Below are positions 1 to 64,000 of a stretch of DNA of 64,000 bases, piece by piece. Origin of the DNA: Streptomyces sp. SPB162 (GTDB lineage: Bacteria > Actinomycetota > Actinomycetes > Streptomycetales > Streptomycetaceae). The notes beneath the pieces were generated by a model. That model was not told where the DNA came from, made no database searches, and saw only the letters and a list, made by a program, of their open reading frames with translations. Made by a program: the position numbers and the translations under genes. The stretch covers positions 2,950,501 through 3,014,500 of the forward strand of contig NZ_JAQFII010000001.1 of the NCBI RefSeq assembly GCF_029504575.1, read 5' to 3'. Every line of letters begins with the position of its first letter. Positions within the stretch are counted from its first letter, which is position 1.

Positions 1-449
1 CCGTGACCGTCGACGACCCGCTGCAGGCCGTCTTCGACCGGCTGCGCGAGGCCACCACCAACGAGCTGCTGCTGCTGGACCAGCGCGGCCGCCCGTACAA
101 GTGGCTGCGGCGCGGCGACCTGATGCGCGCCAAGGGCTCGCTGGCGCGGGCCGGCACCCTCGTGCACGACACGGTGACGCGGGACGCGACGCTGCGCGAC
201 GCGCTGGAGGCGGTGCTCACCGACAGCGGCGGCCGGGTCGCGGTGACCGGGCGGCGCGGCGAATTCATCGGCGTCGTGGACATGGAGACGCTGATGAACT
301 CCGTCCACGAGATGTTGGAGGCCGACCGGCTCACCGCCATCGAGCACCAGCACGAGCTGGAGGAGCTGCGCGGCCGGCAGACCCGCCAGGAGCAGGAGGG
401 CGCGGGAGCCTCCCGTGCCCCGGAGGGGCCGACGGGGGCGGACGCGTGA
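1..449 (+). CDS. Betaine/choline ABC transporter ATP-binding protein, C-terminal CBS part (partial)
   Basis: This is the 3' end of an OpuCA/ProV-type ATPase that would energise uptake of glycine betaine or a related quaternary amine; the nucleotide-binding domain lies outside the window. About 148 residues are visible. They form a CBS-type region (a sheet with LLLLDQRGRPY, then VAVTGRRGEFIGVVDMETLM) followed by a charged tail rich in Glu and Arg. CBS pairs in this family sense ionic strength in characterised homologues. The stop TGA overlaps the GTG start of the permease gene (GTGA), so translation is probably coupled. The family call rests partly on the permease and binding protein that follow. 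Confidence 0.8.
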   Translation, partial: VTVDDPLQAVFDRLREATTNELLLLDQRGRPYKWLRRGDLMRAKGSLARAGTLVHDTVTRDATLRDALEAVLTDSGGRVAVTGRRGEFIGVVDMETLMNSVHEMLEADRLTAIEHQHELEELRGRQTRQEQEGAGASRAPEGPTGADA

Positions 450-1324
450 GCGCGCGCCGCCCGGAGCGCCCGTCGGGCGAGCACGAGGTCCGGGGCCTGG
501 CCTTCCATGACGACCCGGAGGCGGCCGAGGACGACGGGGTGACCGGGGCCGTCGGGACGGGCACACCCCCGCCCGAGCCGCCGGCGCGCCGGCTGCGCTG
601 GTCCACGCTGGTCGTCACACCGCTCCTGCTCGCCGCCGCGCTGGGCGCCACCTACCTGTGGATCAGCAACGCCGAGCTCGACTCGATCGCGCACAACGCG
701 CTGGCCGGCGACACCGTCCAGCTGCGCTTCTGGCAGAGCGTCAAGCTCACCGCGATCTCCACCTTCTGGGTGCTGATCATCGCCATCCCGCTCGGCACCG
801 CGCTGACCCGCCGCAAGCTGCGCACCGCCACCCCGTTCGTCACCGCACTGGCCAACATCGGCCAGGCGACACCCGCGATCGGCCTGCTGGCGCTGCTCGT
901 CATCTGGCTGGGCATCGGCGCGCGCACCGCGATCATCGGGATGGTGGCCTACGCCGTGCTGCCGGTGCTCGCCAACACCATGGCCGGGCTGCGGAGCATC
1001 GACCCGACCCTCGTCGAGTCGGCGCGCGGCATCGGGATGTCGGCGGTCGGCGTCCTGGCCAAGGTGGAACTGCCGCTCGCCGTACCGCTGATCCTGGCCG
1101 GGGTGCGCACGGCCCTGGTCCTCAACGTCGGCACCTCCACGCTGGCCACCTTCGGCGGTGGCGGCGGCCTCGGCGACCTGATCACCACGGGCATCCAGAC
1201 GCAGCGGATGCCGGTGCTGGTGCTCGGCTCCATCCTGACGGTGCTCCTGGCGCTGGCGGTGGACTGGCTCGCCTCCGTCGCGGAACAGCTGATGCGGCCG
1301 CGCGGCCTGGAGGTGGGGTCATGA
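446..1324 (+). CDS. Betaine/choline-type ABC transporter permease
   Basis: A 292-residue inner-membrane permease of the BPD_transp_1 family (OpuCB/ProW type). A hydrophilic N-terminus of about 45 residues precedes a first membrane helix (STLVVTPLLLAAALGATYLW). The transporter core begins near residue 90, and the cytoplasmic EAA-like loop that contacts the ATPase is visible at SARGIGMSAVGVLAKVELPL. GTG 446 is chosen because it overlaps the preceding stop as GTGA. The stop overlaps the next ATG (ATGA), so three transporter genes are tightly coupled. Any second permease, common in OpuC systems, would lie upstream of the window. Confidence 0.88.
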   Translation: MSARRPERPSGEHEVRGLAFHDDPEAAEDDGVTGAVGTGTPPPEPPARRLRWSTLVVTPLLLAAALGATYLWISNAELDSIAHNALAGDTVQLRFWQSVKLTAISTFWVLIIAIPLGTALTRRKLRTATPFVTALANIGQATPAIGLLALLVIWLGIGARTAIIGMVAYAVLPVLANTMAGLRSIDPTLVESARGIGMSAVGVLAKVELPLAVPLILAGVRTALVLNVGTSTLATFGGGGGLGDLITTGIQTQRMPVLVLGSILTVLLALAVDWLASVAEQLMRPRGLEVGS

Positions 1325-2331
1325 GGGACGGACGCGCCCGGTACGCGCGCATGCGCTACGGACGCACGCTGGCGACGGCGGGCTGCGGACTGCTGGTGGC
1401 GACGGCCGTGCTCGGCGGCTGCGGCCTCAAGAGCGGCAGTCCCCTGGTGGACGACGTGGTTCCGGGTTCCATCGGCCAGGGCCTGCCCCTCAAGGGCGCC
1501 TCGCTCATCGTCACCTCGAAGAACTTCAGCGAGCAGATCATCCTCGGCTCGATGATCGGCCTGGCCTTCAAGGCGGCGGGCGCGGAAGTCCTGGACCGCA
1601 CCAACATCCAGGGGTCGATCGGTGCCCGCGAGGCCATCAAGTCCGGTCAGGCGGACGCGATGTACGAGTACACCGGCACCGCCTGGATCACCTACCTCGG
1701 CCACGACAAGCCGATCACCGACCCGCTGGCGCAGTGGCGGGCGGTGCGCGACGAGGACGTGAAGAACGGCATCGTCTGGCTGCCGCCGTCCTCCCTCGAC
1801 AACACGTACACCCTCGCCATCAACCAGGCGAACAACGCCAAGTACCACCTCAAGACGCTCTCCGACGTCGCCGCCCTCTCGAAGTCCGACCCGTCGGCGG
1901 TGACGCTGTGCGTGGAGAACGAGTTCGCCTCGCGCGACGACGGACTGCCCGGCATGCAGAAGGCGTACGGGATGCGGATCCCCGCCTCCAACATCCAGAA
2001 GATGGACGCCGGGATCGTCTACACCCAGGTGGCCAAGGGCACCTGCCTGCTCGGCGAGGCCTTCACCACCGACGGCCGCATCAAGGCCATGAACCTGGAC
2101 ACGATGGCCGACGACAAGCACTTCTTCCCGAACTACAACGCGGCTCCCGTCATCAACGGCAAGACCTTCCGCCGCCACCCGGCCATCGCCGCACTGCTGG
2201 ACCCCATCAGCAGACGCCTGACGACGCAGATCGCGCAGCAGTTGAACGCCCGCGTGGACGTCGAGGGCCAGGACCCGCACGACGTCGCGAAGGAGTGGCT
2301 GATCCGGGAAGGCTTCATCAAAAAAGGCTGA
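1321..2331 (+). CDS. Betaine/choline-type ABC transporter substrate-binding lipoprotein
   Basis: A 336-residue OpuAC/ProX-like extracytoplasmic binding protein. The N-terminus carries a lipoprotein signal with lipobox LGGC and predicted lipidated Cys34. The mature part begins the family-typical segment VTSKNFSEQIILGSMIGLAF, followed by GSIGAREAIKSGQADAMYEY and VCVENEF-type hinge regions. The start ATG 1321 overlaps the permease stop; an in-frame ATG at 1351 would leave a shorter, more typical signal peptide. The operon ends here, 17 bp from a convergent gene. Specificity (betaine, choline, carnitine) cannot be decided from sequence alone. Confidence 0.88.
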   Translation: MRDGRARYARMRYGRTLATAGCGLLVATAVLGGCGLKSGSPLVDDVVPGSIGQGLPLKGASLIVTSKNFSEQIILGSMIGLAFKAAGAEVLDRTNIQGSIGAREAIKSGQADAMYEYTGTAWITYLGHDKPITDPLAQWRAVRDEDVKNGIVWLPPSSLDNTYTLAINQANNAKYHLKTLSDVAALSKSDPSAVTLCVENEFASRDDGLPGMQKAYGMRIPASNIQKMDAGIVYTQVAKGTCLLGEAFTTDGRIKAMNLDTMADDKHFFPNYNAAPVINGKTFRRHPAIAALLDPISRRLTTQIAQQLNARVDVEGQDPHDVAKEWLIREGFIKKG

Positions 2332-2348
2332 AACCCGCCGTACGGCGA

Positions 2349-3137
2349 TCAGCAGCTGGGGATCTTGCCACCGTTGTCGATCGCGGCCAGGGCCGCCAGC
2401 GCGCCCTCCAGGTCGGTGACCGGGACCAGTCGCAGGCCGGCCGGCAGCTCGGCGTTGGCGTCGGAGCACTCGCCCTTGGGGACCAGGAAGACGGTGGCGC
2501 CGTCCCGCTTGGCCGCTCGTTCCTTCAGCGGGACACCGCCGACCGCGCCGACCTTGCCGTCCGCGGTGATGGTGCCGGTACCGGCCACGGTGCGGCCGCC
2601 GGTCAGGTCACCGCCGCGGCCATTGCCGTCGATCTTGTCGATGATGCCGAGGCTGAACATCAGCCCGGCGCTCGGCCCGCCCACGTCCGCGAGGTGCAGT
2701 TCGACCTTGACCTTCGCCGGGGAGAGCCCGAGGTGCTGGAGGGCCGCGCCGGTCGCCGCGTTCTGCGAGTCGGTCATCTCCTGCGCGTTGTGTCGCTCGA
2801 TCTCCTGGACCGAGCCGCCACTGGGATAGACCGCATCGCGCGGCATCGCCGCCTGGTCGGTCGCCCACCACGCCCTGAGCACGTCGGGCAGGTGGATCGA
2901 CGCGTTCGGCTGGGTCGCGGCGATCGTCGTCATCCGCAGCTGCCCGGTGGTCTTGCGGGTCGGGGTGCCGGTGACGGTGATCACCTGACGGCCCTTGTCC
3001 GCGCCGAGCACGTTCGCCGTCATCCCGGGCACCACGATCGAGACCGGGAGCGGGGCGAACGCCGCGACGGCCAGCAGAGCTGCCACCAGCATCGCGCAAA
3101 GGGCAAGGACTCGGGCACGGCGGGAGACTGCGGGCAT
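2349..3137 (-). CDS. Secreted/membrane-anchored S16 (Lon-like) serine protease, PDZ-less
   Basis: A 262-residue protein with an N-terminal membrane anchor (ALCAMLVAALLAVAAFAPL) and a C-terminal Lon-type proteolytic domain outside the membrane. The catalytic serine is seen in GGPSAGLMFSLGI (Ser156) and the catalytic lysine in GGVPLKERAAKRDG (Lys205). It resembles the YlbL family, which normally has a PDZ domain between the N-terminal module and the protease domain. No PDZ is evident here and the protein is about 80-100 residues shorter than usual. There is no AAA+ domain, so it is not a true Lon. It converges on the transporter operon and stands alone. Confidence 0.8.
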   Translation of the reverse strand: MPAVSRRARVLALCAMLVAALLAVAAFAPLPVSIVVPGMTANVLGADKGRQVITVTGTPTRKTTGQLRMTTIAATQPNASIHLPDVLRAWWATDQAAMPRDAVYPSGGSVQEIERHNAQEMTDSQNAATGAALQHLGLSPAKVKVELHLADVGGPSAGLMFSLGIIDKIDGNGRGGDLTGGRTVAGTGTITADGKVGAVGGVPLKERAAKRDGATVFLVPKGECSDANAELPAGLRLVPVTDLEGALAALAAIDNGGKIPSC

Positions 3138-3240
3138 GCAGAGAATGTAGTCGACGGGCGCGGCGGGCGGGGCACCCCGGCCGGGTGCCCCGCCCGCCGA
3201 TCAACGGCTCCGTGGTGCGGAGCGGCACACGCTCCGCGGT

Positions 3241-3934
3241 TCAGCGCAGCGCGTCGGCGACCTCCGTGGCCGCCTCCACCACCCTGGGTCCCACCCGTTC
3301 GGGCACCGCCTCGGCGAGCATCACCACGCCCACGCTGCCCTCTATCCCGGTCACCCCGAGGAGCGGGGCGGCGGCGCCGCTGGCGCCGGCCTCCAGTTCG
3401 CCGTGGGTCAGGACGTAGCGGACCGGCTCGGTGCGCCGCTCCCCCGCCTCGCTGACGTGCTGTTCCTGTCCGGGCAGGTGCGGCAGGACGCCACGGCCGG
3501 CCAGGATGGCCCGGCCTGCCGCGCCCCGGTCCAGCGGGTGCCGGAAACCGGTGCGGTAGGCGACGTGGTAGTCGGTCCAGGTCGGTTCGACCACCGCGAC
3601 GGCCAGCGCCTCGGTGCCGTCGACGAGAGTCAGGTGCGCGGTGGCCCCGATGTCCTCGGCGAGCGACCTCAGGGCCGGCAGGGCCGCCTCCCGCAGCAGC
3701 GGGTGCACCTGGTGCGCGAGCCCCAGCACGCCGAGCCCGACACGGGCCCGCCCGCCGAGGTCCCGCCGTACCAGTGCGTGCCTGCTCCAGGGTGGCCAGC
3801 AGGCGGTAGACGACGGTGCGGTTGACCCCCAGCTTGGTGGCGAGCTCGGTGACGGTGAGCCCGTGGTCGGTGTCGGCCAATAGTTTGAGGACCCGCAGTC
3901 CTCTGTCGAGCGTCTGAGATGTCTCCGCGGTCAC
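3241..3934 (-). CDS. IclR-family transcriptional regulator (interrupted by a +1 frameshift)
   Basis: The N-terminal part encodes an IclR winged helix (QTLDRGLRVLKLLADTDHGLTVTELATKLGVNRTVVYRLLATLEQ). The effector-binding domain continues in another frame from HALVRRDLGGRARVGLGVLG to the end (DIGATAHLTLVDGTEALAVA). The switch is at the CC at 3781-3782 (GCAGGCACGC on the coding strand); deleting one base gives a continuous 230-residue protein, normal for the family but slightly short. The GTG start at 3934 has a strong AGGAGGGGG site. The regulated gene is unknown; the divergent side is empty for 250 bp. Either a sequence error or a recent mutation. Confidence 0.8.
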
Positions 3935-3950
3935 GACGCCCCCTCCTCAT

Positions 3951-3966
3951 ATGAGTGGCGGCTCAT
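3951..3966. promoter_or_regulatory. Inverted repeat upstream of the IclR gene
   Basis: ATGAG-N6-CTCAT lies 17 bp upstream of the IclR start codon and overlaps a TCATATGA palindrome at 3947-3954. Its position suits an autoregulatory operator. This is inference from position and symmetry only. Confidence 0.3.
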
Positions 3967-4189
3967 CTCACGGCGGGACGCACTGCCGGTCCCGCGGCAG
4001 CGCGCGGAGAGGCCGCCGGTCGCGGTGGTACCGGCTGCGCTCCGCGGCTGCTCTGCCACGGCGCGTGCGTGACGGGCACGGTAGCGAGGGAGTACCGCTG
4101 AGCGGAAGGGGTCGTCCACAATCCGGTCACCCGAGGTCATCCCGAGAGGTGCTCCCGATCCGCTCCCCGAGCTCACGGGGCTATGACGA
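3967..4189. other. Intergenic region between the IclR gene and the secreted-protein gene
   Basis: The gene-free stretch between the IclR start and the end of the next minus-strand gene is about 337 bp (3935-4271). Apart from the inverted repeat near IclR and the terminator at 4190-4225, I see no convincing coding sequence or promoter. A short 81-codon open frame overlapping it lacks a recognisable product. Confidence 0.5.
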
Positions 4190-4225
4190 AGGCGGCGCGA
4201 TCCCGGTTCCGGGGTCGCGCCGCCT
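4190..4225 (-). terminator. Terminator of the IPT-domain secreted protein gene
   Basis: A 16-bp stem (GGCGGCGCGATCCCGG paired with its complement, one G-T wobble) with a 2-nt loop lies about 47 bp beyond the stop codon at 4272. There is no clear T run, as is usual in high-G+C actinobacteria. Confidence 0.6.
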
Positions 4226-4271
4226 GCCGTTGCCTCCGCGTGCGTTCCGTTGCCTCTCCGCCCTCCTCGGA

Positions 4272-6263
4272 TCAGGTCACGGTGAAGGCGCGCTGCACGG
4301 TCCTGCCGTCCACCAGCACCTCACAGGCCCTGAGGGCGACGGTGGTCCGGTCGTGCACGGTGAAGTTGAGCGCGTAGCTGCCGTCCAGGCCGATGACCCG
4401 GATGACGGAGCCGTCGGAGGTCTGCGAACCGTCCGCCCGGCGTCCGGTCACCGCCACCGTGGCGACCGGCGCGAAAGCCTGGCCCGTGACCTGGACCACA
4501 GTCCCGAGCGGGCCCGAGTCCGGGGAGAGCGCGAAGCCCGCGGAGGGCGGCGGGACGCTGTCGTCGACGGTGAAGGCGGCCACCGCGACCCGCGGGTTCA
4601 CCAGGACCTCCTTGACCTGGAGGGCGACCGTGGCGGCGTCCTTGACCGTGAAGGTCTGGGAGAACGCGCCGTCGAGGCCGACGACCTTGGTCTTGGGGAT
4701 GTCGGAGGTCTGCGACCCGTCCGCCTTCAGCCCGGAGATCACCACCGTGCAGATGGGGGCGAAGCCCTGGCCGACGACGGTCACCTTGGTGCTCTTGGGG
4801 CCGCTGGACGGGCTGAGGACGATGAAGTACTTCGCCACCGTCAGTGCGGCGGTCTGCGAGACCCCGCCCGCCTCGACCCTGAGCAGATAGGTGGCCGGAG
4901 CGACCGAGGACGCGACGGTGACCGTTCCGTGCAGGGTTCCGTCGGCCGCGATCGTCAGGGACTTCGCGGAGACGCGGCTCGCGGCGCAGCCGGTGCCGTC
5001 GGCGGCGCACAGCGCGGCGGTCGCGGCGGCGCCGGCCGGCCAGCCGGTGCCGGAGACGGCGACGGTCCCGCCGGGTTTGACCTTGCCGGTGCCCGTGGCG
5101 AGCGTGGCGGCGGCCGCCACGACGGTGAACGGCCGGGTGAGGGTGGTGGCGGGGTCACCGGCCTCATCGGTCCGCACCGCCACCAGCGTCGGGTCGCTGA
5201 CGGTGAAGTCCACCGAGAAGGTGCCGTCGGCGGTGGTCTGTACGTACACCGCCGTGTCGTCCAGGGTCTGCCCCGCCGCGTCGAGGCCGACGGTGTTGAT
5301 CCACTGGTCCTGGCGGTAGTTGCTGCCGGAGACGGTGATGACGCTGCCGACCGGGCCCTGGCTCTGCGAGAGGGTGAAGGCCCTGGGTCCGGTGGGCACG
5401 AAGGCCTTGACGGTCAGCGGCGCGGTGGCTTCCTTGGTCCCGTCGTTGACCTTGACGAGGTAGGCGCCGTCCGGCACCACGTTGGCGTCGGAGAGCGTCG
5501 CGGAGCCCGTCAGCTGTTTGTTCGCACCGATCGCCAGGCTGCTGGAGGCGAACTTCCCCGGGTCGCAGCCGCCGCCGGACGCGTCGCACAGCGACGGGAC
5601 GGGGGTGCCGCCGGGCGTCCACAGGTCGCCGGTGAGTGCCACCGGGGTGCTGGGGCGGACGGCTCCGGTGGGCGCGTGGAGGGTGGCGGGGACTCCGGCG
5701 GTGCCCTGGGCGGTCACCGTGCCGACGCTGCCGCCGTTGGCCGTGACGTCACAGGGGGTCTGGTAGGTCCCGCCGAGCACCTTGGTCTGGGTGAGGGTGC
5801 GGACCACGCTGAACGTGATCGGCCCGGCGGCGTTGACGGGGATGAGGAAGTCGCCCTCGTAGGGCGGGATCAGGATGGGCGTGTTGGCGGGGACGTCCAT
5901 GGTGATCTCGGGACCGCGGACGGTGACGGTGCCGGTGGCGCCGCCGGACATGGCGAGGTCGATGCTGGGGGTCGTCGGCACATCGCTCAGCGAGATGCCG
6001 CTGGTGGCGGGGGATCCGCCGAGGGTGACCTTCGCGTGCACGCTGCCGCCGGGGTCGACGACGGACGGGGTCAGGTCGACGGTCATGGTCTGCGGCCCGG
6101 TCGCCTCGCCCTGGCCGGCGGGCAGCGTGCAGTGCACTGTCGGGGTGATCGTCCCGGCGTGGGCGGCGGGTGCGAGGGCCAGTCCGGCTCCGGTCAGAGC
6201 GAGGGCAAGCGCCGCTGAGCCCGACATCAGTCGATGTGCCAATGGTCGTGGTAGCAAGAACAC
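4272..6263 (-). CDS. Secreted multi-domain IPT/TIG (Ig-like) protein
   Basis: A 663-residue exported protein of unknown function. GTG 6263 is chosen because an AGGAG site sits 4-5 bases upstream and the next residues form a clean signal peptide (FLLPRPLAHRLM, then a hydrophobic core ending APAAHA). Residues about 40-200 form a Cys-containing N-terminal domain shared with the downstream paralogue. After that come several beta-sandwich repeats typified by SQGPVGSVITVSGSNYR, SPSSGPKSTKVTVVGQGFAP and SPDSGPLGTVVQVTGQAFAP, the hallmark of IPT/TIG folds. The last two repeats share ADGSQTSD and FTV-D-TTVALR motifs. No membrane anchor or sorting signal is seen, so it is probably released or held by wall binding. 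It shares its promoter architecture with the paralogue. Confidence 0.8.
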   Translation of the reverse strand: MFLLPRPLAHRLMSGSAALALALTGAGLALAPAAHAGTITPTVHCTLPAGQGEATGPQTMTVDLTPSVVDPGGSVHAKVTLGGSPATSGISLSDVPTTPSIDLAMSGGATGTVTVRGPEITMDVPANTPILIPPYEGDFLIPVNAAGPITFSVVRTLTQTKVLGGTYQTPCDVTANGGSVGTVTAQGTAGVPATLHAPTGAVRPSTPVALTGDLWTPGGTPVPSLCDASGGGCDPGKFASSSLAIGANKQLTGSATLSDANVVPDGAYLVKVNDGTKEATAPLTVKAFVPTGPRAFTLSQSQGPVGSVITVSGSNYRQDQWINTVGLDAAGQTLDDTAVYVQTTADGTFSVDFTVSDPTLVAVRTDEAGDPATTLTRPFTVVAAAATLATGTGKVKPGGTVAVSGTGWPAGAAATAALCAADGTGCAASRVSAKSLTIAADGTLHGTVTVASSVAPATYLLRVEAGGVSQTAALTVAKYFIVLSPSSGPKSTKVTVVGQGFAPICTVVISGLKADGSQTSDIPKTKVVGLDGAFSQTFTVKDAATVALQVKEVLVNPRVAVAAFTVDDSVPPPSAGFALSPDSGPLGTVVQVTGQAFAPVATVAVTGRRADGSQTSDGSVIRVIGLDGSYALNFTVHDRTTVALRACEVLVDGRTVQRAFTVT

Positions 6264-6317
6264 TTGACTCCTATTCTTCGCAACAGGATCCGGCGGTGTC
6301 ATTCCGCTAATGCACGC

Positions 6318-6351
6318 ACATTGAGAGGGCCCGCCCTTCATAAGTCAAGAG
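6318..6351 (-). promoter_or_regulatory. Promoter shared in sequence with the paralogue's promoter
   Basis: Reading on the minus strand, CTCTTGACTT is followed after 13 variable bases by CCTCTCAATGT. TTGACT (plus 6343-6348) is a good -35 box and CTCAAT (plus 6320-6325) sits at a 17-bp spacer. The same two blocks with the same spacing occur at 8163-8196 before the paralogous gene, while the spacer between them differs. Conservation of both blocks is the evidence. Confidence 0.6.
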
Positions 6352-6401
6352 GCGTCGACAAAGTACCTGATGCAGCGTCAGATCCAATATCGGAAATGCA
6401 C

Positions 6402-6437
6402 TCCGGCCGGCACCCGCGGTGGCGGGTACCGGCCGGA
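6402..6437 (-). terminator. Terminator of the WxL-like secreted protein gene
   Basis: A hairpin of TCCGGCCGG plus ACCCGC arms (one mismatch, 4-nt loop) begins 33 bp after the stop codon at 6470. Confidence 0.55.
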
Positions 6438-6469
6438 ATCCCAACGGAACGATCAATTCAGGGAACGTT

Positions 6470-8107
6470 CTACAAAAGCGTCAGCGTGAGCGTGGCGCTG
6501 TAGTCGCCGGGAGTGGCCATCCCCGGGACCTGGAGCGTGAGACCCGCGTCGGCGTCGAAGTTCCCCCCGGTGAACGGGCGGGATCCGTCCGGCGTGAGAC
6601 CGCACAGCGTCGCGGCCTCGGCGCCCAACCGGCCGGGCGAACCCGCCACCGGCGTACCGACGCTGCCCGGCTGCGCCACGCACACCGGCACCCAGCCGAC
6701 CGCGGCGGCCGGGATGGAGGCTCCGGAGGCATTGCTGGTGAAGGCGGTCATGGTGCCGGTCAGTGACCAGCCCGTGTTGACGCCCCGGGCGTCGTGCACC
6801 GTCACCTTGTTCAGCGCGCTGTTCAACGTGTGCGGGTCACCGTCGAGTTGCACCGAGCCGAAGCGGACGGTGTCGCCCGCCTGGGTCATCGACAGCACTC
6901 CCGGCACCACCGACGTCCGCAGCGTCTGGTCTCCGGTGCTGCCGCCGCCCCCACCGCCGGTGGTGACGGTGAACGGCCGCGTCCTGACGGTGGCCGGGTC
7001 GCCGCCCTCGTCCGCCCGGATCGCGACCAGGGTGGGGTCGCTGACGGTGAACTCGGTGGAGAACGTGCCGTCGGGGGTGCTCTGCGGGTAGACGGCGGTG
7101 TCGTCCAGGGTCGCGCCGTCGGCGTCGAGGCCGACGATGTTGATCCACTGGTCCGGCCGGTAGTTCCGGCCGGTGATGGTGATGACACTGCCGACCGGCC
7201 CGCTGCTGCTCGACAGCGTGAACTCCCGCTCGCCCGCCGCCACGGCCTTGACCGTCAGCGGCGCGGTGGCCTCCTTCGTCCCGTCGTTGACCTTGACCAC
7301 GTAGTCGCCGTCCGGGACGTCGGTGGCCGGCGCCAGGGTCGCCGTCCCGGCCAGCGTGCCGTAGGAATCGATGGTCAGCGCGTTGGACGCGAACTTCGCC
7401 GGGTCGCAGCCGGTGCCGGCGGCGGCGCACAGCGACGGGACGGCGGTACCTCCCGGCGTCCACCCCGCGCCGGTCAGCTTCACCGCGGTGTTGGGCCGGA
7501 CCGCATCGGTGGGCGCGCCGAGGGTGGCCGGCGTGCCGCCGGAGCCCTGGACGTCGACCACGCCGATGCTGCCGCTGCCGCTGACGACGTCGCAGGGGGT
7601 CTCGTAGGTCCCGCCGAGGACCTTGGTCCTGGTGAGGTTGCGCGACGGGGTGAAGTCGACCGGGCCCGACGCGTTCTGCGGGACGAAGAAGTCGCCCTCG
7701 AACGGCGGGACGACCGTGGGCTTTCCGGCCTCCACGTCCACCGGCACCTCAGGGCCCGTGACGGTGACGGTTCCGGTGGCGCCGCCGGACATGGCCAGGT
7801 CGAGGTTGGGTGTGGTGGGAACCTGGGTGATGGAGATCGGGCTGATGGCCGGGCCCGGTCCGAGCGTCACCCTGGCGTGCACCTTGCCGCCGGGAAGCAC
7901 GGTGGACGGGCTGAGTTCCACGGTCATGTCCTGCGGCCCGGTGGCCTCGCCCTGGCCGAGCGGCAGCACGCAGTGCACGACCGGGCTGACCGTTCCTGAG
8001 GACGCCGCGGCGCGGGCCTGGGCCGCTCCCCCGCCGGTGAGCACCAGCGCGAGGCCGGCCACGCCCGCGGCCACCCGGCGCGGTCCGCATCTTCGTTGTC
8101 GGGACAC
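6470..8107 (-). CDS. Secreted protein with Ig-like domains and a C-terminal WxL-like domain
   Basis: A 545-residue exported paralogue of the gene at 4272-6263. The GTG start at 8107 follows a GAGGAG site, and the signal peptide runs from SRQRRCGPRRVAAGV to GGAAQARAAA. About 340 residues match the neighbour domain by domain (for example GGATGTVTV, TKVLGGTY-TPCDV, and WINIVGLDA versus WINTVGLDA). The C-terminal 160 residues differ. They read like a WxL cell-wall-binding domain: VTVHDARGVNTGWSLTGTMT, and a final GDYSATLTLTLL. WxL domains bind peptidoglycan in Firmicutes; that role here is inferred. A Gly/Ser linker (GGGGGSTG) joins the two halves. The WxL call is from pattern only. Confidence 0.75.
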   Translation of the reverse strand: MSRQRRCGPRRVAAGVAGLALVLTGGGAAQARAAASSGTVSPVVHCVLPLGQGEATGPQDMTVELSPSTVLPGGKVHARVTLGPGPAISPISITQVPTTPNLDLAMSGGATGTVTVTGPEVPVDVEAGKPTVVPPFEGDFFVPQNASGPVDFTPSRNLTRTKVLGGTYETPCDVVSGSGSIGVVDVQGSGGTPATLGAPTDAVRPNTAVKLTGAGWTPGGTAVPSLCAAAGTGCDPAKFASNALTIDSYGTLAGTATLAPATDVPDGDYVVKVNDGTKEATAPLTVKAVAAGEREFTLSSSSGPVGSVITITGRNYRPDQWINIVGLDADGATLDDTAVYPQSTPDGTFSTEFTVSDPTLVAIRADEGGDPATVRTRPFTVTTGGGGGGSTGDQTLRTSVVPGVLSMTQAGDTVRFGSVQLDGDPHTLNSALNKVTVHDARGVNTGWSLTGTMTAFTSNASGASIPAAAVGWVPVCVAQPGSVGTPVAGSPGRLGAEAATLCGLTPDGSRPFTGGNFDADAGLTLQVPGMATPGDYSATLTLTLL

Positions 8108-8162
8108 GTGACTCCTCGTGCCGGAGTGGCTGGGGTCGGATGGATCGGTCGAATGATGCAGG

Positions 8163-8196
8163 ACATTGAGAGGTCCAGGACCGAAGAAGTCAAGAG
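8163..8196 (-). promoter_or_regulatory. Promoter of the WxL-like gene (matches 6318-6351)
   Basis: On the minus strand, CTCTTGACTT-N13-CCTCTCAATGT is repeated with exactly the same spacing as before the upstream paralogue. The -35 hexamer TTGACT is at plus 8188-8193 and the -10 region at plus 8165-8170. Co-regulation of the two genes is the simplest reading. Confidence 0.6.
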
Positions 8197-8522
8197 AGAC
8201 AAAGCAGCGGATCAGCGGAAATCTTGAAACCCGGTGGAGGAGCACTCGAACCGATCATCGGGGAAATCTTCCGCAACCTTCGCGCATCCCCGAGGATTTA
8301 CCTCGGGGATTCCCGCCGTCAAAAAATTGTCCTGCATATGTGTTGACTGTTTCGGAGATCATGGTTTCACTACCACTCAGTATGCCGGGCCCGGCACCGC
8401 ACGCCCCTGTCGATGGGCGGCGGAACAGCGACGGACGTAATGCCCGGTGATACTTCTCTGGTTGGCAAACCGTGAATTCGGCATGCGCCCGGCGCTCCAT
8501 CCACCGGAAGGAGCACCACCAC
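8197..8522. other. Divergent intergenic region between two secreted-protein genes
   Basis: The full gap is 8108-8522. Besides the minus-strand promoter, a TTGACT at 8343-8348 with a weak TTCACT 17 bp downstream could drive the plus-strand secreted gene. The stretch around 8320-8390 is richer in A+T than its surroundings. No coding sequence is recognised. Confidence 0.4.
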
Positions 8523-9053
8523 ATGGCACGTTCCAGACTTCTCTGCCTGGCCGTTCTCGGCACGGCCGGGGCGGTCACGGCGACCCTCGCCCTGTCCACC
8601 TCGTCGTTCGCCGTGGCCCCGGCCACCGCGACCGCCACCTACAACTGCGGTACGTGGGGCACCGGTCTCGGCACCCTGACGGCCACCGACACCGGCGGTG
8701 TCAAGAAGATCAAGCTCACCTCCACCGCCATCACGATGCCGGTCGGCTCCAGCGCCAACCCGAACAGCATCACGACGACGCTCAAGGCCGCCAAGACCGC
8801 CGGCGGCGTTACCAGCGAGGTGCAGTTCTCCGCGAAGCTCAACCCGGCGATGTCCGGCGGCAACCCGATCACCCTCGGGCCGCTGTCGCTGAGTTCGGGC
8901 ACCATCGCGACCGGCGACACCACCAACTCCCTGGTGCTCACCGGGGCTCCGAGCGCCACCAACTGGTCACTGAAGATCGTGACCTCGTCGCCCACCGTGG
9001 CGACGGTCTACTGCACGGCGACGACGACCCAGTCGTCGGCCTTCACCTGGTGA
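8523..9053 (+). CDS. Small secreted protein, possibly a DUF6801-like beta fold
   Basis: A 176-residue exported protein; function unknown. The ATG start is preceded by GGAAGGAG and opens a classical signal peptide (MARSRLLCLAVLGTAGAV to STSSFA). The mature chain is rich in Thr, Ser and Gly, contains two cysteines (near residues 43 and 166) that could form a disulfide, and is predicted to be all beta. The opening YNCGTWGTG and repeated alternation of T/S recall small actinobacterial secreted proteins such as DUF6801. That family call is tentative. It is divergent from the WxL-like gene and ends before a bidirectional hairpin. Confidence 0.65.
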   Translation: MARSRLLCLAVLGTAGAVTATLALSTSSFAVAPATATATYNCGTWGTGLGTLTATDTGGVKKIKLTSTAITMPVGSSANPNSITTTLKAAKTAGGVTSEVQFSAKLNPAMSGGNPITLGPLSLSSGTIATGDTTNSLVLTGAPSATNWSLKIVTSSPTVATVYCTATTTQSSAFTW

Positions 9054-9074
9054 GGAGCCTCACCTGGTAACGGT

Positions 9075-9098
9075 CCCCGGAAGGCGCGCCTTCCGGGG
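9075..9098. terminator. Bidirectional terminator between convergent genes
   Basis: A perfect 24-bp palindrome (CCCCGGAAGG arms around CGCG) lies between the stop codons at 9053 and 9128. It can serve both strands. Confidence 0.7.
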
Positions 9099-9127
9099 GC
9101 CCGGCGGTGACCATGAAGCTGACGCGG

Positions 9128-10984
9128 TCAGCGCATCTTCGTGGCCCACTCGCGGACTTTCTTGATCCGCTCGTTGAGCTGACCGGCCGTCGCCTCGGCG
9201 CTCGGCGGGCCACCGCACACCCGGCGCAGCTCGTTGTGGATGACGCCGTGCGGCTTGCCGCTCTGGTGGGTGTACGCCGACACCAGCGTGTTCAGCGACT
9301 TGCGCAGTTCCAGCAGCTGCTTGTGCGTGACGATGGGGCGCCGCTCGGCCGGCAGCTCGATGAGGTCGGCCTGGTCCGCGGGCTTCTGCCGGCTGTGCGC
9401 GATCTGCCGGGTCTGCCGCTTCTGCAGCAGCATCTGCACCTGGTCGGGCTCCAGGAGCCCCGGGATGCCGAGGTAGTCCTGCTCCTCTTCGCTGCCCGGA
9501 TGCGCCTGCATGCCGAACTCGGCGCCGTCGTAGAGCACCCGGTCGAAGACGGCGTCGGACTCCAGCGCCTCGAAGGGCAGCTGCTCCTCGGTCTCCTCGT
9601 CCTCCAACTTCTCGGCGTCGGCCAGGAGCTGGTCCTCCTCGGCGAACGGGTTCTCCTCCTCGCCCGCCTTCTTCGGCTTGTCCAGGACGTGGTCCCGCTC
9701 GACCTCCATCTCGTTGGCGAAGTCGAGCAGCATCGGGATGGTCGGCACGAAGACGGACGCGGTCTCGCCGCGCCTGCGGGACCGGACGAAACGGCCCACG
9801 GCCTGCGCGAAGAACAGCGGCGTCGAGATCGTCGTCGCGTAGACGCCCACCGCCAGCCGCGGCACGTCCACGCCCTCGGACACCATGCGCACCGCGACCA
9901 TCCAGCGGTCGTCGGAGTGCGTGAAGGCGTCGATGCGCTTGGACGCGGCCTTCTCGTCGGAGAGCACGACGGTCACCTTGGAGCCGCTGATGTCCTTGAG
10001 GATCTTCGCGTAGGCACGAGCGGACTCCTGATCGGTCGCGATCACCAGCCCGCCCGCGTCCGGGATGCCCTTGCGCACCTCGGTCAGCCGCTGATCGGCC
10101 GCCTTCAGCACGGCCGGGATCCACTCGCCGGTCGGCGCCAGCGCGGTGCGCCACGCCTGACCGATCGCGTCCCTGGTCATCGGCTCGCCGAGCCGCGCGG
10201 CGATCTCGTCGCCCGCCTTGGTGCGCCAGCGCATGTTGCCGCTGTAGGAGAGGAATATCACCGGGCGGACGACACCGTCCGCGAGCGCGTTCCCGTAGCC
10301 GTAGGTGTAGTCGGCGGAGCTGCGCCGGATCCCGTCGTTGCCCTCCTCGTACGCCACGAACGGGATCGGGTTGGTGTCCGAGCGGAACGGCGTACCGGTC
10401 AGCGCGAGCCGCCGGGTCGCCGGGTCGAACGCCTCGGAGCACGCCTCGCCCCAGGACTTGGAGTCACCGGCGTGGTGGATCTCGTCGAGGATCACCAGGG
10501 TCTTGCGCTGCTCGCAGCGGTTGCGGTGCAGCATCGGCCGCACCCCGACGCCCGCGTACGTCACCGCGACCCCGTGGTACTCCTTGCTGACGGGTCCCGC
10601 GCTGTAGTCCGGATCGAGCCTGATCCCTATCCGCGCCGCCGCCTCCGCCCACTGCTTCTTGAGGTGCTCGGTCGGCGCGACCACGGTGATCTGCTGCACC
10701 AGGTGGTTGTGCAGCAGGTACGACGCGAGCGTCAGCGCGAACGTGGTCTTCCCGGCCCCGGGGGTCGCCACAGCGAGGAAGTCACGCGGCTGCAGCCGCA
10801 TGTACTCGTCGAGCGCCGCCTGCTGCCAGGCGCGCAGCTTCCCGGCGGTGCCCCAGGGGGCGCGGCCGGGGAAGGCCGGTGAGAGGTGGTGGGAGGCACT
10901 GGCGGCGGTGGTAGTCACGGTCTCCGGGGCGGGGTCGGAAGCGGCAGGGGCGGCGGCGGTCGACGTCGACAGCGCCAAGCGCAT
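9128..10984 (-). CDS. DEAD/DEAH-box superfamily II helicase
   Basis: A 618-residue ATP-dependent nucleic-acid translocase or helicase. Motif I (ATPGAGKTT, Lys79), motif II (DEIH, residues 167-170), motif III-like ALTGTPFRSD and motif VI (QAVGRFVRSRRRGE) are all present, so both RecA-like lobes are complete. A Glu-rich acidic insert (EEENPFAEEDQLLADAEKLE) and a basic C-terminal domain follow. The start MRLALSTST at 10984 is preferred over an upstream in-frame codon because it begins the Ala/Ser-rich leader. The substrate (DNA or RNA) is unknown; the architecture is common in Streptomyces. The next feature upstream is the Doc remnant. Confidence 0.88.
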   Translation of the reverse strand: MRLALSTSTAAAPAASDPAPETVTTTAASASHHLSPAFPGRAPWGTAGKLRAWQQAALDEYMRLQPRDFLAVATPGAGKTTFALTLASYLLHNHLVQQITVVAPTEHLKKQWAEAAARIGIRLDPDYSAGPVSKEYHGVAVTYAGVGVRPMLHRNRCEQRKTLVILDEIHHAGDSKSWGEACSEAFDPATRRLALTGTPFRSDTNPIPFVAYEEGNDGIRRSSADYTYGYGNALADGVVRPVIFLSYSGNMRWRTKAGDEIAARLGEPMTRDAIGQAWRTALAPTGEWIPAVLKAADQRLTEVRKGIPDAGGLVIATDQESARAYAKILKDISGSKVTVVLSDEKAASKRIDAFTHSDDRWMVAVRMVSEGVDVPRLAVGVYATTISTPLFFAQAVGRFVRSRRRGETASVFVPTIPMLLDFANEMEVERDHVLDKPKKAGEEENPFAEEDQLLADAEKLEDEETEEQLPFEALESDAVFDRVLYDGAEFGMQAHPGSEEEQDYLGIPGLLEPDQVQMLLQKRQTRQIAHSRQKPADQADLIELPAERRPIVTHKQLLELRKSLNTLVSAYTHQSGKPHGVIHNELRRVCGGPPSAEATAGQLNERIKKVREWATKMR

Positions 10985-11076
10985 AAGCGTACCCGCGCCA
11001 CCCCGGTCCCCCCGGCTCCCCACCCCCGCACCTCACGACCGGGCTTCCTTCACCGGGCGTCGGCGGGACTGCCCCT

Positions 11077-11316
11077 TCAGCCGCTGCAGCGCGGCAGGGT
11101 CTCGGCGATCTTGTCCACGTCGCGCACGCCCTCACCTACGTTCAGCACGGACGTCTCCGCCTCGTCCACGTCGCAGCCCGCTCGCAGCGCATGCCCGTTC
11201 AGCTGCAGGAAGACCCAGGTCGCGTACCAGGCGATCCGCTTGTTCCCGTCGATGAGCGCACGGTTGCGGGCCGGCGACTCCATGAGGGCTCCGGCCTTGT
11301 GGTACCAATCGGTACC
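11077..11316 (-). pseudogene. Doc/Fic-type toxin remnant (C-terminal fragment)
   Basis: About 70 residues resemble the C-terminal half of a Doc (Fic-fold) toxin. The core RNRALIDGNKRIAW matches the Fic motif H-x-F/L-x-D-G-N-K-R, but the catalytic His is Arg here. The first half, including the N-terminal helices, is missing: the frame runs directly out of the stop codon of the MFS gene upstream. The first internal ATG is at 11283. No antitoxin gene is adjacent. With both truncation and loss of the catalytic residue it should be inactive as an AMPylase or kinase. Confidence 0.65.
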
Positions 11317-11318
11317 AC
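11299..11318. repeat. Short inverted repeat at the Doc remnant junction
   Basis: GTGGTACC-AATC-GGTACCAC is a perfect 8-bp inverted repeat lying exactly between the MFS stop codon and the truncated toxin frame. It might be a deletion scar or a weak terminator for the MFS gene. Confidence 0.5.
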
Positions 11319-11322
11319 GCGG

Positions 11323-12720
11323 TCAGGGCGCCTTCGGGGTCAGCCGGCCCGCCACCACGACGCCCGCCAGCGCGACCGCCGCCATCGCCAGGAAGACCGC
11401 CACGAACGCGCCGCGGTGGCCGGTGGTGCCGCCCAGGGTGGTGAAGAGGACCCCTGAGGCGCCGACGAGGACGATGTTGCCGAGGGCGTCGGAGACCTGG
11501 AGGGAGGCGGAGTTGCTGCCGGCCTCCTCGGGGCGGGAGAGCTTCAGGAGCAGGACGCCCGCGCTGGATATCACCAGGCCCATGCCGAAGCCGCCGACGA
11601 TCCAGGAGACGTGCACGATCCACGCGGGGACGGACCCGGCGAGCGCGAGGGCCGGGCCCGCGACGGCCGCGGCCATCAGGAGCATGCCGGCCCGGATCAG
11701 CCGCTCGCGGTGCGGCTGCAGGCGCGGGCGACTCTGCACGTACGAGCCGAGCGCCCACGTCAGGCCACCGCCGGTGAGCGACAGCCCGGCGAGGGTGGCC
11801 GAATAGCCGCGCTCGGTGACCAGCATCAGCGGGATGAAGCTCTCCGCGCCGATGAACGATCCGGCGGCGACGCCGCGCAGCAGGATCACGGCGGGCAGTC
11901 CGCGCGCCGCCCGGAACGTCCCGCGCGGCAGCAGCCGCAGGACGCCGGGGACCAGCAGCGCGACGCCCACGGCGGCGGGTACGAGCATCACCGGCGACAG
12001 GTCCTGGCCCGCGTACTGCAACAGGCCCGCGCCCGTCGCGACGGCCAGCGCCAGGACGATGCGTCGCCGGTCGAGGGCCGCGGTCCTGTCACCCGGCGGC
12101 AGGTTGCGCAGCGCGGGCAGCATCACCGCGAGCGGCAGCAGGACCAGCGCCGGGATGGCCAGGAAGACCCAGCGCCAGCCCAGGTGCTCGGTGACGGCTC
12201 CGGCGACCACCGGGCCGACGATCACCGGAAGCACCCAGGCGGCGGAGAACGAGGCCATCACCGAGGGCCGCAGCCGCTCGGGGTAGGCACGGCCGACGAT
12301 GACGTACAGCGCGACGATCACCAGCCCGCCGCCGAGGCCCTGGACCGCGCGGCCGCCGATGAACGTCCACATGTTCTGCGCGGAGCCCGAGATCACCAGT
12401 CCGGCCGCGAAGGCCGCGATGCCGGTGAAGAGCGGGGCGAGCGGTCCCTTGCGGTCGCACCACTCCCCCGAGACCACCATCGACAGCAGGCTGGCGGTGA
12501 AGTACCCGGAGAACGCGAAGGCGTAGAGCGACAACCCGTCGAGGGCGCGGCCCGCGACCGGCATCGCGGTGTTCACCGCGCTCGCCTCGAAGGCGATCAG
12601 CAGCACCACGGAGACGATCCCGAGGGTGAGCGCGCGGTAGCGCCGCCCGAGAACGCCGTCGGAGTCCGGGGGTTCCGGCGGTCCGGTCTGCTCGCTGCTC
12701 TGGGTTTCTACCGTGGTCAC
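11323..12720 (-). CDS. MFS transporter, drug-export (EmrB/QacA-like) type
   Basis: A 465-residue integral membrane protein with about 12-14 helices. Family features include the motif GGRAVQGLGGGLVIVALYVIV near helix 4 and WRWVFLAIPALVLLPLAVML, both typical of proton-driven exporters. GTG 12720 (VTTVETQSSEQ) is chosen because upstream codons would add a hydrophilic, intergenic-looking leader. The ribosome site is weak (GGCGGGTGACC). Substrate unknown. It is divergent from tRNA-Cys. Confidence 0.82.
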   Translation of the reverse strand: MTTVETQSSEQTGPPEPPDSDGVLGRRYRALTLGIVSVVLLIAFEASAVNTAMPVAGRALDGLSLYAFAFSGYFTASLLSMVVSGEWCDRKGPLAPLFTGIAAFAAGLVISGSAQNMWTFIGGRAVQGLGGGLVIVALYVIVGRAYPERLRPSVMASFSAAWVLPVIVGPVVAGAVTEHLGWRWVFLAIPALVLLPLAVMLPALRNLPPGDRTAALDRRRIVLALAVATGAGLLQYAGQDLSPVMLVPAAVGVALLVPGVLRLLPRGTFRAARGLPAVILLRGVAAGSFIGAESFIPLMLVTERGYSATLAGLSLTGGGLTWALGSYVQSRPRLQPHRERLIRAGMLLMAAAVAGPALALAGSVPAWIVHVSWIVGGFGMGLVISSAGVLLLKLSRPEEAGSNSASLQVSDALGNIVLVGASGVLFTTLGGTTGHRGAFVAVFLAMAAVALAGVVVAGRLTPKAP

Positions 12721-12863
12721 CCGCCAAGAGTAAGGGGCGCCGACCCACTTCACCCCCTTCCTGCGGACGGGTTCCCGGTCAGCCGATGGTCCTAGGCCCC
12801 CAACCGCCCACCGTCCGTTCATGAACGGCGTGTGGCAGTCCTGTTGCGGGGCCGCCGGGACCG

Positions 12864-12894
12864 TTGACCGCCCCCGGGGGCGGCGGCCTATCGT
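12864..12894 (+). promoter_or_regulatory. Putative promoter of tRNA-Cys
   Basis: TTGACC (12864-12869) and TATCGT (12889-12894) are separated by 19 bp and stand 18 bp before the mature tRNA. Spacing is slightly long for the main sigma factor. Confidence 0.4.
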
Positions 12895-12912
12895 CAGTGA
12901 CGTCACCAACAC

Positions 12913-12984
12913 GGCCGTATGCCCGAGTGGTTTAGGGACTCGCCTGCAAAGCGAGGCACGTGGGTTCGATTCCCGCTACGGCCT
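12913..12984 (+). tRNA. tRNA-Cys (anticodon GCA)
   Basis: A 72-nt cloverleaf. The acceptor stem GGCCGTA pairs with TACGGCC, the anticodon stem CTCGC/GCGAG closes the loop CTGCAAA with anticodon GCA, and the T arm is GTGGG-TTCGATT-CCCGC with one G-T pair. The discriminator base is T, the known identity element of tRNA-Cys. The 3' CCA is not encoded. Confidence 0.95.
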
Positions 12985-12998
12985 CCGTGGGGAAGACG

Positions 12999-13031
12999 AA
13001 GGGCCCGGCAGCACACCGCTGCCGGGCCCTT
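12999..13031. terminator. Terminator between tRNA-Cys and the convergent Mo-hydroxylase operon
   Basis: A 14-bp perfect stem (AAGGGCCCGGCAGC and complement) with a 5-nt loop. It lies 14 bp after the tRNA and 30 bp after the operon stop on the other strand, so it can act both ways. Confidence 0.75.
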
Positions 13032-13061
13032 CCGTCGTCCGGGGACGTCCGGGGACGTCCG

Positions 13062-15383
13062 TCAGGACTGCGGCTTGACGACCGCCGCCTGGGGGCGGAT
13101 CGGGAGGCGGCTGACGGGGCGGCCGGTGGCGGCGCGGACGGCGGCGGCCACGGCGGCCGGGGAGACGACCACCGGGACCGCGCTGACGGCCTTGGCGCCG
13201 AAGGGCGCCAGCACGTCGCGCTCCTCGACGAGTTTGACGATGCGCACGTCCGGGGCGTCGAGCGCGGTCGGCAGGGAATAGCCGGTGAGGTTCGGCCGCT
13301 TGATGATGCCGCGCGGGGCCCGCAGGTCCTCCATGAGCGCCAGGCCGACGCCCTGGGTGACGCCCGCCTCGATCCGGGCGGCGACCTGGCGCGGGTTCAG
13401 CACCCGGCCGACGTCCTGCGCGACGGCCATCTCCACGACGCGCACCGAGCCCAGCTCGATGTCCACGTCCACGACCGCGCGGACCGCGCAGAAGGCGAGG
13501 CCGACGAACGCGTCGCCCTGGCCGGACTCGTCCAGCCGGTCGGTGGGGTGCGGGCGGCACTGCGCCGTGGCCCAGAGCTCCTTGCCCTCCAGCGCCTCAC
13601 CGACGGTCGTGCTGAGCACGCCGTCGTACGAGGTGATCTTGCCGTCGGCGATGGTGAGCAGTTCGACGGACATCCCGAACTTCGCCGCGAGCGGCTGCAG
13701 CAGCTGCGTGCGCACCATCTTGGCAGCCCGCTCGACCGCGCCGCCGGACACCCATGTGTGCCGGCCGCGGGCGGCCGCACCGGACGGTGGCTGGTCGGTG
13801 TCGGCGGCCAGCACGCCGACGTCCTCGACGCCGAGCACCTCCTGCACGATCTGCCGGGCGAGCGTCGTGAAGCCCTGGCCGGTCTCGACGGCGGCGCAGA
13901 TGACGGTGGCCCGGCCGTCATGGATCCGCACGGTCGCGGTGGAGACCTCGTCGGTGCCCTCCGCGCCGAGCATGTGCACCATGCCGAGCGCGTAGCCGAC
14001 CCCGCGCCGGACCGCGCCGGGTTCGCCCGCGCCCTCGGGGCCGCCGGGCAGCAGCCACTGCGACTCCTCCTCGTCGACGGGCAGCGGCGGCAGGTCCGCG
14101 TCGCGGACCGCCTTGAGGAGCTCGCCGACGGGCGCCGGGCAGGTGACGGTCTGGCCGGTGGGCAGCAGGTCGCCGGTGGCCATGACGTTCCGCATCCGCA
14201 GCTCGGCCGGGTCCAGGCCCAGTTTCGCCGCGAGCTTGTCCATCTGGCCCTCGTACCCGGCGCAGACCTGGAGCGCGCCCTCGCCGCGCACGTGGCCCGA
14301 CGGCGGGTTGTTGGTGCGGACGGCCCAGCCCTCGACGAAGACGTGCGGCACGACGTACGGGCCGGCGGCGAACGCCACGGCGGCGGCCAGCGCCTCCGAG
14401 GAGTGGTCGGCGTAGGCGCCCGCGTCGAGCAGCACCTGCGCCTCGACCTTGACCAGCCGGCCCTCGGTGTCGGCGTGGTGCCGGTAGCGCAGCAGGGTGG
14501 GGTGGCGGTGGGAGTGGCCGAGGAAGGACTCCTCGCGGGTGGCCACGAACTTCACCGGGCAGCCGGTCTTCAGCGCGAGCAGCCCGAGCGGCAGCTGGAT
14601 GCCGGAGTCCTCGCGGTCGCCCATCGCGCCGGGCACGCCGGTGACGACGACCTTGACCCGGTCGGCCTCCAGGCCGAAGCAGGCGGCGGCCAGGTCCCGG
14701 TCGGTGTGCGGGTCGGTGGAGGCCACGTACAGCTCCACGCCGCCGTCCGGGCGCGGCACGGCGAGACCGGCCTCGGCGCCGATGGGCGCCGGGTCCTGCC
14801 GGCCGATCCGGTACAGGCCCTCGACGATGACGTCGCCGACGGCCTCGGGGTCGCCGAAGCTCAGCGGGATGTGGCGGATGAGGTTGCCGTCGGGGTGCAG
14901 CGGTTCGGCGGCGAACGCCTTCTCCGGGTCGGTGACCGGCTCCAGCACCTCGTACTCGACGAGGATCGCGGCGGCGGCCAGCCGCGCGGTGTCGGGGTGG
15001 TCGGCGGCGACGGCGGCGATCGGCTCGCCGTGGTGCCGGACGACGTCCTTGGCGAAGACCGGCCGGTCGGCGACGCGGCGGCCGTGCATCGCGTCGCCCG
15101 GCACGTCCTCGTGCGTGACGACGGCCCGCACGCCCGGCATCGAGGTGGCTTCCGACGTGTCGATGCGGACGATGCGCGCGTGCGGGTACGGGGAGCGCAG
15201 CACCGAGGCCCACAGCAGCCCCTCGGCCCACAGGTCGGCCGCGTAGGGGAACGTCCCCTGAGCCTTGGCGAGGGTGTCCACCGGCCGTACGGAGACGCCC
15301 AGTCCGTGGAGCGCCGGTTCGGGCGCCGGGGGCGTCAGGGCGGCCTGGGCGGGCGCCGCCGTGGCCGCGTCGGATCCAGTCAT
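13062..15383 (-). CDS. Xanthine dehydrogenase-family molybdopterin-binding subunit
   Basis: A 773-residue large subunit of a molybdenum hydroxylase, last gene of a three-gene operon. The a/b hammerhead domain (residues about 25-140, GTFPYAADL...GVRAVVTHEDVPGD) and the molybdopterin-binding domain (ESFLGHSHRHPTLLRY, VETGQGFTTLARQIVQEV, GVTQGVGLALMED) are clear. Start ATG 15383 gives a normal family length. The C-terminal segment reads PFGAKAVSAVPVVV, where hydroxylases of this family normally have GAKG-x-GE-PP with the catalytic Glu; no Glu is found there. Substrate unknown. The protein would assemble with the FAD and 2Fe-2S subunits upstream. Confidence 0.87.
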   Translation of the reverse strand: MTGSDAATAAPAQAALTPPAPEPALHGLGVSVRPVDTLAKAQGTFPYAADLWAEGLLWASVLRSPYPHARIVRIDTSEATSMPGVRAVVTHEDVPGDAMHGRRVADRPVFAKDVVRHHGEPIAAVAADHPDTARLAAAAILVEYEVLEPVTDPEKAFAAEPLHPDGNLIRHIPLSFGDPEAVGDVIVEGLYRIGRQDPAPIGAEAGLAVPRPDGGVELYVASTDPHTDRDLAAACFGLEADRVKVVVTGVPGAMGDREDSGIQLPLGLLALKTGCPVKFVATREESFLGHSHRHPTLLRYRHHADTEGRLVKVEAQVLLDAGAYADHSSEALAAAVAFAAGPYVVPHVFVEGWAVRTNNPPSGHVRGEGALQVCAGYEGQMDKLAAKLGLDPAELRMRNVMATGDLLPTGQTVTCPAPVGELLKAVRDADLPPLPVDEEESQWLLPGGPEGAGEPGAVRRGVGYALGMVHMLGAEGTDEVSTATVRIHDGRATVICAAVETGQGFTTLARQIVQEVLGVEDVGVLAADTDQPPSGAAARGRHTWVSGGAVERAAKMVRTQLLQPLAAKFGMSVELLTIADGKITSYDGVLSTTVGEALEGKELWATAQCRPHPTDRLDESGQGDAFVGLAFCAVRAVVDVDIELGSVRVVEMAVAQDVGRVLNPRQVAARIEAGVTQGVGLALMEDLRAPRGIIKRPNLTGYSLPTALDAPDVRIVKLVEERDVLAPFGAKAVSAVPVVVSPAAVAAAVRAATGRPVSRLPIRPQAAVVKPQS

Positions 15384-15477
15384 GCCGCTGACCTCTCGCT
15401 GCTGCCGGTGGGTTCGCCCGCGCCGGCCGGGCGCGCGCGGCGCGGCTCCGGCCGTCGGCCCGGGATCGTGCGGCCGG

Positions 15478-16830
15478 TCACGCGGTGCCGCCCTGGTGGC
15501 TGCCGTGCGGGCCGCCCTGGTGCGGGATCCGCGCCCCGTCGGCGGTGTGCGCGGTGTGCTCGGTGTGCTCCGCGGCGGCCTCACGGGAGGCCACGACATC
15601 CTGGACGGCGTCCAGCACGCCCCGGTAGCCGGTGCAGCGGCAGAGGTTGCCGCAGATCGCCTGGCGGGTCTCCAGCTCGGTGGGCTTGTGGTTGCCCTCC
15701 AGCAGGTCGTGGACGGTCATCGCCAGGCCGGGGACGCAGAAGCCGCACTGCACGGCGCCGCACTCGGCGAGCGCGCGCTGCACGTCGGACGGCTGCCCGT
15801 CGCCGGACAGCCCCTCCACGGTGCGGACCTCGCTGCCCGCGGCGGTCGCGGCCGGCACCAGGCACGAGGCCACGAGCCGGCCGTCGACCTGGACGGAGCA
15901 GGCCCCGCACTCGCCCTGCTCGCAGCCGTCCTTCGCGCCGGCCAGGCCGAGCCGCTCCCGCAGGACGTACAGCAGGGACTCCCCCAGCCAGGCGTCGGTC
16001 ACCGGCCGGTCGGCGCCGTTGACGCTGAGCACGTAGGAGGCGAGCGGGTGCTGACTGTGCTCCTCGTCGGGCGCCGGCTCCTCGTCGTCGGCCGCGGCCT
16101 CGATCAGTTCGCCGTCGGGGCCGCCGGCGGGAATCTCCGAAGACTCCGGGCCGTCCTCGGTCACCGCGACGGTCTCGGCGCCGGTGAGCGCCCCCACCGC
16201 GCCCATGGGGTACTCGCCGGACTCGTCCGCCGCGTCCTCCGCGACGAACGGCAGGCTCCACTGCCCGGTCTCACCGGAGGGCGGCATCGCGCCGGCGGTG
16301 GTGGACGGCGGGTGCTCGGCGAAGTACGGGTGCCGGGCCGCCAGGTCCTGCGCGTCACGGTGCCGGGTGTCCGCGCCGCCCTCGTATCCACCGGGCACAC
16401 CCGGCGGATACGGCTCGCCGCCGCGCTCGTCGACGGCCCGCGCGCCGAGGTCGGGCCGGAGGGCGTCGGCCGGCGGCCGGGACGCCGACGCCGCCGCGCC
16501 CTGGCCGAACTGGCCGGCGCTGAACGACCGCGGGGCGGGCACGTCGGGGGGGGAGTGCGTCTCGTCGGAGTGCTGGGCGGTCCACGGCGCGGTGAGACCG
16601 TCCGCCACGGCTCCCAGCCGGTACTCACCGGACTCCTCGACCGGGTCGGCCGCGACGAGCGGGATCGACCACTGGGTCGCCGCGTCCCCCGCGTCGGCCA
16701 CCGGCGGCAGCATGGCCGCGAAGGAGACGTGCATGGTCTGGTCGGGGTCGTAGTCCCCGCCGCCCGGCACGGGCTGCCAGGTGCCGGGGGTGAGCGGGGT
16801 GCCCGGCTGCGGCTGCGGCTGGTCGGTCAT
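15478..16830 (-). CDS. 2Fe-2S subunit of Mo-hydroxylase with a long N-terminal extension
   Basis: A 450-residue protein. Its last 175 residues are a normal electron-transfer subunit: a plant-type ferredoxin cluster (GCEQGECGACSVQVDG, then Cys in VASCLVP) and a helical cluster domain (CGAVQCGFC and CGNLCRCTGY). The first 270 residues are an acidic, Pro/Gly/Ala-rich, probably disordered extension not found in the usual 160-200-residue subunits. Within it a motif is duplicated: QWSIPLVAADPVEESGEYRL and QWSLPFVAEDAADESGEYPM. The ATG start at 16830 overlaps the stop of the FAD subunit (ATGA), which fixes the start and shows the extension is translated. Confidence 0.87.
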   Translation of the reverse strand: MTDQPQPQPGTPLTPGTWQPVPGGGDYDPDQTMHVSFAAMLPPVADAGDAATQWSIPLVAADPVEESGEYRLGAVADGLTAPWTAQHSDETHSPPDVPAPRSFSAGQFGQGAAASASRPPADALRPDLGARAVDERGGEPYPPGVPGGYEGGADTRHRDAQDLAARHPYFAEHPPSTTAGAMPPSGETGQWSLPFVAEDAADESGEYPMGAVGALTGAETVAVTEDGPESSEIPAGGPDGELIEAAADDEEPAPDEEHSQHPLASYVLSVNGADRPVTDAWLGESLLYVLRERLGLAGAKDGCEQGECGACSVQVDGRLVASCLVPAATAAGSEVRTVEGLSGDGQPSDVQRALAECGAVQCGFCVPGLAMTVHDLLEGNHKPTELETRQAICGNLCRCTGYRGVLDAVQDVVASREAAAEHTEHTAHTADGARIPHQGGPHGSHQGGTA

Positions 16831-17720
16831 GCCAGGGCCCTCCCGAGCGCTCGGCGGGCCAGCGCCGCCACGGTGCGGCGCAGTTGTACGGCGGCGGGCG
16901 GCAGCTCGACGGCCTCGGCCCCGTCGGGCCCCGGAACGGGGTCCGGGATGCACGCTCCGGCGACGTACTCGCCGAAGGCCGTGCACGCCTCGGGGGCGAG
17001 CAGGCGTCCGCCCTCCCAGTCGATCAGTCCCGCGACCCAGCGTTCGGCCTCCAGCGGCCGCAGCGGCACGGGCGCGACCGCGCCCACCGCGCAGCGCACA
17101 CCGCGCCGGGCGGGGTCCAGGACGACGGCGACCGATGCCAGCGCCCGGCCGGGGCCGGTGCGGCCGGTGGCCTTGAGGAACGTCTGCGGCGCGTGCAGCA
17201 GCGGCACGCGCACGAACGCGAGGAGCTCTCCGGGGCGCAGCGGGTCCATGTCGGTCAGCAGGTGGCTGACCGGTAGTTCCCGGCTGCCGTGGGGGCCGGC
17301 CAGGATGACGCTCGCCTCCAGCGCGGTCAGCACCGGCAGTGCGTCGCCGGTCGGCGCGGCCGTGGCGATGTTGCCGCCGAGGGTGCCCGCGTTGCGGATC
17401 TGCGGCGGTCCCGCCGCGCGGGCGGCGGCGGCGAGCGCGGGGATGAGCGCGGCGAAGTCGGGGCGGCTCATCCGGGCGTGGGTGAGGCCGGCGCCGAGCA
17501 GTGCGTGGCCGTCGGCGTACTGCCAGCCGCGGATCTCGCTGATCCGCCCGAGGCCGACGAGTCCCGCCGGGCGCAGCAGCCCGGAGTTGACGGCCGCCAT
17601 CAGGTCGGTGCCGCCGGCCACGGGCACGGCTCCGGGGGCGGCGGCGAGTGCCGCCACCGCCTCGTCGAGCGAGGACGGCAACGTGACGTTCCGTGCCGTC
17701 TGCTGTGCATTCGTGCTCAC
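16827..17720 (-). CDS. FAD-binding subunit of Mo-hydroxylase (CoxM/XdhB type)
   Basis: A 297-residue middle subunit that passes electrons between the iron-sulfur subunit and an acceptor. FAD-binding motifs of the family are present: VAGGTDLMAAVNSGLL near residue 35 and RNAGTLGGNIATAAPTGD near residue 110. GTG 17720 has a GGAAGGGGCAG ribosome site. It is the first gene of the operon FAD, 2Fe-2S, Mo subunit; the 260-bp gap upstream should hold the promoter. The product's length and motif order are ordinary for the family. Confidence 0.88.
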   Translation of the reverse strand: MSTNAQQTARNVTLPSSLDEAVAALAAAPGAVPVAGGTDLMAAVNSGLLRPAGLVGLGRISEIRGWQYADGHALLGAGLTHARMSRPDFAALIPALAAAARAAGPPQIRNAGTLGGNIATAAPTGDALPVLTALEASVILAGPHGSRELPVSHLLTDMDPLRPGELLAFVRVPLLHAPQTFLKATGRTGPGRALASVAVVLDPARRGVRCAVGAVAPVPLRPLEAERWVAGLIDWEGGRLLAPEACTAFGEYVAGACIPDPVPGPDGAEAVELPPAAVQLRRTVAALARRALGRALA

Positions 17721-17982
17721 GCAGCTGCCCCTTCCCGGCTCTCCGCCGTGCGGTAGCCGTACCGTACGTGCTGACAGCCCGGACGTGGCAACTCTGGCAC
17801 ATGTTCGGCGGTGGTCAACGCGAGGGTCCGCGAAGTGCGGGCCTGCCCCTCAAGGGAGTAGATGCCCCATTCTGTCGGGTATCACCCCCGTGTCGGGATT
17901 GGCGCCCTTCGAGGGTGTTGCGAAGATACGCCAATCCACCGTGCCAGGCCCGCGCTTGTGGCGGCGGATGTTGCGGCATTGC

Positions 17983-19611
17983 TCACACGATCGGGGGTCG
18001 TCCGTCGATCGGGCGTCCGAGTACACCGGGGCGCCGCTGCCACGGCAGCGGGCCGCCGGGCGGGCGGTACTCCACGCCGAGCGCGTCAAGTCGCGCGTAG
18101 TGGACCTCCATTCGGCGTTCGAAGTCCGGCCAGTCGCGCTCGGCGGGCGCCGGCAGCCGTGACCAGGCCACCTCGGCGACCGCCGCCAGCCTCGGGAACA
18201 CCATGTAGTCCACGACCCTGGCCGAGTCCATCACCTCGGTCCAGGCGTTGGCCTGGGTCCCGATGACGTGCGCGGCCTCTTCCCCGGTGAGTTCCGCGGG
18301 CACCGGCTCGAACCGGTAGACGTCCTCCAGGGTGCGCACCCGTGCGATCGGCACCGGCTCGTCGGCCAGGTCCGACTGCCGCCAGTCCAGGTAGACATGC
18401 GACTCCGGGCACATCACGACGTCGTGCCCGGCCCGCGCGGCGGCGATCCCGCCCTCGTACCCGCGCCACGAGGAGACGGCCGCGCCAGGCGCCAACCCGC
18501 CTTCCAGGATCTCGTCCCAGCCGATCAGCCTGCGGCCGCGTTCCGCGAGCCAGCCGTCGAAGTGCCGGATGATCCAGCTCTGCAGCTCGTCCTCGTCGGC
18601 GAGCCCCAACTCCTTGATCCGCTCCTGGGCCGACGCTGACGCGCGCCACTGCTCCTTGGGGCACTCGTCGCCGCCGACGTGGAAGAACTCGGACGGGAAC
18701 AGGTCGAGCAGTTCGGTGAAGACGCCCTCGTAGAAGCGCAGCGTGCCGTCCGCGGGAGAGAGCACGTTGGGGTTGACGCCCCAACTGGTCAGCACGGGGA
18801 GCGCGCCGGTGTCGACGACGTCGGCGTTGCCCAGTTCGGGGTAGGCCGCGATGGCGGCCTGCGAGTGGCCGGGGATGTCGATCTCCGGCACGACGGTGAT
18901 CTGCCGCTGCGCCGCGTAGGAGACGATCTCGCGGATGTCGTCCTGCGTGTAGTACCCGCCGTGCGGCCGCTCGTCCCACAGCGGGGACTCCCGCAGCCCC
19001 ACCTTGGTCCGCTCGCGCCAGGCGCCGACCTCGGTGAGCCGCGGGTAGCGCTTGATCTCCACGCGCCAGCCCTGGTCGTCGGTGAGGTGCAGGTGCAGCA
19101 CGTTGAGCTTGTGCGCGGCCATCAGGTCGACGTAGCGCAGCACGGCGTCCTTGGGCAGGAAGTGCCGGGCGACGTCGAGCATGAGGCCGCGCCAGCCGAA
19201 GCGCGGGGCGTCCTGGATGTGGCAGAACGGGATCCGCCACTCGCGTCCGGCGAGCGGCGCGCGCCGGAACGCGTCGGGGCCCAGCAGCTGGCGCAGCGTC
19301 TGCGCGCCCCAGAAGACGCCCGCGGGGCCGCCGCCGTAGAGGTGCACGCCGGTCGGCGAGACCACAAGGCGGTACCCCTCGGGACCCAGGTCCTGGGTGA
19401 CCGTGTCGTGGACGGAGATCCTGATGGCATCGGTCTCCGAGCCGTCGCCCGGCGCGAGGCGCCGGCCGGTGGACGCGCCCAGTTCGGAGCGCAGCCATCG
19501 CTCCGCCCGCTCCGTGCCCGGCCCGGCGGCCAGCACCGTGTCGGGTCCGAGGACGAAGAAGTCGTCACCGGGGTCGTCGGTCACCAGGCGCGGGGCGGGG
19601 ATGAGGTCCAT
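17983..19611 (-). CDS. GH20 beta-N-acetylhexosaminidase
   Basis: A 542-residue glycoside hydrolase that would release GlcNAc from chitin oligomers or other N-acetylhexosaminides. An N-terminal GH20b domain (residues about 5-130) precedes the TIM barrel with VLHLHLTDDQGWR and the catalytic pair in HVGGDECPKEQW (Asp315-Glu316). Conserved tryptophans appear at AVSSWRGYEGG and GTQANAWTEV. No signal peptide is seen, so it is probably intracellular. ATG 19611 is preferred; an in-frame ATG at 19620 is possible. A DasR-type operator lies just upstream, which fits GlcNAc-controlled expression. Confidence 0.9.
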   Translation of the reverse strand: MDLIPAPRLVTDDPGDDFFVLGPDTVLAAGPGTERAERWLRSELGASTGRRLAPGDGSETDAIRISVHDTVTQDLGPEGYRLVVSPTGVHLYGGGPAGVFWGAQTLRQLLGPDAFRRAPLAGREWRIPFCHIQDAPRFGWRGLMLDVARHFLPKDAVLRYVDLMAAHKLNVLHLHLTDDQGWRVEIKRYPRLTEVGAWRERTKVGLRESPLWDERPHGGYYTQDDIREIVSYAAQRQITVVPEIDIPGHSQAAIAAYPELGNADVVDTGALPVLTSWGVNPNVLSPADGTLRFYEGVFTELLDLFPSEFFHVGGDECPKEQWRASASAQERIKELGLADEDELQSWIIRHFDGWLAERGRRLIGWDEILEGGLAPGAAVSSWRGYEGGIAAARAGHDVVMCPESHVYLDWRQSDLADEPVPIARVRTLEDVYRFEPVPAELTGEEAAHVIGTQANAWTEVMDSARVVDYMVFPRLAAVAEVAWSRLPAPAERDWPDFERRMEVHYARLDALGVEYRPPGGPLPWQRRPGVLGRPIDGRPPIV

Positions 19612-19639
19612 GACCCACATCCTGCCCCGCCGGCACCGA

Positions 19640-19655
19640 ATTGGCATAGACCAAT
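19640..19655. promoter_or_regulatory. DasR-like (dre) operator
   Basis: The 16-bp near-palindrome ATTGGCATAGACCAAT (reverse: ATTGGTCTATGCCAAT) matches the dre consensus ACTGGTCTAGACCACT at 12 of 16 positions. It sits 28 bp upstream of the GH20 start codon. DasR is the GntR-family regulator of chitin and GlcNAc genes in Streptomyces, so both sequence and context agree. Confidence 0.65.
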
Positions 19656-19671
19656 CAGGCGGCTGCCTGGA

Positions 19672-19959
19672 TCAGTTCTTGCCGCTCTTGTCCTTGTCCC
19701 CGCCGCCACCGAGGGGCATCGTCTCGAAGATCTCTTTGCACATCGGGCAGACCGGGTACTTCTTCGGGTCCCGTCCCGGCACCCAGACCTTCCCGCACAG
19801 CGCGACCACCGGAGACCCGGAGAGCGCACTCTCCATGATCTTGTCCTTCTGGACATAGTGGGCGAAGCGCTCGTGGTCGCCATCGCCGTGCGACACCTGC
19901 GGGGTCGGCTCGACGAGGGTGCCGGTACCGGCCCCGCGTTCGGGCTCAAGAGTGCTCAT
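19672..19959 (-). CDS. DUF3039 domain protein
   Basis: A 95-residue soluble protein of unknown function found widely in Actinobacteria. The conserved core is HYVQKDKIMESALSGSPVVA, then LCGKVWVPGRDPKKYPVCPMCKE, which places three cysteines (one in LCGK, two in CPMC) for a probable zinc site. The tail is Gly/Lys-rich. ATG 19959 follows the end of the AlgH-like gene by 11 bp, so the two are probably co-transcribed. Confidence 0.82.
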   Translation of the reverse strand: MSTLEPERGAGTGTLVEPTPQVSHGDGDHERFAHYVQKDKIMESALSGSPVVALCGKVWVPGRDPKKYPVCPMCKEIFETMPLGGGGDKDKSGKN

Positions 19960-19970
19960 AACCGTCAAGC

Positions 19971-20550
19971 CTAATTGAGCGACGGGTCGTCCGGGTACGT
20001 GGCCACCATCGCCAATTCGTTGCGTTGTCTCCTGAGCACGGAGCGCCACAGGCGTTCCGGGTCCGGCGCGGACACGTCGCCCGGTTCCGACTCCACGACG
20101 TACCAGGCGCCGTCGACGAGTTCGGCCTCCAACTGGCCGGGGCCCCACCCGGCGTACCCGGCGAAGATCCGCAGGGAGCCCAGCTCCGCCGCGAGCAGTT
20201 CCGGCGGCGCCTCCAGGTCCACGAGGCCGATCGCGCCGTGCACCCGCCGCCAGCCCAGCGGGGCGTCGTCCCCGTCGTCCCCAGGACTCGCCGGGCACCA
20301 CGGCCAGCCCCAGCGCGGAGTCCAGCGAGACCGGGCCGCCCTGGAACACCACCGGGGGCGAGCCGGCCAACACCGCCCACGGCTGCAGCACGTCGCCCAC
20401 CCCGATCGGCGTGGGGCGGTTGAGCACGACGCCGAGCGACCCCGCCTCGTCGTGGTCGAGGAGGAGTACCACCGCACGGTCGAAATTCGGGTCCGCCAGA
20501 GCGGGCGTGGCCACGAGCAGCCTGCCGGTGAGCGAAGTGACCTCCGTCAT
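19971..20550 (-). CDS. YqgE/AlgH family protein (interrupted by a +1 frameshift)
   Basis: The N-terminal half (TGRLLVATPALADPNFDRAV, then GSLGVVLNRPTPIGVGDVL) and C-terminal half (APLGWRRVHGAIGLVDLEAP, then GYAGWGPGQLEAELVDGAWY and ATYPDDPSLN) together form a complete YqgE/AlgH domain. They are in different frames. The break is in a four-C run at 20279-20282; removing one base restores 192 residues, the family norm. The biochemical role of this family is not established. The ATG at 20550 is chosen since MTEVTSLTGRLL is the usual beginning. It is the first gene of a pair with DUF3039. Confidence 0.82.
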
Positions 20551-20827
20551 GGTCCACATGATCCCGCATCGCGGGCCTCCACGGGATGCCAACGACCGGC
20601 CCCGGCGTAATCGCGCAGCGTGCGGGCAGTCGAGTGGGAGGTCCCGGACGCCTGGGACGCCTTGTACCCACTGGTAACCGGGAGGGCGGCAGAGGCTGTA
20701 GCGAACTCATGACAGAGCCGTCACCTCCCGGGCTTACAGGAGTCCTCCGTAGGCGCATTACCATTTCTTCCTGGTGCCTGCGGGGACCCCGCCCACTTTT
20801 ATGACTGTCTCCAGGAACGCGAGATCC

Positions 20828-22168
20828 ATGACCGACGCTTCCGACGTACTGCTTGTCCATGGCGGAACCCCGCTCCGAGGCGAGATCCGTGTCCGCGGCG
20901 CGAAGAACCTCGTGCCCAAGGCCATGGTGGCCGCCCTCCTCGGCAGCGGGCCGAGCCGACTGCGCAACGTGCCCGACATCCGCGACGTCCGCGTCGTGCG
21001 CGGGCTGCTCCAGCTGCACGGCGTGACGGTGCAGGCCGGTGAGGAACCGGGCGAGCTGGTGCTCGACCCCTCGCACGTCGAGAGCGCGAACGTCGCCGAC
21101 ATCGACGCGCACGCCGGCTCCTCCCGGATCCCGATCCTGTTCTGCGGCCCGCTGCTGCACCGCCTCGGGCACGCCTTCATCCCGGGCCTGGGCGGCTGCG
21201 ACATCGGCGGCCGGCCGATCGACTTCCACTTCGACGTGCTGCGGCAGTTCGGCGCGACCATCGAGAAGCGGCCCGGCGGGCAGTATCTGGAAGCCCCGCA
21301 GCGACTGCGCGGCTGCAAGATCACGCTGCCGTACCCGTCGGTCGGCTCGACCGAGCAGGTGCTGCTGACGGCCGTGCTGGCCGAGGGCGTCACCGAGCTG
21401 TCGAACGCCGCGGTCGAGCCCGAGATCGAGGACCTGATCTGCGTCCTGCAGAAAATGGGCGCGATCATCTCGATGGACACCGACCGCACGATCCGGATCA
21501 CCGGTGTCGACAAGCTCGGCGGCTACAACCACCGCGCCCTCCCGGACCGCCTGGAGGCGGCCTCCTGGGCGAGCGCGGCGCTGGCCACCGAGGGGAACAT
21601 CTACGTCCGCGGGGCCCACCAGCGGTCGATGATGACGTTCCTGAACACCTTCCGCCGGGTCGGCGGCGCCTTCGAGATCGACGACGAGGGCATCCGCTTC
21701 TGGCACCCGGGCGGCCCGCTCAACGCCATCGCGCTGGAGACCGACGTTCACCCGGGCTTCCAGACCGACTGGCAGCAGCCGCTCGTGGTGGCGCTGACCC
21801 AGGCCTCCGGCCTGTCGATCGTCCACGAGACGGTCTACGAGTCCCGGCTGGGCTTCACCTCGGCGCTCAACCAGATGGGCGCGCACATCCAGCTGTACCG
21901 CGAGTGCCTGGGCGGCTCCGCGTGCCGATTCGGCCAGCGCAACTTCCTGCACTCGGCGGTCGTCTCCGGCCCCACCAAGCTGCAGGGCGCCGATCTGGTC
22001 ATCCCGGACCTCCGCGGCGGCTTCTCGTACCTGATCGCCGCTCTGGCGGCGCAGGGCACCTCCCGGGTGCACGGGATCGACCTCATCAACCGCGGCTACG
22101 AGAACTTCATGGCGAAGCTCGCGGAACTGGGAGCCAACGTGGAGCTCCCGAACCCCGTCAGCGTCTAG
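20828..22168 (+). CDS. murA: UDP-N-acetylglucosamine 1-carboxyvinyltransferase
   Basis: A 446-residue EPSP-synthase-fold enzyme for the first committed step of peptidoglycan synthesis, transferring enolpyruvyl from PEP to UDP-GlcNAc in the cytoplasm. The family opening IRVRGAKNLVPKAMVAALLG and the active-site loop LGGCDIGGRPID are present. The catalytic Cys (Cys124) is retained, so the Cys-to-Asp change linked to fosfomycin resistance is absent. ATG 20828 is chosen over in-frame ATGs upstream because MTDASDVLLVHGG matches the usual N-terminus. The gene is monocistronic with a strong terminator. Actinobacteria often carry a second MurA-like gene elsewhere. Confidence 0.93.
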   Translation: MTDASDVLLVHGGTPLRGEIRVRGAKNLVPKAMVAALLGSGPSRLRNVPDIRDVRVVRGLLQLHGVTVQAGEEPGELVLDPSHVESANVADIDAHAGSSRIPILFCGPLLHRLGHAFIPGLGGCDIGGRPIDFHFDVLRQFGATIEKRPGGQYLEAPQRLRGCKITLPYPSVGSTEQVLLTAVLAEGVTELSNAAVEPEIEDLICVLQKMGAIISMDTDRTIRITGVDKLGGYNHRALPDRLEAASWASAALATEGNIYVRGAHQRSMMTFLNTFRRVGGAFEIDDEGIRFWHPGGPLNAIALETDVHPGFQTDWQQPLVVALTQASGLSIVHETVYESRLGFTSALNQMGAHIQLYRECLGGSACRFGQRNFLHSAVVSGPTKLQGADLVIPDLRGGFSYLIAALAAQGTSRVHGIDLINRGYENFMAKLAELGANVELPNPVSV

Positions 22169-22174
22169 CGCTCC

Positions 22175-22203
22175 CCGGGCGGGCCCCACAAGGGCCCGCC
22201 CGG
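22175..22203 (+). terminator. Terminator of murA
   Basis: CCGGGCGGGCCC and its exact complement form a 12-bp stem with loop CACAA, starting 7 bp after the murA stop. Confidence 0.8.
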
Positions 22204-22247
22204 ACCCGTGGGGCCCGTACGGACGCCCACAGACGCCCACAGACAGC

Positions 22248-22283
22248 AAGGGCGGCCATCTCCCCGGGGAGATGGCCGCCCTT
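22248..22283 (-). terminator. Terminator of the HU gene
   Basis: A perfect 36-bp palindrome (18-bp arms beginning AAGGGCGGCCATCTCC) lies 18 bp beyond the stop codon at 22301. It is one of the longest uninterrupted hairpins in the window and, being symmetric, could also stop murA read-through. Confidence 0.8.
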
Positions 22284-22300
22284 CGCCTTGCCAGTCGGGA

Positions 22301-22582
22301 CTACTTGCCCTTGGCGGCTTCCTTGAGCTTGGAGCCCGCGGAGACCTTCACGCTGTAGCCGGCCGGAATCTGGATCGGGTCGCCGGTCTGCGGGTTGCGC
22401 GCGGTGCGAGCGGCACGGTGGGTGCGCTCGAAGGTCAGGAAGCCGGGAATGGTGACCTTCTCGTCGCCCTTGGCGACGATCTCGCCGACGGTCTCGGCGA
22501 GAGCGGCCAGAACGGCGTCGGCGTCCTTACGGGTCACCTCGGCGCGCTCGGACAGAGCGGCCACCAGCTCACTGCGGTTCAT
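22301..22582 (-). CDS. hupA: HU-family nucleoid protein
   Basis: A 93-residue histone-like DNA-binding protein. The helical N-terminus MNRSELVAALSERAEVTRKD and the DNA-binding arm region GFLTFERTHRAARTARNPQT are typical. It lacks the Lys/Ala-rich C-terminal tail of the second Streptomyces HU (HupS), so it is the HupA type. ATG 22582 opens a conventional HU start. The gene has its own leader carrying a striking palindrome and its own terminator. Its place between murA and the malic enzyme matches the HupA locus of S. coelicolor as I recall it. Confidence 0.92.
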   Translation of the reverse strand: MNRSELVAALSERAEVTRKDADAVLAALAETVGEIVAKGDEKVTIPGFLTFERTHRAARTARNPQTGDPIQIPAGYSVKVSAGSKLKEAAKGK

Positions 22583-22660
22583 ATCTTTACTCCCGTGTTC
22601 TTTATGCCAGGGGGGCGCGAGCTTGAAGCTGTGCTGCCTCACTGCCCGAGTTGCATCCTG

Positions 22661-22676
22661 CCCCCATATATGGGGG
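22661..22676. promoter_or_regulatory. 16-bp palindrome in the hup leader
   Basis: CCCCCATATATGGGGG is a perfect palindrome 79 bp upstream of the HU start codon. A TTGGCT on the minus strand lies just upstream of it and could be a -35 box. The AT core in a GC setting suggests a protein-binding site, possibly autoregulatory. No regulator can be named. Confidence 0.4.
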
Positions 22677-22746
22677 GAAAGCCAATCCGGCACCCGAGCG
22701 CGTCGCTGAAAAAGCGGCGCGGGTGCGTTGCGATGACCCAGTGTCG

Positions 22747-24180
22747 TCACACAGTGGCCGTCGATTCGGTTGCCGCGCCCATCGCCTTCGCCGCGTTCCG
22801 AACGGCTCCCGCGACGGCGCCCGCCACCTTGTCGTTGAAAACGCTGGGAATGATGTAGTTGGCGTTCAGCTCGTCCTCGCCGACGACATCGGCGAGGGCA
22901 TACGCGGCCGCCAGCATCATCTCGGTGTTCACCGTACGGCTCTGCGCGTCCAGCAGGCCGCGGAAGACGCCCGGGAAGACCAGCACGTTGTTGATCTGGT
23001 TGGGGAAGTCACTGCGGCCCGTGGCGACCACCGCGGCGGTCTGCCTGGCCACTGCCGGGTCGACCTCGGGGTCGGGGTTGGCGAGCGCGAAGACGATCGC
23101 TCCCTTGGCCATCGCGGCGACGTCCTCGCCGGTCAGGACGTTGGGGGCGGAGACGCCGATGAAGACGTCGGCACCGCGCACGGCCTCCTTGAGGGTGCCC
23201 GTGACGCCCTCCGGGTTGGTGTTGTCGGCGATCCAGCGCAGCGGCGACTCGGGGTCGGCGTCGACCAGGTCCGGCCGTCCCGCGTGCACGACGCCGTGGA
23301 TGTCGGCGGAGACCGCGTGCTTCACGCCTGCGGCGATCAGCAGCTTGAGGATGGCCGTACCGGCCGCGCCGGCGCCCGACATGACGACCCGTACGTCGCC
23401 GATGTTCTTGCCGACGACGCGCAGCGCGTTGGCGAGCGAGGCGAGCACCACGATGGCGGTGCCGTGCTGGTCGTCGTGGAAGACCGGGATGTCCAGCATC
23501 TCGCGCAGCCGGGCCTCGATCTCGAAGCAGCGCGGCGCGGAGATGTCCTCCAGGTTGATGCCCGCGAAGCCCGGCGCGATGGCCTTCACGATCGCCACGA
23601 TCTCGTCGGGATCCTGGGTGTCGAGGCAGATCGGCCACGCGTCGATGCCGGCGAAGCGCTTGAAGAGCGCCGCCTTGCCCTCCATGACCGGCAGAGCCGC
23701 CATCGGGCCGATGTTGCCGAGGCCGAGCACGGCGGAGCCGTCGGTGACGACGGCGACGCTGTTGCGCTTGATGGTGAGGCGGCGGGCGTCCTCGGGGTTC
23801 TCGGCGATGGCCATGCACACGCGGGCCACGCCCGGGGTGTAGATCATCGAGAGGTCGTCACGGTTGCGGATCGGGTGCTTGGACGCCATCTCGATCTTGC
23901 CGCCGAGGTGCATCAGGAACGTACGGTCGGAGACCTTGCCGAGGAGGACCCCGTCGATGCCGCGCAGCTTCTCGACGATCTCGTCGCCGTGCGCGGTGGA
24001 CGAGGCCGCGATGGTCACGTCGATCCTGAGCTTCTCGTGACCGGAGGCGGTCACGTCGAGACCCGTCACCGACCCGCCTGACGACTCCACCGCGGTGGTG
24101 AGCTGGCTGACCGCGGTCCCGCTCGCCGGGACCTCCAGCCGCACCGTGATCGAGTACGAGACGCTTGGCGCCGTTGCCAT
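22747..24180 (-). CDS. NAD(P)-dependent malic enzyme with N-terminal ACT domain
   Basis: A 477-residue cytoplasmic enzyme converting malate to pyruvate and CO2. Residues 1-85 form an ACT domain ([19 protein letters not shown]), a likely allosteric module. The malic domain has YTPGVARVC and [20 protein letters not shown]; the Rossmann domain has [15 protein letters not shown] and [10 protein letters not shown]. Divalent-metal ligands are expected in the segment [11 protein letters not shown]. Start ATG 24180 gives the full ACT domain. The cofactor cannot be assigned reliably from sequence alone. It sits downstream of the HelD gene on the same strand but with a 380-bp gap, so it is separately expressed. 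Confidence 0.9.
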
Positions 24181-24401
24181 CCTGCCGACCTTCTTCCGCT
24201 ACCTGCTTGTTCCAACGCTCTGCCGCTCGATCGTTGCACCTACTGGCCGGTACGCGTAACTGCGGCCCCAGCAACGGAAAGAGACTTCCACCATGCGAGA
24301 ATCGTCCGCGATTTTCAAGCCCGGACTGTGACCTTCGGCAAATTTCAGGTTGTCGGCAGATGCGGGAAGCAACCCACGGGACGGTTTGTTAGCCTGAGTA
24401 C

Positions 24402-24530
24402 GGCACCGGCTCGATCCAAGCCCCCGGGCCCAACCTTAGGCGCTTCGAGCGCCCACTTGCCGCGAGGCGAGCATGGCGGGTCGGTGTCACCAACGTCCGA
24501 CGGGCGCCCCTCCGAGAGGGGCGCCCGTCG
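24402..24530 (+). ncRNA. Candidate small RNA
   Basis: A TAGCCT -10-like box (24390-24395) precedes about 125 nt that contain a C-rich stretch (CAAGCCCCCGGGCCC), a GGCGCTTCGAGCGCC hairpin and a 12-14-bp terminator hairpin at 24500-24528. I have an uncertain recollection that a small RNA is annotated in the same gap in S. coelicolor. The -35 box is poor and the terminator may simply belong to helD. Confidence 0.28.
24500..24528 (-). terminator. Terminator of helD
   Basis: CGGGCGCCCCTC and its complement around loop CGA, extended by an A-T pair, lie 34 bp past the helD stop on the minus strand. It could equally end a plus-strand transcript. Confidence 0.7.
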
Positions 24531-24561
24531 TCGTTCGTCGCGGCACGGTCAGGGGAACGCG

Positions 24562-26889
24562 TCAGTCCCGCAGCAGGTCGGGGACCCCGGAAGCGTCCGG
24601 GCTGTCGCGCTCGCCGGAGAGCACCGTGAGCCGCTGGGTGGCGCGGGTCAGCGCCACGTAGAGCACCCGCAGCCCGGCCGGCGACTCATCGGCGATCTCC
24701 GCCGGAGAGACCACGATCGTCGCGTCGTACTCCAGCCCCTTGGCCTCCAGGCTGCCCAGCGCCACCACCCGCTCGCCGAGCCCCGCCAGCCACTTGCGGG
24801 CCTGTCCGCGGCGGCCCATGGCCACCACAACGCCCACCGTGCCGTCCACGTCCGCCAGCAGCAGTTCGGCCTCCGCGCGCACCGCCGCCCCCAGATCGGC
24901 GTCCGCCACCGTGAAGCGCGGCACCAGCCCCGTGGAGCGCACCGCGCGCGGCGACTCCATGCCGGGCATCGCCAGCTTCAGCACCTTCGCCGCCAGGTCG
25001 GCGATCTCGGAGGGGTTGCGGTAGTTGACCGTCAGGGTGAAGCGGCGGCGCGGCCGGCTGCCGAGCGCCTCCTCGCGCGCCTGGGCGGCCTCGTCGGGGT
25101 CCGTCCAGGAACTCTGCGCCGGGTCGCCGACGATCGTCCAGGTCGCGGTCCTGCCGCGGCGGCCGACCATCCGCCACTGCATCGGCGTCAAGTCCTGCGC
25201 CTCGTCGACGATGACGTGCGCGTACTCGGCCCGCTCCTCGTCGAGCCGGTCCGCCCGGTTGCGGCGGCCGCCGCCCATCCGCTCGGCCGACGTGGTGACC
25301 TCGTCGAGGCCCGTCAGCATGTCCAGCGGGTCGGCGTCGCGCTTCTTCGGCCGCGGCGGCGGGCCCAGCAGCGTCTCCAACTCGTCGAGCAGCGCCACGT
25401 CGTGCACGGTCACGCCGTCGCGGCGCAGCGAACGCGACACCCGGCGCACCTCGGGCGGGGTGAGCACCCGGCGCGCCCAGCGGCCGAGCCGCTTCTCGTC
25501 GGCCAGCGCCGCCAGCACCCCGCGCGGGGTGAGGACCGGCCAGTACCCCTGCAGGAAGTCCAGGAACTCCGGCTCCGTCGAGATGTCCTCGTCGAAGCCC
25601 TGGCGCTCCTCCGCCGCCAGCTCCTGGTCGTCGGAGCGGCGCCCGGCCTTCCGCCACAGCGCGTCCAGCAGCAGTCTGCGGGCGCGCGGACGCAGCAGGT
25701 TCACGGGGGCGGTCCCGCCCAGCACGTTGTGCCGGATCTGCGACAGCTCCTGCTCGCCGAGCTCCAGCCGGCGTCCGAAGGCGACGACGCGCAGCGTGGT
25801 GCGGGAGACCTGCGGGGCGGTGTCGTCCTCCTCGTCGTCCTCGAAGAGGGCGGCCTGCTGAGCGGACTTGACCGGCTGCGGGGCCTCCAGGGCGCCGCGG
25901 GCCGCGTTGCGCAGCACCTTCATCATGCGCAGCGAGCCCTTGATGCGGGCGACCGCGGGCTCGTCGTACAGGTCGGCCTCCACGCCGTCGACGAGCGAGC
26001 CGACGGCGCGGATCGCGACCTGGCCCTCCTCGCCGAGCGACGGCAGGACGCCTTCCGTGTACGCCACCAGCAGCGGCGTCGGGCTGACGACCAGGATGCC
26101 GCCCGCGTACCGGCGGCGGTCCTGGTAGAGCAGGTACGCGGCGCGGTGCAGCGCCACCGCCGTCTTGCCGGTGCCGGGGCCCCCGGTGACCTCCGTGACG
26201 GAGGCGGCGGGTGCCCTGATCACCATGTCCTGCTCGGCCTGGATGCTCGCCACGATGTCGCGCATCGTGTGGCTGCGGGCCTGCCCGAGCGCGGCCATCA
26301 GCGCGCCGTCACCGACCACCGGCAGCCCGGTCTCCAGCTCCGGACGCAGCAGGTCGTCCTCCACCCCCAGCACCCTGCGGCCCTTGGAACGGATGACGCG
26401 GCGGCGCACCACCCGTCCGGGGGCGACCGGGGTCGAGCGGTAGAACGGCGCGGCCGCGGGCGCCCGCCAGTCGATCACCAGCGGCGCGTAGTCGGCGTCC
26501 AGGACGCCGATGCGGCCGATGTGCAGCACTTCCGCGATCTGCGCCGCGTCGTTCACGACGGCGTCGTCCGCCGGTTCGAGCGAGGTGAACGCGCCGTCGG
26601 CGCCACGCTTCCCGTCCTTGCCCTGCAGCAGGTCGATCCGTCCGAAGAGGAAGTCCTCGAACTCCGCGTTCAGCCGGTTGAGGTGCAGCCCGGCGCGGAA
26701 CACCTGCGCGTCGCGCTCGGCGAGCGCGCCGGGTGTGCCCACCTGGCCGCGCTTGGCGGCGTCATCCATGAGGAACTCGGCTTCGTGGATCTTCTCCTCG
26801 AGCCGGCGGTACACCCGGTCCAGGTGCGCCTGTTCGACGGCGATCTCCACGTCCCGGACCCCCCCGGGCGCTGCGGTTTGCGCGGCCAC
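24562..26889 (-). CDS. helD: HelD-like superfamily I helicase (RNA polymerase-associated)
   Basis: A 775-residue UvrD/Rep-related ATPase. Motif I is TGGPGTGKTAVALHR (Lys242), motif II IVDEAQDLTPMQW, motif III-IV region TIVGDPAQSSW and motif VI VLYVALTRATQRL. The N-terminal 150 residues include a coiled-coil arm (LDRVYRRLEEKIHEAEFL) as in HelD proteins that clear or recycle RNA polymerase; related actinobacterial HelR proteins protect it from rifamycins. No rifamycin-associated 19-bp element is seen upstream. GTG 26889 follows GGAGAAGGGGG. Acidic residues cluster in an insert (FEDDEEDDTAP). Function as HelD rather than a repair helicase is inferred from the domain order. Confidence 0.86.
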   Translation of the reverse strand: MAAQTAAPGGVRDVEIAVEQAHLDRVYRRLEEKIHEAEFLMDDAAKRGQVGTPGALAERDAQVFRAGLHLNRLNAEFEDFLFGRIDLLQGKDGKRGADGAFTSLEPADDAVVNDAAQIAEVLHIGRIGVLDADYAPLVIDWRAPAAAPFYRSTPVAPGRVVRRRVIRSKGRRVLGVEDDLLRPELETGLPVVGDGALMAALGQARSHTMRDIVASIQAEQDMVIRAPAASVTEVTGGPGTGKTAVALHRAAYLLYQDRRRYAGGILVVSPTPLLVAYTEGVLPSLGEEGQVAIRAVGSLVDGVEADLYDEPAVARIKGSLRMMKVLRNAARGALEAPQPVKSAQQAALFEDDEEDDTAPQVSRTTLRVVAFGRRLELGEQELSQIRHNVLGGTAPVNLLRPRARRLLLDALWRKAGRRSDDQELAAEERQGFDEDISTEPEFLDFLQGYWPVLTPRGVLAALADEKRLGRWARRVLTPPEVRRVSRSLRRDGVTVHDVALLDELETLLGPPPRPKKRDADPLDMLTGLDEVTTSAERMGGGRRNRADRLDEERAEYAHVIVDEAQDLTPMQWRMVGRRGRTATWTIVGDPAQSSWTDPDEAAQAREEALGSRPRRRFTLTVNYRNPSEIADLAAKVLKLAMPGMESPRAVRSTGLVPRFTVADADLGAAVRAEAELLLADVDGTVGVVVAMGRRGQARKWLAGLGERVVALGSLEAKGLEYDATIVVSPAEIADESPAGLRVLYVALTRATQRLTVLSGERDSPDASGVPDLLRD

Positions 26890-27222
26890 GCAAGACCCCC
26901 TTCTCCTGTGCGTTGAGAGCGCTCCGTGCGGGTTCGGCTACACGCACGGGGCAGCCTGCAACCGTACGCGACCCGCGCCCCCCTGCGCACCACTCCGCCT
27001 GCGACGGGCTTGTGATTCCCCACCTCTGGTCGATCACGGGCCGTCGAAGCGGGGGCCGCGCCCGCGGGTGTCGCGCCATCCCGCTCCGATCGCGCTCCCT
27101 CCCGCCCACCGGCCGTCCACACACCTGCCCACTGGCCCGTCCCTTGACCTAGCCCACGTGGGCCGGGCGGGGCACTCTGGGGGCAGCGGGTCACGGGCGG
27201 CAGCGGGAAGGGTGACAGGCAC
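26890..27222. other. Divergent intergenic region helD / CGNR gene
   Basis: A 333-bp divergent gap. The only clear elements are the helD ribosome site, a TTGACC at 27144-27149 on the plus strand and the adjoining 12-bp palindrome at 27152-27163. No small gene is evident. Confidence 0.5.
27152..27163. promoter_or_regulatory. Palindrome GCCCACGTGGGC in the CGNR gene promoter
   Basis: A perfect 12-bp palindrome located within the presumed spacer after TTGACC (27144-27149), 60 bp before the CGNR gene. Such a position suits a repressor operator, perhaps for the adjacent gene product itself. Confidence 0.35.
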
Positions 27223-27900
27223 ATGACGGTTACGGGCTCCTCCGAGCTTCGATTCGACACCGGGCGGGTGAGTCTCGACCTTCTCGCGACGGTCTCCGGA
27301 CGGCTCTGCGAGGAGCCGGTCGACCGTCTCGACTCGCCGCGCCGCCTCACCCAGTGGCTGTACGGGGCCGGGCTCGTCCCGAGCGGTACGGCGCTGGCCG
27401 TCGACGCGGCGTGGCTCGGCCGCTTCCTGGTGCTGCGGGACGTGCTGCGGCGGGTCGTGGCGACGCAGCTGGCCGCCGGGCCGCGGGACGGCGCGCCGCC
27501 CTCGCCCTCGGCGGGACCGCCCGCCGAGTCCTCCGCCGATGCCGCGGATCCGCTGTCGACGACGCCCTCGGCCGCCGACGTCTCCCGGCTCAACGCCGCC
27601 GCGCTGGCCGCGCCGCCCGCGCCCAGTGCCCGGCCCGCGCCGGACGGCACCCTCGTCCGCACCCTGGCCGCGCAGCCCGACTGCGGCGCCCTGCTGGCGG
27701 CCGTCGCGCGCGACGCGGTCGAGTTGCTCACGGACCCCCTCGCACGGGCCCAGCTGCGGCAGTGCGAGGGGGAGAGCTGTTCCCTGGTCTACCTCGACGC
27801 GTCGCGCGGGCGCCGCCGCCGCTGGTGCAGCAGCGAGATCTGCGGCAACCGCGAACGCGTCGCCCGCCACCGCCGAAGGGCGGTCGCCGCCCAGACCTGA
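27223..27900 (+). CDS. CGNR zinc-finger (ABATE domain) protein, putative regulator
   Basis: A 225-residue protein with an N-terminal ABATE-type domain (FDTGRVSLDLLATVSGRL) and a C-terminal CGNR zinc finger: CEGESCSLVYLDASRGRRRRWCSSEICGNRERVARHR, here cited only by its key Cys pairs at C-x4-C and C-x4-CGNR. The region between them is Pro/Ala-rich and low in complexity (about residues 85-140), longer than usual. The family is thought to bind DNA. ATG 27223 follows GGAAGGGTGACAGG. It converges on the uroporphyrinogen synthase gene across a minisatellite. Confidence 0.83.
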   Translation: MTVTGSSELRFDTGRVSLDLLATVSGRLCEEPVDRLDSPRRLTQWLYGAGLVPSGTALAVDAAWLGRFLVLRDVLRRVVATQLAAGPRDGAPPSPSAGPPAESSADAADPLSTTPSAADVSRLNAAALAAPPAPSARPAPDGTLVRTLAAQPDCGALLAAVARDAVELLTDPLARAQLRQCEGESCSLVYLDASRGRRRRWCSSEICGNRERVARHRRRAVAAQT

Positions 27901-27910
27901 CCACCCACCG

Positions 27911-28109
27911 CCGGATCCGGGGGGCCGCCGGATCCGGGCCACTGGTTCCGGGGCTACTGCTTCCGGAGCTACTGCTTCCGGGGGCCACAGGTTCCGGGGC
28001 TACTGGTTTCCGGGGTCACTGGTTCAGGGGGCCACCGGTTCAGGGGGCCACCGGTTCAGGAGGCCACCGGTTCAGGAGGCCACCGGTTCAGGAGGCCACC
28101 GGCTCCGGG
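27911..28109. repeat. Minisatellite of 15-16-bp repeats in a convergent gap
   Basis: Five exact-length 16-bp units (GGTTCAGGAGGCCACC or GGTTCAGGGGGCCACC) run from 28021 to 28100. They are preceded by about seven degenerate units of 15-17 bp with the theme CACTGGTTCCGGGGCT back to about 27911. The array fills the whole space between two convergent genes. The 3' units are more alike than the 5' units, which suggests recent expansion at that end. Confidence 0.85.
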
Positions 28110-28110
28110 G

Positions 28111-29466
28111 TTACTCCTCCCCCGCGTATTTCTCGTCCGCCAGGGGATCGAGCGCCAGCCGGTATCCCCTCTTCACGACGGTCTGGATGAGTTTGGGCGC
28201 GCCCAGCGCCGTCCTCAGCCGGGCCATCGCCGTCTCGACCGCGTGCTCGTCGCTGCCCGCGCCCGGCAGGGCCTTCAACAGGTCCGCGCGCGGGACGACC
28301 CACCCCGGCCGTCGCGCCAGTGCCCGCAGCAGAGCCATGCCGGCGGGCGGCACGGCCCGCAGTTCGCCGTCGACGACGGCCGCCTGGCCGCGGATCTCGA
28401 TCCGGCGGCCCGCGACGGGCAACGCCCGGACCCGCCCCGGCAGTTCCGCGGCGATCAGCTGGACGAGCGGGCCGAGCCGGAAGCGGTCCGGTTGGAACGT
28501 CGGGATGTCGTGCGCCTCCAGCGGCAGGGCGGTGACAGGCCCCACACAGGCCGGCAGGACGTCGTGCCGCAGCGCGTCGAGCAGCTTGTCGAGCCGGCCG
28601 AGCCGGTCGGCGCGTTCCAGCAGGGAGACCACCGCGGGCGCGCTCGTGAAGCTCACCGCGTCGAGCGACCGGGCGATCGCCGCTTCGATGAGCCGGTCGA
28701 CGGGCCCGAGGTCCTCCGGCGCCATCCACCGGTACACCGGCACGCCGACGACCTCCGCGCCCGCCGCCCGCAGCGACTCGATGAAGCCGGGCAGCGGCTC
28801 GCCGTGCAGCTGGACGGCGATCCGCCGCCCCTCCACGCCCTGCTCCAGGAGCCGGTCGAGGACCTCGGCCATCGACTCGGAGGCCGGCGACCAGCTCTCC
28901 GTCAGGCCGGCCGCCCGGATCGCCCCCTTCACCTTGGGGCCGCGGGCCAGCACCTCCACCTCGCCCAGCCGGGCCAGCAGGGCCTCGCCGAGGCCCCAAC
29001 CGTCGGCGGCGCCGACCCAGCCGCGGAAGCCGATCGCGGTGGTGGCCACCACGATGTCCGGACCGTTGTCGAGCAGCTCCTTGGTCGCCGAGAGGAGTTC
29101 CGCGTCGTCCAGCAGCGGCACGATCCGCAGCGCGGGCGCCCGCAGCACCACCGCTCCGCGCCGCTCCAGCAGCGCCACCAGCTCGTCGGCCCGCCGGGCC
29201 GCCGTCACCCCGACCGTGAAACCGGCCAGCGGCAGCACGGACGCGGCCGCCGCGAGCCTCGCGGGAGCCGTGACCGGCACCGCCGTGACCGGCACCGCCG
29301 TGACCGGCACCGCGGACTCGCCGGGCGTCGTCTCGGCGGGTACGGACTCGGCCGGTCCGGACGCGACAGGCCCGGATTCGGTGGGTGTGGACCCGGTGTC
29401 CACGGTCGCGTCGGCGGACGGCGCCCGCGCGCCGTCCTCCCGCTGTTCTGCCTTCCGCACCTGCAT
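28111..29466 (-). CDS. Uroporphyrinogen-III synthase fused to a winged-helix DNA-binding domain
   Basis: A 451-residue fusion. Residues about 75-345 are a HemD domain (LAGFTVGVTAARRADELVAL; LDAVSFTSAPAVVSLLERA) that cyclises hydroxymethylbilane on the route to sirohaem and haem. Residues about 360-445 are a Trans_reg_C winged helix (LLRALARRPGWVVPRADLL; HAVETAMARLRTALG; VKRGYRLAL). Such fusions typically accompany nitrate/nitrite assimilation genes in actinobacteria, and narK lies directly upstream. The first 70 residues are a low-complexity leader containing three AVPVT units, encoded by a 15-bp tandem repeat at 29270-29314. ATG 29466 follows GGAGCGGGG. Confidence 0.88.
   Translation of the reverse strand: MQVRKAEQREDGARAPSADATVDTGSTPTESGPVASGPAESVPAETTPGESAVPVTAVPVTAVPVTAPARLAAAASVLPLAGFTVGVTAARRADELVALLERRGAVVLRAPALRIVPLLDDAELLSATKELLDNGPDIVVATTAIGFRGWVGAADGWGLGEALLARLGEVEVLARGPKVKGAIRAAGLTESWSPASESMAEVLDRLLEQGVEGRRIAVQLHGEPLPGFIESLRAAGAEVVGVPVYRWMAPEDLGPVDRLIEAAIARSLDAVSFTSAPAVVSLLERADRLGRLDKLLDALRHDVLPACVGPVTALPLEAHDIPTFQPDRFRLGPLVQLIAAELPGRVRALPVAGRRIEIRGQAAVVDGELRAVPPAGMALLRALARRPGWVVPRADLLKALPGAGSDEHAVETAMARLRTALGAPKLIQTVVKRGYRLALDPLADEKYAGEE
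29270..29314. repeat. 15-bp tandem repeat inside the HemD-fusion gene
   Basis: Three copies of GTGACCGGCACCGCC (the third differs in its last base) encode the AVPVT repeats of the N-terminal leader. The unit is a multiple of three, so copy-number change would keep the frame. Confidence 0.85.
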
Positions 29467-29644
29467 GGCTTGCCCCGCTCCGCTGGAGGTACACGTATCT
29501 GGTGGCCCCCGCCGCCGGTGGATGGCTCACATCCGGCCTTCCCGCCGGTCAGAGCATCGTGCCAACCCGGGGTGACGGGCGGGGTTCGCCCGGATTTCCC
29601 CGGTGTTACGTGCTGGTTCCGGCCACCGGCCGGATCCGGCGGCA

Positions 29645-29687
29645 CCGGGCCCCGCCCGGCGCCGCCGCGCCGCACCCCGGGGCCCGG
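29645..29687 (-). terminator. Putative terminator of the nitrate transporter gene
   Basis: CCGGGCCCCG (29645-29654) pairs with CGGGGCCCGG (29678-29687) across a 23-nt loop, 16 bp past the stop codon at 29703. The region is so G/C rich that alternative folds exist. Confidence 0.4.
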
Positions 29688-29702
29688 CGGTGGCCGGACC
29701 CG

Positions 29703-31082
29703 TCACACCTCCGCGTAGCTCAGCTGCGGCGCCGGTTCCGTCGCCTCGGAGAGCGGCGCGGCGGTGGCGGGACGGCGGAGGTATACGGCCCAGGTGAGCG
29801 TGAAGCACACCGCGTAGAAGGCCAGGAAGGAGACGAAGGCCGGGGTGCCGGTGTGCGCGGTGAGGAAGGACTGGCGGAACGCCAGGTTGATGCCCAGGCC
29901 GCCGAGCGCGCCGACCGCGCCGATCAGTCCCATCGTGGCCCCGGAGAGCCGGCGCCCGTACGCCGCTGCCGCCTCGCCGCTGAGGCCCTTGGCGACGGCC
30001 TTGGCGTGGTAGATGCCGGGGATCATCTTGTACGTCGAGCCGTTGCCGAGCCCGGAGAGCACGAACAGGACGATGAATCCCGTGGTGAAGACCGGCAGCG
30101 ACTTCTGCACCGACCCGAGCACGACGACGAGTGTCGCCGCCGCCATCCCGAGGAAGTTCCAGAGCGTGATGCGCGCTCCCCCGAAGCGGTCCGCGAGGCG
30201 TCCGCCGACCGGGCGGATCAGCGACCCGAGCAGCGGCCCGATGAAAGTGATCGACGCGGCCTGCAGCGGGGTGCGGGCGAACTGGTTCTGCAGCACGAGG
30301 CCGAAGGCGAAGCTGTAGCCGATGAACGAGCCGAAGGTGCCGATGTAGAGGAAGGACATGATCCAGGTGTGCGCGTCCCGCACCGCCTCCCGGGCCGCGC
30401 CGGTGTCGTTCCTGACCGGTGCCAGGTTGTCCATCCGCAGCGCCGCGAGTGCCGCCGCGATCACGATGAGCGGGATGTAGACCGCGAGCAGGATGCGCGG
30501 GTGCGAGGCGCCCGCCGTCCCGATGATGAGGAGCCCGACCAGCTGGAGCACGGGCACGCCGATGTTGCCGCCGCCCGCGTTGAGCCCGAGCGCCCAGCCC
30601 TTCTTCCGGAGCGGGAAGAAGGAGTTGATGTTGGTCATGGACGAGGCGAAGTTACCGCCGCCCACCCCGGTGAGCGCCGCCACCAGCAGGAAGGTGCGGT
30701 ACGAGGTGCCGGGCTCCATCACGATCGCCGCCGCGATGGTGGGGAGCAGCAGCATCAGCGCGCTGAAGACCGTCCAGTTGCGGCCGCCGAAGCGCGCGAC
30801 GGCGAACGTGTACGGGATCCGGACGAGGGCTCCGACGGCGGTCGCCATGCCCACCAGGAAGAACTTTCCGGCCGGGTCGATGCCGTACTCGGGGCCCATG
30901 AAGAGCACCATGACCGACCAGAGGGTCCAGATCGAGAAACCGATGTGCTCGGAGAGGATCGAGAAGAGCAGATTGCGGTTGGCGGTCCTGCGCCCGCCGT
31001 TCTCCCAGAACTCGGTGTCCTCCGGGTCCCACTGCTCGATCCAGCGGCCCCCCTTGCGGGGTTCCGTGACGGTGGTGTGCAT
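29703..31082 (-). CDS. narK: NarK-type nitrate/nitrite MFS transporter
   Basis: A 459-residue, 12-helix membrane protein moving nitrate and/or nitrite. The family signatures are clear: the Gly-rich segments GVGGGNFASSMTNINSFFP in helix 5 and GLGNGSTYKMIPGI in helix 11, each holding residues that form the nitrate site in NarK/NarU structures. ATG 31082 (MHTTVTEPRKGG) gives a normal short cytoplasmic N-terminus with the typical WDPEDTEFWENGG. The neighbour on its 3' side is the HemD fusion, supporting a role in assimilation or respiration. Whether it is nitrate uptake or nitrite export cannot be told. Confidence 0.9.
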   Translation of the reverse strand: MHTTVTEPRKGGRWIEQWDPEDTEFWENGGRRTANRNLLFSILSEHIGFSIWTLWSVMVLFMGPEYGIDPAGKFFLVGMATAVGALVRIPYTFAVARFGGRNWTVFSALMLLLPTIAAAIVMEPGTSYRTFLLVAALTGVGGGNFASSMTNINSFFPLRKKGWALGLNAGGGNIGVPVLQLVGLLIIGTAGASHPRILLAVYIPLIVIAAALAALRMDNLAPVRNDTGAAREAVRDAHTWIMSFLYIGTFGSFIGYSFAFGLVLQNQFARTPLQAASITFIGPLLGSLIRPVGGRLADRFGGARITLWNFLGMAAATLVVVLGSVQKSLPVFTTGFIVLFVLSGLGNGSTYKMIPGIYHAKAVAKGLSGEAAAAYGRRLSGATMGLIGAVGALGGLGINLAFRQSFLTAHTGTPAFVSFLAFYAVCFTLTWAVYLRRPATAAPLSEATEPAPQLSYAEV

Positions 31083-31239
31083 GACGCCTCCAGGCCCTGC
31101 CGGTGTCGGGTGTCGTCCATGACAGTAGGAACGGCCGGTTACCGGCCCGATGGCCCGAGGTGACGCGGGGGGAACCATGCACTCACCCGGCGCCGGGAGG
31201 CACTGTGAGACGCGCGCGGGCGGGGTCGGGCGGACGGGG

Positions 31240-32361
31240 TCAGGACGCGGGGCGGACGTCCTCGGGTGCGGGGAGCGGTCCGGACGGCGTGTCGCCGGGC
31301 TCGGGGCGCGGTCCGGACGGCGTGTCACCCCGCTCGGGGAGCGGTCCGGACGGCGTGTCACCCCGCTCGGGGTGCGGTCCGGACGGCGCGTCGCCGGGCC
31401 CGGGGAGCGCCGCGAGGCGGGCGTCGGGGTCCGGGAGCCAGCTGCCGGCGGGCCGGTGCAGCCAGTGCCCGGCCGCCGCCAGGGCGGTCACCGCCTCGTG
31501 CAGGGCGGCCAGCCCGGGGTGGCGCAGCCCGCGGCGCCAGACCATCGAGACCAGGGCGAGCGGGACGGGGTCCACCAGCGGCCGGAGCACCGCACCCGGC
31601 ATGTCGAGGAACTCCGTGGTGGCCAGCACCGGCCAGCGGTGCTTCGCCACCAGCCGGATGAACTCCGCCGCGCCCTCGATCTGCGGGAAGGGCGCGGCCA
31701 CCGCGATCCCCCGGCCCGCGAAGAGCCGCTCGGCCAGATCGGTCCACTCCGTGGTGGTCGGATTGCCGGCCCCGGCGTACAGCGTCTCCCCCGCCAGCGC
31801 GTCCAGCGGGATCCGCTCCAGCCGCGCGAGCGGGTGGTCCTGCGGCAGGACGACGGCCATCGGTTCGTAGCGCACCGGCCGGTGGTCGAGTCGGGACAGG
31901 GCGGCCGGGGCCAGCCCGGCGACGCGGCCGAAGGAGACGTCGAGCCGGCCGGCGAGGATGTCGGCGGCGGCGCCGGTCAGGCCGCTGTGGAAGCGGGCGA
32001 TCAGCTCGCTGCCGGGGGCCGTCGCGCGCGCCTCGTCCAGCACCCGGCGCCCGGTGCTGACGGGCGCGCTGACGTCGACGAGCAGCGGCCGGTCGGCTGC
32101 CGCGAAGGCCGCGGCCAGCTCGTCCTGCGCCGCGAGCACCCGCCGCGCGTGGGGAAGGAGCCGCTCCCCGTCGGCGGTGAGTTCGACGCGCCGGGTGGTG
32201 CGGACGAACAGGTCGGTGCCCAACTCGCGCTCCAGCCGCCGGATGTCGCGGCTGAGGGCCTGCTGCGCCACGTAGAGCGCCGCCGCGGCGCGGGAGAAGT
32301 GCAGTTCCTCGGCGACTGCGACGAACGCGCGCAGCAGGCGGGGTTCCAGATCATGGGGCAC
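31240..32361 (-). CDS. LysR-family transcriptional regulator with a repetitive C-terminal tail
   Basis: About 373 residues from GTG 32361 (a TTG at 32394 is an alternative). The N-terminal HTH is LLRAFVAVAEELHFSRAAAAL; the effector domain follows to about residue 310. The tail is four 11-residue units of the type GDTPSGPLPER, encoded by a 33-bp tandem repeat, not part of the family fold. The gene is divergent from the MFS transporter at 32463, the usual LysR arrangement, so that transporter is the likely target. The inducer is unknown. Confidence 0.86.
   Translation of the reverse strand: MPHDLEPRLLRAFVAVAEELHFSRAAAALYVAQQALSRDIRRLERELGTDLFVRTTRRVELTADGERLLPHARRVLAAQDELAAAFAAADRPLLVDVSAPVSTGRRVLDEARATAPGSELIARFHSGLTGAAADILAGRLDVSFGRVAGLAPAALSRLDHRPVRYEPMAVVLPQDHPLARLERIPLDALAGETLYAGAGNPTTTEWTDLAERLFAGRGIAVAAPFPQIEGAAEFIRLVAKHRWPVLATTEFLDMPGAVLRPLVDPVPLALVSMVWRRGLRHPGLAALHEAVTALAAAGHWLHRPAGSWLPDPDARLAALPGPGDAPSGPHPERGDTPSGPLPERGDTPSGPRPEPGDTPSGPLPAPEDVRPAS
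31277..31408. repeat. 33-bp tandem repeat (4 copies) in the LysR gene
   Basis: Units begin GGTCCGGACGGCG at 31277, 31310, 31343 and 31376. They are in frame, encode the Pro/Gly-rich 11-residue repeats at the regulator's C-terminus and differ by only a few bases. Confidence 0.9.
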
Positions 32362-32462
32362 GCCGCCATTGAACACCCGCCCGTCGATTGACAACGCGGA
32401 CGCGTCAATGGCCGCCGATCAGGTGTTGGACCGCGGCAACGGCCCGCGGCCAGGCTGATCAC

Positions 32463-33776
32463 ATGCACCGTCACCCTCCCGCACCGCTGCTCCTCGCCGC
32501 CGCCGGCGGCACCCTGATCGCCGCGGACCGGACCGTCATCCACCGCACCGCCGACCACCGGGCCGCCAGGCGCCCCGGCGCCGTCCGGCCGCCCGGCCGC
32601 TTCGCCGCCTACCGGGGGATCTTCGCCGCTCCGGGCACCGCCGCGTTCACCGTGGGCAGCCTGCTGTCCCGCGCCCCGATGGGGATGTTCGGCGTCAGCC
32701 TGATCATCATGATCGCCACGACCCGCGGCTCCTACGCCCTCGCGGGTGCCGTGGCCGCCGCCGGCATGGCCGCGACCGCGGTCCTGGCCCCGCTCACAGC
32801 CCGCCTCACCGACCGGTACGGACAGGCCAGGGTCGCGCTGCCCGCCACCGTGTGGGCCGTGGCGGCCTGCCTCGCCCTGCTGCTGTGCGTGCGGTACGAC
32901 GCCCCCTCGTGGACGCTCTTCGCCACGTACATCGCCAGGTCGACCACTCCGAACACCGGCGGCATGGCCCGCGCCCGCTGGGCGCACCTCTACCGCGACG
33001 ACCCCGCGGCCCGCCACGTCGCCAACTCCTTCGAGCAGGTCGCCGACGAACTCTGCTACCTGCTCGGCCCGATCCTGGCCGCGTTCCTGTGCACCGCGCT
33101 CTTCCCCGAGGCGGGCATGCTGGTCGCCAACGTCCTGCTGCTCGTCGGCGTCCTGCTCTTCATCGCCCAGCGCGGCACGGAGCCGCCCGCCGCGGGACGC
33201 CCCGCGACCCGCTCCGGCTCCCTGCTGCGCGCACCCGGCCTGCCGCCCCTGCTGGCGGTGTTCCTCTGCACCGGGATGATCTTCGGCGCGCTGGAGGTCA
33301 CCACCATCGCCTTCGCCGATGCCCGCGGGCACGCGTCGGCCGCCGGCGCCGTCCTCGCCCTGCAGGCCGCCGGGTCCGGTATCGCGGGCCTGCTCTACGG
33401 CCTGTCCCGGCCCACCGGGCCCGCCACGGCCCGCTTCGCGGCCACGGTGGCGGCGATGGCGGCCCTGATGGCCCTGCCGCTGCTCGCCCGCGACCTGCCG
33501 ACGCTCGCCTGCTGCCTCTTCCTCGCCGGCTGCGCCACCGCGCCCACCATGGTCAACGGCATGACCCTGGTGCAGAACCTCGCGCCGCCGAACCGCCTCA
33601 ACGAGGGGATGACGCTCGCCGTCACCGCCATCCTGGCCGGCATCTCCGCCGGCGCCGCCCTGGCCGGCACCGTCGCCGAACGTCTCCCTCCCGGCACCGG
33701 CTTCTGGCTGCCCGCCGCCGCGGGCGCCCTCGCCGCAGGCCTGGCCCTGCGGGTGCGCGCCGGCTCCAGGGCATGA
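32463..33776 (+). CDS. MFS transporter
   Basis: A 437-residue membrane protein with about 12 hydrophobic segments and typical MFS loops (LTARLTDRYGQARVALPATV between helices 2 and 3). A 40-residue cytoplasmic N-terminus rich in His and Arg precedes helix 1. ATG 32463 is chosen because the codons further upstream overlap the divergent promoter. It may be an efflux system controlled by the divergent LysR regulator 100 bp away. Substrate unknown. It ends at a hairpin shared with the convergent tmRNA gene. Confidence 0.83.
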   Translation: MHRHPPAPLLLAAAGGTLIAADRTVIHRTADHRAARRPGAVRPPGRFAAYRGIFAAPGTAAFTVGSLLSRAPMGMFGVSLIIMIATTRGSYALAGAVAAAGMAATAVLAPLTARLTDRYGQARVALPATVWAVAACLALLLCVRYDAPSWTLFATYIARSTTPNTGGMARARWAHLYRDDPAARHVANSFEQVADELCYLLGPILAAFLCTALFPEAGMLVANVLLLVGVLLFIAQRGTEPPAAGRPATRSGSLLRAPGLPPLLAVFLCTGMIFGALEVTTIAFADARGHASAAGAVLALQAAGSGIAGLLYGLSRPTGPATARFAATVAAMAALMALPLLARDLPTLACCLFLAGCATAPTMVNGMTLVQNLAPPNRLNEGMTLAVTAILAGISAGAALAGTVAERLPPGTGFWLPAAAGALAAGLALRVRAGSRA

Positions 33777-33777
33777 G

Positions 33778-33809
33778 AAAGGCCCCACCGCGGTGAGCGG
33801 CGAGGCCTT
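33778..33809. terminator. Bidirectional terminator MFS gene / ssrA
   Basis: AAAGGCC at 33778 pairs with GGCCTT at 33804-33809, with CACCGCGGTG nested between them. On the minus strand it follows the tmRNA 3' end by 15 nt and is followed by TTTCTC. Confidence 0.6.
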
Positions 33810-33824
33810 CGTCATACATGGGGT

Positions 33825-34214
33825 TGGTGGAGATGGCGGGAATCGAACCCGCGTCCTGTGGTGCGGAAACAGGGCTTCTCCGAGCGCAGTCCGCTGTGCT
33901 TTTCTCAGCCCTGGCAATCACGCGGACAAGTTGCCAACGGGCTCAGTCACTGTTTGGTTTCCTTCAAGCCCCCGTGACCGGGTCATGAAGTTTAGTTCCC
34001 TTGATTATGCCAGGATCCAGGCCGGGAACAGCTCCTGGGCTGACACTCCGTAGAGCTTTCTTCCTAGCTACTTATTAGGCAGCGAGGGAGAAAGCGGAGG
34101 CATCGCGCTTGGTGTTGGCGATTATGTTTTGCGACATATGGTTAACGAGATCATTGCCGCTTCCTCGGCTCGCTTCCCCTGCTTCGACATCCCCAGTCGA
34201 AACCGATCATCCCC
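33825..34214 (-). ncRNA. ssrA: Transfer-messenger RNA (tmRNA)
   Basis: A 390-nt tmRNA that rescues stalled ribosomes together with SmpB. The 5' end GGGGATGATCGGTTTCGAC and the 3' end GGTTCGATTCCCGCCATCTCC-ACCA form the tRNA-like acceptor and T arm, with CCA encoded. The tag frame starts at the resume codon GCC (34119, minus) and reads ANTKRDASAFSLAA, ending in a double stop TAATAA at 34077-34072. The tag ends in LAA as required for protease recognition. The tag of Streptomyces coelicolor, as I recall, is ANTKRDSSQQAFALAA, so the middle differs here. Confidence 0.95.
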
Positions 34215-34341
34215 ATGTTGTTTTTTCAAAGTGTCACCGGAGCTGACGGGCGAACCCGACGGACCCGGTGGCGCTGCACCCATCGTACGTGACCAACACG
34301 TGGACAGGCCACTGCATTCCCGTGCGGCCTTCCCGCGCCCG

Positions 34342-34821
34342 TCAGGCGCGCTGGCGTCGCCTGACCGCGGAGATGGCCCGGTTCGACTCCCGCGTGTCCT
34401 GCTTCTCGCGCAGGGTCTGCCGCTTGTCGTACTCCTTCTTGCCCTTGGCCAACGCGATCTCCACCTTGGCCCGGCCGTCCTTGAAGTACAGCCGGAGCGG
34501 GATGATCGTGTGCCCCGACTCCTGCGTCTTGTGGATCAGCTTCGCGATCTCGGCCTTGTGCAGCAGCATCTTGCGCTTCCGCCGTGCCGCGTGGTTCGTC
34601 CACGTGCCCTGCGTGTACTCGGGGATGTGGACGTTGTGCAGCCACGCCTCACCGCCGTCCAGCTGCGCGAAGCCGTCCACCAGCGAGGCGCGGCCCATGC
34701 GCAGCGACTTGACCTCGGTGCCGGTCAGCACCAGGCCCGCCTCGAAGGTGTCCAGGATCAGATAATCGTGGCGCGCCTTCTTGTTCTGCGCGATCAGCTT
34801 GTGACCAGTCTCTTTCGTCAT
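34342..34821 (-). CDS. smpB: SsrA-binding protein SmpB
   Basis: A 159-residue RNA-binding partner of tmRNA, needed to deliver it to stalled ribosomes. The beta-barrel core is complete: [28 protein letters not shown], cited in two parts [12 protein letters not shown] and [16 protein letters not shown], and the basic tail [15 protein letters not shown] fits the decoding centre. The gene lies 127 bp upstream of ssrA on the same strand, 18 bp downstream of the S41 protease gene. ATG 34821 is the family start. Confidence 0.95.
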
Positions 34822-34839
34822 AGCGCGGCCATTCTCGCA

Positions 34840-36054
34840 CTAGGAGGGGGGTCTGAGGCCACTCAATACTTCCCTGGCCTCCGCCACCGCCGCGTCGGAG
34901 GGCCCCGAGGGGGCCGAGCCGCCGTTCACCTTCAGGTCCGGTTCGATGCCCCGGCCGTCCACGTTCCGCCCGTCGGGCAGGCTGTAGTGGCCGACGGTCA
35001 GCTCGGCGACCGAGCCGTCCGGCAGTTCGCTGGGCATCTGCACCGAGCCCTTGCCGAAGGTCCGCGAGCCGATCACGACCGCCCGGCCGCGGTCCTGCAG
35101 CGCACCCGCGAGCAGCTCCGCGGCGCTCATGGTGCCGCCGTCGACGACGGCCACCAGCGGCGTCTCGGTGTCGCCGCCGTCCTTGGCGTAGAGGGCGCGC
35201 TGGCGGCCGTGCACGTCGTAGGTGGCGACGAGGCCGCCGTCGAGGAAGACCGAGGACACGGTGACGGCCTCGGTGACCAGACCGCCGGAGTTTCCGCGCA
35301 GATCCAGCAGCACGCCCCGGCTGCCGGCGCGCACCGCGGCCCGCACCGCGGCCCGCACCTGGCCGCCGACGCCCTTGGTGAACGCCTCGATCTTGATGGA
35401 GGTGACGTCCCCCTCCAGTTTCCCGACGGTGACGGCCTCGGTGGCCAGCACCTCGCGACGCAGCGTGATGTCGCGGTCACCGGAACGCGGGTCGGCCGCA
35501 CCGCCGTCGTGGTCCAGCCCGAGCCGCACGACGGACCCGGCGACGTTGTCGCCGCGCAGTTCCGCCACGACCTCCGTGACCGCCTTGCCGTCCGCTCGCA
35601 CCCCGTCGATCGACCGGAGCCGGTCGCCGACCCGCACCCCCGCGAGCGCCGCGGGGCTGCCGGCCTGCACCCGGGCCACCTGGATCCAGCCGTTGCCGGT
35701 GCGCCGCACCCATATCCCGACGCCCACGTAGCGGCCGTCCAGGGCCTGTTGCAGGCCCGCGTACTCCTGGGCGGTGTAGAACGACGACCAGCGGTCGCCG
35801 CTGCGGCTGACCAGCTCTTGAGCGGCTTCCGGGCCGACCTTGCCGTCGTCGATCGCCTTCGCGATCGCGTCGGAGTCGGCGACGTTGCCCGCCGGAATCC
35901 TCGCCTGCGCCGCCGACGCGGACGGGGCGGGAACCGTCAGCGTGACGCCCGCCGCGCCGGTGGCCACCATCGCGCCGAGGCTGACCCACAGGAACGTCAG
36001 GGCGACCCCGCGGCGTGCGCCGCGGGGCGTCCCGAACATCAACCGGCCGGACAT
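34840..36054 (-). CDS. S41 family C-terminal processing peptidase
   Basis: A 404-residue exported serine protease. The N-terminal membrane segment (VALTFLWVSLGAMVATGAAGV) acts as a signal or anchor. A PDZ domain at about residues 100-175 has the binding loop GVGIWVRR. The catalytic Ser310 is in GGTMSAAELLAGAL and the Lys335 in GSRTFGKGSVQ. It lies between ftsX and smpB with short gaps, the usual neighbourhood in Streptomyces and relatives. Its substrates are unknown; a role in envelope protein turnover is inferred. Confidence 0.9.
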   Translation of the reverse strand: MSGRLMFGTPRGARRGVALTFLWVSLGAMVATGAAGVTLTVPAPSASAAQARIPAGNVADSDAIAKAIDDGKVGPEAAQELVSRSGDRWSSFYTAQEYAGLQQALDGRYVGVGIWVRRTGNGWIQVARVQAGSPAALAGVRVGDRLRSIDGVRADGKAVTEVVAELRGDNVAGSVVRLGLDHDGGAADPRSGDRDITLRREVLATEAVTVGKLEGDVTSIKIEAFTKGVGGQVRAAVRAAVRAGSRGVLLDLRGNSGGLVTEAVTVSSVFLDGGLVATYDVHGRQRALYAKDGGDTETPLVAVVDGGTMSAAELLAGALQDRGRAVVIGSRTFGKGSVQMPSELPDGSVAELTVGHYSLPDGRNVDGRGIEPDLKVNGGSAPSGPSDAAVAEAREVLSGLRPPS

Positions 36055-36121
36055 GGCGGGAAGTCTAGGCCAGAAACGGGCGCCATACGGAGAGTTGACC
36101 GCAGACCACCCGAAGCGGCAC

Positions 36122-37039
36122 TCACACCTTGAGGTATTTACGGAGCGTGACCAGGGCCGCGAGGGAGGGCATCAGGATGCTGCAGACCAGCACCAGCGGC
36201 AACACCTTGATGACGTCGCCCCAGCCGAGGAAGTGCACCAGCGGGATCTTGTCCTGCAGCTTCAGACCGTGGTCGATGAGCATGTACCGGCCGGCCATCA
36301 GCATGCCGCAGGCCACCCCGCCGCCGACGAGTCCGGCGAAGGCCGCCTCGGCGATGAACGGCATCTGGATGTAGAAGCCCGACGCGCCCACCAGGCGCAT
36401 GATGCCGGTCTCCCGCCGTCGGCTGAACGCCGAGACGCGCACGGTGTTGATGATCAGCAGCATCGCGACGATCACCATGAAGACCATGGTCCCGAACGCC
36501 ATCCACGTCATGCCGCCGAGCAGGTCGAAGAGGTTCTTCAGCAACTTGCGCTGGTCCTGCACCTCCTGGACGCCCGGACGGCCGGCGAAGGCGCTGGAGA
36601 CGACCTGGACCTTCGTCGGGTCCTTGAGCTTGACGCGGTACGACTCCTGCAACTGGTCAGGAGAGAGGGACCCGGCGACCGGCGAGTCCTTGAACTGCTC
36701 CTGGTAGTGGGTGTACGCCTCCTGCGCGGACTCGTAGTACACCTTCTCGACGACCGGAAGCTTCTCCAGGTCGGTCTTGATCGCCTTCTTCTGCTCGTCC
36801 GTGACGGCGCCCTTGGAGCACGAAGGGGTGCTCTTCACGTCCGCCTTGTTGCAGAGGAAGATCGACACCTGGACCTTGTCGTACCAGTACCCCTTCATGG
36901 CGTCGACCTGCTGACTGGCGAGCCAGGCTCCACCGGCCAGGGCGAGCGACAGGGCGACGGAGATGATCACCGCGAAGGTCATGGTGAGATTGCGCCGGAG
37001 ACCGACGCCGATCTCCGACAGGACGAACTGGGCGCGCAT
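36122..37039 (-). CDS. ftsX: Cell division protein FtsX (permease-like)
   Basis: A 305-residue membrane protein that, with FtsE, controls peptidoglycan hydrolases. A first helix near residues 20-45 is followed by an extracellular domain of about 130 residues (YWYDKVQVSIFLCNKADV; YYESAQEAYTHYQEQF) and then three further helices with the FtsX/MacB core (MTWMAFGTMVFMVIVAMLLI). Two cysteines in the outer domain (CNKADVKSTPSC) could pair. ATG 37039 is 54 bp after the ftsE stop, so both are probably one transcript. Confidence 0.94.
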   Translation of the reverse strand: MRAQFVLSEIGVGLRRNLTMTFAVIISVALSLALAGGAWLASQQVDAMKGYWYDKVQVSIFLCNKADVKSTPSCSKGAVTDEQKKAIKTDLEKLPVVEKVYYESAQEAYTHYQEQFKDSPVAGSLSPDQLQESYRVKLKDPTKVQVVSSAFAGRPGVQEVQDQRKLLKNLFDLLGGMTWMAFGTMVFMVIVAMLLIINTVRVSAFSRRRETGIMRLVGASGFYIQMPFIAEAAFAGLVGGGVACGMLMAGRYMLIDHGLKLQDKIPLVHFLGWGDVIKVLPLVLVCSILMPSLAALVTLRKYLKV

Positions 37040-37093
37040 GATGTCCTTTCAGGGGGCTGGTGGCTATGACTACGGAACGGAACCCGGTTCGGT

Positions 37094-37783
37094 TCAGTGC
37101 TGGTAGCCGTAGACACCGCGCGACTGGTCGCGCACCAGTCGCCCCTTCTCGAGCTCGATGACGCGCTTGCGCATCTGGTCGACGATGTTCTGGTCGTGGG
37201 TGGCCATCACCACGGTGGTCCCGGTGCGGTTGATGCGGTCCAGGAGCCGCATGATGCCGACCGAGGTCTGCGGGTCGAGGTTTCCCGTCGGTTCGTCCGC
37301 GATCAGCAGCATCGGCCGGTTGACGAACGCTCGGGCGATGGCCACGCGCTGCTGCTCACCACCCGACAGCTCCCCCGGCATGCGGTCTTCCTTGCCGGCC
37401 AGGCCGACCAGGTCCAGCACCTCGGGGACCGTCTTGCGGATCGTCCCGCGCGGCTTGCCGATCACTTCCAGCGCGAACGCCACGTTCTCCGCGACGGTCT
37501 TGTTGGGGAGCAGGCGGAAGTCCTGGAAGACCGTGCCCAGCTGGCGCCGCATCTGCGGCACCTTCCAGTTGGAGAGCCTCGCCAGATCCTTGCCCAGGAC
37601 GTGCACCATGCCGGTGTCCGTGCGCTCCTCGCGCAGGATCAACCGGAGGAACGTCGACTTTCCGGACCCCGAAGAACCGACGAGGAAGACGAACTCGCCC
37701 TTCTCGATCTCCAGCGAGACATCCCGAAGTGCAGGACGGTTCTGCTTGGGGTAGGTCTTGGTGACGCTGTCGAATCGGATCAC
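37094..37783 (-). CDS. ftsE: Cell division ATP-binding protein FtsE
   Basis: A 229-residue ABC ATPase partnering FtsX. Walker [10 protein letters not shown] (residues 36-44), the signature LSGGEQQR, Walker [14 protein letters not shown] and the switch His in VVMATHDQ are all intact. GTG 37783 ([12 protein letters not shown]) gives exactly the usual length. First gene of the ftsE-ftsX-S41 protease-smpB-ssrA run. The upstream 270 bp are divergent to a small membrane-protein gene. Confidence 0.95.
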
Positions 37784-38055
37784 GTTCGCACCAGTGAGGT
37801 AGCCGGATATTGGGGGCGGACAACCGCAGGGGCGGCTCTCCTGGTGTGGGCGACCATACGCGAACGGCACAGGGGCGCGCAGTCCGCGTCCCGGGTTCGT
37901 GGGTTTACGCACGGGGCACTGGGGGACAAACCAGGCATCAGGGCCAACGCCTCACTCTGTGAAATCATGCGAGGCGCGCCGATTCCGCCCGAAGCTGGCA
38001 CAGTGGAGGAACCGAACGGCCCAATGGAGCGTTCACCGGCCGAGGAGGAGATCGC

Positions 38056-38244
38056 ATGACATCCGACCGACTGGTGTGCGCGAACTGTGCCGGCCCCGTC
38101 AGCGAGGGCCGCTGCGCGGTCTGCCGCGCCAACCGCGCCCGCCTCCAGCAGGAGAACCCCTGGTCGGCCCTGAGCCCGGCCGCCCTCATCGCGCTCCTGG
38201 TGGCCCTACTGGCCGTCGTCCTGGTCGTAGAACACGCCACCTGA
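38056..38244 (+). CDS. Small membrane protein with a zinc-ribbon-like N-terminus
   Basis: A 62-residue protein of unknown function. It has four cysteines in two CxxC/CxxxC-type pairs (VCANCAGPVSEGRCAVCRAN) like a zinc ribbon, then one membrane helix (AALIALLVALLAVVLVVEH). A strong GAGGAGGAG site precedes ATG 38056. Similar small proteins are found near ftsEX in Streptomyces. It is divergent from ftsE and its 3' side opens onto the repeat block. Confidence 0.75.
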   Translation: MTSDRLVCANCAGPVSEGRCAVCRANRARLQQENPWSALSPAALIALLVALLAVVLVVEHAT

Positions 38245-38264
38245 GCGGGCACGCCGCGTCAGCG

Positions 38265-38345
38265 GCGTATATAGGCGACGTACATAGCGTATCGAGCGGC
38301 GCACATAGACGTATGTAATGCATTTATATGCATGTATACGTAGGG
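38265..38345. other. AT-rich patch with overlapping small palindromes
   Basis: About 80 bp rich in TATA, GTAT and ACAT words, unlike anything else in the window. It includes ACATAGACGTATGT (38303-38316, ACATA/TATGT arms) and ATGCATTTATATGCAT (38318-38333, ATGCAT twice). It lies between the small membrane-protein gene and the first long repeat. It could be an origin-like, promoter-like or recombination site. Confidence 0.55.
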
Positions 38346-38396
38346 GCCACCACGCCCCTCCCGAGGCGGCGCTCCGTGAAGCGGCGGGATCCGGGG

Positions 38397-38816
38397 CCGG
38401 AGTTCAGGCGGTGTGGAGCGTGCGTCTGCGGGCGGAGGGGGGCCCGGCGCTGCGCGCCTGCCAGCGGAGCGGTTCGCTGCGCTCCCTCGCCGGGTGGCAA
38501 GGTAGAGCGGTTGGGCGGCGAGGCCCGGCGGGAGCGGGGCCGAAGTTCAGGCGATGCGAAGGGGTACGTCTGCGGCGCTGCGCACCTTGACCGGGCGGAG
38601 GGGGAGGCCCGGCGCTGCGCGCCTGCCAGCGGAACGGTTCGCTGCGCTCCCTCGCCGGGTGGCGAGGTAGAGCGGTTGCCCGGCGGGAGCGGGGCCGAAG
38701 TTCAGGCGATGCGAAGGGGTACGTCTGCGGCGCTGCGCACCTTGACCGGGCGGAGGGGGAAGCCCGGCGCTGCGCGCCTGCCAGCGGAACGGTTCGCTGC
38801 GCTCCCTCGCCGGGTG
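38397..38816 (+). repeat. Long intergenic repeat, three copies in direct orientation
   Basis: Copies start with AGTTCAGGCG at 38401, 38544 and 38699. The second and third are 155 bp apart and differ at about two positions over 119 bp (38543-38661 and 38698-38816). The first is more diverged and lacks the CGCTGCGCACCTTGAC block. Each copy includes GGGCGGAGGGG, GCGCTGCGCGCCTGCCAG and TTCGCTGCGCTCC. The palindromic core GCGCTGCGCGCC could form small hairpins. Confidence 0.85.
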
Positions 38817-38959
38817 ATGGGGTGCTTCGGGCGGGAGGCGCACTGCGGAAGGCGTCCTGGGGTGCGGGGCGTGCTTTTAATCCCCCCTTCCCGCCGAGAA
38901 GTGCAACCCGTGGGACTGGGAGTGCCTGGTGGGGCGGGTGAGGCGGGTTCTTGGCCCAT

Positions 38960-39022
38960 GTGGATCACTAGAGACGGCCAGAACTCCGCATAGCGGTACT
39001 GCGGCCACCCGAGGTGATCCAC
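38960..39022. repeat. Central inverted repeat between the repeat arms
   Basis: GTGGATCAC (38960-38968) pairs with GTGATCCAC (39014-39022). Inside, CCGCATAGCGG and GTACTGCGG can form further pairs, so a compact structured RNA or DNA element is possible. It lies roughly midway between the direct and inverted copies of the long repeat. Confidence 0.6.
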
Positions 39023-39055
39023 TCGCAACAGCCGAGGCCCCAGCAGCCGCACATT

Positions 39056-39363
39056 CCAACCGCTCCACCCCACCACCCGGCCGGGGAGCGCAGCGAACCC
39101 CTTCACTGGCAGGCGCGCAGCGCCGGAGCCTCCCCCCTCCGCCCGGTCAAGGTGCGCAGCACCGCAGACGCACCACTCCACACCGCCTGAACTCCAGCCC
39201 CGACCCCGCCGAATCCCGCCGACCAACCGCTCCACCCCACCACCCGGCCGGGGAGCGCAGCGAACCCCTTCACTGGCAGGCGCGCAGCGCCGGAGCCCCC
39301 CCTCCGCCCGGTCAAGGTGCGCAGCACCGCAGACGCACCCCTTCGCATCGCCTGAACTCCAGC
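39056..39363 (-). repeat. Long intergenic repeat, two copies in reverse orientation
   Basis: Two copies of the same element, on the opposite strand, at about 39056-39197 and 39224-39363 (165 bp apart). They share CCTTGACCGGGCGGAGG, GCGCTGCGCGCCTGCCAG and TTCGCTGCGCTCC with the direct copies but carry their own variants (AGTGAAGGGG in place of AGCGGAACGG; CCGGCCGGGTGGTGGGG). The two reverse copies resemble each other more than they resemble the direct ones, so each side seems to have duplicated separately. Confidence 0.85.
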
Positions 39364-39414
39364 CCCACTCCCCGGCATCGGCGCGCAGCGGCCAAGGCAC
39401 GCACGGCGGGACGG

Positions 39415-39885
39415 CTACGCCGCCACGGCCAGCGTGAACCACACTCCTTTGCCCTCCCCCGCGACCGGCCCCAGCGGCGCGCCCCGGACCGTGCCCCAGT
39501 CGTCCGCCAGAGCGGCAACCAGGACCAGACCTCGACCCCCCTCGTCCTCGCCGCGCTCCGCGCGCTCTCCGGCGCCGACGACGGGCGGTTCCGGCGTCCC
39601 GTCGTAGATGGTGATCCGCACGTACGCCGCCTCCACCGCGAGCCACAGCAACGACCCGACGCCCTTGGCGTGTTGGTACGCGTTGGTGATCAGCTCGGAC
39701 GCGCACACTGCCGCCACGTCGACGAGTTGGTGCAACCCGAGCGCCCGCAGCACGGAGGCGACGAAGTCGCGGCCGATGCGGGGTGAGGTGATCAGCGGCG
39801 GACAGAACAGCGTGTAGGAGTGCGGCGTCGCGGCATAGCCGTGGGGAGGCGGCCAGGTGACGGCGGCAGGGGTCTGCGGGTTCAT
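39415..39885 (-). CDS. RsbW-like ATP-binding protein (HATPase_c)
   Basis: A 156-residue anti-sigma-factor-type GHKL ATPase. The N box ASELITNAYQHAK and the G1/G2 region (RITIYDGTPEPP, EGGRGLVLVAALADDWG) are present. Such proteins occur by the hundred in Streptomyces, usually next to an XRE/DUF5753 regulator and a DUF397 protein, as here (the latter two divergent). The role is regulatory; whether it phosphorylates a partner or binds it is unknown. It borders the repeat block directly. Confidence 0.86.
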   Translation of the reverse strand: MNPQTPAAVTWPPPHGYAATPHSYTLFCPPLITSPRIGRDFVASVLRALGLHQLVDVAAVCASELITNAYQHAKGVGSLLWLAVEAAYVRITIYDGTPEPPVVGAGERAERGEDEGGRGLVLVAALADDWGTVRGAPLGPVAGEGKGVWFTLAVAA

Positions 39886-40145
39886 GGAACGTCTCGACTT
39901 CCGTTACGAGGACCGAATCCGAGCGGCCGGTGGCAATGCCCCTCGCCGAGGCGAGCGGTGCGCTTCCGCCGCGCGGGCGGGGGAGTTGAAGCAGCGGACG
40001 ACCCTCCGCCGTTGCTGTGAGTTACGCCACAGACTCTAGGGGTAACAGGTGATACGTATCAACTGTTTCCACATACTCGCCCAGACCGCCTTGGACCACA
40101 CCCGCTGAGGCGGCAGACTTTGCAGCGAGAAGAGGGAAGGACCGC

Positions 40146-40998
40146 ATGCCGCCGAGGATCAACCCCACTGCCCGCCAGGTCCGCCTCGGAACGGAGCTGC
40201 GTAAGCTGCGCGAGGCCGCCGGCGTCACCGCACGCGAAACCGCCGCACGCCTCAGCGCCAGTCACACGCAGGTCAGCCATATCGAATCGGGCCGTTTCGG
40301 AATCAGCGAAGGCCGGCTCCGCACGCTGGCCGCCTTCTACGTGTGCGATGACGCCGACCTCGTCGACGCTCTCGCGGCCATGGCGAACGAACGCGGCAAG
40401 GGCTGGTGGGAGGGGTATCGGGGCGTCCTCGTTCCTCAAGCGCTCGACCTCGCGGAGCTGGAACACCACGCCACGTCCCTGCGCACGCTCCAAGTGCTGC
40501 ACATTCCCGGCATCCTGCAGACGGAGGACCGGGTGCGCGCCGCCTTCGCCTACGTCAACCCGGATCTGCCCGGGGACGAACTCGAAGCCGAGGTCACCCA
40601 TCGCATACGGCGGCGCGAGGTGATCGAAGGCGAGGGAGCTCCCGCGTTCGAAGCCGTCGTCCACGAGGCCGCGTTGCGCATCAAGGTGGGTGGCGCGAAG
40701 TCGTCCCGGGCCCAGCTCGAACACATCCTGGCGCTGTCGGAACGGGACAACGTGACCGTCCGCGTCATCCCCTTCGACGTGGGACGACTTCGCCGGCGCG
40801 GGGTTCTCCATGCTCTACGCGGGCGGTGCGGTCCCGCCACTGGACACGGTCCAACTCGACACGGCCCATGGCAGCATCTTCCTCGATGCGGAAGCCCAGT
40901 TGAGGAAGTACCGCAGCCTCTTCGACCGCACCAGAGCCGCGTCCCTCTCCGCTGACGCGTCACGCGATTTCATCCACCGCATCGCGCGGGACATGTGA
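40146..40998 (+). CDS. XRE-family regulator with DUF5753 (WhiJ-like; interrupted by a +1 frameshift)
   Basis: The HTH lies in residues 15-70 (LRKLREAAGVTARETAARLS, ASHTQVSHIESGRFGISEGR), then the DUF5753 domain (LEHHATSLRTLQVLHIPGIL; VTVRVIPFDV). The frame is lost in the GGG at 40781-40783; removing one G joins VIPFDV to DDFAGAGFSMLYAGGAVPPL and LDTVQLDTAHGSIFLDAEAQ. The corrected length of 283 residues is typical. GAGGGAAGGA precedes ATG 40146. Its stop overlaps the start region of the DUF397 gene, so the two form an operon. WhiJ-type regulators influence Streptomyces development. Confidence 0.85.
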
Positions 40999-41009
40999 AA
41001 GGCAGAGCA

Positions 41010-41216
41010 GTGCCCTCATCGATCAGCTGGCAGAAGTCCTCGTTCTCCGGAGGCGCCCAGGGAAACGACTGCGTCGAACTCGGTATATCCGCCGCAGGTT
41101 TCCACCTGCGCGAGAGCGACGATCCGGAGGTGTTTCTCACCACCACCCCGGCGGCCCTCCGGGCCTTCCTCCACCGCATCAGGACGAGCACGCCCGCCCC
41201 GCGCCCGCCGCTCTAG
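41010..41216 (+). CDS. DUF397 protein
   Basis: A 68-residue small protein; the signature WQKSSFSGGAQGNDCVEL is typical of DUF397, partner of XRE/DUF5753 regulators. GTG 41010 (MPSSISWQKSS) is preferred because AAAGGCAGAG lies 7 bp upstream; GTG 40995 overlapping the preceding stop is an alternative. The Cys and downstream FLTTTPAALRAFLHRIR are conserved in the family. It probably acts with or against the upstream regulator, as in WhiJ/BldB systems; this is inferred from context. Confidence 0.83.
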   Translation: MPSSISWQKSSFSGGAQGNDCVELGISAAGFHLRESDDPEVFLTTTPAALRAFLHRIRTSTPAPRPPL

Positions 41217-41230
41217 CCACCGCAGACAGA

Positions 41231-41273
41231 AGAGGGGCCCGGAGCGCGCCGCCTGCGGGCTCCGGGCCCCTCT
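41231..41273. terminator. Bidirectional terminator DUF397 / sortase substrate
   Basis: A 15-bp perfect stem (AGAGGGGCCCGGAGC with its complement) and a 13-nt loop, placed 14 bp after the DUF397 stop and 30 bp after the convergent gene's stop. Confidence 0.8.
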
Positions 41274-41303
41274 TCGGGGTTCTATCTGCTACTGGCGGCC
41301 TTG

Positions 41304-41933
41304 TCAGGCAGCCGTGCGCCGGTTGGTGAGGCGCGGCATCATGCGGAAGCCGATGCCACCGGCGATCATCGTCGCGGCGCCGACCAGCAGGAAGGTGGTC
41401 TCGCCGGAACCGGTCTTGGCCAGCTCCTGGTTGGTGCTGCCCTGGGCCACGGGGATGGTGTTGTGGCTGTCGGTGCCGGTGTTGTTGCAGTCGACGCTGT
41501 CACCGGTGAGGGTGCAGGCGCCGGTGTCGCCACCGGTGGTGCCGGTGCCGTTGGACGGCGCCGCCGTGGTGGAGCTCGTCGACGGCTTGGTGGTGCCGGT
41601 CGTCGGCTTGGTGGTCGTCGGCTTGGTGGTGACCGGCGGAGTCGTCTGCCCCGGCGGAGTCGTCTTCGGCGGAGTCGTCTGGCTCGGCGGCGGGGTGGTC
41701 GTCGGCGGCGGGTCCGTCTTCGGCGGAGTCGTCTGGCTCGGCGGCGGGGTGGTGGTCGACGGCGGCGGGTCCGTCGGGGTGCCCGTGGTGGTCTCGCCGT
41801 CGCCGGGAGCGGCCACGGAAACGTCCACGGACACGGCCTGGGCCACGCCCACGGCTGTCATGGACGCGCCCGCGGCGATGACCGCGGCGGCGGCTATGCG
41901 CGCCAGGCGCAGCCGCGTGTTCTTCTTGCTCAT
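41304..41933 (-). CDS. LAXTG-type sortase-anchored surface protein
   Basis: A 209-residue wall-anchored protein. The signal peptide is MSKKNTRLRLARIAAAAV... to VAQA; then a Pro/Thr-rich stalk (residues 45-130) with PPPSQTTPPK repeats, a small region with two cysteines (ACTLTGDSVDC) and the sorting signal LAKTG (171-175) with a hydrophobic stretch and basic tail (RLTNRRTAA). LAXTG is the motif used by class E sortases in Streptomyces. The ligand or partner is unknown; the short folded part and long stalk suggest a display or spacer role. It precedes the prfB terminator and is monocistronic. Confidence 0.85.
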   Translation of the reverse strand: MSKKNTRLRLARIAAAAVIAAGASMTAVGVAQAVSVDVSVAAPGDGETTTGTPTDPPPSTTTPPPSQTTPPKTDPPPTTTPPPSQTTPPKTTPPGQTTPPVTTKPTTTKPTTGTTKPSTSSTTAAPSNGTGTTGGDTGACTLTGDSVDCNNTGTDSHNTIPVAQGSTNQELAKTGSGETTFLLVGAATMIAGGIGFRMMPRLTNRRTAA

Positions 41934-42126
41934 CTGGTAAGTACCCCCAGTAGCGGATCTCTGTAAGTGGAGCAGCTATGGACAGGACGGCAACTCACGT
42001 CCGCTCATACGCATGCCGCCCAACACCTTTCCCATAATCCTCGACAGCGTCAAGGTCATTCCAGCCGGAATGCCAGAATTGGGGTTGTTTGCCGGGCAGT
42101 TGTGTATGTGGCTGTGACATAAAAAT

Positions 42127-42157
42127 GGCAACTGCCATCCAATGGATGGCAGTTGCC
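42127..42157 (-). terminator. Rho-independent terminator of prfB
   Basis: GGCAACTGCCATCC and its exact complement form a 14-bp stem with a 3-nt loop. On the minus strand it is followed by ATTTTTATG, a true U run, which is rare in this G/C-rich window. It starts 24 bp past the prfB stop. Confidence 0.9.
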
Positions 42158-42180
42158 GACAGAACCAGGCGTCCTGAGGA

Positions 42181-43302
42181 CTAGTCCTGGGAAGCCTTCT
42201 GCTGGCCCTTGCGCCAGCGGATGCCCGCCTCGATGAAGCCGTCGATGTCACCGTCGAGGGCGCCCTGCGGGTTGCCGACCTCGTAGTCGGTGCGCAGGTC
42301 CTTGACCATCTGGTACGGGTGCAGGACGTACGAACGCATCTGGCTGCCCCAGGAGTTCCCGCCGTCGCTCTTGCCGAGCGAGTCCATCAGCGCCTGCTCC
42401 TCCTGACGGCGGCGCTCGAGGAGCTTGGCCTGGAGGACGTTCATGGCGCTCGCCTTGTTCTGGATCTGCGAGCGCTCGTTCTGGCACGAGACGACGATGC
42501 CGGTGGGGATGTGGGTCAACCGCACCGCGGAGTCGGTGGTGTTGACGCCCTGACCGCCGGGGCCCGACGCGCGGTAGACGTCCACGCGCAGCTCGGACTC
42601 GTCGATCTCGAGGTGGTCGGTCTTCTCGACGACAGGGAGGACCTCGACGCCGGCGAACGAGGTCTGGCGGCGGCCCTGGTTGTCGAAGGGCGAGATCCGC
42701 ACGAGGCGGTGGGTGCCCTGCTCGACGGAGAGGGTGCCGTACGCGTACGGCGCCTTCACCGCGAAGGTGGTCGACTTGATGCCGGCCTCCTCGGCGTAGG
42801 AGGTCTCGTAGACCTCCGTCTGGTAACCGTGCCGCTCGGCCCAGCGCAGGTACATGCGCTGGAGCTGCTCGGCGAAGTCGGCGGCGTCCACGCCGCCGGC
42901 CTCCGCACGGATGTTGACCAGTGCCTCGCGGGAGTCGTACTCGCCGGAGAGCAGGGTGCGGACCTCGAGCTCGTCGAGCGCCTTGCGGACCGCGGTCAGC
43001 TCTTCCTCGGCCTCGGCGAGCGCGTCGGCGTCGCCCTCGTCCTCGGCGAGCTCGAACATCACCGACAGGTCGTCGATACGTCCGCGCAGCTGCTCGGCCT
43101 TGCGCAGCTCGGCCTGGAGGTGCGAAAGCTTGCTGGTGATCTTCTGCGCCGCGTCCGGGTCGTCCCAGAGGGACGGCGCCGCGGCCTGCTCCTCGAGAAC
43201 GACGATATCGGCCCGCATCGCGTCGAGGTCCAGGACGGCCTCGATCGACCCCATGGTCGAGGAGAGGGACTTCAGCTCTTCGGATACATCGACGACTGCC
43301 AC
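42181..43302 (-). CDS. prfB: Peptide chain release factor 2
   Basis: A 373-residue class I release factor that recognises UGA and UAA. The SPF tripeptide (residues 204-206) reads the stop codon and the GGQ loop (249-251) triggers peptide release. Unlike E. coli, the gene is one continuous frame with no programmed frameshift, as in other actinobacteria. GTG 43302 opens a normal N-terminus ([14 protein letters not shown]). It is followed by a strong U-run terminator. Confidence 0.95.
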
Positions 43303-43364
43303 GGGTCCAGAGTACCGGCTGGTCGAACGGGACGTTCTCGCCCGGTGGCGATCCCGTGGCGCGC

Positions 43365-43546
43365 GGCTCCCCGCCCGCCGTCCGGCACCCCTGCCTCAGA
43401 CCCGCGCGGTCGCCCGGGTGAGGGCCCCGGCCGGCGTGCGCACGTACAGCTCCAGGGCTCCCCGGCCGCCGTCCGGCACCCCTGCCTCAGACCTGCGCGG
43501 TCGCCCGGGTGAGGGCCCCGGCCGGCGTGCGCACGTACAGCTCCAT
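43365..43546. repeat. 91-bp tandem duplication at the kinase gene's 3' end
   Basis: Two nearly identical 91-bp units, 43365-43455 and 43456-43546, include the last about 20 codons of the kinase (stop at 43487). Only the second holds the working stop; the first lies outside the gene. The few differences (for instance CCCGCGC versus CCTGCGC) show the duplication is recent. Confidence 0.9.
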
Positions 43547-45709
43547 CACGCGGCCCGACGACGTGACGGCGACCGGAGTGGTGGCCGCGGTGGCGCCCGG
43601 GAGGGCGGCGACGGACCACTCCGCGCCGCCGGCCACGGGGCCCGCGGCCTGGGAGAGGCCGCCGGAGGAGGCGGGGGCGAAGGCGTAGACCCGGTCGCCG
43701 GCCGCGAGCGGTTCCGGGCGGCCGGCGGCGTCCAGACCCCGCAGGACGACGGTGGGCCGCCAGGCGCCCCCCGAATACGGCAGGCGCAGCACGGCACCGT
43801 CGGCCTTGCGGACGACGAACGCGTCCAGGGTCCCCCTGGAGCGGGAGACGAGGCCGGGGGCGGCGGTGATGCGGCCGGGGGTGGGGACCACCGACCAGGC
43901 GTTCCACCGGGTGCCGACGAGCGAGGCGGTGACCAGCTCGCCGCCGGAGCGGCCGACGAGGTCGATGCGGCCGGGCTCGGAGGACGCGGCGGCCGGGGCG
44001 GCGTCGAACCGGGTGCGCTCGTCGACCTGGTACCACTGGTTCCAGGCCTTGTTGATCATGGTCCGCCGGTAGAGCAGGCCGTCCGTGCCGAGGGCGAACA
44101 GGTCCAGACGGCCCGGCGAGGCTGAGACGACGGCCGGGTCGTCGGCGACTCCTATACCCGTCAGGTGCTGCCAGGCGCCGTAGCCACCCGTGGCGCCACG
44201 GGTGACGTACCAGACGTCGTCGTCCTCGCCGCGGGCGAAGACGTACGTGGTCCCGGAGACGGTGATCGCGCGCGGGCCGCCGACCAGTTTCACGCGGGGC
44301 GCGGGCACCGCGCTGAACGCGGACCAGCGCGGCAGCTCGACCGGGGCGCCGACCGAGCCCTGGGGTGAGGCGGCGCCCGCGGTGGGCGCGGTGGGGTGCG
44401 TGGTGGGCGGGGCGGTGCTGGGGTGGTCGTTGTCCGCCGGGGCCTTCGGCCCGGAATCACCGCTCAGCGAGGCGACGCCCCAGCCGCCCAGCCCCGCGAC
44501 GACCAGCGCGGCGGCGGCCGCCGCGCCCACCCGCACCCGGCGGCGGCGCACGGCGTCGGAGACAGCGCGGTGCCGCGGGCTCGCGGGACGGCCGGCGGCC
44601 GCCCCGGCGCCGCCCGGACCGCCGCCGGAGCGGGCGCCCCGGCCGTACGCCGCCAGCTCCTCGGCGGAGGGCAGCTTCATGCTCGTATGGGTGTCGCGGC
44701 TGGAGTCGGGGGCCGCGCCGCGCACCAGCGGCACGGCGCCGCGGTGGCTCGGGGGCTCGAACAGCCCGATGTCCTGCTCGTACGGGGTGTCGTCGTCGGC
44801 ATCGGCCGGGTGCTCGTCCGGCGCGTCCACGTCGATCGGCGGCAGGCCGGCCAGCCGCGGCAGCAGGTCCCGCAGGCGTTCACCCAGCTCACCGGCGGTG
44901 AGCCGGGACGCGGGCGACTTGGCGAGGCACTGCGCGAGGAGCTGCCACAGCTCGTCGGGGATGTCCGGCAGCGGTGCGACGGTCTCGGTCACGTGGCGGC
45001 GCAGCACGGCGCCGGGGTGACCGCCGCCGAACGGCGTGAAACCGGCCAGCAATTCGTAGAGCACGGTCGCCAGGGCATAAATGTCGACACTCGCGCGCGG
45101 CGGGAGGCCCTCGATGATCTCGGGGGCGAGGTAGTCCGGGGTGCCGATGATGCGGGTGGCCCGGGTCCGGCGCGGGGAGTCGACGAGGCGGGCGATGCCG
45201 AAGTCCGTCAGGAGCGCGGGTGGCGCACCACCGGGTCCGGTGGGGGCGGCGGAGTCGAGCAGCACGTTCTCGGGCTTGACGTCGCGGTGCACGACGCCGG
45301 CCGCGTGCGCGGCGGCGAGGCCGTCCGCCACGTCGGCGGCGATGGCGACGGCGGCCTCGGGGGCGAGCCGGCGCTCGCGCTCCAGGCGGGACCGCAGGTC
45401 GGTGCCCCGCACCAGGTCCATGACCAGCGCGAGGTCGGTGCCGTCCACGACGAGATCGCGGATCCCGACGATCTGCGGGTGGTCCAGCGAGAGCAGCGCG
45501 GTGCGCTCCTGCACGAAGCGGCCCACGAGGTCCTGGTCGGAGGCGAGGTCCTCGCGCAGCAGTTTGATGGCGACCGGACCCTCGGGGCCCTCACCCAGCC
45601 ACACCGTGCCGGCGGATCCCCGCCCCAGCACCTGGTGGGCGGTGTACCGGCTGCCGATCTTCCTTGCCAAGGCCTGCTCCGACTCCTCCGACGGTCCGTC
45701 GTGCCGCAT
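43487..45709 (-). CDS. Membrane Ser/Thr protein kinase with extracytoplasmic beta-propeller-like domain
   Basis: A 740-residue Hanks-type kinase. The kinase domain (residues 20-280) has VLGRGSAGTVWLGE, the ATP Lys in VAIKLLRE, HRDVKPENVLL and DFG (TDFGIARL). A Pro/Gly-rich linker and one membrane helix (near residue 400: AAAAAALVVAGLGGWGVASL) precede about 270 residues of repeated W-x-x-W-type beta motifs (DVWYVTRGATGGYGAWQHL; KAWNQWYQVDE; TRWNAWSVVPTPG), as in tachylectin-like or PLL-like sensors. No PASTA repeats. It lies downstream of the second kinase on the same strand. By locus it corresponds to the S. coelicolor PkaB region as I recall. A TGTCGC-GTTG-GCGACA hairpin (45718-45733) lies in its leader. 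Confidence 0.85.
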   Translation of the reverse strand: MRHDGPSEESEQALARKIGSRYTAHQVLGRGSAGTVWLGEGPEGPVAIKLLREDLASDQDLVGRFVQERTALLSLDHPQIVGIRDLVVDGTDLALVMDLVRGTDLRSRLERERRLAPEAAVAIAADVADGLAAAHAAGVVHRDVKPENVLLDSAAPTGPGGAPPALLTDFGIARLVDSPRRTRATRIIGTPDYLAPEIIEGLPPRASVDIYALATVLYELLAGFTPFGGGHPGAVLRRHVTETVAPLPDIPDELWQLLAQCLAKSPASRLTAGELGERLRDLLPRLAGLPPIDVDAPDEHPADADDDTPYEQDIGLFEPPSHRGAVPLVRGAAPDSSRDTHTSMKLPSAEELAAYGRGARSGGGPGGAGAAAGRPASPRHRAVSDAVRRRRVRVGAAAAAALVVAGLGGWGVASLSGDSGPKAPADNDHPSTAPPTTHPTAPTAGAASPQGSVGAPVELPRWSAFSAVPAPRVKLVGGPRAITVSGTTYVFARGEDDDVWYVTRGATGGYGAWQHLTGIGVADDPAVVSASPGRLDLFALGTDGLLYRRTMINKAWNQWYQVDERTRFDAAPAAASSEPGRIDLVGRSGGELVTASLVGTRWNAWSVVPTPGRITAAPGLVSRSRGTLDAFVVRKADGAVLRLPYSGGAWRPTVVLRGLDAAGRPEPLAAGDRVYAFAPASSGGLSQAAGPVAGGAEWSVAALPGATAATTPVAVTSSGRVMELYVRTPAGALTRATAQV

Positions 45710-45979
45710 GGCGGCACTGTCGCGTTGGCGACAAAACTACGCGGCTCGGCGGCCGTTCGGGGGGCCGGTGTGCGGTGACGTGTGCTTCTGCAACGGAAAT
45801 CACCCGCCAGGTGTCGACAAGTCGGCAGCATGGTGCGCGATACGGGGGTCGAACGCACGCGTGACGGGGTCGCGTGCGGGCATGCCGGGACCCGGATGGC
45901 GCACGCGAAAGATCACTGGAAAGTCAGCGGAAGGTCGGTGGCGGGCGGGGGATCGACGTCCGCCGGGACGTGGCCGGGG

Positions 45980-47660
<1,681 letters not shown>

Positions 47661-48132
47661 GTCATGCGCTCCCTGGTCTTGGTGGTGCTTCGTGGTACCC
47701 GGTGGAGGCGGTACCCGGTGGATCCCTGCTCCGCCGCGACCCGTCGGGCCCGACCGTGCCAACTGTAGTGCGGACGGCCGCGGCGGCCCGCTGCCGACCG
47801 CGTACACGGGACGCGTGTGGCCGCGTGTGAGCGCGTGGGGCCGCAGGTACGGAGTGCGGAGCTCGGGAGTAGGACGCGGCCGACCACTGCTTGGTTGCCC
47901 CGCAATCATTTCTCATAGCGACAAGCAGCACCTTTCCGGTCAACAACTGATCATTCAAGATCACTACTGTCAGGACCGGGGGCGGGTTGTCGGTGGCAGG
48001 TGGGAGGATGCATCCCGTACGGGTGTGACGGGGCAACAGGGGCCCGCCCGCTTGTGCTTGTACGTGTCGACGCGCCCGTGCGCGGTGGGGAGCTTCCTGC
48101 CAGGCATCCGGGCAGAAGGGACCGCGGACGAG
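47661..48132. other. Divergent intergenic region kinase / FHA ATPase
   Basis: A 472-bp gap. I see TGATC-N6-GATCA (47948-47963), an inverted repeat in an AT-richer stretch (47900-47980) that could be an operator or promoter for the FHA gene. There are no small ORFs with a recognisable product and no tRNA. Confidence 0.45.
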
Positions 48133-51100
48133 ATGCAGATCCGGCTGACCGTCCTCGGGCCGCGCAGCGGCCGAGCGGGACGCACCTGCGACGTGCTGGT
48201 CACCGCGCCCGCGGGCACCGCGCTGAGCGCCGTTTCCGGAGCGCTCGCGTCCGGCGCCGGCGACGGCCGGCCCGCGCGCTCCTCGGGCTCCTCCGTCGCG
48301 CTCTACTCGGGCGCCGAGCGGCTCGACCCCGGCTCCCTGCTCGGCATGCCACCCCTCGTGGACGGCGCCGTGCTGTCCCTGCACACCCCCGCCGAGCAGC
48401 ACGCGGAGCCGCCGTCGGGCACGTCCGCCCCGGCCCGGCTGTGCGTCGTCGGCGGTCCCGACTCCGGCGGCGTCCATCTGCTGCAGGGCGGTCAGGTCAG
48501 GATCGGCCGCTCTGCCGAGGCCGACGTCCCGCTGGACGACCCCGACGTCTCCCGGCTGCACTGCGCGGTCACCGTCGCCGCCGACGGCCGGGTGACCGTA
48601 GCCGACCTCGGCTCGACCAACGGCACCACCGTCGACGACCGCCCCGTCGGGGAGCGGCCGGTCACGCTGGCTCCCGGCGCCCTGCTGCGGATCGGCGAAT
48701 CCACCCTCCATGTGGAACCCGGCCCGCGCGAGGCCGCCCTCCCGGCGGCGCCCGACAGTGAGGGCCATCTACGGGTCGCCCTCCCCACCGGGAGCGCGAG
48801 CGCGGCCGGACGGGCCGGCGGAGCGGCACGGGCGGGCGGCGGCCACGGCTCCGCCCCGCAACCCGGCCCCCGCCCGCAGTTCGCGCCCGCCGGCCACCCG
48901 GCTTCCGAAACGCCCCCCGGTTCGCCGCAGCCGCCGCAGCCGCCGCGCCCGCCCGCCCGGAACCCCGTCCCGCCCTCCCGCCGGCTCGACACCCCGCACA
49001 GCGGTTCGCACGGCTACGCGGACGACCGCGCCGCGGGGTCGGATGAGGCCGTGACGTACGGCCGCGGCGAACGGCTGCGGCCGGACGACACGGTGCGGGT
49101 CCCCCGCCCGCCGCAGCCTCCGCAGCCCGGTGGCGGGCGGGTCGCGGGGACCATAGGAGCCTGGGCCCGGCGGCTGGCGGCCGGCCGGAGCGGCGCGGCG
49201 GCCCAGGGCGCGGACGGCGCCCGGCTGTCCGCCGAGGCGGCCGCGCTGCGCGAGCGCTGGCCCGACCCGGCCACCGTGCTGCTCACCGCGCTCGGTCCGG
49301 GCCGCAGGCTGTGGGAGCGCGGACCCGACCATCCGGACGCGTTGACGCTGCGGCTGGGCACCGCCGATCTGCCGTCGGAGGACGGCGCGGGCACCCTGCG
49401 CTCCGTCCCCTTCACTGTCGACCTGCGCGATCCGCACACCTTCGCGCTCGGCCTCGCCGGCCCCCGGCCCCGGCTGGTCGGGCTGGCCCGCGCGGTGCTG
49501 GCGCAGGCCTGCGCGCTGCACTCCCCCAGCACGCTTGAGCTCGTCCTGATCAGTGCGGACCGCTCCCGCGGCGCCGAGCAGCGGGCCGACGAGTGGTCCT
49601 GGCTCAACTGGCTGCCGCAGCTGCGTCCGGCGCACGGCCAGGACTGCCGGCTGCTGCTCGCCCTCGACCGCGAGCAGGCGGCGGCGCGGATCACCGAGCT
49701 CGCCCGCCGGCTGGAGGAGGGGCCGCTGGGCTCCGGCTGGGCCGGAGCCGCGCCGGAAGCCGTCGCTGAGGCCGCGGCCCGCCGCGAGGGCCCGTTCACC
49801 CTCGTCGTCGTGGACGGCGACCCCGGCTCCGCGACGCTGCGCGACACCCTCGGCCGGATAGCCGCCGTGGGTCCCTCCGTCGGCGTGCACGTGCTGTGTC
49901 TGGCCGAGGCGCCGGACCGGCTCGCGACGGAGTGCGGCGCCGTCGCCCAGCTGTCCGGTGATGTGGCGACGACCCTGCGGATGGATCCGTACGGGCCGGC
50001 GCAGGTCGTCGTGGACGCGGTGTCGCCCGCGTGGGCGGAGCGCTTCGCGCGGGCGCTCGCGCCACTTCGGGAGACGGACACGGCGGCGCCGCGCGCCCGC
50101 AACGCGCTTCCGCGTGCCGTGCGGCTGCTGGACGCGCTGGATCTGGCGCTGGCCACCCCCGCGAAGATCACCACCCGCTGGGACGGCACCTCGGACGAAC
50201 AGGAGACCGGCCGGCCGGGACACGAAGCCCGGGAAACCGACCGGCCGGCCCTCACCGGGTACGCACGGGCCGGGGGACGGGCGCTGGCGGTGCTGGGCAC
50301 CGGCTCCGGCGGCAAGGTCGTCGTGGACCTGACGGCCGAGGGACCGCATCTGATGGTGGGCGGCGCCGCCGGCTCGGGGAAGACCGAGCTGCTGCGCTCG
50401 ATCGCCTCCGCGCTAGCCGCCGCCGAGCGGCCGGACCGGCTGGCGCTGGTCCTGGTCGACGGCGCGGGCACCGAACGCGGCGAAGGCCTGCGCGCGGTCA
50501 CCGACCTGCCGCACGTCTCGACGTACCTGGCGGCGTCCGACCCCACCCGCATGCGCGAGTTCGCCCAGGCGCTCGGCGCGGAGCTCAAGCGCCGCGAGGA
50601 GCTGCTGGGCGGCCAGGGTTTCGCGCAGTGGCACGCGGACCGGCTGGTGACCTTGCCCCGGCAGTCGGCGGCGCGCGGCGACGGGCTGCGGGGCGACGGC
50701 TCGCGGGGTGACGGCCGCAAGCCGTCCGAGCAGGGCGCGCTGCGCGTCCAGACCCGCAGTGACGCCGCGCTCCCCCGGCTGGTGATCGTGGTCGACGACT
50801 TCGACGCGCTGGTCGCGCCGGGGCTCGGCAGCCCGGGCCGCCCCGCGGCCGGTTCCGTCGTGCGGGCGCTGGAGGCGGTGGCGCGCGAGGGCGAGCGGCT
50901 CGGGGTGCACCTGGTCGCGTCGACCGGGCGCCCGGAGCGCACCTCGGGGACCGAGGCGGACGAACGGTCGCGGCTGCGGATCGCGCTGCGCACCGAGGAT
51001 CCCGCGTCGGCCGCCCTGCTCGTCCACGTCGAGGACCCGGCGGGTCTCGACGAGGCGGTGCCGGGGCGCGGCTATCTGCGCCGTCCCGGCGGCGCGGTGG

Positions 51101-51318
51101 CGCCGTTCCAGGCGGGCCGGGTCAGCGGACGCATCCCCCGTACGGCGACGTTGCGGCCCACGGTCGTGCCGCTGGAGTGGGAACGGATGGGCGACCCGCC
51201 CACGCGGCGCCCGCTGCGCGAACTCGGCAACGGACCGACAGACCTGGCGCTGCTCGCCAGCGCTCTGCAGCGGGCCGCCGAGTCCGCGGGGGCGGCCCTG
51301 CCCCGACCCCTGATGTGA
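48133..51318 (+). CDS. FHA domain-containing FtsK/SpoIIIE-type ATPase
   Basis: A 1061-residue cytoplasmic protein. Residues 1-85 resemble a ubiquitin-like/YukD-type region (IRLTVLGPRSGRAGRTCDVL). The FHA domain at about 102-195 has RIGRSAEADVPLDDPDVSRLHC and DLGSTNGT, which bind phosphothreonine. A Pro-rich linker follows. The FtsK-like ATPase has Walker A GGAAGSGKTELL (near residue 746) and Walker B LVIVVDDFDAL. The arrangement recalls EccC/EssC translocases, but no membrane helices or second and third ATPase domains are present. Divergent kinases upstream could phosphorylate a partner recognised by FHA. No WXG100 gene is seen nearby. Confidence 0.85.
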   Translation: MQIRLTVLGPRSGRAGRTCDVLVTAPAGTALSAVSGALASGAGDGRPARSSGSSVALYSGAERLDPGSLLGMPPLVDGAVLSLHTPAEQHAEPPSGTSAPARLCVVGGPDSGGVHLLQGGQVRIGRSAEADVPLDDPDVSRLHCAVTVAADGRVTVADLGSTNGTTVDDRPVGERPVTLAPGALLRIGESTLHVEPGPREAALPAAPDSEGHLRVALPTGSASAAGRAGGAARAGGGHGSAPQPGPRPQFAPAGHPASETPPGSPQPPQPPRPPARNPVPPSRRLDTPHSGSHGYADDRAAGSDEAVTYGRGERLRPDDTVRVPRPPQPPQPGGGRVAGTIGAWARRLAAGRSGAAAQGADGARLSAEAAALRERWPDPATVLLTALGPGRRLWERGPDHPDALTLRLGTADLPSEDGAGTLRSVPFTVDLRDPHTFALGLAGPRPRLVGLARAVLAQACALHSPSTLELVLISADRSRGAEQRADEWSWLNWLPQLRPAHGQDCRLLLALDREQAAARITELARRLEEGPLGSGWAGAAPEAVAEAAARREGPFTLVVVDGDPGSATLRDTLGRIAAVGPSVGVHVLCLAEAPDRLATECGAVAQLSGDVATTLRMDPYGPAQVVVDAVSPAWAERFARALAPLRETDTAAPRARNALPRAVRLLDALDLALATPAKITTRWDGTSDEQETGRPGHEARETDRPALTGYARAGGRALAVLGTGSGGKVVVDLTAEGPHLMVGGAAGSGKTELLRSIASALAAAERPDRLALVLVDGAGTERGEGLRAVTDLPHVSTYLAASDPTRMREFAQALGAELKRREELLGGQGFAQWHADRLVTLPRQSAARGDGLRGDGSRGDGRKPSEQGALRVQTRSDAALPRLVIVVDDFDALVAPGLGSPGRPAAGSVVRALEAVAREGERLGVHLVASTGRPERTSGTEADERSRLRIALRTEDPASAALLVHVEDPAGLDEAVPGRGYLRRPGGAVAPFQAGRVSGRIPRTATLRPTVVPLEWERMGDPPTRRPLRELGNGPTDLALLASALQRAAESAGAALPRPLM

Positions 51319-51363
51319 CGGATGCGCGGCGGATGTGACGGATGCGCGACCGCGGGCGCCCGC

Positions 51364-51388
51364 GCGAACCGCCGGCTCGGCGGTTCGC
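51364..51388 (+). terminator. Terminator of the FHA ATPase gene
   Basis: GCGAACCGCCG-GCT-CGGCGGTTCGC, an 11-bp perfect stem 46 bp past the stop. It may also isolate the following sugar transporter operon. Confidence 0.65.
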
Positions 51389-51534
51389 CCGGGGGGCCCA
51401 GAATTCGCGTGTTCAAACCCCGCTGACGCCGCATCACGTCAAGGTCACGATCACCCCCTATACCCCGCTCATGCCCTTGCGTCGCCGTTCCGCGCGGGCG
51501 TAGGACAGACGGACCGGACCGAGGGGATGAGCAG

Positions 51535-52917
51535 ATGCGTACATTCAGCACGCGCACGCACAACCACCAGGCACGAACCGCGCTGGCCGTGGTGACGGCC
51601 GCCGCACTGGCGCTCACCGCGGCCGGCTGCGGCAGTGATGACAAGAAGGACGCGGGGCCGTCCTCCGGCGCTCCGTCGGCGTCGTCGTCAGGGCTCCAGT
51701 TGCCGGATCTGAAGGGCCAGAAGCTCGAGGTGGCCGCGGTGTGGACCGGCGCCGAGCAGAAGAACTTCCGGAAGGTGCTGGACGAGTTCCAGAAGCGCAC
51801 CGGCGCGACGGTCACGTTCGTCCCGACCGGTGACAGCACCTCCACCTTCCTGGGGACGAAGATCCAGGGCGGGGCGCCGCCGGACGTGGCGTTCCTGCCG
51901 CAGGTCGGCGTGTTGCACCAGTTCGCGGACAAGGGGTGGATCAAGCCGATCGGCCCCGAGGCCCAGGCCCAGCTGACCAAGAACTTCTCGAAGGGCTGGC
52001 AGGACCTCGGCGCCTACCAGGGCAAGCAGTACGGGGTCTACGCCAAGGCCGCCAACAAGTCGCTGGTCTGGTACAACGCCGCGGCCTTCCAGCAGGCGGG
52101 GGTCAGCGAGCCGAAGACCTGGGACGACTTCCTCAAGGCGGCGGAGACCGTCTTCGAGTCGGGCACACCGCCGGTATCGGTCGGCGGCGCCGACGGCTGG
52201 ACCCTGACCGACTGGTTCGAGAACGTCTACCTCAGCCAGGCGGGCCCCGAGAAGTACGACCAGCTCGCCCAGCACAAGATCAAGTGGACCGACCCGTCCG
52301 TCAAGGACGCGCTGACCACGCTCGCCGGGCTCTTCGGCAAGAAGGACCTGGTCGCGGGTGGCCAGACCGGCGCTCTGCAGACCGACTTCCCGAAGTCGAT
52401 CTCGCAGACGTTCACCGGCACCCCGCCGGGCGCCGCGATGGTCTACGAGGGCGACTTCTCCGCCGCGGTGATCTCCTCCAGCACCAAGGCGAAGGTCGGT
52501 ACCGACGCCAAGGTGTTCCCCTTCCCGGCCGTCGGCAGCGGCAAGGCGCCGGTGGTCAGCGGTGGTGACGTCGCGGTGATCCTGAAGGACGGCAAGGGTG
52601 CCCAGGCGCTGCTGACCTTCCTCGCCTCGACCGACGCGGCGAAGGTGTGGGCGTCGTCCGGCGGATACGTGTCGCCGAACAAGTCGCTGGACGTGGCGGC
52701 CTACCCCGACGACGTCTCCCGGAAGATCGCGCAGGCGCTGATCTCGGCGGGCGACGACTTCCGCTTCGACATGTCCGACCAGGCACCCGCCGCCTTCGGC
52801 GGCACCAAGGGCGAGGGCGAGTGGAAGGACCTGCAGGACTTCCTGGTGAAGCCCACCGACGTGGCGGGCGCGCAGGCCAAACTCGAAGCGGACGCCGCCA
52901 AGGCGTACAAGAACTGA
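51535..52917 (+). CDS. Carbohydrate ABC transporter substrate-binding lipoprotein
   Basis: A 460-residue extracytoplasmic sugar-binding protein of the family 1 type (AglE/MalE-like). The lipoprotein signal runs to the lipobox TAAGC (Cys near residue 31). Typical features are VAAVWTGAEQKNFRKVLDEF, GGAPPDVAFLPQVGVLHQFA and the C-terminal GEGEWKDLQDFL. Its neighbours are two permeases downstream with no ATPase gene, so a shared MsiK-type ATPase is likely. GAGGGGATGAGCAG precedes ATG 51535. An alpha-glucoside substrate is suggested by resemblance to AglE only. Confidence 0.87.
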   Translation: MRTFSTRTHNHQARTALAVVTAAALALTAAGCGSDDKKDAGPSSGAPSASSSGLQLPDLKGQKLEVAAVWTGAEQKNFRKVLDEFQKRTGATVTFVPTGDSTSTFLGTKIQGGAPPDVAFLPQVGVLHQFADKGWIKPIGPEAQAQLTKNFSKGWQDLGAYQGKQYGVYAKAANKSLVWYNAAAFQQAGVSEPKTWDDFLKAAETVFESGTPPVSVGGADGWTLTDWFENVYLSQAGPEKYDQLAQHKIKWTDPSVKDALTTLAGLFGKKDLVAGGQTGALQTDFPKSISQTFTGTPPGAAMVYEGDFSAAVISSSTKAKVGTDAKVFPFPAVGSGKAPVVSGGDVAVILKDGKGAQALLTFLASTDAAKVWASSGGYVSPNKSLDVAAYPDDVSRKIAQALISAGDDFRFDMSDQAPAAFGGTKGEGEWKDLQDFLVKPTDVAGAQAKLEADAAKAYKN

Positions 52918-52924
52918 GGCGCCG

Positions 52925-54277
52925 ATGGCCTCGACGGTGACCACGGGGGGCGCGGCCGCGGCCGGCCCACCCCCCGTGAAGCGCAAGAGTCTGCTGGGCA
53001 CCCGCCCCGGGGTGGCGCTGGCCTTCCTGCTGCCCGCGCTGCTGCTGCTGGGCGCGCTGGTGGTGTACCCGATCGGGTACACCGTCCAGCGCAGCTTCTT
53101 CGACGCGGACAACTCGGCGTTCGTCGGCCTGAAGAACTTCGGCGAGGTCTTCACCGACCACGCCAATCTGACGGCCGTCAAGAACAACGCCATCTGGGTG
53201 ATCGTCGCTCCGGTGGTGGCCACCGTGCTGGGCCTGATCTTCGCGGTGCTGACCGAACGGGTCTCCTGGGGAACGGCGTTCAAGCTCGTCGTCTTCATGC
53301 CGATGGCGATCTCGATGCTGGCCGCGGGGATCATCTTCCGGCTGGTGTACGAGAACGATCCCGACCGCGGCGTCGCCAACGCCGTCGTGGTCGGGATCCA
53401 CGACACGTTCGCCGAGGCGTCCGCCTATCCGGGTGCCCGACCGCGTCCGAACGCGGATCTCGCGCCGACGGCCGGCGGCTCGTTCACCACCAAGGCGCAG
53501 GCGCAGCCGGGCACGTCGGCGGCGCTGCCGCTGATCGGGATCCCGCCGAACAAGATCCCGGGCGACGCGCAGGACGCGAAGGCGGCCGCGCCCGCCGCGG
53601 ACGGCGGGGTCTCGGGCACCGTGTGGCTGGACTTCAAGGCCGGTGGCGGCGGGAAGGCCGGTGCGATCGACCCGGGCGAGAAGGCGCTGCCCGGCGTCAA
53701 GGTCGAGGCGGTGAAGGACGGGAAGGTGGTCGCGTCGGCGAAGTCCGGTGACGACGGCACGTTCACGCTGCCGGCCTCGGCCGCCGGGGCCAATCTGCGG
53801 CTGCCCGCGTCCAACTTCGCCACCCAGTACAACGGGGTGGACTGGCTCGGTCCGAGCCTGGTCACGCCGTCGATCATCGTCTCCTACATCTGGATGTGGG
53901 CGGGGTTCGCGATGGTGCTGATCGCGGCCGGCCTGGCGGGCGTGCCGCGGGAACTGCTGGAGCAGGCCCGGGTGGACGGCGCGAACGAGTGGCAGGTGTT
54001 CCGGAAGATCACCGTGCCGCTGCTGGCACCGGTGCTGGTGGTGGTCCTCATCACGCTGATGATCAACGTGCTGAAGATCTTCGACCTCGTCTACATCATC
54101 GCGCCCGGCGCCTCGCAGAACGACGCCAACGTGCTCGCTCTGCAGCTGTACCTGAAGTCCTTCGGCGGTGGCAACGACCAGGGCGTCGGCAGTGCGATCG
54201 GCGTCCTCCTGCTGCTGCTCGTCCTGCCCGTGATGATCTTCAATATCCGGCGGCTGCGCAGAGAGGCACGACGATGA
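52925..54277 (+). CDS. Carbohydrate ABC transporter permease with an inserted beta domain
   Basis: A 450-residue permease (AglF/MalF type). Helices 1-3 come first, then an insert of about 150 residues (from about residue 160 to 300) before the remaining helices. The insert contains a prealbumin/SdrD-B-like segment (SGTVWLDFKAGGGGKAGAID, GEKALPGVKVEAVKDGKVVA, GDDGTFTLPA), which places a beta-sandwich in the outer loop, perhaps to contact the binding protein. The EAA loop is RELLEQARVDGANEWQVFRK. The stop overlaps the next ATG (ATGA). Confidence 0.87.
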   Translation: MASTVTTGGAAAAGPPPVKRKSLLGTRPGVALAFLLPALLLLGALVVYPIGYTVQRSFFDADNSAFVGLKNFGEVFTDHANLTAVKNNAIWVIVAPVVATVLGLIFAVLTERVSWGTAFKLVVFMPMAISMLAAGIIFRLVYENDPDRGVANAVVVGIHDTFAEASAYPGARPRPNADLAPTAGGSFTTKAQAQPGTSAALPLIGIPPNKIPGDAQDAKAAAPAADGGVSGTVWLDFKAGGGGKAGAIDPGEKALPGVKVEAVKDGKVVASAKSGDDGTFTLPASAAGANLRLPASNFATQYNGVDWLGPSLVTPSIIVSYIWMWAGFAMVLIAAGLAGVPRELLEQARVDGANEWQVFRKITVPLLAPVLVVVLITLMINVLKIFDLVYIIAPGASQNDANVLALQLYLKSFGGGNDQGVGSAIGVLLLLLVLPVMIFNIRRLRREARR

Positions 54278-55125
54278 GCGCGATCGCGGCGAAACTCGCC
54301 TCCTGGGTCAGCGGGGGCGCGGTACGCGTCTTCCTCATCGTGGTCGCGCTCTTCTGGCTGCTGCCGACCATCGGCCTCCTGCTGTCCTCCCTGCGCGACC
54401 CCACGGACATCGCGGCGTCCGGCTGGTGGAAGGTGTTCAGCGCGCCCTCCGAGCTCACCGTCTCCAACTACAAGTCGCTGCTCAGCAACGACACCGTCGT
54501 CAACTCGCTGCTCAACACCATCCTGATCACCGTCCCCACCACGCTGCTCGTCGTCGTCATCGGCTCGCTGGCCGGCTACGCCTTCGCGTGGATGGACTTC
54601 CGCGGCCGCGACTGGTGGTTCCTGGCCGTGGTGGGGCTGCTGGTGGTCCCCGTCCAGGTGGCGCTGATCCCGGTCGCCCAGCTCTTCGGGAAGATCGGCA
54701 TCTTCGGCGACATCACCGGTGTCGTGCTCTTCCACACCGCCTTCGGCCTGCCGTTCGCGATCTTCCTGCTGCGAAACTTCTTCGCCGAGATCCCGCGCGA
54801 ACTGCTGGAGGCGGCGCGGCTGGACGGAGCCGGCGAGCTGCGGCTCTTCACCACCGTGATCATGCCGCTGGGCGGCCCCGCCATCGCCTCGCTGGGCATC
54901 TTCCAGTTCCTGTGGGTGTGGAACGACATGCTGGTGGCGCTGATCTTCGCCGACAGCGACTCGCAGCCGATCACCGTCGCCCTGCAGCAGCAGGTCCGGC
55001 AGTTCGGCAGCAACATCGACATCCTCGCGCCGGGCGCGTTCGTGTCCATGGTCGTCCCGCTCGTGGTGTTCTTCGCCTTCCAGCGGCAGTTCGTCTCGGG
55101 GGTGATGGCCGGCGCCGTGAAGTAG
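54274..55125 (+). CDS. Carbohydrate ABC transporter permease (MalG type)
   Basis: A 283-residue partner permease with six helices. The EAA loop RELLEAARLDGAGELRLFTT and the C-terminal FQRQFVSGVMAGAVK are typical of the MalG/AglG group. The start overlaps the preceding stop, so the two permeases are coupled in translation. No ATP-binding gene follows, as is common in Streptomyces sugar operons served by one shared ATPase. Confidence 0.9.
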   Translation: MSAIAAKLASWVSGGAVRVFLIVVALFWLLPTIGLLLSSLRDPTDIAASGWWKVFSAPSELTVSNYKSLLSNDTVVNSLLNTILITVPTTLLVVVIGSLAGYAFAWMDFRGRDWWFLAVVGLLVVPVQVALIPVAQLFGKIGIFGDITGVVLFHTAFGLPFAIFLLRNFFAEIPRELLEAARLDGAGELRLFTTVIMPLGGPAIASLGIFQFLWVWNDMLVALIFADSDSQPITVALQQQVRQFGSNIDILAPGAFVSMVVPLVVFFAFQRQFVSGVMAGAVK

Positions 55126-55230
55126 CCGCGGTCAGTGGGCGCGGGGCGGCGCGCCATCACTCAGGGCATGCGACCGGCTACGCTGTGTGGAGCAGGCAGC
55201 CACGCCGGGTCGCGCAGGACCGGCGACGGG

Positions 55231-55259
55231 AGGGGACGGGCTCGAAGAGCCCGTCCCCT
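55231..55259 (+). terminator. Terminator of the sugar ABC operon
   Basis: AGGGGACGGGCTC-GAA-GAGCCCGTCCCCT, a 13-bp perfect stem 105 bp after the last permease and 36 bp before the next gene's start. Confidence 0.7.
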
Positions 55260-55294
55260 GCACCCAACCCCGCCCGAAAGGCCCGAGCCACCGT

Positions 55295-58200
55295 ATGACG
55301 CCCCGACTGACCGTCGTCGTCCCCGTCCACAACGTCGAGCGGTATCTGGAGGATTGCCTCCGGTCGGTCGCGGAGCAGACGCTGGACGCCCTCGACGTGG
55401 TGATGGTCGACGACGGTCCCGCGGACCGCACCCCGGAGATCGCGCGGCGGTTCGCCGAGAGAGACCGGCGCTTCCGCCTGGTCCGGGCCGCCCGTCCGGA
55501 GACCCGGGGCCTCGGTCACGCGCGCAACGCCGGAGCCGGGCAGGCGGATCCCCGCACCACGTACCTGACCTTCCTCGACGGTGACGACACCCTCCCGCCG
55601 CGCTGGTACGAGAAGTTGGTGACCCTGCTGGACCGCTCGGGCGCGGAGTTCGCGACCGCCTTCCCGGCCGTCGGCACCGGAACCGCGCCGTGGGCGGACC
55701 GTTCGGCGACGAACAAGGTGTTCCGTCGCACCTTCTGGGACCGGCACGCGCTCGCCTTCCCCGAAGACGTCCGCCACGAGGACAGCGCGGTCACGATCCG
55801 CGCGCATGTCCTCGCCGAGACCGTCGACGTCCTGCACGAGCGCAAAGGCGAACGGGGCAGCCGCCGTTCGACCGTTCGCCGCACCGACGTCCAGGACCTC
55901 CGGGACCGCTTCGCCGCCGTCGACGGCGTCAGCCGTTTCCTCGACACGTCGGCACCGGCACGCAAGAAGCTCTACGACCGCTCCGTCCTCGCCGATGACC
56001 TGCCGGACTGCGCGACGGCGCTGCCGGCGGCCGGCCCCGAGTACCGGGAGGTCTTCATGGACCGCGCCCGGGACTTCCTCGCCCGTGTCGACCCCGCGCT
56101 CCACGGCGAACTCCCGGTGGCACTGCGGATCAGGTATCACCTCGTCCGCGAGGGCAGGCTCGACGACCTGCTCGCCCTGCTGGCGCACGAGGCGCGCAAC
56201 CACGGCGGCTTCGCCGTCACCGGCCCCCCGTTCCGCAGGCGCGCCGAGATCCCCGTCGCCGCGGGCGCCGGTGGCATGATCCGGGCTGCCGCACGACGTG
56301 GCCGCGCTGTCCGCGGCCGACCTCCCCGTACGGTCGCGGCTCCTCGAAACGCGCTGGCAGGACGGCAAACTCGTCCTCAGGGGCTACGCGTACATCCGGA
56401 ACCTGGACGCGTCCGTCCGGCGCAGGTCCCTGAAGGCCGCGGTGCTGACCTCGGGCCGCCGCAGGCTCCTGCTCCCCCTGCGAACCGTGCCGGCCCCGGA
56501 GGCCACGGACGCCTCGGACCAGGAGCAGCACTGCTACGACTGGTCCGGCTTCGAGATCACCGTCGACCCCGCGCGGCTGCGCCGCGGCGGGCGGTGGAGT
56601 GCCGGCCAGTGGCGGATCGGCGTCACCGTGGCGACCTCCGGCGTCGTCAGGACCACCGAGGTGCGCGCGGGGGACACCGGCTCGGCCGCCTCTCCGGCAC
56701 CGCTCCCCCTGGGCGACGGGATGCGCCTCGTCCCGTCCTTCGACGCGGGCCGGCTGCGGCTGGGCGTCGAACCGGTCGACGTCCGGCTCGCCGGCCACCG
56801 GGCGCTGGACGACGACACCGTCGAACTCCGCACCCTCAACGGGGGCAAGGAGCAGCCGCACACCCTGCGGCTGACGCATCGTGCCTCCGGCACGTTCCTC
56901 GAGTACCCCGCCGTCTGCCGCCCGGCCGATCCCGCGGGGCAGCCCGGCAGCGTCGTCACCTCCAGGTTCTCCCTCGCCGACCTGACGGCCGCCCGTGCCG
57001 CCTTCGACGCGGAGGCCCACGAAGCCCCCGAAGCCCCCGGGGGCAGCGTGGTGTGGGACGTCGCCTTCACCCTGACCGACGGATCGACCCGGATCGCCGT
57101 CGACCCGTCCGCGCCCCAGGGCCGTTACGCCGGCGGCCCCGGCCGTGAGCTGGTGCTCGGGGCCACCCCGGCCGGCGACCTGGAGCTGCGGGACCGCACG
57201 CCCCGACCGGTGGCCGACCACGTGGAGGTGCTGGCGGACGGCTCGCTCCTCATCGAGGGCGAACTGCCGGCCGCGACCGCCGCGGGCGCCGAACTGGTGC
57301 TGCGGCACGGCACGCACCGGGCGCGGACCGTCTTCCCGGTCACCTCGCACGGGGACCGCTTCAGCATCACCTTCCGGCCGGTGGAGGCAGCGCCGGCCGA
57401 GGGCCGCTGGCACCTCCACCTGCGCACGAAAGCCGCCGAAGACGCCGAACGCCGCACGGCGGACGCCGAAACCCCCGTCCATGTGGCCCCCTCCGCCTTC
57501 CCCGCCCTCCCCCTCCTCCTCGCCGGCGGCGACCTCGCACTCGACCGGCACCGCCACGACCGGCTGTTCCTCGACGCCGGCCCCGCCGTGGCGCCGGAGG
57601 ACCGCGGCCCCTACCGCGGGCGGCTGCTGCGCGAGCGGCACTATCCGCGGTCCCGCGCCCGCGCGCTGCGCGACACCGTCCTCTACAGCAGCTTCGAGGG
57701 CCGCCAGTATTCGGACTCGCCGCGCGCCGTGCACGAGGAGCTGGTGCGCCGGGACGCCGCCCTGGACCACCTGTGGGTGGTCCGCGACGCCCGCGTGCAG
57801 CTGCCTCCGACGGCCCGTGCCGTCATCCACGGCAGCGCGGCGTGGCATGAGGCGCTCGCCCGCACCCGTCACCTCGTCACCAACACCCACCTGCCCGCCT
57901 GGTTCGAGCGGCGCAACGGCCAGCGGGTCCTGCAGACGTGGCACGGCACGCCCCTCAAGCGCATCGGGCACGACCTGGCCGGAACCCTGTGCGCCGACCT
58001 GCCCCACCTGTGGCCGCAGCCCGGCCGCGGTCACCAGTGGGACGTGCTGATCTCCCCGAACCCGTACAGCACCCCGCTGCTGCGCCAGGCGCTCGGTTAC
58101 GACGGCGAGGTCGTCGAGACCGGGCTGCCGCGCACCGACGTGCTCTTCGCCGACGACCGGGACAAGCTCGCCGAGGAGGTCCGCAACCGGCTCGGCCTGC

Positions 58201-58754
58201 CGGCGGGCAAGCGGGTCGTCCTGTACGCCCCGACGCAGCGTGACGACCGGGTGTACGACGACCGGCACTACCGGCTGGACCTGGCTCTGGACCTGGCCGC
58301 CGCCGAGTCGGCGCTCGCCGCCGACCACGTGCTCCTGGTGCGCGCGCACCCGCTGGTCGCGGACCGGGTTCCGGTCAACGGCGGCGGGTTCGCCCGCGAC
58401 GTGTCCGGCTACCCGGACCTCGCGGAGCTGCTGCTGGTCGCGGACGTCCTCGTCACCGACTACTCGTCCGTCATGACGGACTTCGCGAACACCGGGCGCC
58501 CCATGCTGTTCCTCACGCCGGACCTGGACCACTACCGGGACACCGTCCGCGGCTTCTACCTCGATTTCGAGGGCCGGGCGCCCGGACCGCTCCTGCGCGG
58601 CACCGACGACCTGATCGGCGCACTGCGGGATCTGGACTCCGTCACCCGCGAGAGTGCGGAGAGGTACGCCCGTTTCCATACCGCCTTCTGCCCCCTGGAT
58701 GACGGTCTGGCCGCCTCCAGGGTCGCTGACCTGCTACTTTCCGATCGCGCCTGA
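55295..58754 (+). CDS. Bifunctional GT2 glycosyltransferase / CDP-glycerol glycerophosphotransferase (TagF-like; interrupted by a +1 frameshift)
   Basis: One protein of 1152 residues once a single G is removed at the GGG 56283-56285, joining GAGGMIR to LPHDVAALS. The N-terminal half is a GT-A glycosyltransferase (VVVPVHNVERYLEDCLRSVA; DGDD in FLDGDDTLPP). The C-terminal half is a TagF/TarF-type polymerase (SSFEGRQYSDSPRAVHEEL; QTWHGTPLKRIGHDL; VTDYSSVMTDFA). A linker domain rich in beta strands lies between. As read, the two halves are separate frames (55295-56890 region and 56298-58754). It should act at the inner face of the membrane to make a glycerol-phosphate wall polymer. The nature of the polymer is not known. 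Confidence 0.85.
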
Positions 58755-58935
58755 GGTCCGGCACTCCGCCGTGCCCATCGGCCCTGGTGTTCGCGTTCGC
58801 CGCGCTGCTAGCGTTCACGGACACCGCCTTCCGTCCAGGTCGACTCAGACAGGATCGCCCACGGCGGTCCCCGGGCCGGGCCGCCTGTCGTCACCCAGCG
58901 TTCTTCCCGCATCCCAGAGAAAGCTACTCCGGCTG

Positions 58936-59553
58936 ATGTCCGACACTTCGCAGGACCGCAAGAGCACCGCCGACGCCGGCTACACCGAACGTCTGGCGAC
59001 CCTGGAAAAGGCCGGTATCAAGCGGCTGCTTCCCACGCAGGCCCCGTACCGCTGGAACCTGCGCCGTCTGAAGCTGGGCCGGGTGCTCGACATCGGGTGC
59101 GGGCTGGGCCGGAACCTGCAGAACTGCGGTCCGGACAGCGTGGGTGTGGACCACAACCCGACGTCGGTGGCGATCGCCCGTGAGCGCGGCCTGACCGCGT
59201 ACACCCCGGAGGAACTGGCCGAGGCGGCGGACTGCGGGCCCGGCTCCTTCGACAGCCTGCTGTGCGCGCACGTGCTGGAGCACCTGGACGAGGACGTGGC
59301 GTCCGGTCTGCTCACCCAGTACCTGCCGTACGTGAAGCCCGGCGGCTCGGTGGTCCTCATCACCCCGCAGGAGGCCGGCTACCGCACGGACGCCACGCAT
59401 GTGCGCTTCATCGGCTTCGAGGAACTGCGGGCCTACGCCGCCGAGGCGGGTCTGACCACGCGGCGCGCGTACTCCTTCCCGTTCCCCCGCGCCGCCGGGA
59501 AGGTCTTCCCCTACAACGAGTTCGTCCTGGTCTCCTCGGCTCCGGCGGCCTGA
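58936..59553 (+). CDS. SAM-dependent methyltransferase
   Basis: A 205-residue class I methyltransferase. Motif I is RVLDIGCGLGRNLQNC, the acidic loop GVDHNPTSVAIARERG, and a later motif is LLCAHVLEHLDEDVASGLL, typical of methyltransf_11/23 members. ATG 58936 (MSDTSQDRKSTADAGYTERL) is chosen since upstream codons overlap noncoding sequence. It follows the TagF-like gene by 180 bp and may modify the same wall polymer; that is inference from position. Confidence 0.83.
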   Translation: MSDTSQDRKSTADAGYTERLATLEKAGIKRLLPTQAPYRWNLRRLKLGRVLDIGCGLGRNLQNCGPDSVGVDHNPTSVAIARERGLTAYTPEELAEAADCGPGSFDSLLCAHVLEHLDEDVASGLLTQYLPYVKPGGSVVLITPQEAGYRTDATHVRFIGFEELRAYAAEAGLTTRRAYSFPFPRAAGKVFPYNEFVLVSSAPAA

Positions 59554-59661
59554 TCCGGCCGTACCGCGAACCCTCCGCGCCCCCGCCCTCCCGGTCCACC
59601 GGGACGACGGGGGCGCCGTGCGTTCCGGCGCCGCGCGCACGCGAGCGCGGAGCGTCCGCTC

Positions 59662-61008
59662 ATGGCCGGATTCCTGTGCCAGGGACAGGAGTTCGCACCG
59701 ATAGCATCGTCCTTCGATCGCCTATCGGGGGTGCCGGACATCGCCAGCAACGACAGCGTCAACGGTGACGCTCCCGGTGCGCTCGGCGCGCTGCGGCCGG
59801 AGGATCCCCGCGAGATCGCCGGATACCGGCTGCTCGCCAGGATCGGCGAGGGCGGCCTGGGCGCGGTCTACCTGTCGCACGCTCCGGGTGGGCAGCCCGT
59901 CGCCCTGAAAGTGGTCCGCCGGGAGTACGCGCGCGACGAGGGGTTCCGCAGGCGCTTCCAGTCGGACGTGCGGGCCGCGCTGGACGTGCGGGGCTACCAC
60001 GTCGTCCCGGTCGTCGGGCACGACTCCACCGGTGACCGGCCCTGGCTGGCCACCGCCTACATACCGGGCCTCTCCCTCGACGACGCGCTCGCCGTCTTCG
60101 GGCCGCTGCCGCCCACCGCCGTCCTGCAGCTGACCGGCTGTGTGGCCGGGGGGCTGCGCGCGGTGCACGGCTGCGGGATCGTCCACCGCGATCTCCAGCC
60201 GGGCAACGTCCTGCTGGGCGACGACGGTCCCTGGCTGGCGGACTACGGCCTCGCCGGAGCCGCGCAGTCCACGCGGCTGACGCGCGGCACGGGCCTCGTC
60301 GCGGCCCCGCAGTACATGTCTCCCGAGCACGCCGGCGGGGACGCCCTCACCCCCGCGACCGACGTCTTCTCGCTGGGCCTGGTCGCCGCCGTCGCCGCGT
60401 CGGGTCGCCATCCGTACGGCGAGGGCGGCCCCGGCGGTCCCGTGAGCATCGCCACCCGGATCGCCAACACGGCCCGCCGGCCGCCGGACCTGTCCGGCTA
60501 CCCGGACGTGCTGCGGCCGGTGCTGGAACGCTGTCTGGCCGCCGATCCCGCCGACCGGCCCACGGCCGCCGAGCTGGCCGAGCTGTGCGAGCGGGCGGCC
60601 GGGCGGCCGGTGCGCGACTTCACGGACTGGCTGCCGGAGCGGCTGACCGCGGAGATAGCGCGGCGCACCGCCGCGGCCCGGCGGCCGCCCGCTCCGGAAC
60701 CCCTGACATCCGACGCACCGCCGGACGACCCCGTCCCCGGGGTCTCGCCGGGCAACCTCTTCGGTCCGGTCGTCGCCACCTGGTCCAACTGGGGCACCGC
60801 CACACCCGATGTCGCGCCGGTGGGCGGCACGTACCGGCAGCAGACGCTCCTCGCGATCGCCGGCAGCATCGTCGCGCTGCTCCTCGCGGTGACCCTGACC
60901 TTCGCCTTCCTGCGCAACAGCGGCCACGACCCGGCACCGTCCCCTCCCGCGCCCACCACTTCCGGGCAGCCGTCGCCGGGCCCGTCCCCACCGGCGACCA
61001 CCCGCTGA
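59662..61008 (+). CDS. Ser/Thr protein kinase with a C-terminal membrane anchor and atypical catalytic motifs
   Basis: A 448-residue Hanks-type kinase. The Gly loop is LLARIGEGGLGAVYL and the ATP Lys is in VALKVVRRE. The catalytic loop reads HRDLQPGNVLL, with Gln in place of the usual Lys, and the DFG motif is DYG (LADYGLAGA). A Pro-rich region, then one membrane helix near the end (LLAIAGSIVALLLAVTLTFAF) and a short Pro/Ser tail follow. No PASTA repeats. Catalysis may be altered or lost, though the Asp of HRD and that of D-Y-G remain. ATG 59662 has a GGAG site; GTG 59731 is possible. It converges on the glutamate dehydrogenase. Confidence 0.84.
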   Translation: MAGFLCQGQEFAPIASSFDRLSGVPDIASNDSVNGDAPGALGALRPEDPREIAGYRLLARIGEGGLGAVYLSHAPGGQPVALKVVRREYARDEGFRRRFQSDVRAALDVRGYHVVPVVGHDSTGDRPWLATAYIPGLSLDDALAVFGPLPPTAVLQLTGCVAGGLRAVHGCGIVHRDLQPGNVLLGDDGPWLADYGLAGAAQSTRLTRGTGLVAAPQYMSPEHAGGDALTPATDVFSLGLVAAVAASGRHPYGEGGPGGPVSIATRIANTARRPPDLSGYPDVLRPVLERCLAADPADRPTAAELAELCERAAGRPVRDFTDWLPERLTAEIARRTAAARRPPAPEPLTSDAPPDDPVPGVSPGNLFGPVVATWSNWGTATPDVAPVGGTYRQQTLLAIAGSIVALLLAVTLTFAFLRNSGHDPAPSPPAPTTSGQPSPGPSPPATTR

Positions 61009-61025
61009 CGCCTCACCGACAGCGC

Positions 61026-61066
61026 GACGCCGGCCGGACCCCGGGGTACGGGGTCCGGCCGGCGTC
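61026..61066. terminator. Bidirectional terminator kinase / glutamate dehydrogenase
   Basis: A 17-bp perfect stem (arms GACGCCGGCCGGACCCC and complement) with a 7-nt loop lies between the stops at 61008 and 61094. Confidence 0.8.
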
Positions 61067-61093
61067 ATCGCGCGGTGTCAGCGGCGGGCGGTG

Positions 61094-64000
61094 TCAGCGG
61101 CGGGCGCGCAGCAGCGTGCGGAACGTCCGCATCGCGACCGAGAGGTTCGCGAGATCGAACTCCTCCGAGCCCTGGATCTCCTCGAGGGTGGTCCTGGCGC
61201 GGCCGATGAGCGCCGCGTTCTGCTCCTCCCACGTCTTGAAGCGCTGCTCCGGGGTGGAGGTGCCGTTCCCGGCGGCCAGCACGTCGGCGGTGAGCGAGGC
61301 GTGCGCCGCGAAGAGGTCCTCGCGGATGGCCGCGCGGGCCATCGACTGCCAGCGGTCGGCCCGCGGCAGCTCGATGATGCGGTCCAGCAGCTGGGTGATC
61401 CGGAGCCGGTCGGCGAGGTCGTAGTAGACCTCGGCGACCTCGATCGGGTCCTTGCCGGAGCGGTCCGCGACATCGACGATGTCGAGGGCCGGGAAGGCGG
61501 AGGAGAAGCCCGCGACCCGGGTGGCCAGCTCCGCCGGGACGCCCGCGCCGGTCAGCTCGTCGTAGATGTTCTGGTACCACTCCAGGTCGGCGCCGCGCAC
61601 CAGCTTCGGCAGCTGCGCCCAGACGGTCTCCACCCCGTCACGGAAGAACTCGATCGTCTCGGCGATCTGGAGCGGCTGCGGCCGGTTGTTGAGCAGCCAG
61701 CGCGTGGCGCGCTCGACGAGGCGGCGCGAGTGCAGCCTGACGCGGGTGAGCACGTCGGCGGGCACGGCGTTGTCGAGCGCCTCGACCGCGTCCCAGATCG
61801 CGGGGAGTCCGAAGATCGCGCGGGCGGCGGTGTGCGCCCGGACGATCTCCTCGCCGGTCGCCCCGATCTCCTCGCGGAAACGGTGCAGGAAGGTCGTGCC
61901 ACCGGTGTTGACGGTGTCGTTGACCAGCATCGTCGTGACGATCTCACGGTGCAGCGCGTGGTTCTCGATCTGCGGCGCGAACCGCTCGCGCAGCGGCTGC
62001 GGGAAGTAGTCGTGCAGCAGCGTGCGCAGGTACGGATCCTCCGGGAGGTCGGTGTGGATCAGCTCCTCCGCGACCGTGATCTTCGTGTACGCCATCAGCA
62101 CGGAGAGCTCGGGCTGGCTCAGGCCCTGGCCGTTGGCGAGCCGCTCGCGGATCTGCCGGTCGGTGGGGAGGAACTCCAGCGCCCGGTCGAGCCGGCCGTC
62201 GCGGACCAGCTTGCGCATGAAGCGCTGGTGGGCGTGGAGCAGGCTGGAGGCCTGCGCCATGCCGTTCCCCAGCGCCACGTTCTGCGCGTAGTTGTTGCGC
62301 AGCACGAGGCCGCCGACCTCGTCGGTCATCGCGGCGAGCAGCGTGTTGCGCTGCTTGACGGTCAGATCGCCGTCCGCGACCACGCTGTTGAGCAGGATCT
62401 TGATGTTGACCTCGTGGTCCGAGGCGTCCACACCGGCGCTGTTGTCGATCGCGTCGGTGTTGATCCTGCCGCCGTTCACGGCGAACTCGATCCGGCCGAG
62501 CTGCGTCAGCCCCAGGTTGCCGCCCTCGCCGACGACCTTGACCCGCAGGTCGGCGCCGTCGACGCGGATCGCGTCGTTGGCCTTGTCGCCGACGTCGGCG
62601 TGCGACTCGGTCGAGGCCTTGACGTAGGTGCCGATGCCGCCGTTCCAGAGCAGGTCCACGGGGGCCTGCAGGATCGCCTTCATCAGCTCGGCGGGCGTGA
62701 TCTTGGCGACGTTCGACTCGATGCCGAGCGCCTTGCGGACCTGCGCGGTGATCGGGATGGACTTGGCGCTGCGGGGGTGGACGCCGCCGCCCGCCGAGAT
62801 CAGCGACGTGTCGTAGTCGGCCCACGAGGAGCGCGGCAGCTCGAACATCCGACGCCGTTCGGCGAAGGAGGTGGCCGCGTCGGGGTTCGGGTCCAGGAAG
62901 ATGTGCCGGTGGTCGAAGGCGGCGATCAGCCGGATGTGCTCGCTGAGCAGCATCCCGTTGCCGAACACGTCGCCCGACATGTCGCCGACGCCGACGACCG
63001 TGAAGTCCTCGGACTGCGAGTCGTGGCCCATCTCGCGGAAGTGCCGCTTGACCGACTCCCAGGCGCCCTTGGCGGTGATGCCCATCTTCTTGTGGTCGTA
63101 GCCGACCGAGCCGCCGGAGGCGAACGCGTCGCCCAGCCAGAAGCCGTAGCTGACGGCGACCTCGTTGGCGATGTCGGAGAAGGACGCCGTGCCCTTGTCC
63201 GCCGCGACGACCAGGTACGTGTCGTCCTCGTCGTGCCGCACCACGCCGTTCGGCGGGACGACCTCGCCGCCCACCAGGTTGTCGGTGATGTCGAGCAGGC
63301 CGGAGATGAACGTCTTGTACGAGGCGATGCCCTCGGCCAGCCACGCGTCACGGTCCACCGCCGGGTCGGGCAGCCGCTTGCCGACGAAGCCGCCCTTGGC
63401 GCCGACCGGCACGATCACGGTGTTCTTCACCATCTGCGCCTTGACCAGGCCCAGTACCTCGGTACGGAAGTCCTCGCGCCGGTCGGACCAGCGCAGGCCG
63501 CCGCGGGCGACCTTGCCGAAGCGCAGGTGGACGCCCTCGACCCGCGGCGAGTACACCCAGATCTCGAACGCCGGGCGCGGCGCGGGCAGGTCCGGGATCG
63601 CCTGCGGGTCGAACTTCATCGACAGGTAGCTGTGCCACTGCCCGTCGTCGCGGCGCTGGAAGTAGTTGGTGCGCAGCGTCGCCTTGATGAGGGTGAGGAA
63701 GGAGCGCAGGATGCGGTCCTCGTCCAGCGAGGCGACCTGGTCGAGCGCGCCGTCGAGCTCCTCCAGGAGCCCGTCGGTCAGCTCCTTGCCGGCCCGCTGG
63801 TGGTCGGGCGACATCCGGGCCTGGAAGAGGTTGACCAGCAGCCGGGTGGTGTGGACGTTGTTGCGGAGGGTGTCCTCCATGTAGTCCTGGCTGAAGGTGG
63901 AGCCGGCCTGCCGCATGTACTTGGCGTAGGCGCGCAGCACCATGGCCTGGCGCCAGTTCAGCCCGGCGCGCAGCACCAGGGCGTTGAAGCCGTCGTTCTC
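61094..64000 (-). CDS. NAD-specific glutamate dehydrogenase, large type (C-terminal part)
   Basis: The C-terminal 968 residues of a very large (about 1600-1650 residue) NAD-GDH; the N-terminus is beyond the window. Recognisable segments are YSPRVEGVHLRFGKVARGGL, RWSDRREDFRTEVLGLVKAQ and VPVGAKGGFVGKRLP in the catalytic region, then VVGVGDMSGDVFGNGMLLSE and GGGVHPRSAKSIPIT. A long helical C-terminal region follows. The enzyme deaminates glutamate to 2-oxoglutarate and is allosterically controlled in Streptomyces clavuligerus, where this class was defined. It ends at a bidirectional terminator. Confidence 0.92.
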   Translation of the reverse strand, partial: ENDGFNALVLRAGLNWRQAMVLRAYAKYMRQAGSTFSQDYMEDTLRNNVHTTRLLVNLFQARMSPDHQRAGKELTDGLLEELDGALDQVASLDEDRILRSFLTLIKATLRTNYFQRRDDGQWHSYLSMKFDPQAIPDLPAPRPAFEIWVYSPRVEGVHLRFGKVARGGLRWSDRREDFRTEVLGLVKAQMVKNTVIVPVGAKGGFVGKRLPDPAVDRDAWLAEGIASYKTFISGLLDITDNLVGGEVVPPNGVVRHDEDDTYLVVAADKGTASFSDIANEVAVSYGFWLGDAFASGGSVGYDHKKMGITAKGAWESVKRHFREMGHDSQSEDFTVVGVGDMSGDVFGNGMLLSEHIRLIAAFDHRHIFLDPNPDAATSFAERRRMFELPRSSWADYDTSLISAGGGVHPRSAKSIPITAQVRKALGIESNVAKITPAELMKAILQAPVDLLWNGGIGTYVKASTESHADVGDKANDAIRVDGADLRVKVVGEGGNLGLTQLGRIEFAVNGGRINTDAIDNSAGVDASDHEVNIKILLNSVVADGDLTVKQRNTLLAAMTDEVGGLVLRNNYAQNVALGNGMAQASSLLHAHQRFMRKLVRDGRLDRALEFLPTDRQIRERLANGQGLSQPELSVLMAYTKITVAEELIHTDLPEDPYLRTLLHDYFPQPLRERFAPQIENHALHREIVTTMLVNDTVNTGGTTFLHRFREEIGATGEEIVRAHTAARAIFGLPAIWDAVEALDNAVPADVLTRVRLHSRRLVERATRWLLNNRPQPLQIAETIEFFRDGVETVWAQLPKLVRGADLEWYQNIYDELTGAGVPAELATRVAGFSSAFPALDIVDVADRSGKDPIEVAEVYYDLADRLRITQLLDRIIELPRADRWQSMARAAIREDLFAAHASLTADVLAAGNGTSTPEQRFKTWEEQNAALIGRARTTLEEIQGSEEFDLANLSVAMRTFRTLLRARR

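Follow-up and report, generated by a model that had tools for sequence, protein, structure and literature searches.

Several described systems resemble parts of the locus reported here. MITEs are short, non-coding and dispersed sequences with inverted ends, and the eukaryotic Foldback and Galileo elements are non-autonomous, with long inverted arms of variable tandem sub-repeats and a centre. BIME-gyrase sites are involved in handling supercoiling between convergent genes. In REP-rich genomes, according to the accessible part of PMC3733652, REP repeats are extragenic and palindromic, form inverted pairs and lie mostly between convergent or co-directional genes, with those of the CGTC type having stems of 8–9 bp and loops of 4–5 nt. 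Streptomyces telomeres present Palindromes II and III on the 3′ overhang, with GCA loops, sheared G:A closure and binding by Tap (PMC4513846, in excerpt). In phage N4, hairpins of the type C(GNA)G are extruded from DNA with a superhelical density of −0.035, and extrusion requires the C:G closing pair plus the loop G and A (excerpted text of PMC4496689).

The block studied here lies in the window, by which we mean the whole stretch of 64,000 nucleotides that was analysed, and is built from a unit of ~119 bp in three direct and two inverted copies around a conserved core of ~150 bp (38396–39364). We consider it reasonably probable that it belongs to a new, non-autonomous, foldback-type interspersed family with strand-specific DNA hairpins, whose members would be mobile. 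Like Foldback and Galileo, it has inverted arms of variable tandem sub-repeats (one to four units) around a centre; unlike them, it is bacterial, shorter than 1.4 kb and without a known transposase, and its hairpins lie inside the sub-repeats. It shares with MITEs that it is short, non-coding and dispersed with inverted ends, and differs from them in its multi-unit arms; no matching transposase was found, and the flanks have diverged too far for a target-site duplication to be read. The parts of the element and its neighbours, in window coordinates, are as follows.

38056–38244, plus strand: 62-aa ORF, left neighbour, directed at the element (ORF list; the stretch aligns in six relatives; no Pfam match)
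38276–39405, no strand: stretch without counterpart at the orthologous site of the relative G033 (not an exact insertion boundary)
38396–38488, plus strand: unit L1, outermost left, 24 bases shorter, first hairpin lost (nhmmer unit profile E 1e-11; alignment)
38538–38654, plus strand: unit L2, full length (nhmmer E 4e-29; 99.1% identity with L3)
38693–38809, plus strand: unit L3, full length (nhmmer E 5e-29)
38875–39023, plus strand: directional core of ~150 bp (profile match E 1e-36; alignment of 15 cores)
38960–38968, plus strand: left arm of the core inverted repeat, GTGGATCAC (read in the sequence; largely kept across the core alignment; hairpin in folding)
39014–39022, plus strand: right arm of the core inverted repeat, GTGATCCAC (read in the sequence; TGATC largely kept across the core alignment; folding)
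39079–39199, minus strand: unit R1, inner right (nhmmer E 3.6e-28)
39247–39364, minus strand: unit R2, outer right (nhmmer E 1.2e-28)
39415–39885, minus strand: HATPase_c_2 protein of a WhiJ-type triad, right neighbour, directed at the element (Pfam PF13581, E 3.9e-9)
40146–40955, plus strand: WhiJ-type regulator with HTH_31 and part of DUF5753 (Pfam)
40995–41216, plus strand: DUF397 (BldB-type) protein (PF04149 match at C1:2991525-2991683; ORF)

The arrangement of three direct and two inverted copies had been proposed in an earlier note on this DNA, and nhmmer recovers it at positions within tens of bases of those first given. Unit E values from 1e-11 to 4e-29, together with matches to the block in 14 further elements of the genome, place the repeats beyond chance. 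The centre has the inverted repeat of its own that the same note described (38960–38968 and 39014–39022), and the block does lack both gene and transposase between the ORF ends at 38244 and 39415. The idea that copies on one side are more alike stands for L2 and L3 (99.1% identity) and for R1 and R2 (94.2%), these units sharing 82–88% across the core, and fails for L1, which is merely 66–70% identical to every other unit. A hairpin followed by a T-run, terminator-like, lies directly ahead of the core at 38852–38872 (0.4 expected by chance).

Scattered copies, which the earlier note had suggested looking for, are present: 71 pieces of the organism's own genome match the block and resolve into 15 elements with the layout (units)n–core–(inverted units)m, all counts of elements and matches here being lower bounds. 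Units face inwards over a single core copy in every one of the 15, the core being in plus orientation in seven and minus in eight, and the nhmmer unit profile finds one to four units per arm. All 15 elements are internal to contig C1, and the unit matches listed for this genome all fall inside them. Among 37 own units, mean identity is 0.899 within an arm (8 pairs), 0.812 between opposite arms (24 pairs) and 0.758 between elements (634 pairs); because units of the same arm are the more alike, arms appear to have been homogenised or expanded locally. A coding core was rejected, no frame being open in all 15 cores (one is open in seven) and each of the six having a stop in at least 8 of the 15 copies.

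Two features of placement were seen alongside this layout. Eleven of the 15 elements lie within 1.15 Mb of the 6.67-Mb contig (C1:2513000-3655000). E3187 and E3189 are ~1.2 kb apart with similar right arms (L037, 3559–6415), a pair that is a local duplication or conversion.

Every unit contains three short hairpins of the C(GNA)G triloop type; left arms have their GNA loops on the bottom strand, right arms on the top strand. Across an alignment of 65 units (40 from this genus and 25 from a second genus, taken as the bottom strand of the left arm), 188 of 195 hairpins have GNA loops (64, 60 and 64 of 65 for hairpins 1, 2 and 3) and 194 of 195 have a C:G closing pair (65, 65 and 64). One pair of hairpin 1 is G-C in 30 of the 40 units of this genus and C-G in all 25 of the second, and the pair next to it varies between C-G, T-G and T-A; the varying pair of hairpin 2 is C-G in 49 units, T-A in 11 and T-G in 3; hairpin 3 is poor, with 75% paired. 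Of all cells, 88.4% hold standard pairs (83.0 in shuffles), 51 cells have changed on both sides with pairing kept (22.6 ± 3.3 in shuffles) and the covariation score is 0.155 (0.085 in shuffles), with none of 500 shuffles reaching any of these values; much of this covariation is the split of the two genera, that is, few events counted often. Two of the five measures stand at shuffle level (5 both-side-changed pairs vs 4.6, and 13 pair types vs 12.2). Hairpins 1 and 2 together hold 28 wobble pairs vs 3 mirror A-C mismatches on the aligned strand, 20 of the 28 being a single state found in this genus.

In an alignment-free count, GNA triloop hairpins with 5-bp stems number 92 on the strand that is the bottom one of a left arm vs 8 on the other in the arms of the 15 elements, as copies of one unit rather than independent cases, and 54 vs 6 in the second genus. 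Their density is 9.1 per kb in the arms vs 0.58 in the rest of the window, and among 100 dinucleotide shuffles the average is 2.4 and the highest count 7. When triloops of any sequence are counted, the opposite strand is the higher (185 vs 112). A GNA loop faces a TNC loop, so the bias locates the GNA loops and is not proof of folding on one strand only. The hairpins have only a working likeness to those of the phage N4 early promoters, which extrude under mild supercoiling (PMC4496689, in part) and differ in being promoters for the virion polymerase.

The signal is one of many short hairpins, not of one large fold. Folding three whole units on both strands, as RNA and as DNA, gave results no better than shuffles (z −0.51 to +1.56), and the unit alignment within this genus contains compensatory changes at 0 of 17 pairs. 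Of the long cruciform or structured transcript suggested earlier, the cruciform potential survives at the level of small hairpins and the long transcript does not, the three units folding no better than shuffles; the check for structure conservation turned out negative in that covariation is absent within the genus. To a large structured non-coding RNA we give hardly any credence: the core of the window element has a slight folding advantage over its shuffles (z −0.94 and −1.82 as RNA) and 3 of 17 predicted core pairs have changed on both sides, but the units reach z +1.56, the covariation term is about zero (core 0.05, units −0.07), and Rfam, run against window 36000–42000, has no match in the block and yields only two microRNA chance matches outside it (E 0.28 and 0.46). 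Rfam, folding and covariation results alike leave this candidate unsupported.

The hairpin type points to a likeness with the Tap/Tpg-type telomeres of Streptomyces, which, as far as the source excerpt describes them, share GCA or GAA triloops closed by C:G, on a strand corresponding to the 3′ overhang, with the same polarity and, at four ends, similar density. Eleven contig ends of the same genus were fetched, seven were telomere-like by eye, and in the four in which hairpins were counted (330 bp each) GNA hairpins number 3, 4, 1 and 4 on the 3′-overhang strand vs 0, 1, 0 and 1 on the opposite strand. The near-universal GNA loops and C:G closing pairs of the arms (188 and 194 of 195) would suit GCA-type loops with a sheared G:A pair. 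One could accordingly imagine that the arms descend from Streptomyces telomeres, or are read by telomere machinery, the element being what the chromosome retains of a very small linear element whose two telomere-like ends point outwards. The matching hairpin type and polarity speak for this, and the plus-to-minus order of the units would fit the two ends of one linear molecule rather than an end-to-end fusion. Yet the arms have no sequence homology to the 11 contig ends (best nhmmer E 0.065), neither arms nor core matched among 72,556 plasmids, the hairpins of the element are spaced by unpaired sequence where those of telomeres are tightly packed, and no telomere is recognisable by eye at either contig's ends (C1, C2). 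We regard this telomere-derived reading, by descent or by shared machinery, as decidedly improbable; a telomere identified by homology was rejected, and the comparison is kept as a likeness in hairpin type. The elements further differ from telomeres in being multicopy facing pairs with a centre, and none of the 15 is the end of a linear replicon.

The foldback-type family that we favour extends to relatives, unevenly. A sequence-only model of the core matches at least 5 of the 35 genomes from the same genus (a second search, of 61 genomes, gave these five again) and at least 6 of 394 genomes across the family, the sixth being G138 with a weak match of 22 bits. The full layout is present in four species of the genus (the organism itself, G023, G027 and G033), and G004 has a partial one. 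Among 13 core-bearing loci in relatives, eight have units on both sides (L081–L084, L086–L088 and L091) and five are partial: L080 starts at a contig end, and L085, L089, L090 and L092 have a split core or are without one or both arms. A pattern scan of GTDB for the core matched only Streptomyces sp. H39-S7, on two contigs, with a pattern that fits 7 of the 15 own cores and so is not a census.

Two of these matches deserve a line each. At L092 (4176–6042, G033) an insert of 1.86 kb, containing ORFs of 156 and 246 aa, interrupts the core roughly halfway along. The 22-bit match of G138, which belongs to another genus of the family, lies at L093 (G138:C15:212695-212811), where nhmmer profiles find neither unit nor core.

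The arms reach further than the core. Their unit model matches at least 15 of the 394 family genomes, strongly only in the five core-bearing genomes and in two genomes of a second genus, G073 and G084; the other eight have one weak match apiece (22–30 bits). G073 and G084 hold at least 17 and at least 20 unit matches, with units facing each other, and 14 of their centres could be aligned as stretches of 119–182 bp made of palindromic arrays of TTGTC/GACAA boxes, none of which matches the core profile at E ≤ 1. The arms are thus common to two genera and the centres are not; the centre may act as a lineage-specific protein-binding dyad.

The full layout in four species, the partial one in G004 and the arms in two genomes of another genus led us to reject an assembly artefact, which the earlier note had named as a way of being wrong. 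A known repeat was another such possibility, and the sequence is without match in Rfam, in the 72,556 plasmids or, for the arms, in viral contigs, which were scanned for exact matches to the arm pattern; these plasmid and viral results also set aside a plasmid or phage origin. In the literature searched, which left most subscription papers outside, we found no description of such a repeat family, and it seems to be undescribed so far.

Comparison of orthologous sites shows that the element is present at some and absent at others, answering the earlier call for empty sites. At the window site, G033 retains the genes on either side as well as the WhiJ triad, but its two matches are 62 bp apart, compared with 1130 here, and these 62 bp contain a terminator-like hairpin of 11 pairs. 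G027 is missing both element and triad (70 bp between matches), and in G023 the HATPase gene has a fragment of one unit fused into it, which is a deletion remnant. At this site G004 contains a different insert, of ~1.5 kb (L097, G004:C172:8139-9637), with no unit match.

For the other 14 elements, the flanks were compared with four relatives, and three sites aligned; the results that follow are among the matches listed. The site of E2520 is empty in G004 (contiguous flanks) and in G027 (106 bp), that of E3187 is empty in G033 and G027 (contiguous flanks), and that of E3444 is empty in G023, with 140 bp against 141 expected without the element. Occupied orthologues were found by both flanks for E2581 in G023, E2743 in G027 and E2520 in G023, and by the right flank for E2581 in G027, E3299 in G023 and E6206 in G027; the remaining flanks gave single-sided, rearranged or low-complexity matches. 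Because the flanks have diverged, neither exact ends nor a target-site duplication can be read, what is seen is therefore presence or absence at sites rather than insertion base by base, and some of the empty sites may be losses; the direction of change, gain or loss, is accordingly inferred. Since several sites are common to different species, the activity of the elements may be old.

The genomes were also searched for Y1/RAYT transposases. REP, REPIN and BIME sequences with their RAYT transposases are similar in being extragenic, palindromic and arranged in inverted pairs, in so far as the consulted part of PMC3733652 describes them. They differ in size and build: the unit here is 100–120 bp with three hairpins of 3-nt loops, where theirs is 20–40 bp with one hairpin, and the element has tandem units in each arm, a conserved centre and about 15 copies. 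CGTC lies ahead of hairpin 1 in 38 of the 65 units, but the unit is not a 20–40-bp palindrome with a 5′ GTAG or CGTC tag. The Y1/RAYT transposase (PF01797) has no match in the own genome (G000) or in G027, G033, G073 and G084, and matches three times in G004, once in G023 and also in 5 of 29 genomes without the core. Missing from five of the seven carriers, REPIN/RAYT was rejected as the present motor. The element would work much as a REPIN or foldback element does, but departs from the REP/RAYT features tested and from two of the three telomere features tested. No autonomous partner was found, the own unit matches listed all lying in the 15 elements and several of the relatives being draft assemblies.

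For the foldback-type family, these observations can be combined in a provisional scheme. A trans-acting factor would read the arms as single-stranded or cruciform DNA hairpins; a helper enzyme encoded outside the element would serve its movement; and elements would spread through intergenic DNA by copying or by moving, settling in this genus mostly at the downstream ends of genes. Unit number would change by recombination between units, which would homogenise an arm and could sometimes delete neighbouring genes. A bolder version, which we hold to be quite unlikely, is a new class of mobile element that moves via telomere-type single-stranded DNA hairpins, with two outward arms and a small exchangeable centre, served by terminal-protein/Tap or another single-strand enzyme that is not of the Y1 type.

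One locus in a relative combines arms with a gene. At L105 (474–1687, G023) arms flank a 254-aa ORF, membrane-type by eye, and no core was found. The own element E6206 is without the gene present between the arms at L105, as if arm–arm recombination had removed it.

Where the elements sit among genes bears on a different explanation. Ten of the 15 own elements lie between convergent genes, five between co-directional genes and none between divergent genes (orientations from our own gene calls, with E4562 placed by DUF397 strands), whereas the same gene caller classes 7 of the window's 43 gaps as convergent (P about 2e-5). The element could on this account be a domesticated cis-site of gene ends, its symmetric arms forming a two-way terminator or a supercoiling site between convergent genes, with C(GNA)G hairpins that would extrude with torsion. 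The window element stands where G033 has its 11-pair terminator, many two-way transcript ends are recorded at the XRE/DUF397 pairs of S. clavuligerus (PMC8269248, partial text), and the N4 hairpins extrude at a superhelical density as mild as −0.035 (PMC4496689, partial text). However, the sole terminator-like site in 38000–39700 lies between L3 and the core, outside the arms (1 vs 0.4 in shuffles), the distribution is patchy, with 30 of 35 same-genus genomes lacking a core match among the matches listed, and the conserved directional core is left unexplained. Of the 14 loci classified in the second genus, moreover, 10 have co-directional genes on either side, two have convergent and two have divergent ones (orthologous loci counted twice), and at the orthologous pair L132/L131 an ORF starts 37 and 44 bp past the element. 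We judge a cis-site of gene ends to be an unlikely, though not negligible, account. The element's presence at gene ends and at the terminator site of G033 leaves room for a subsidiary part in transcription termination, and a foldback-type element may take over from the terminator between convergent genes, including at the ends of WhiJ-type clusters.

The neighbourhood of WhiJ/BldB-type genes recurs across the genome. The genome has 20 DUF397/DUF5753 clusters (one of them below the cut-off), and eight of the 15 own elements are no more than 1.5 kb away from such a cluster, where 0.21 would be expected (binomial P 9e-12, assuming even placement). In relatives, a WhiJ-type protein is present at all six of the 13 loci that were Pfam-scanned (L080, L082, L084, L085, L086 and L091), at L086 as the HATPase only. 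Both counts would fit an accessory part of WhiJ/BldB-type loci, such as an operator or boundary for the adjoining regulator. Against it, 7 of the 15 own elements have other neighbours (at five of them, enzymes, a regulator, a transporter and an FG-GAP protein), the second-genus elements have no WhiJ-type neighbours by our own gene calls, 12 of the 20 own clusters are without an element within 1.5 kb, and the triad is kept in G033 without one. In S. venezuelae, the repeats bound by WhiJ9 read CGxxCTCAAC (PMC10294661, as far as its excerpt goes), a motif that occurs on neither strand in any of the 15 elements. A dedicated role at these loci is thus very improbable.

Beyond the earlier note, the analysis adds the directional conserved core, the genome-wide association with WhiJ-type loci and the telomere-type hairpins. 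Streptomyces replicons are known to have such hairpins at their ends; the same design is found here inside the chromosome, as facing pairs, in two genera that have kept the arms and differ in the centres. Provided that the arms are read in single-stranded form, the family could offer a tractable route to the proteins that recognise such hairpins, to how a non-coding element spreads through genomes of high GC content when no Y1 transposase is present, and to why elements cluster at WhiJ/BldB-type loci in one genus. Should the elements be merely gene ends, they would still define an extragenic repeat family undescribed in the literature searched.

Two further observations concern the surroundings of the window element. 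A palindromic AT-rich stretch (acgtatgtaatgcatttatatgcatgtatacgta) lies at 38250–38360, between the 62-aa ORF and unit L1, and was not seen at the corresponding G033 and G023 sites. On the other side, DUF5753 is matched in two pieces at 40146–40998, over profile positions 3–115 and then, in another ORF, 122–178, and the copy of the WhiJ-type gene in the window may be frameshifted or misread.
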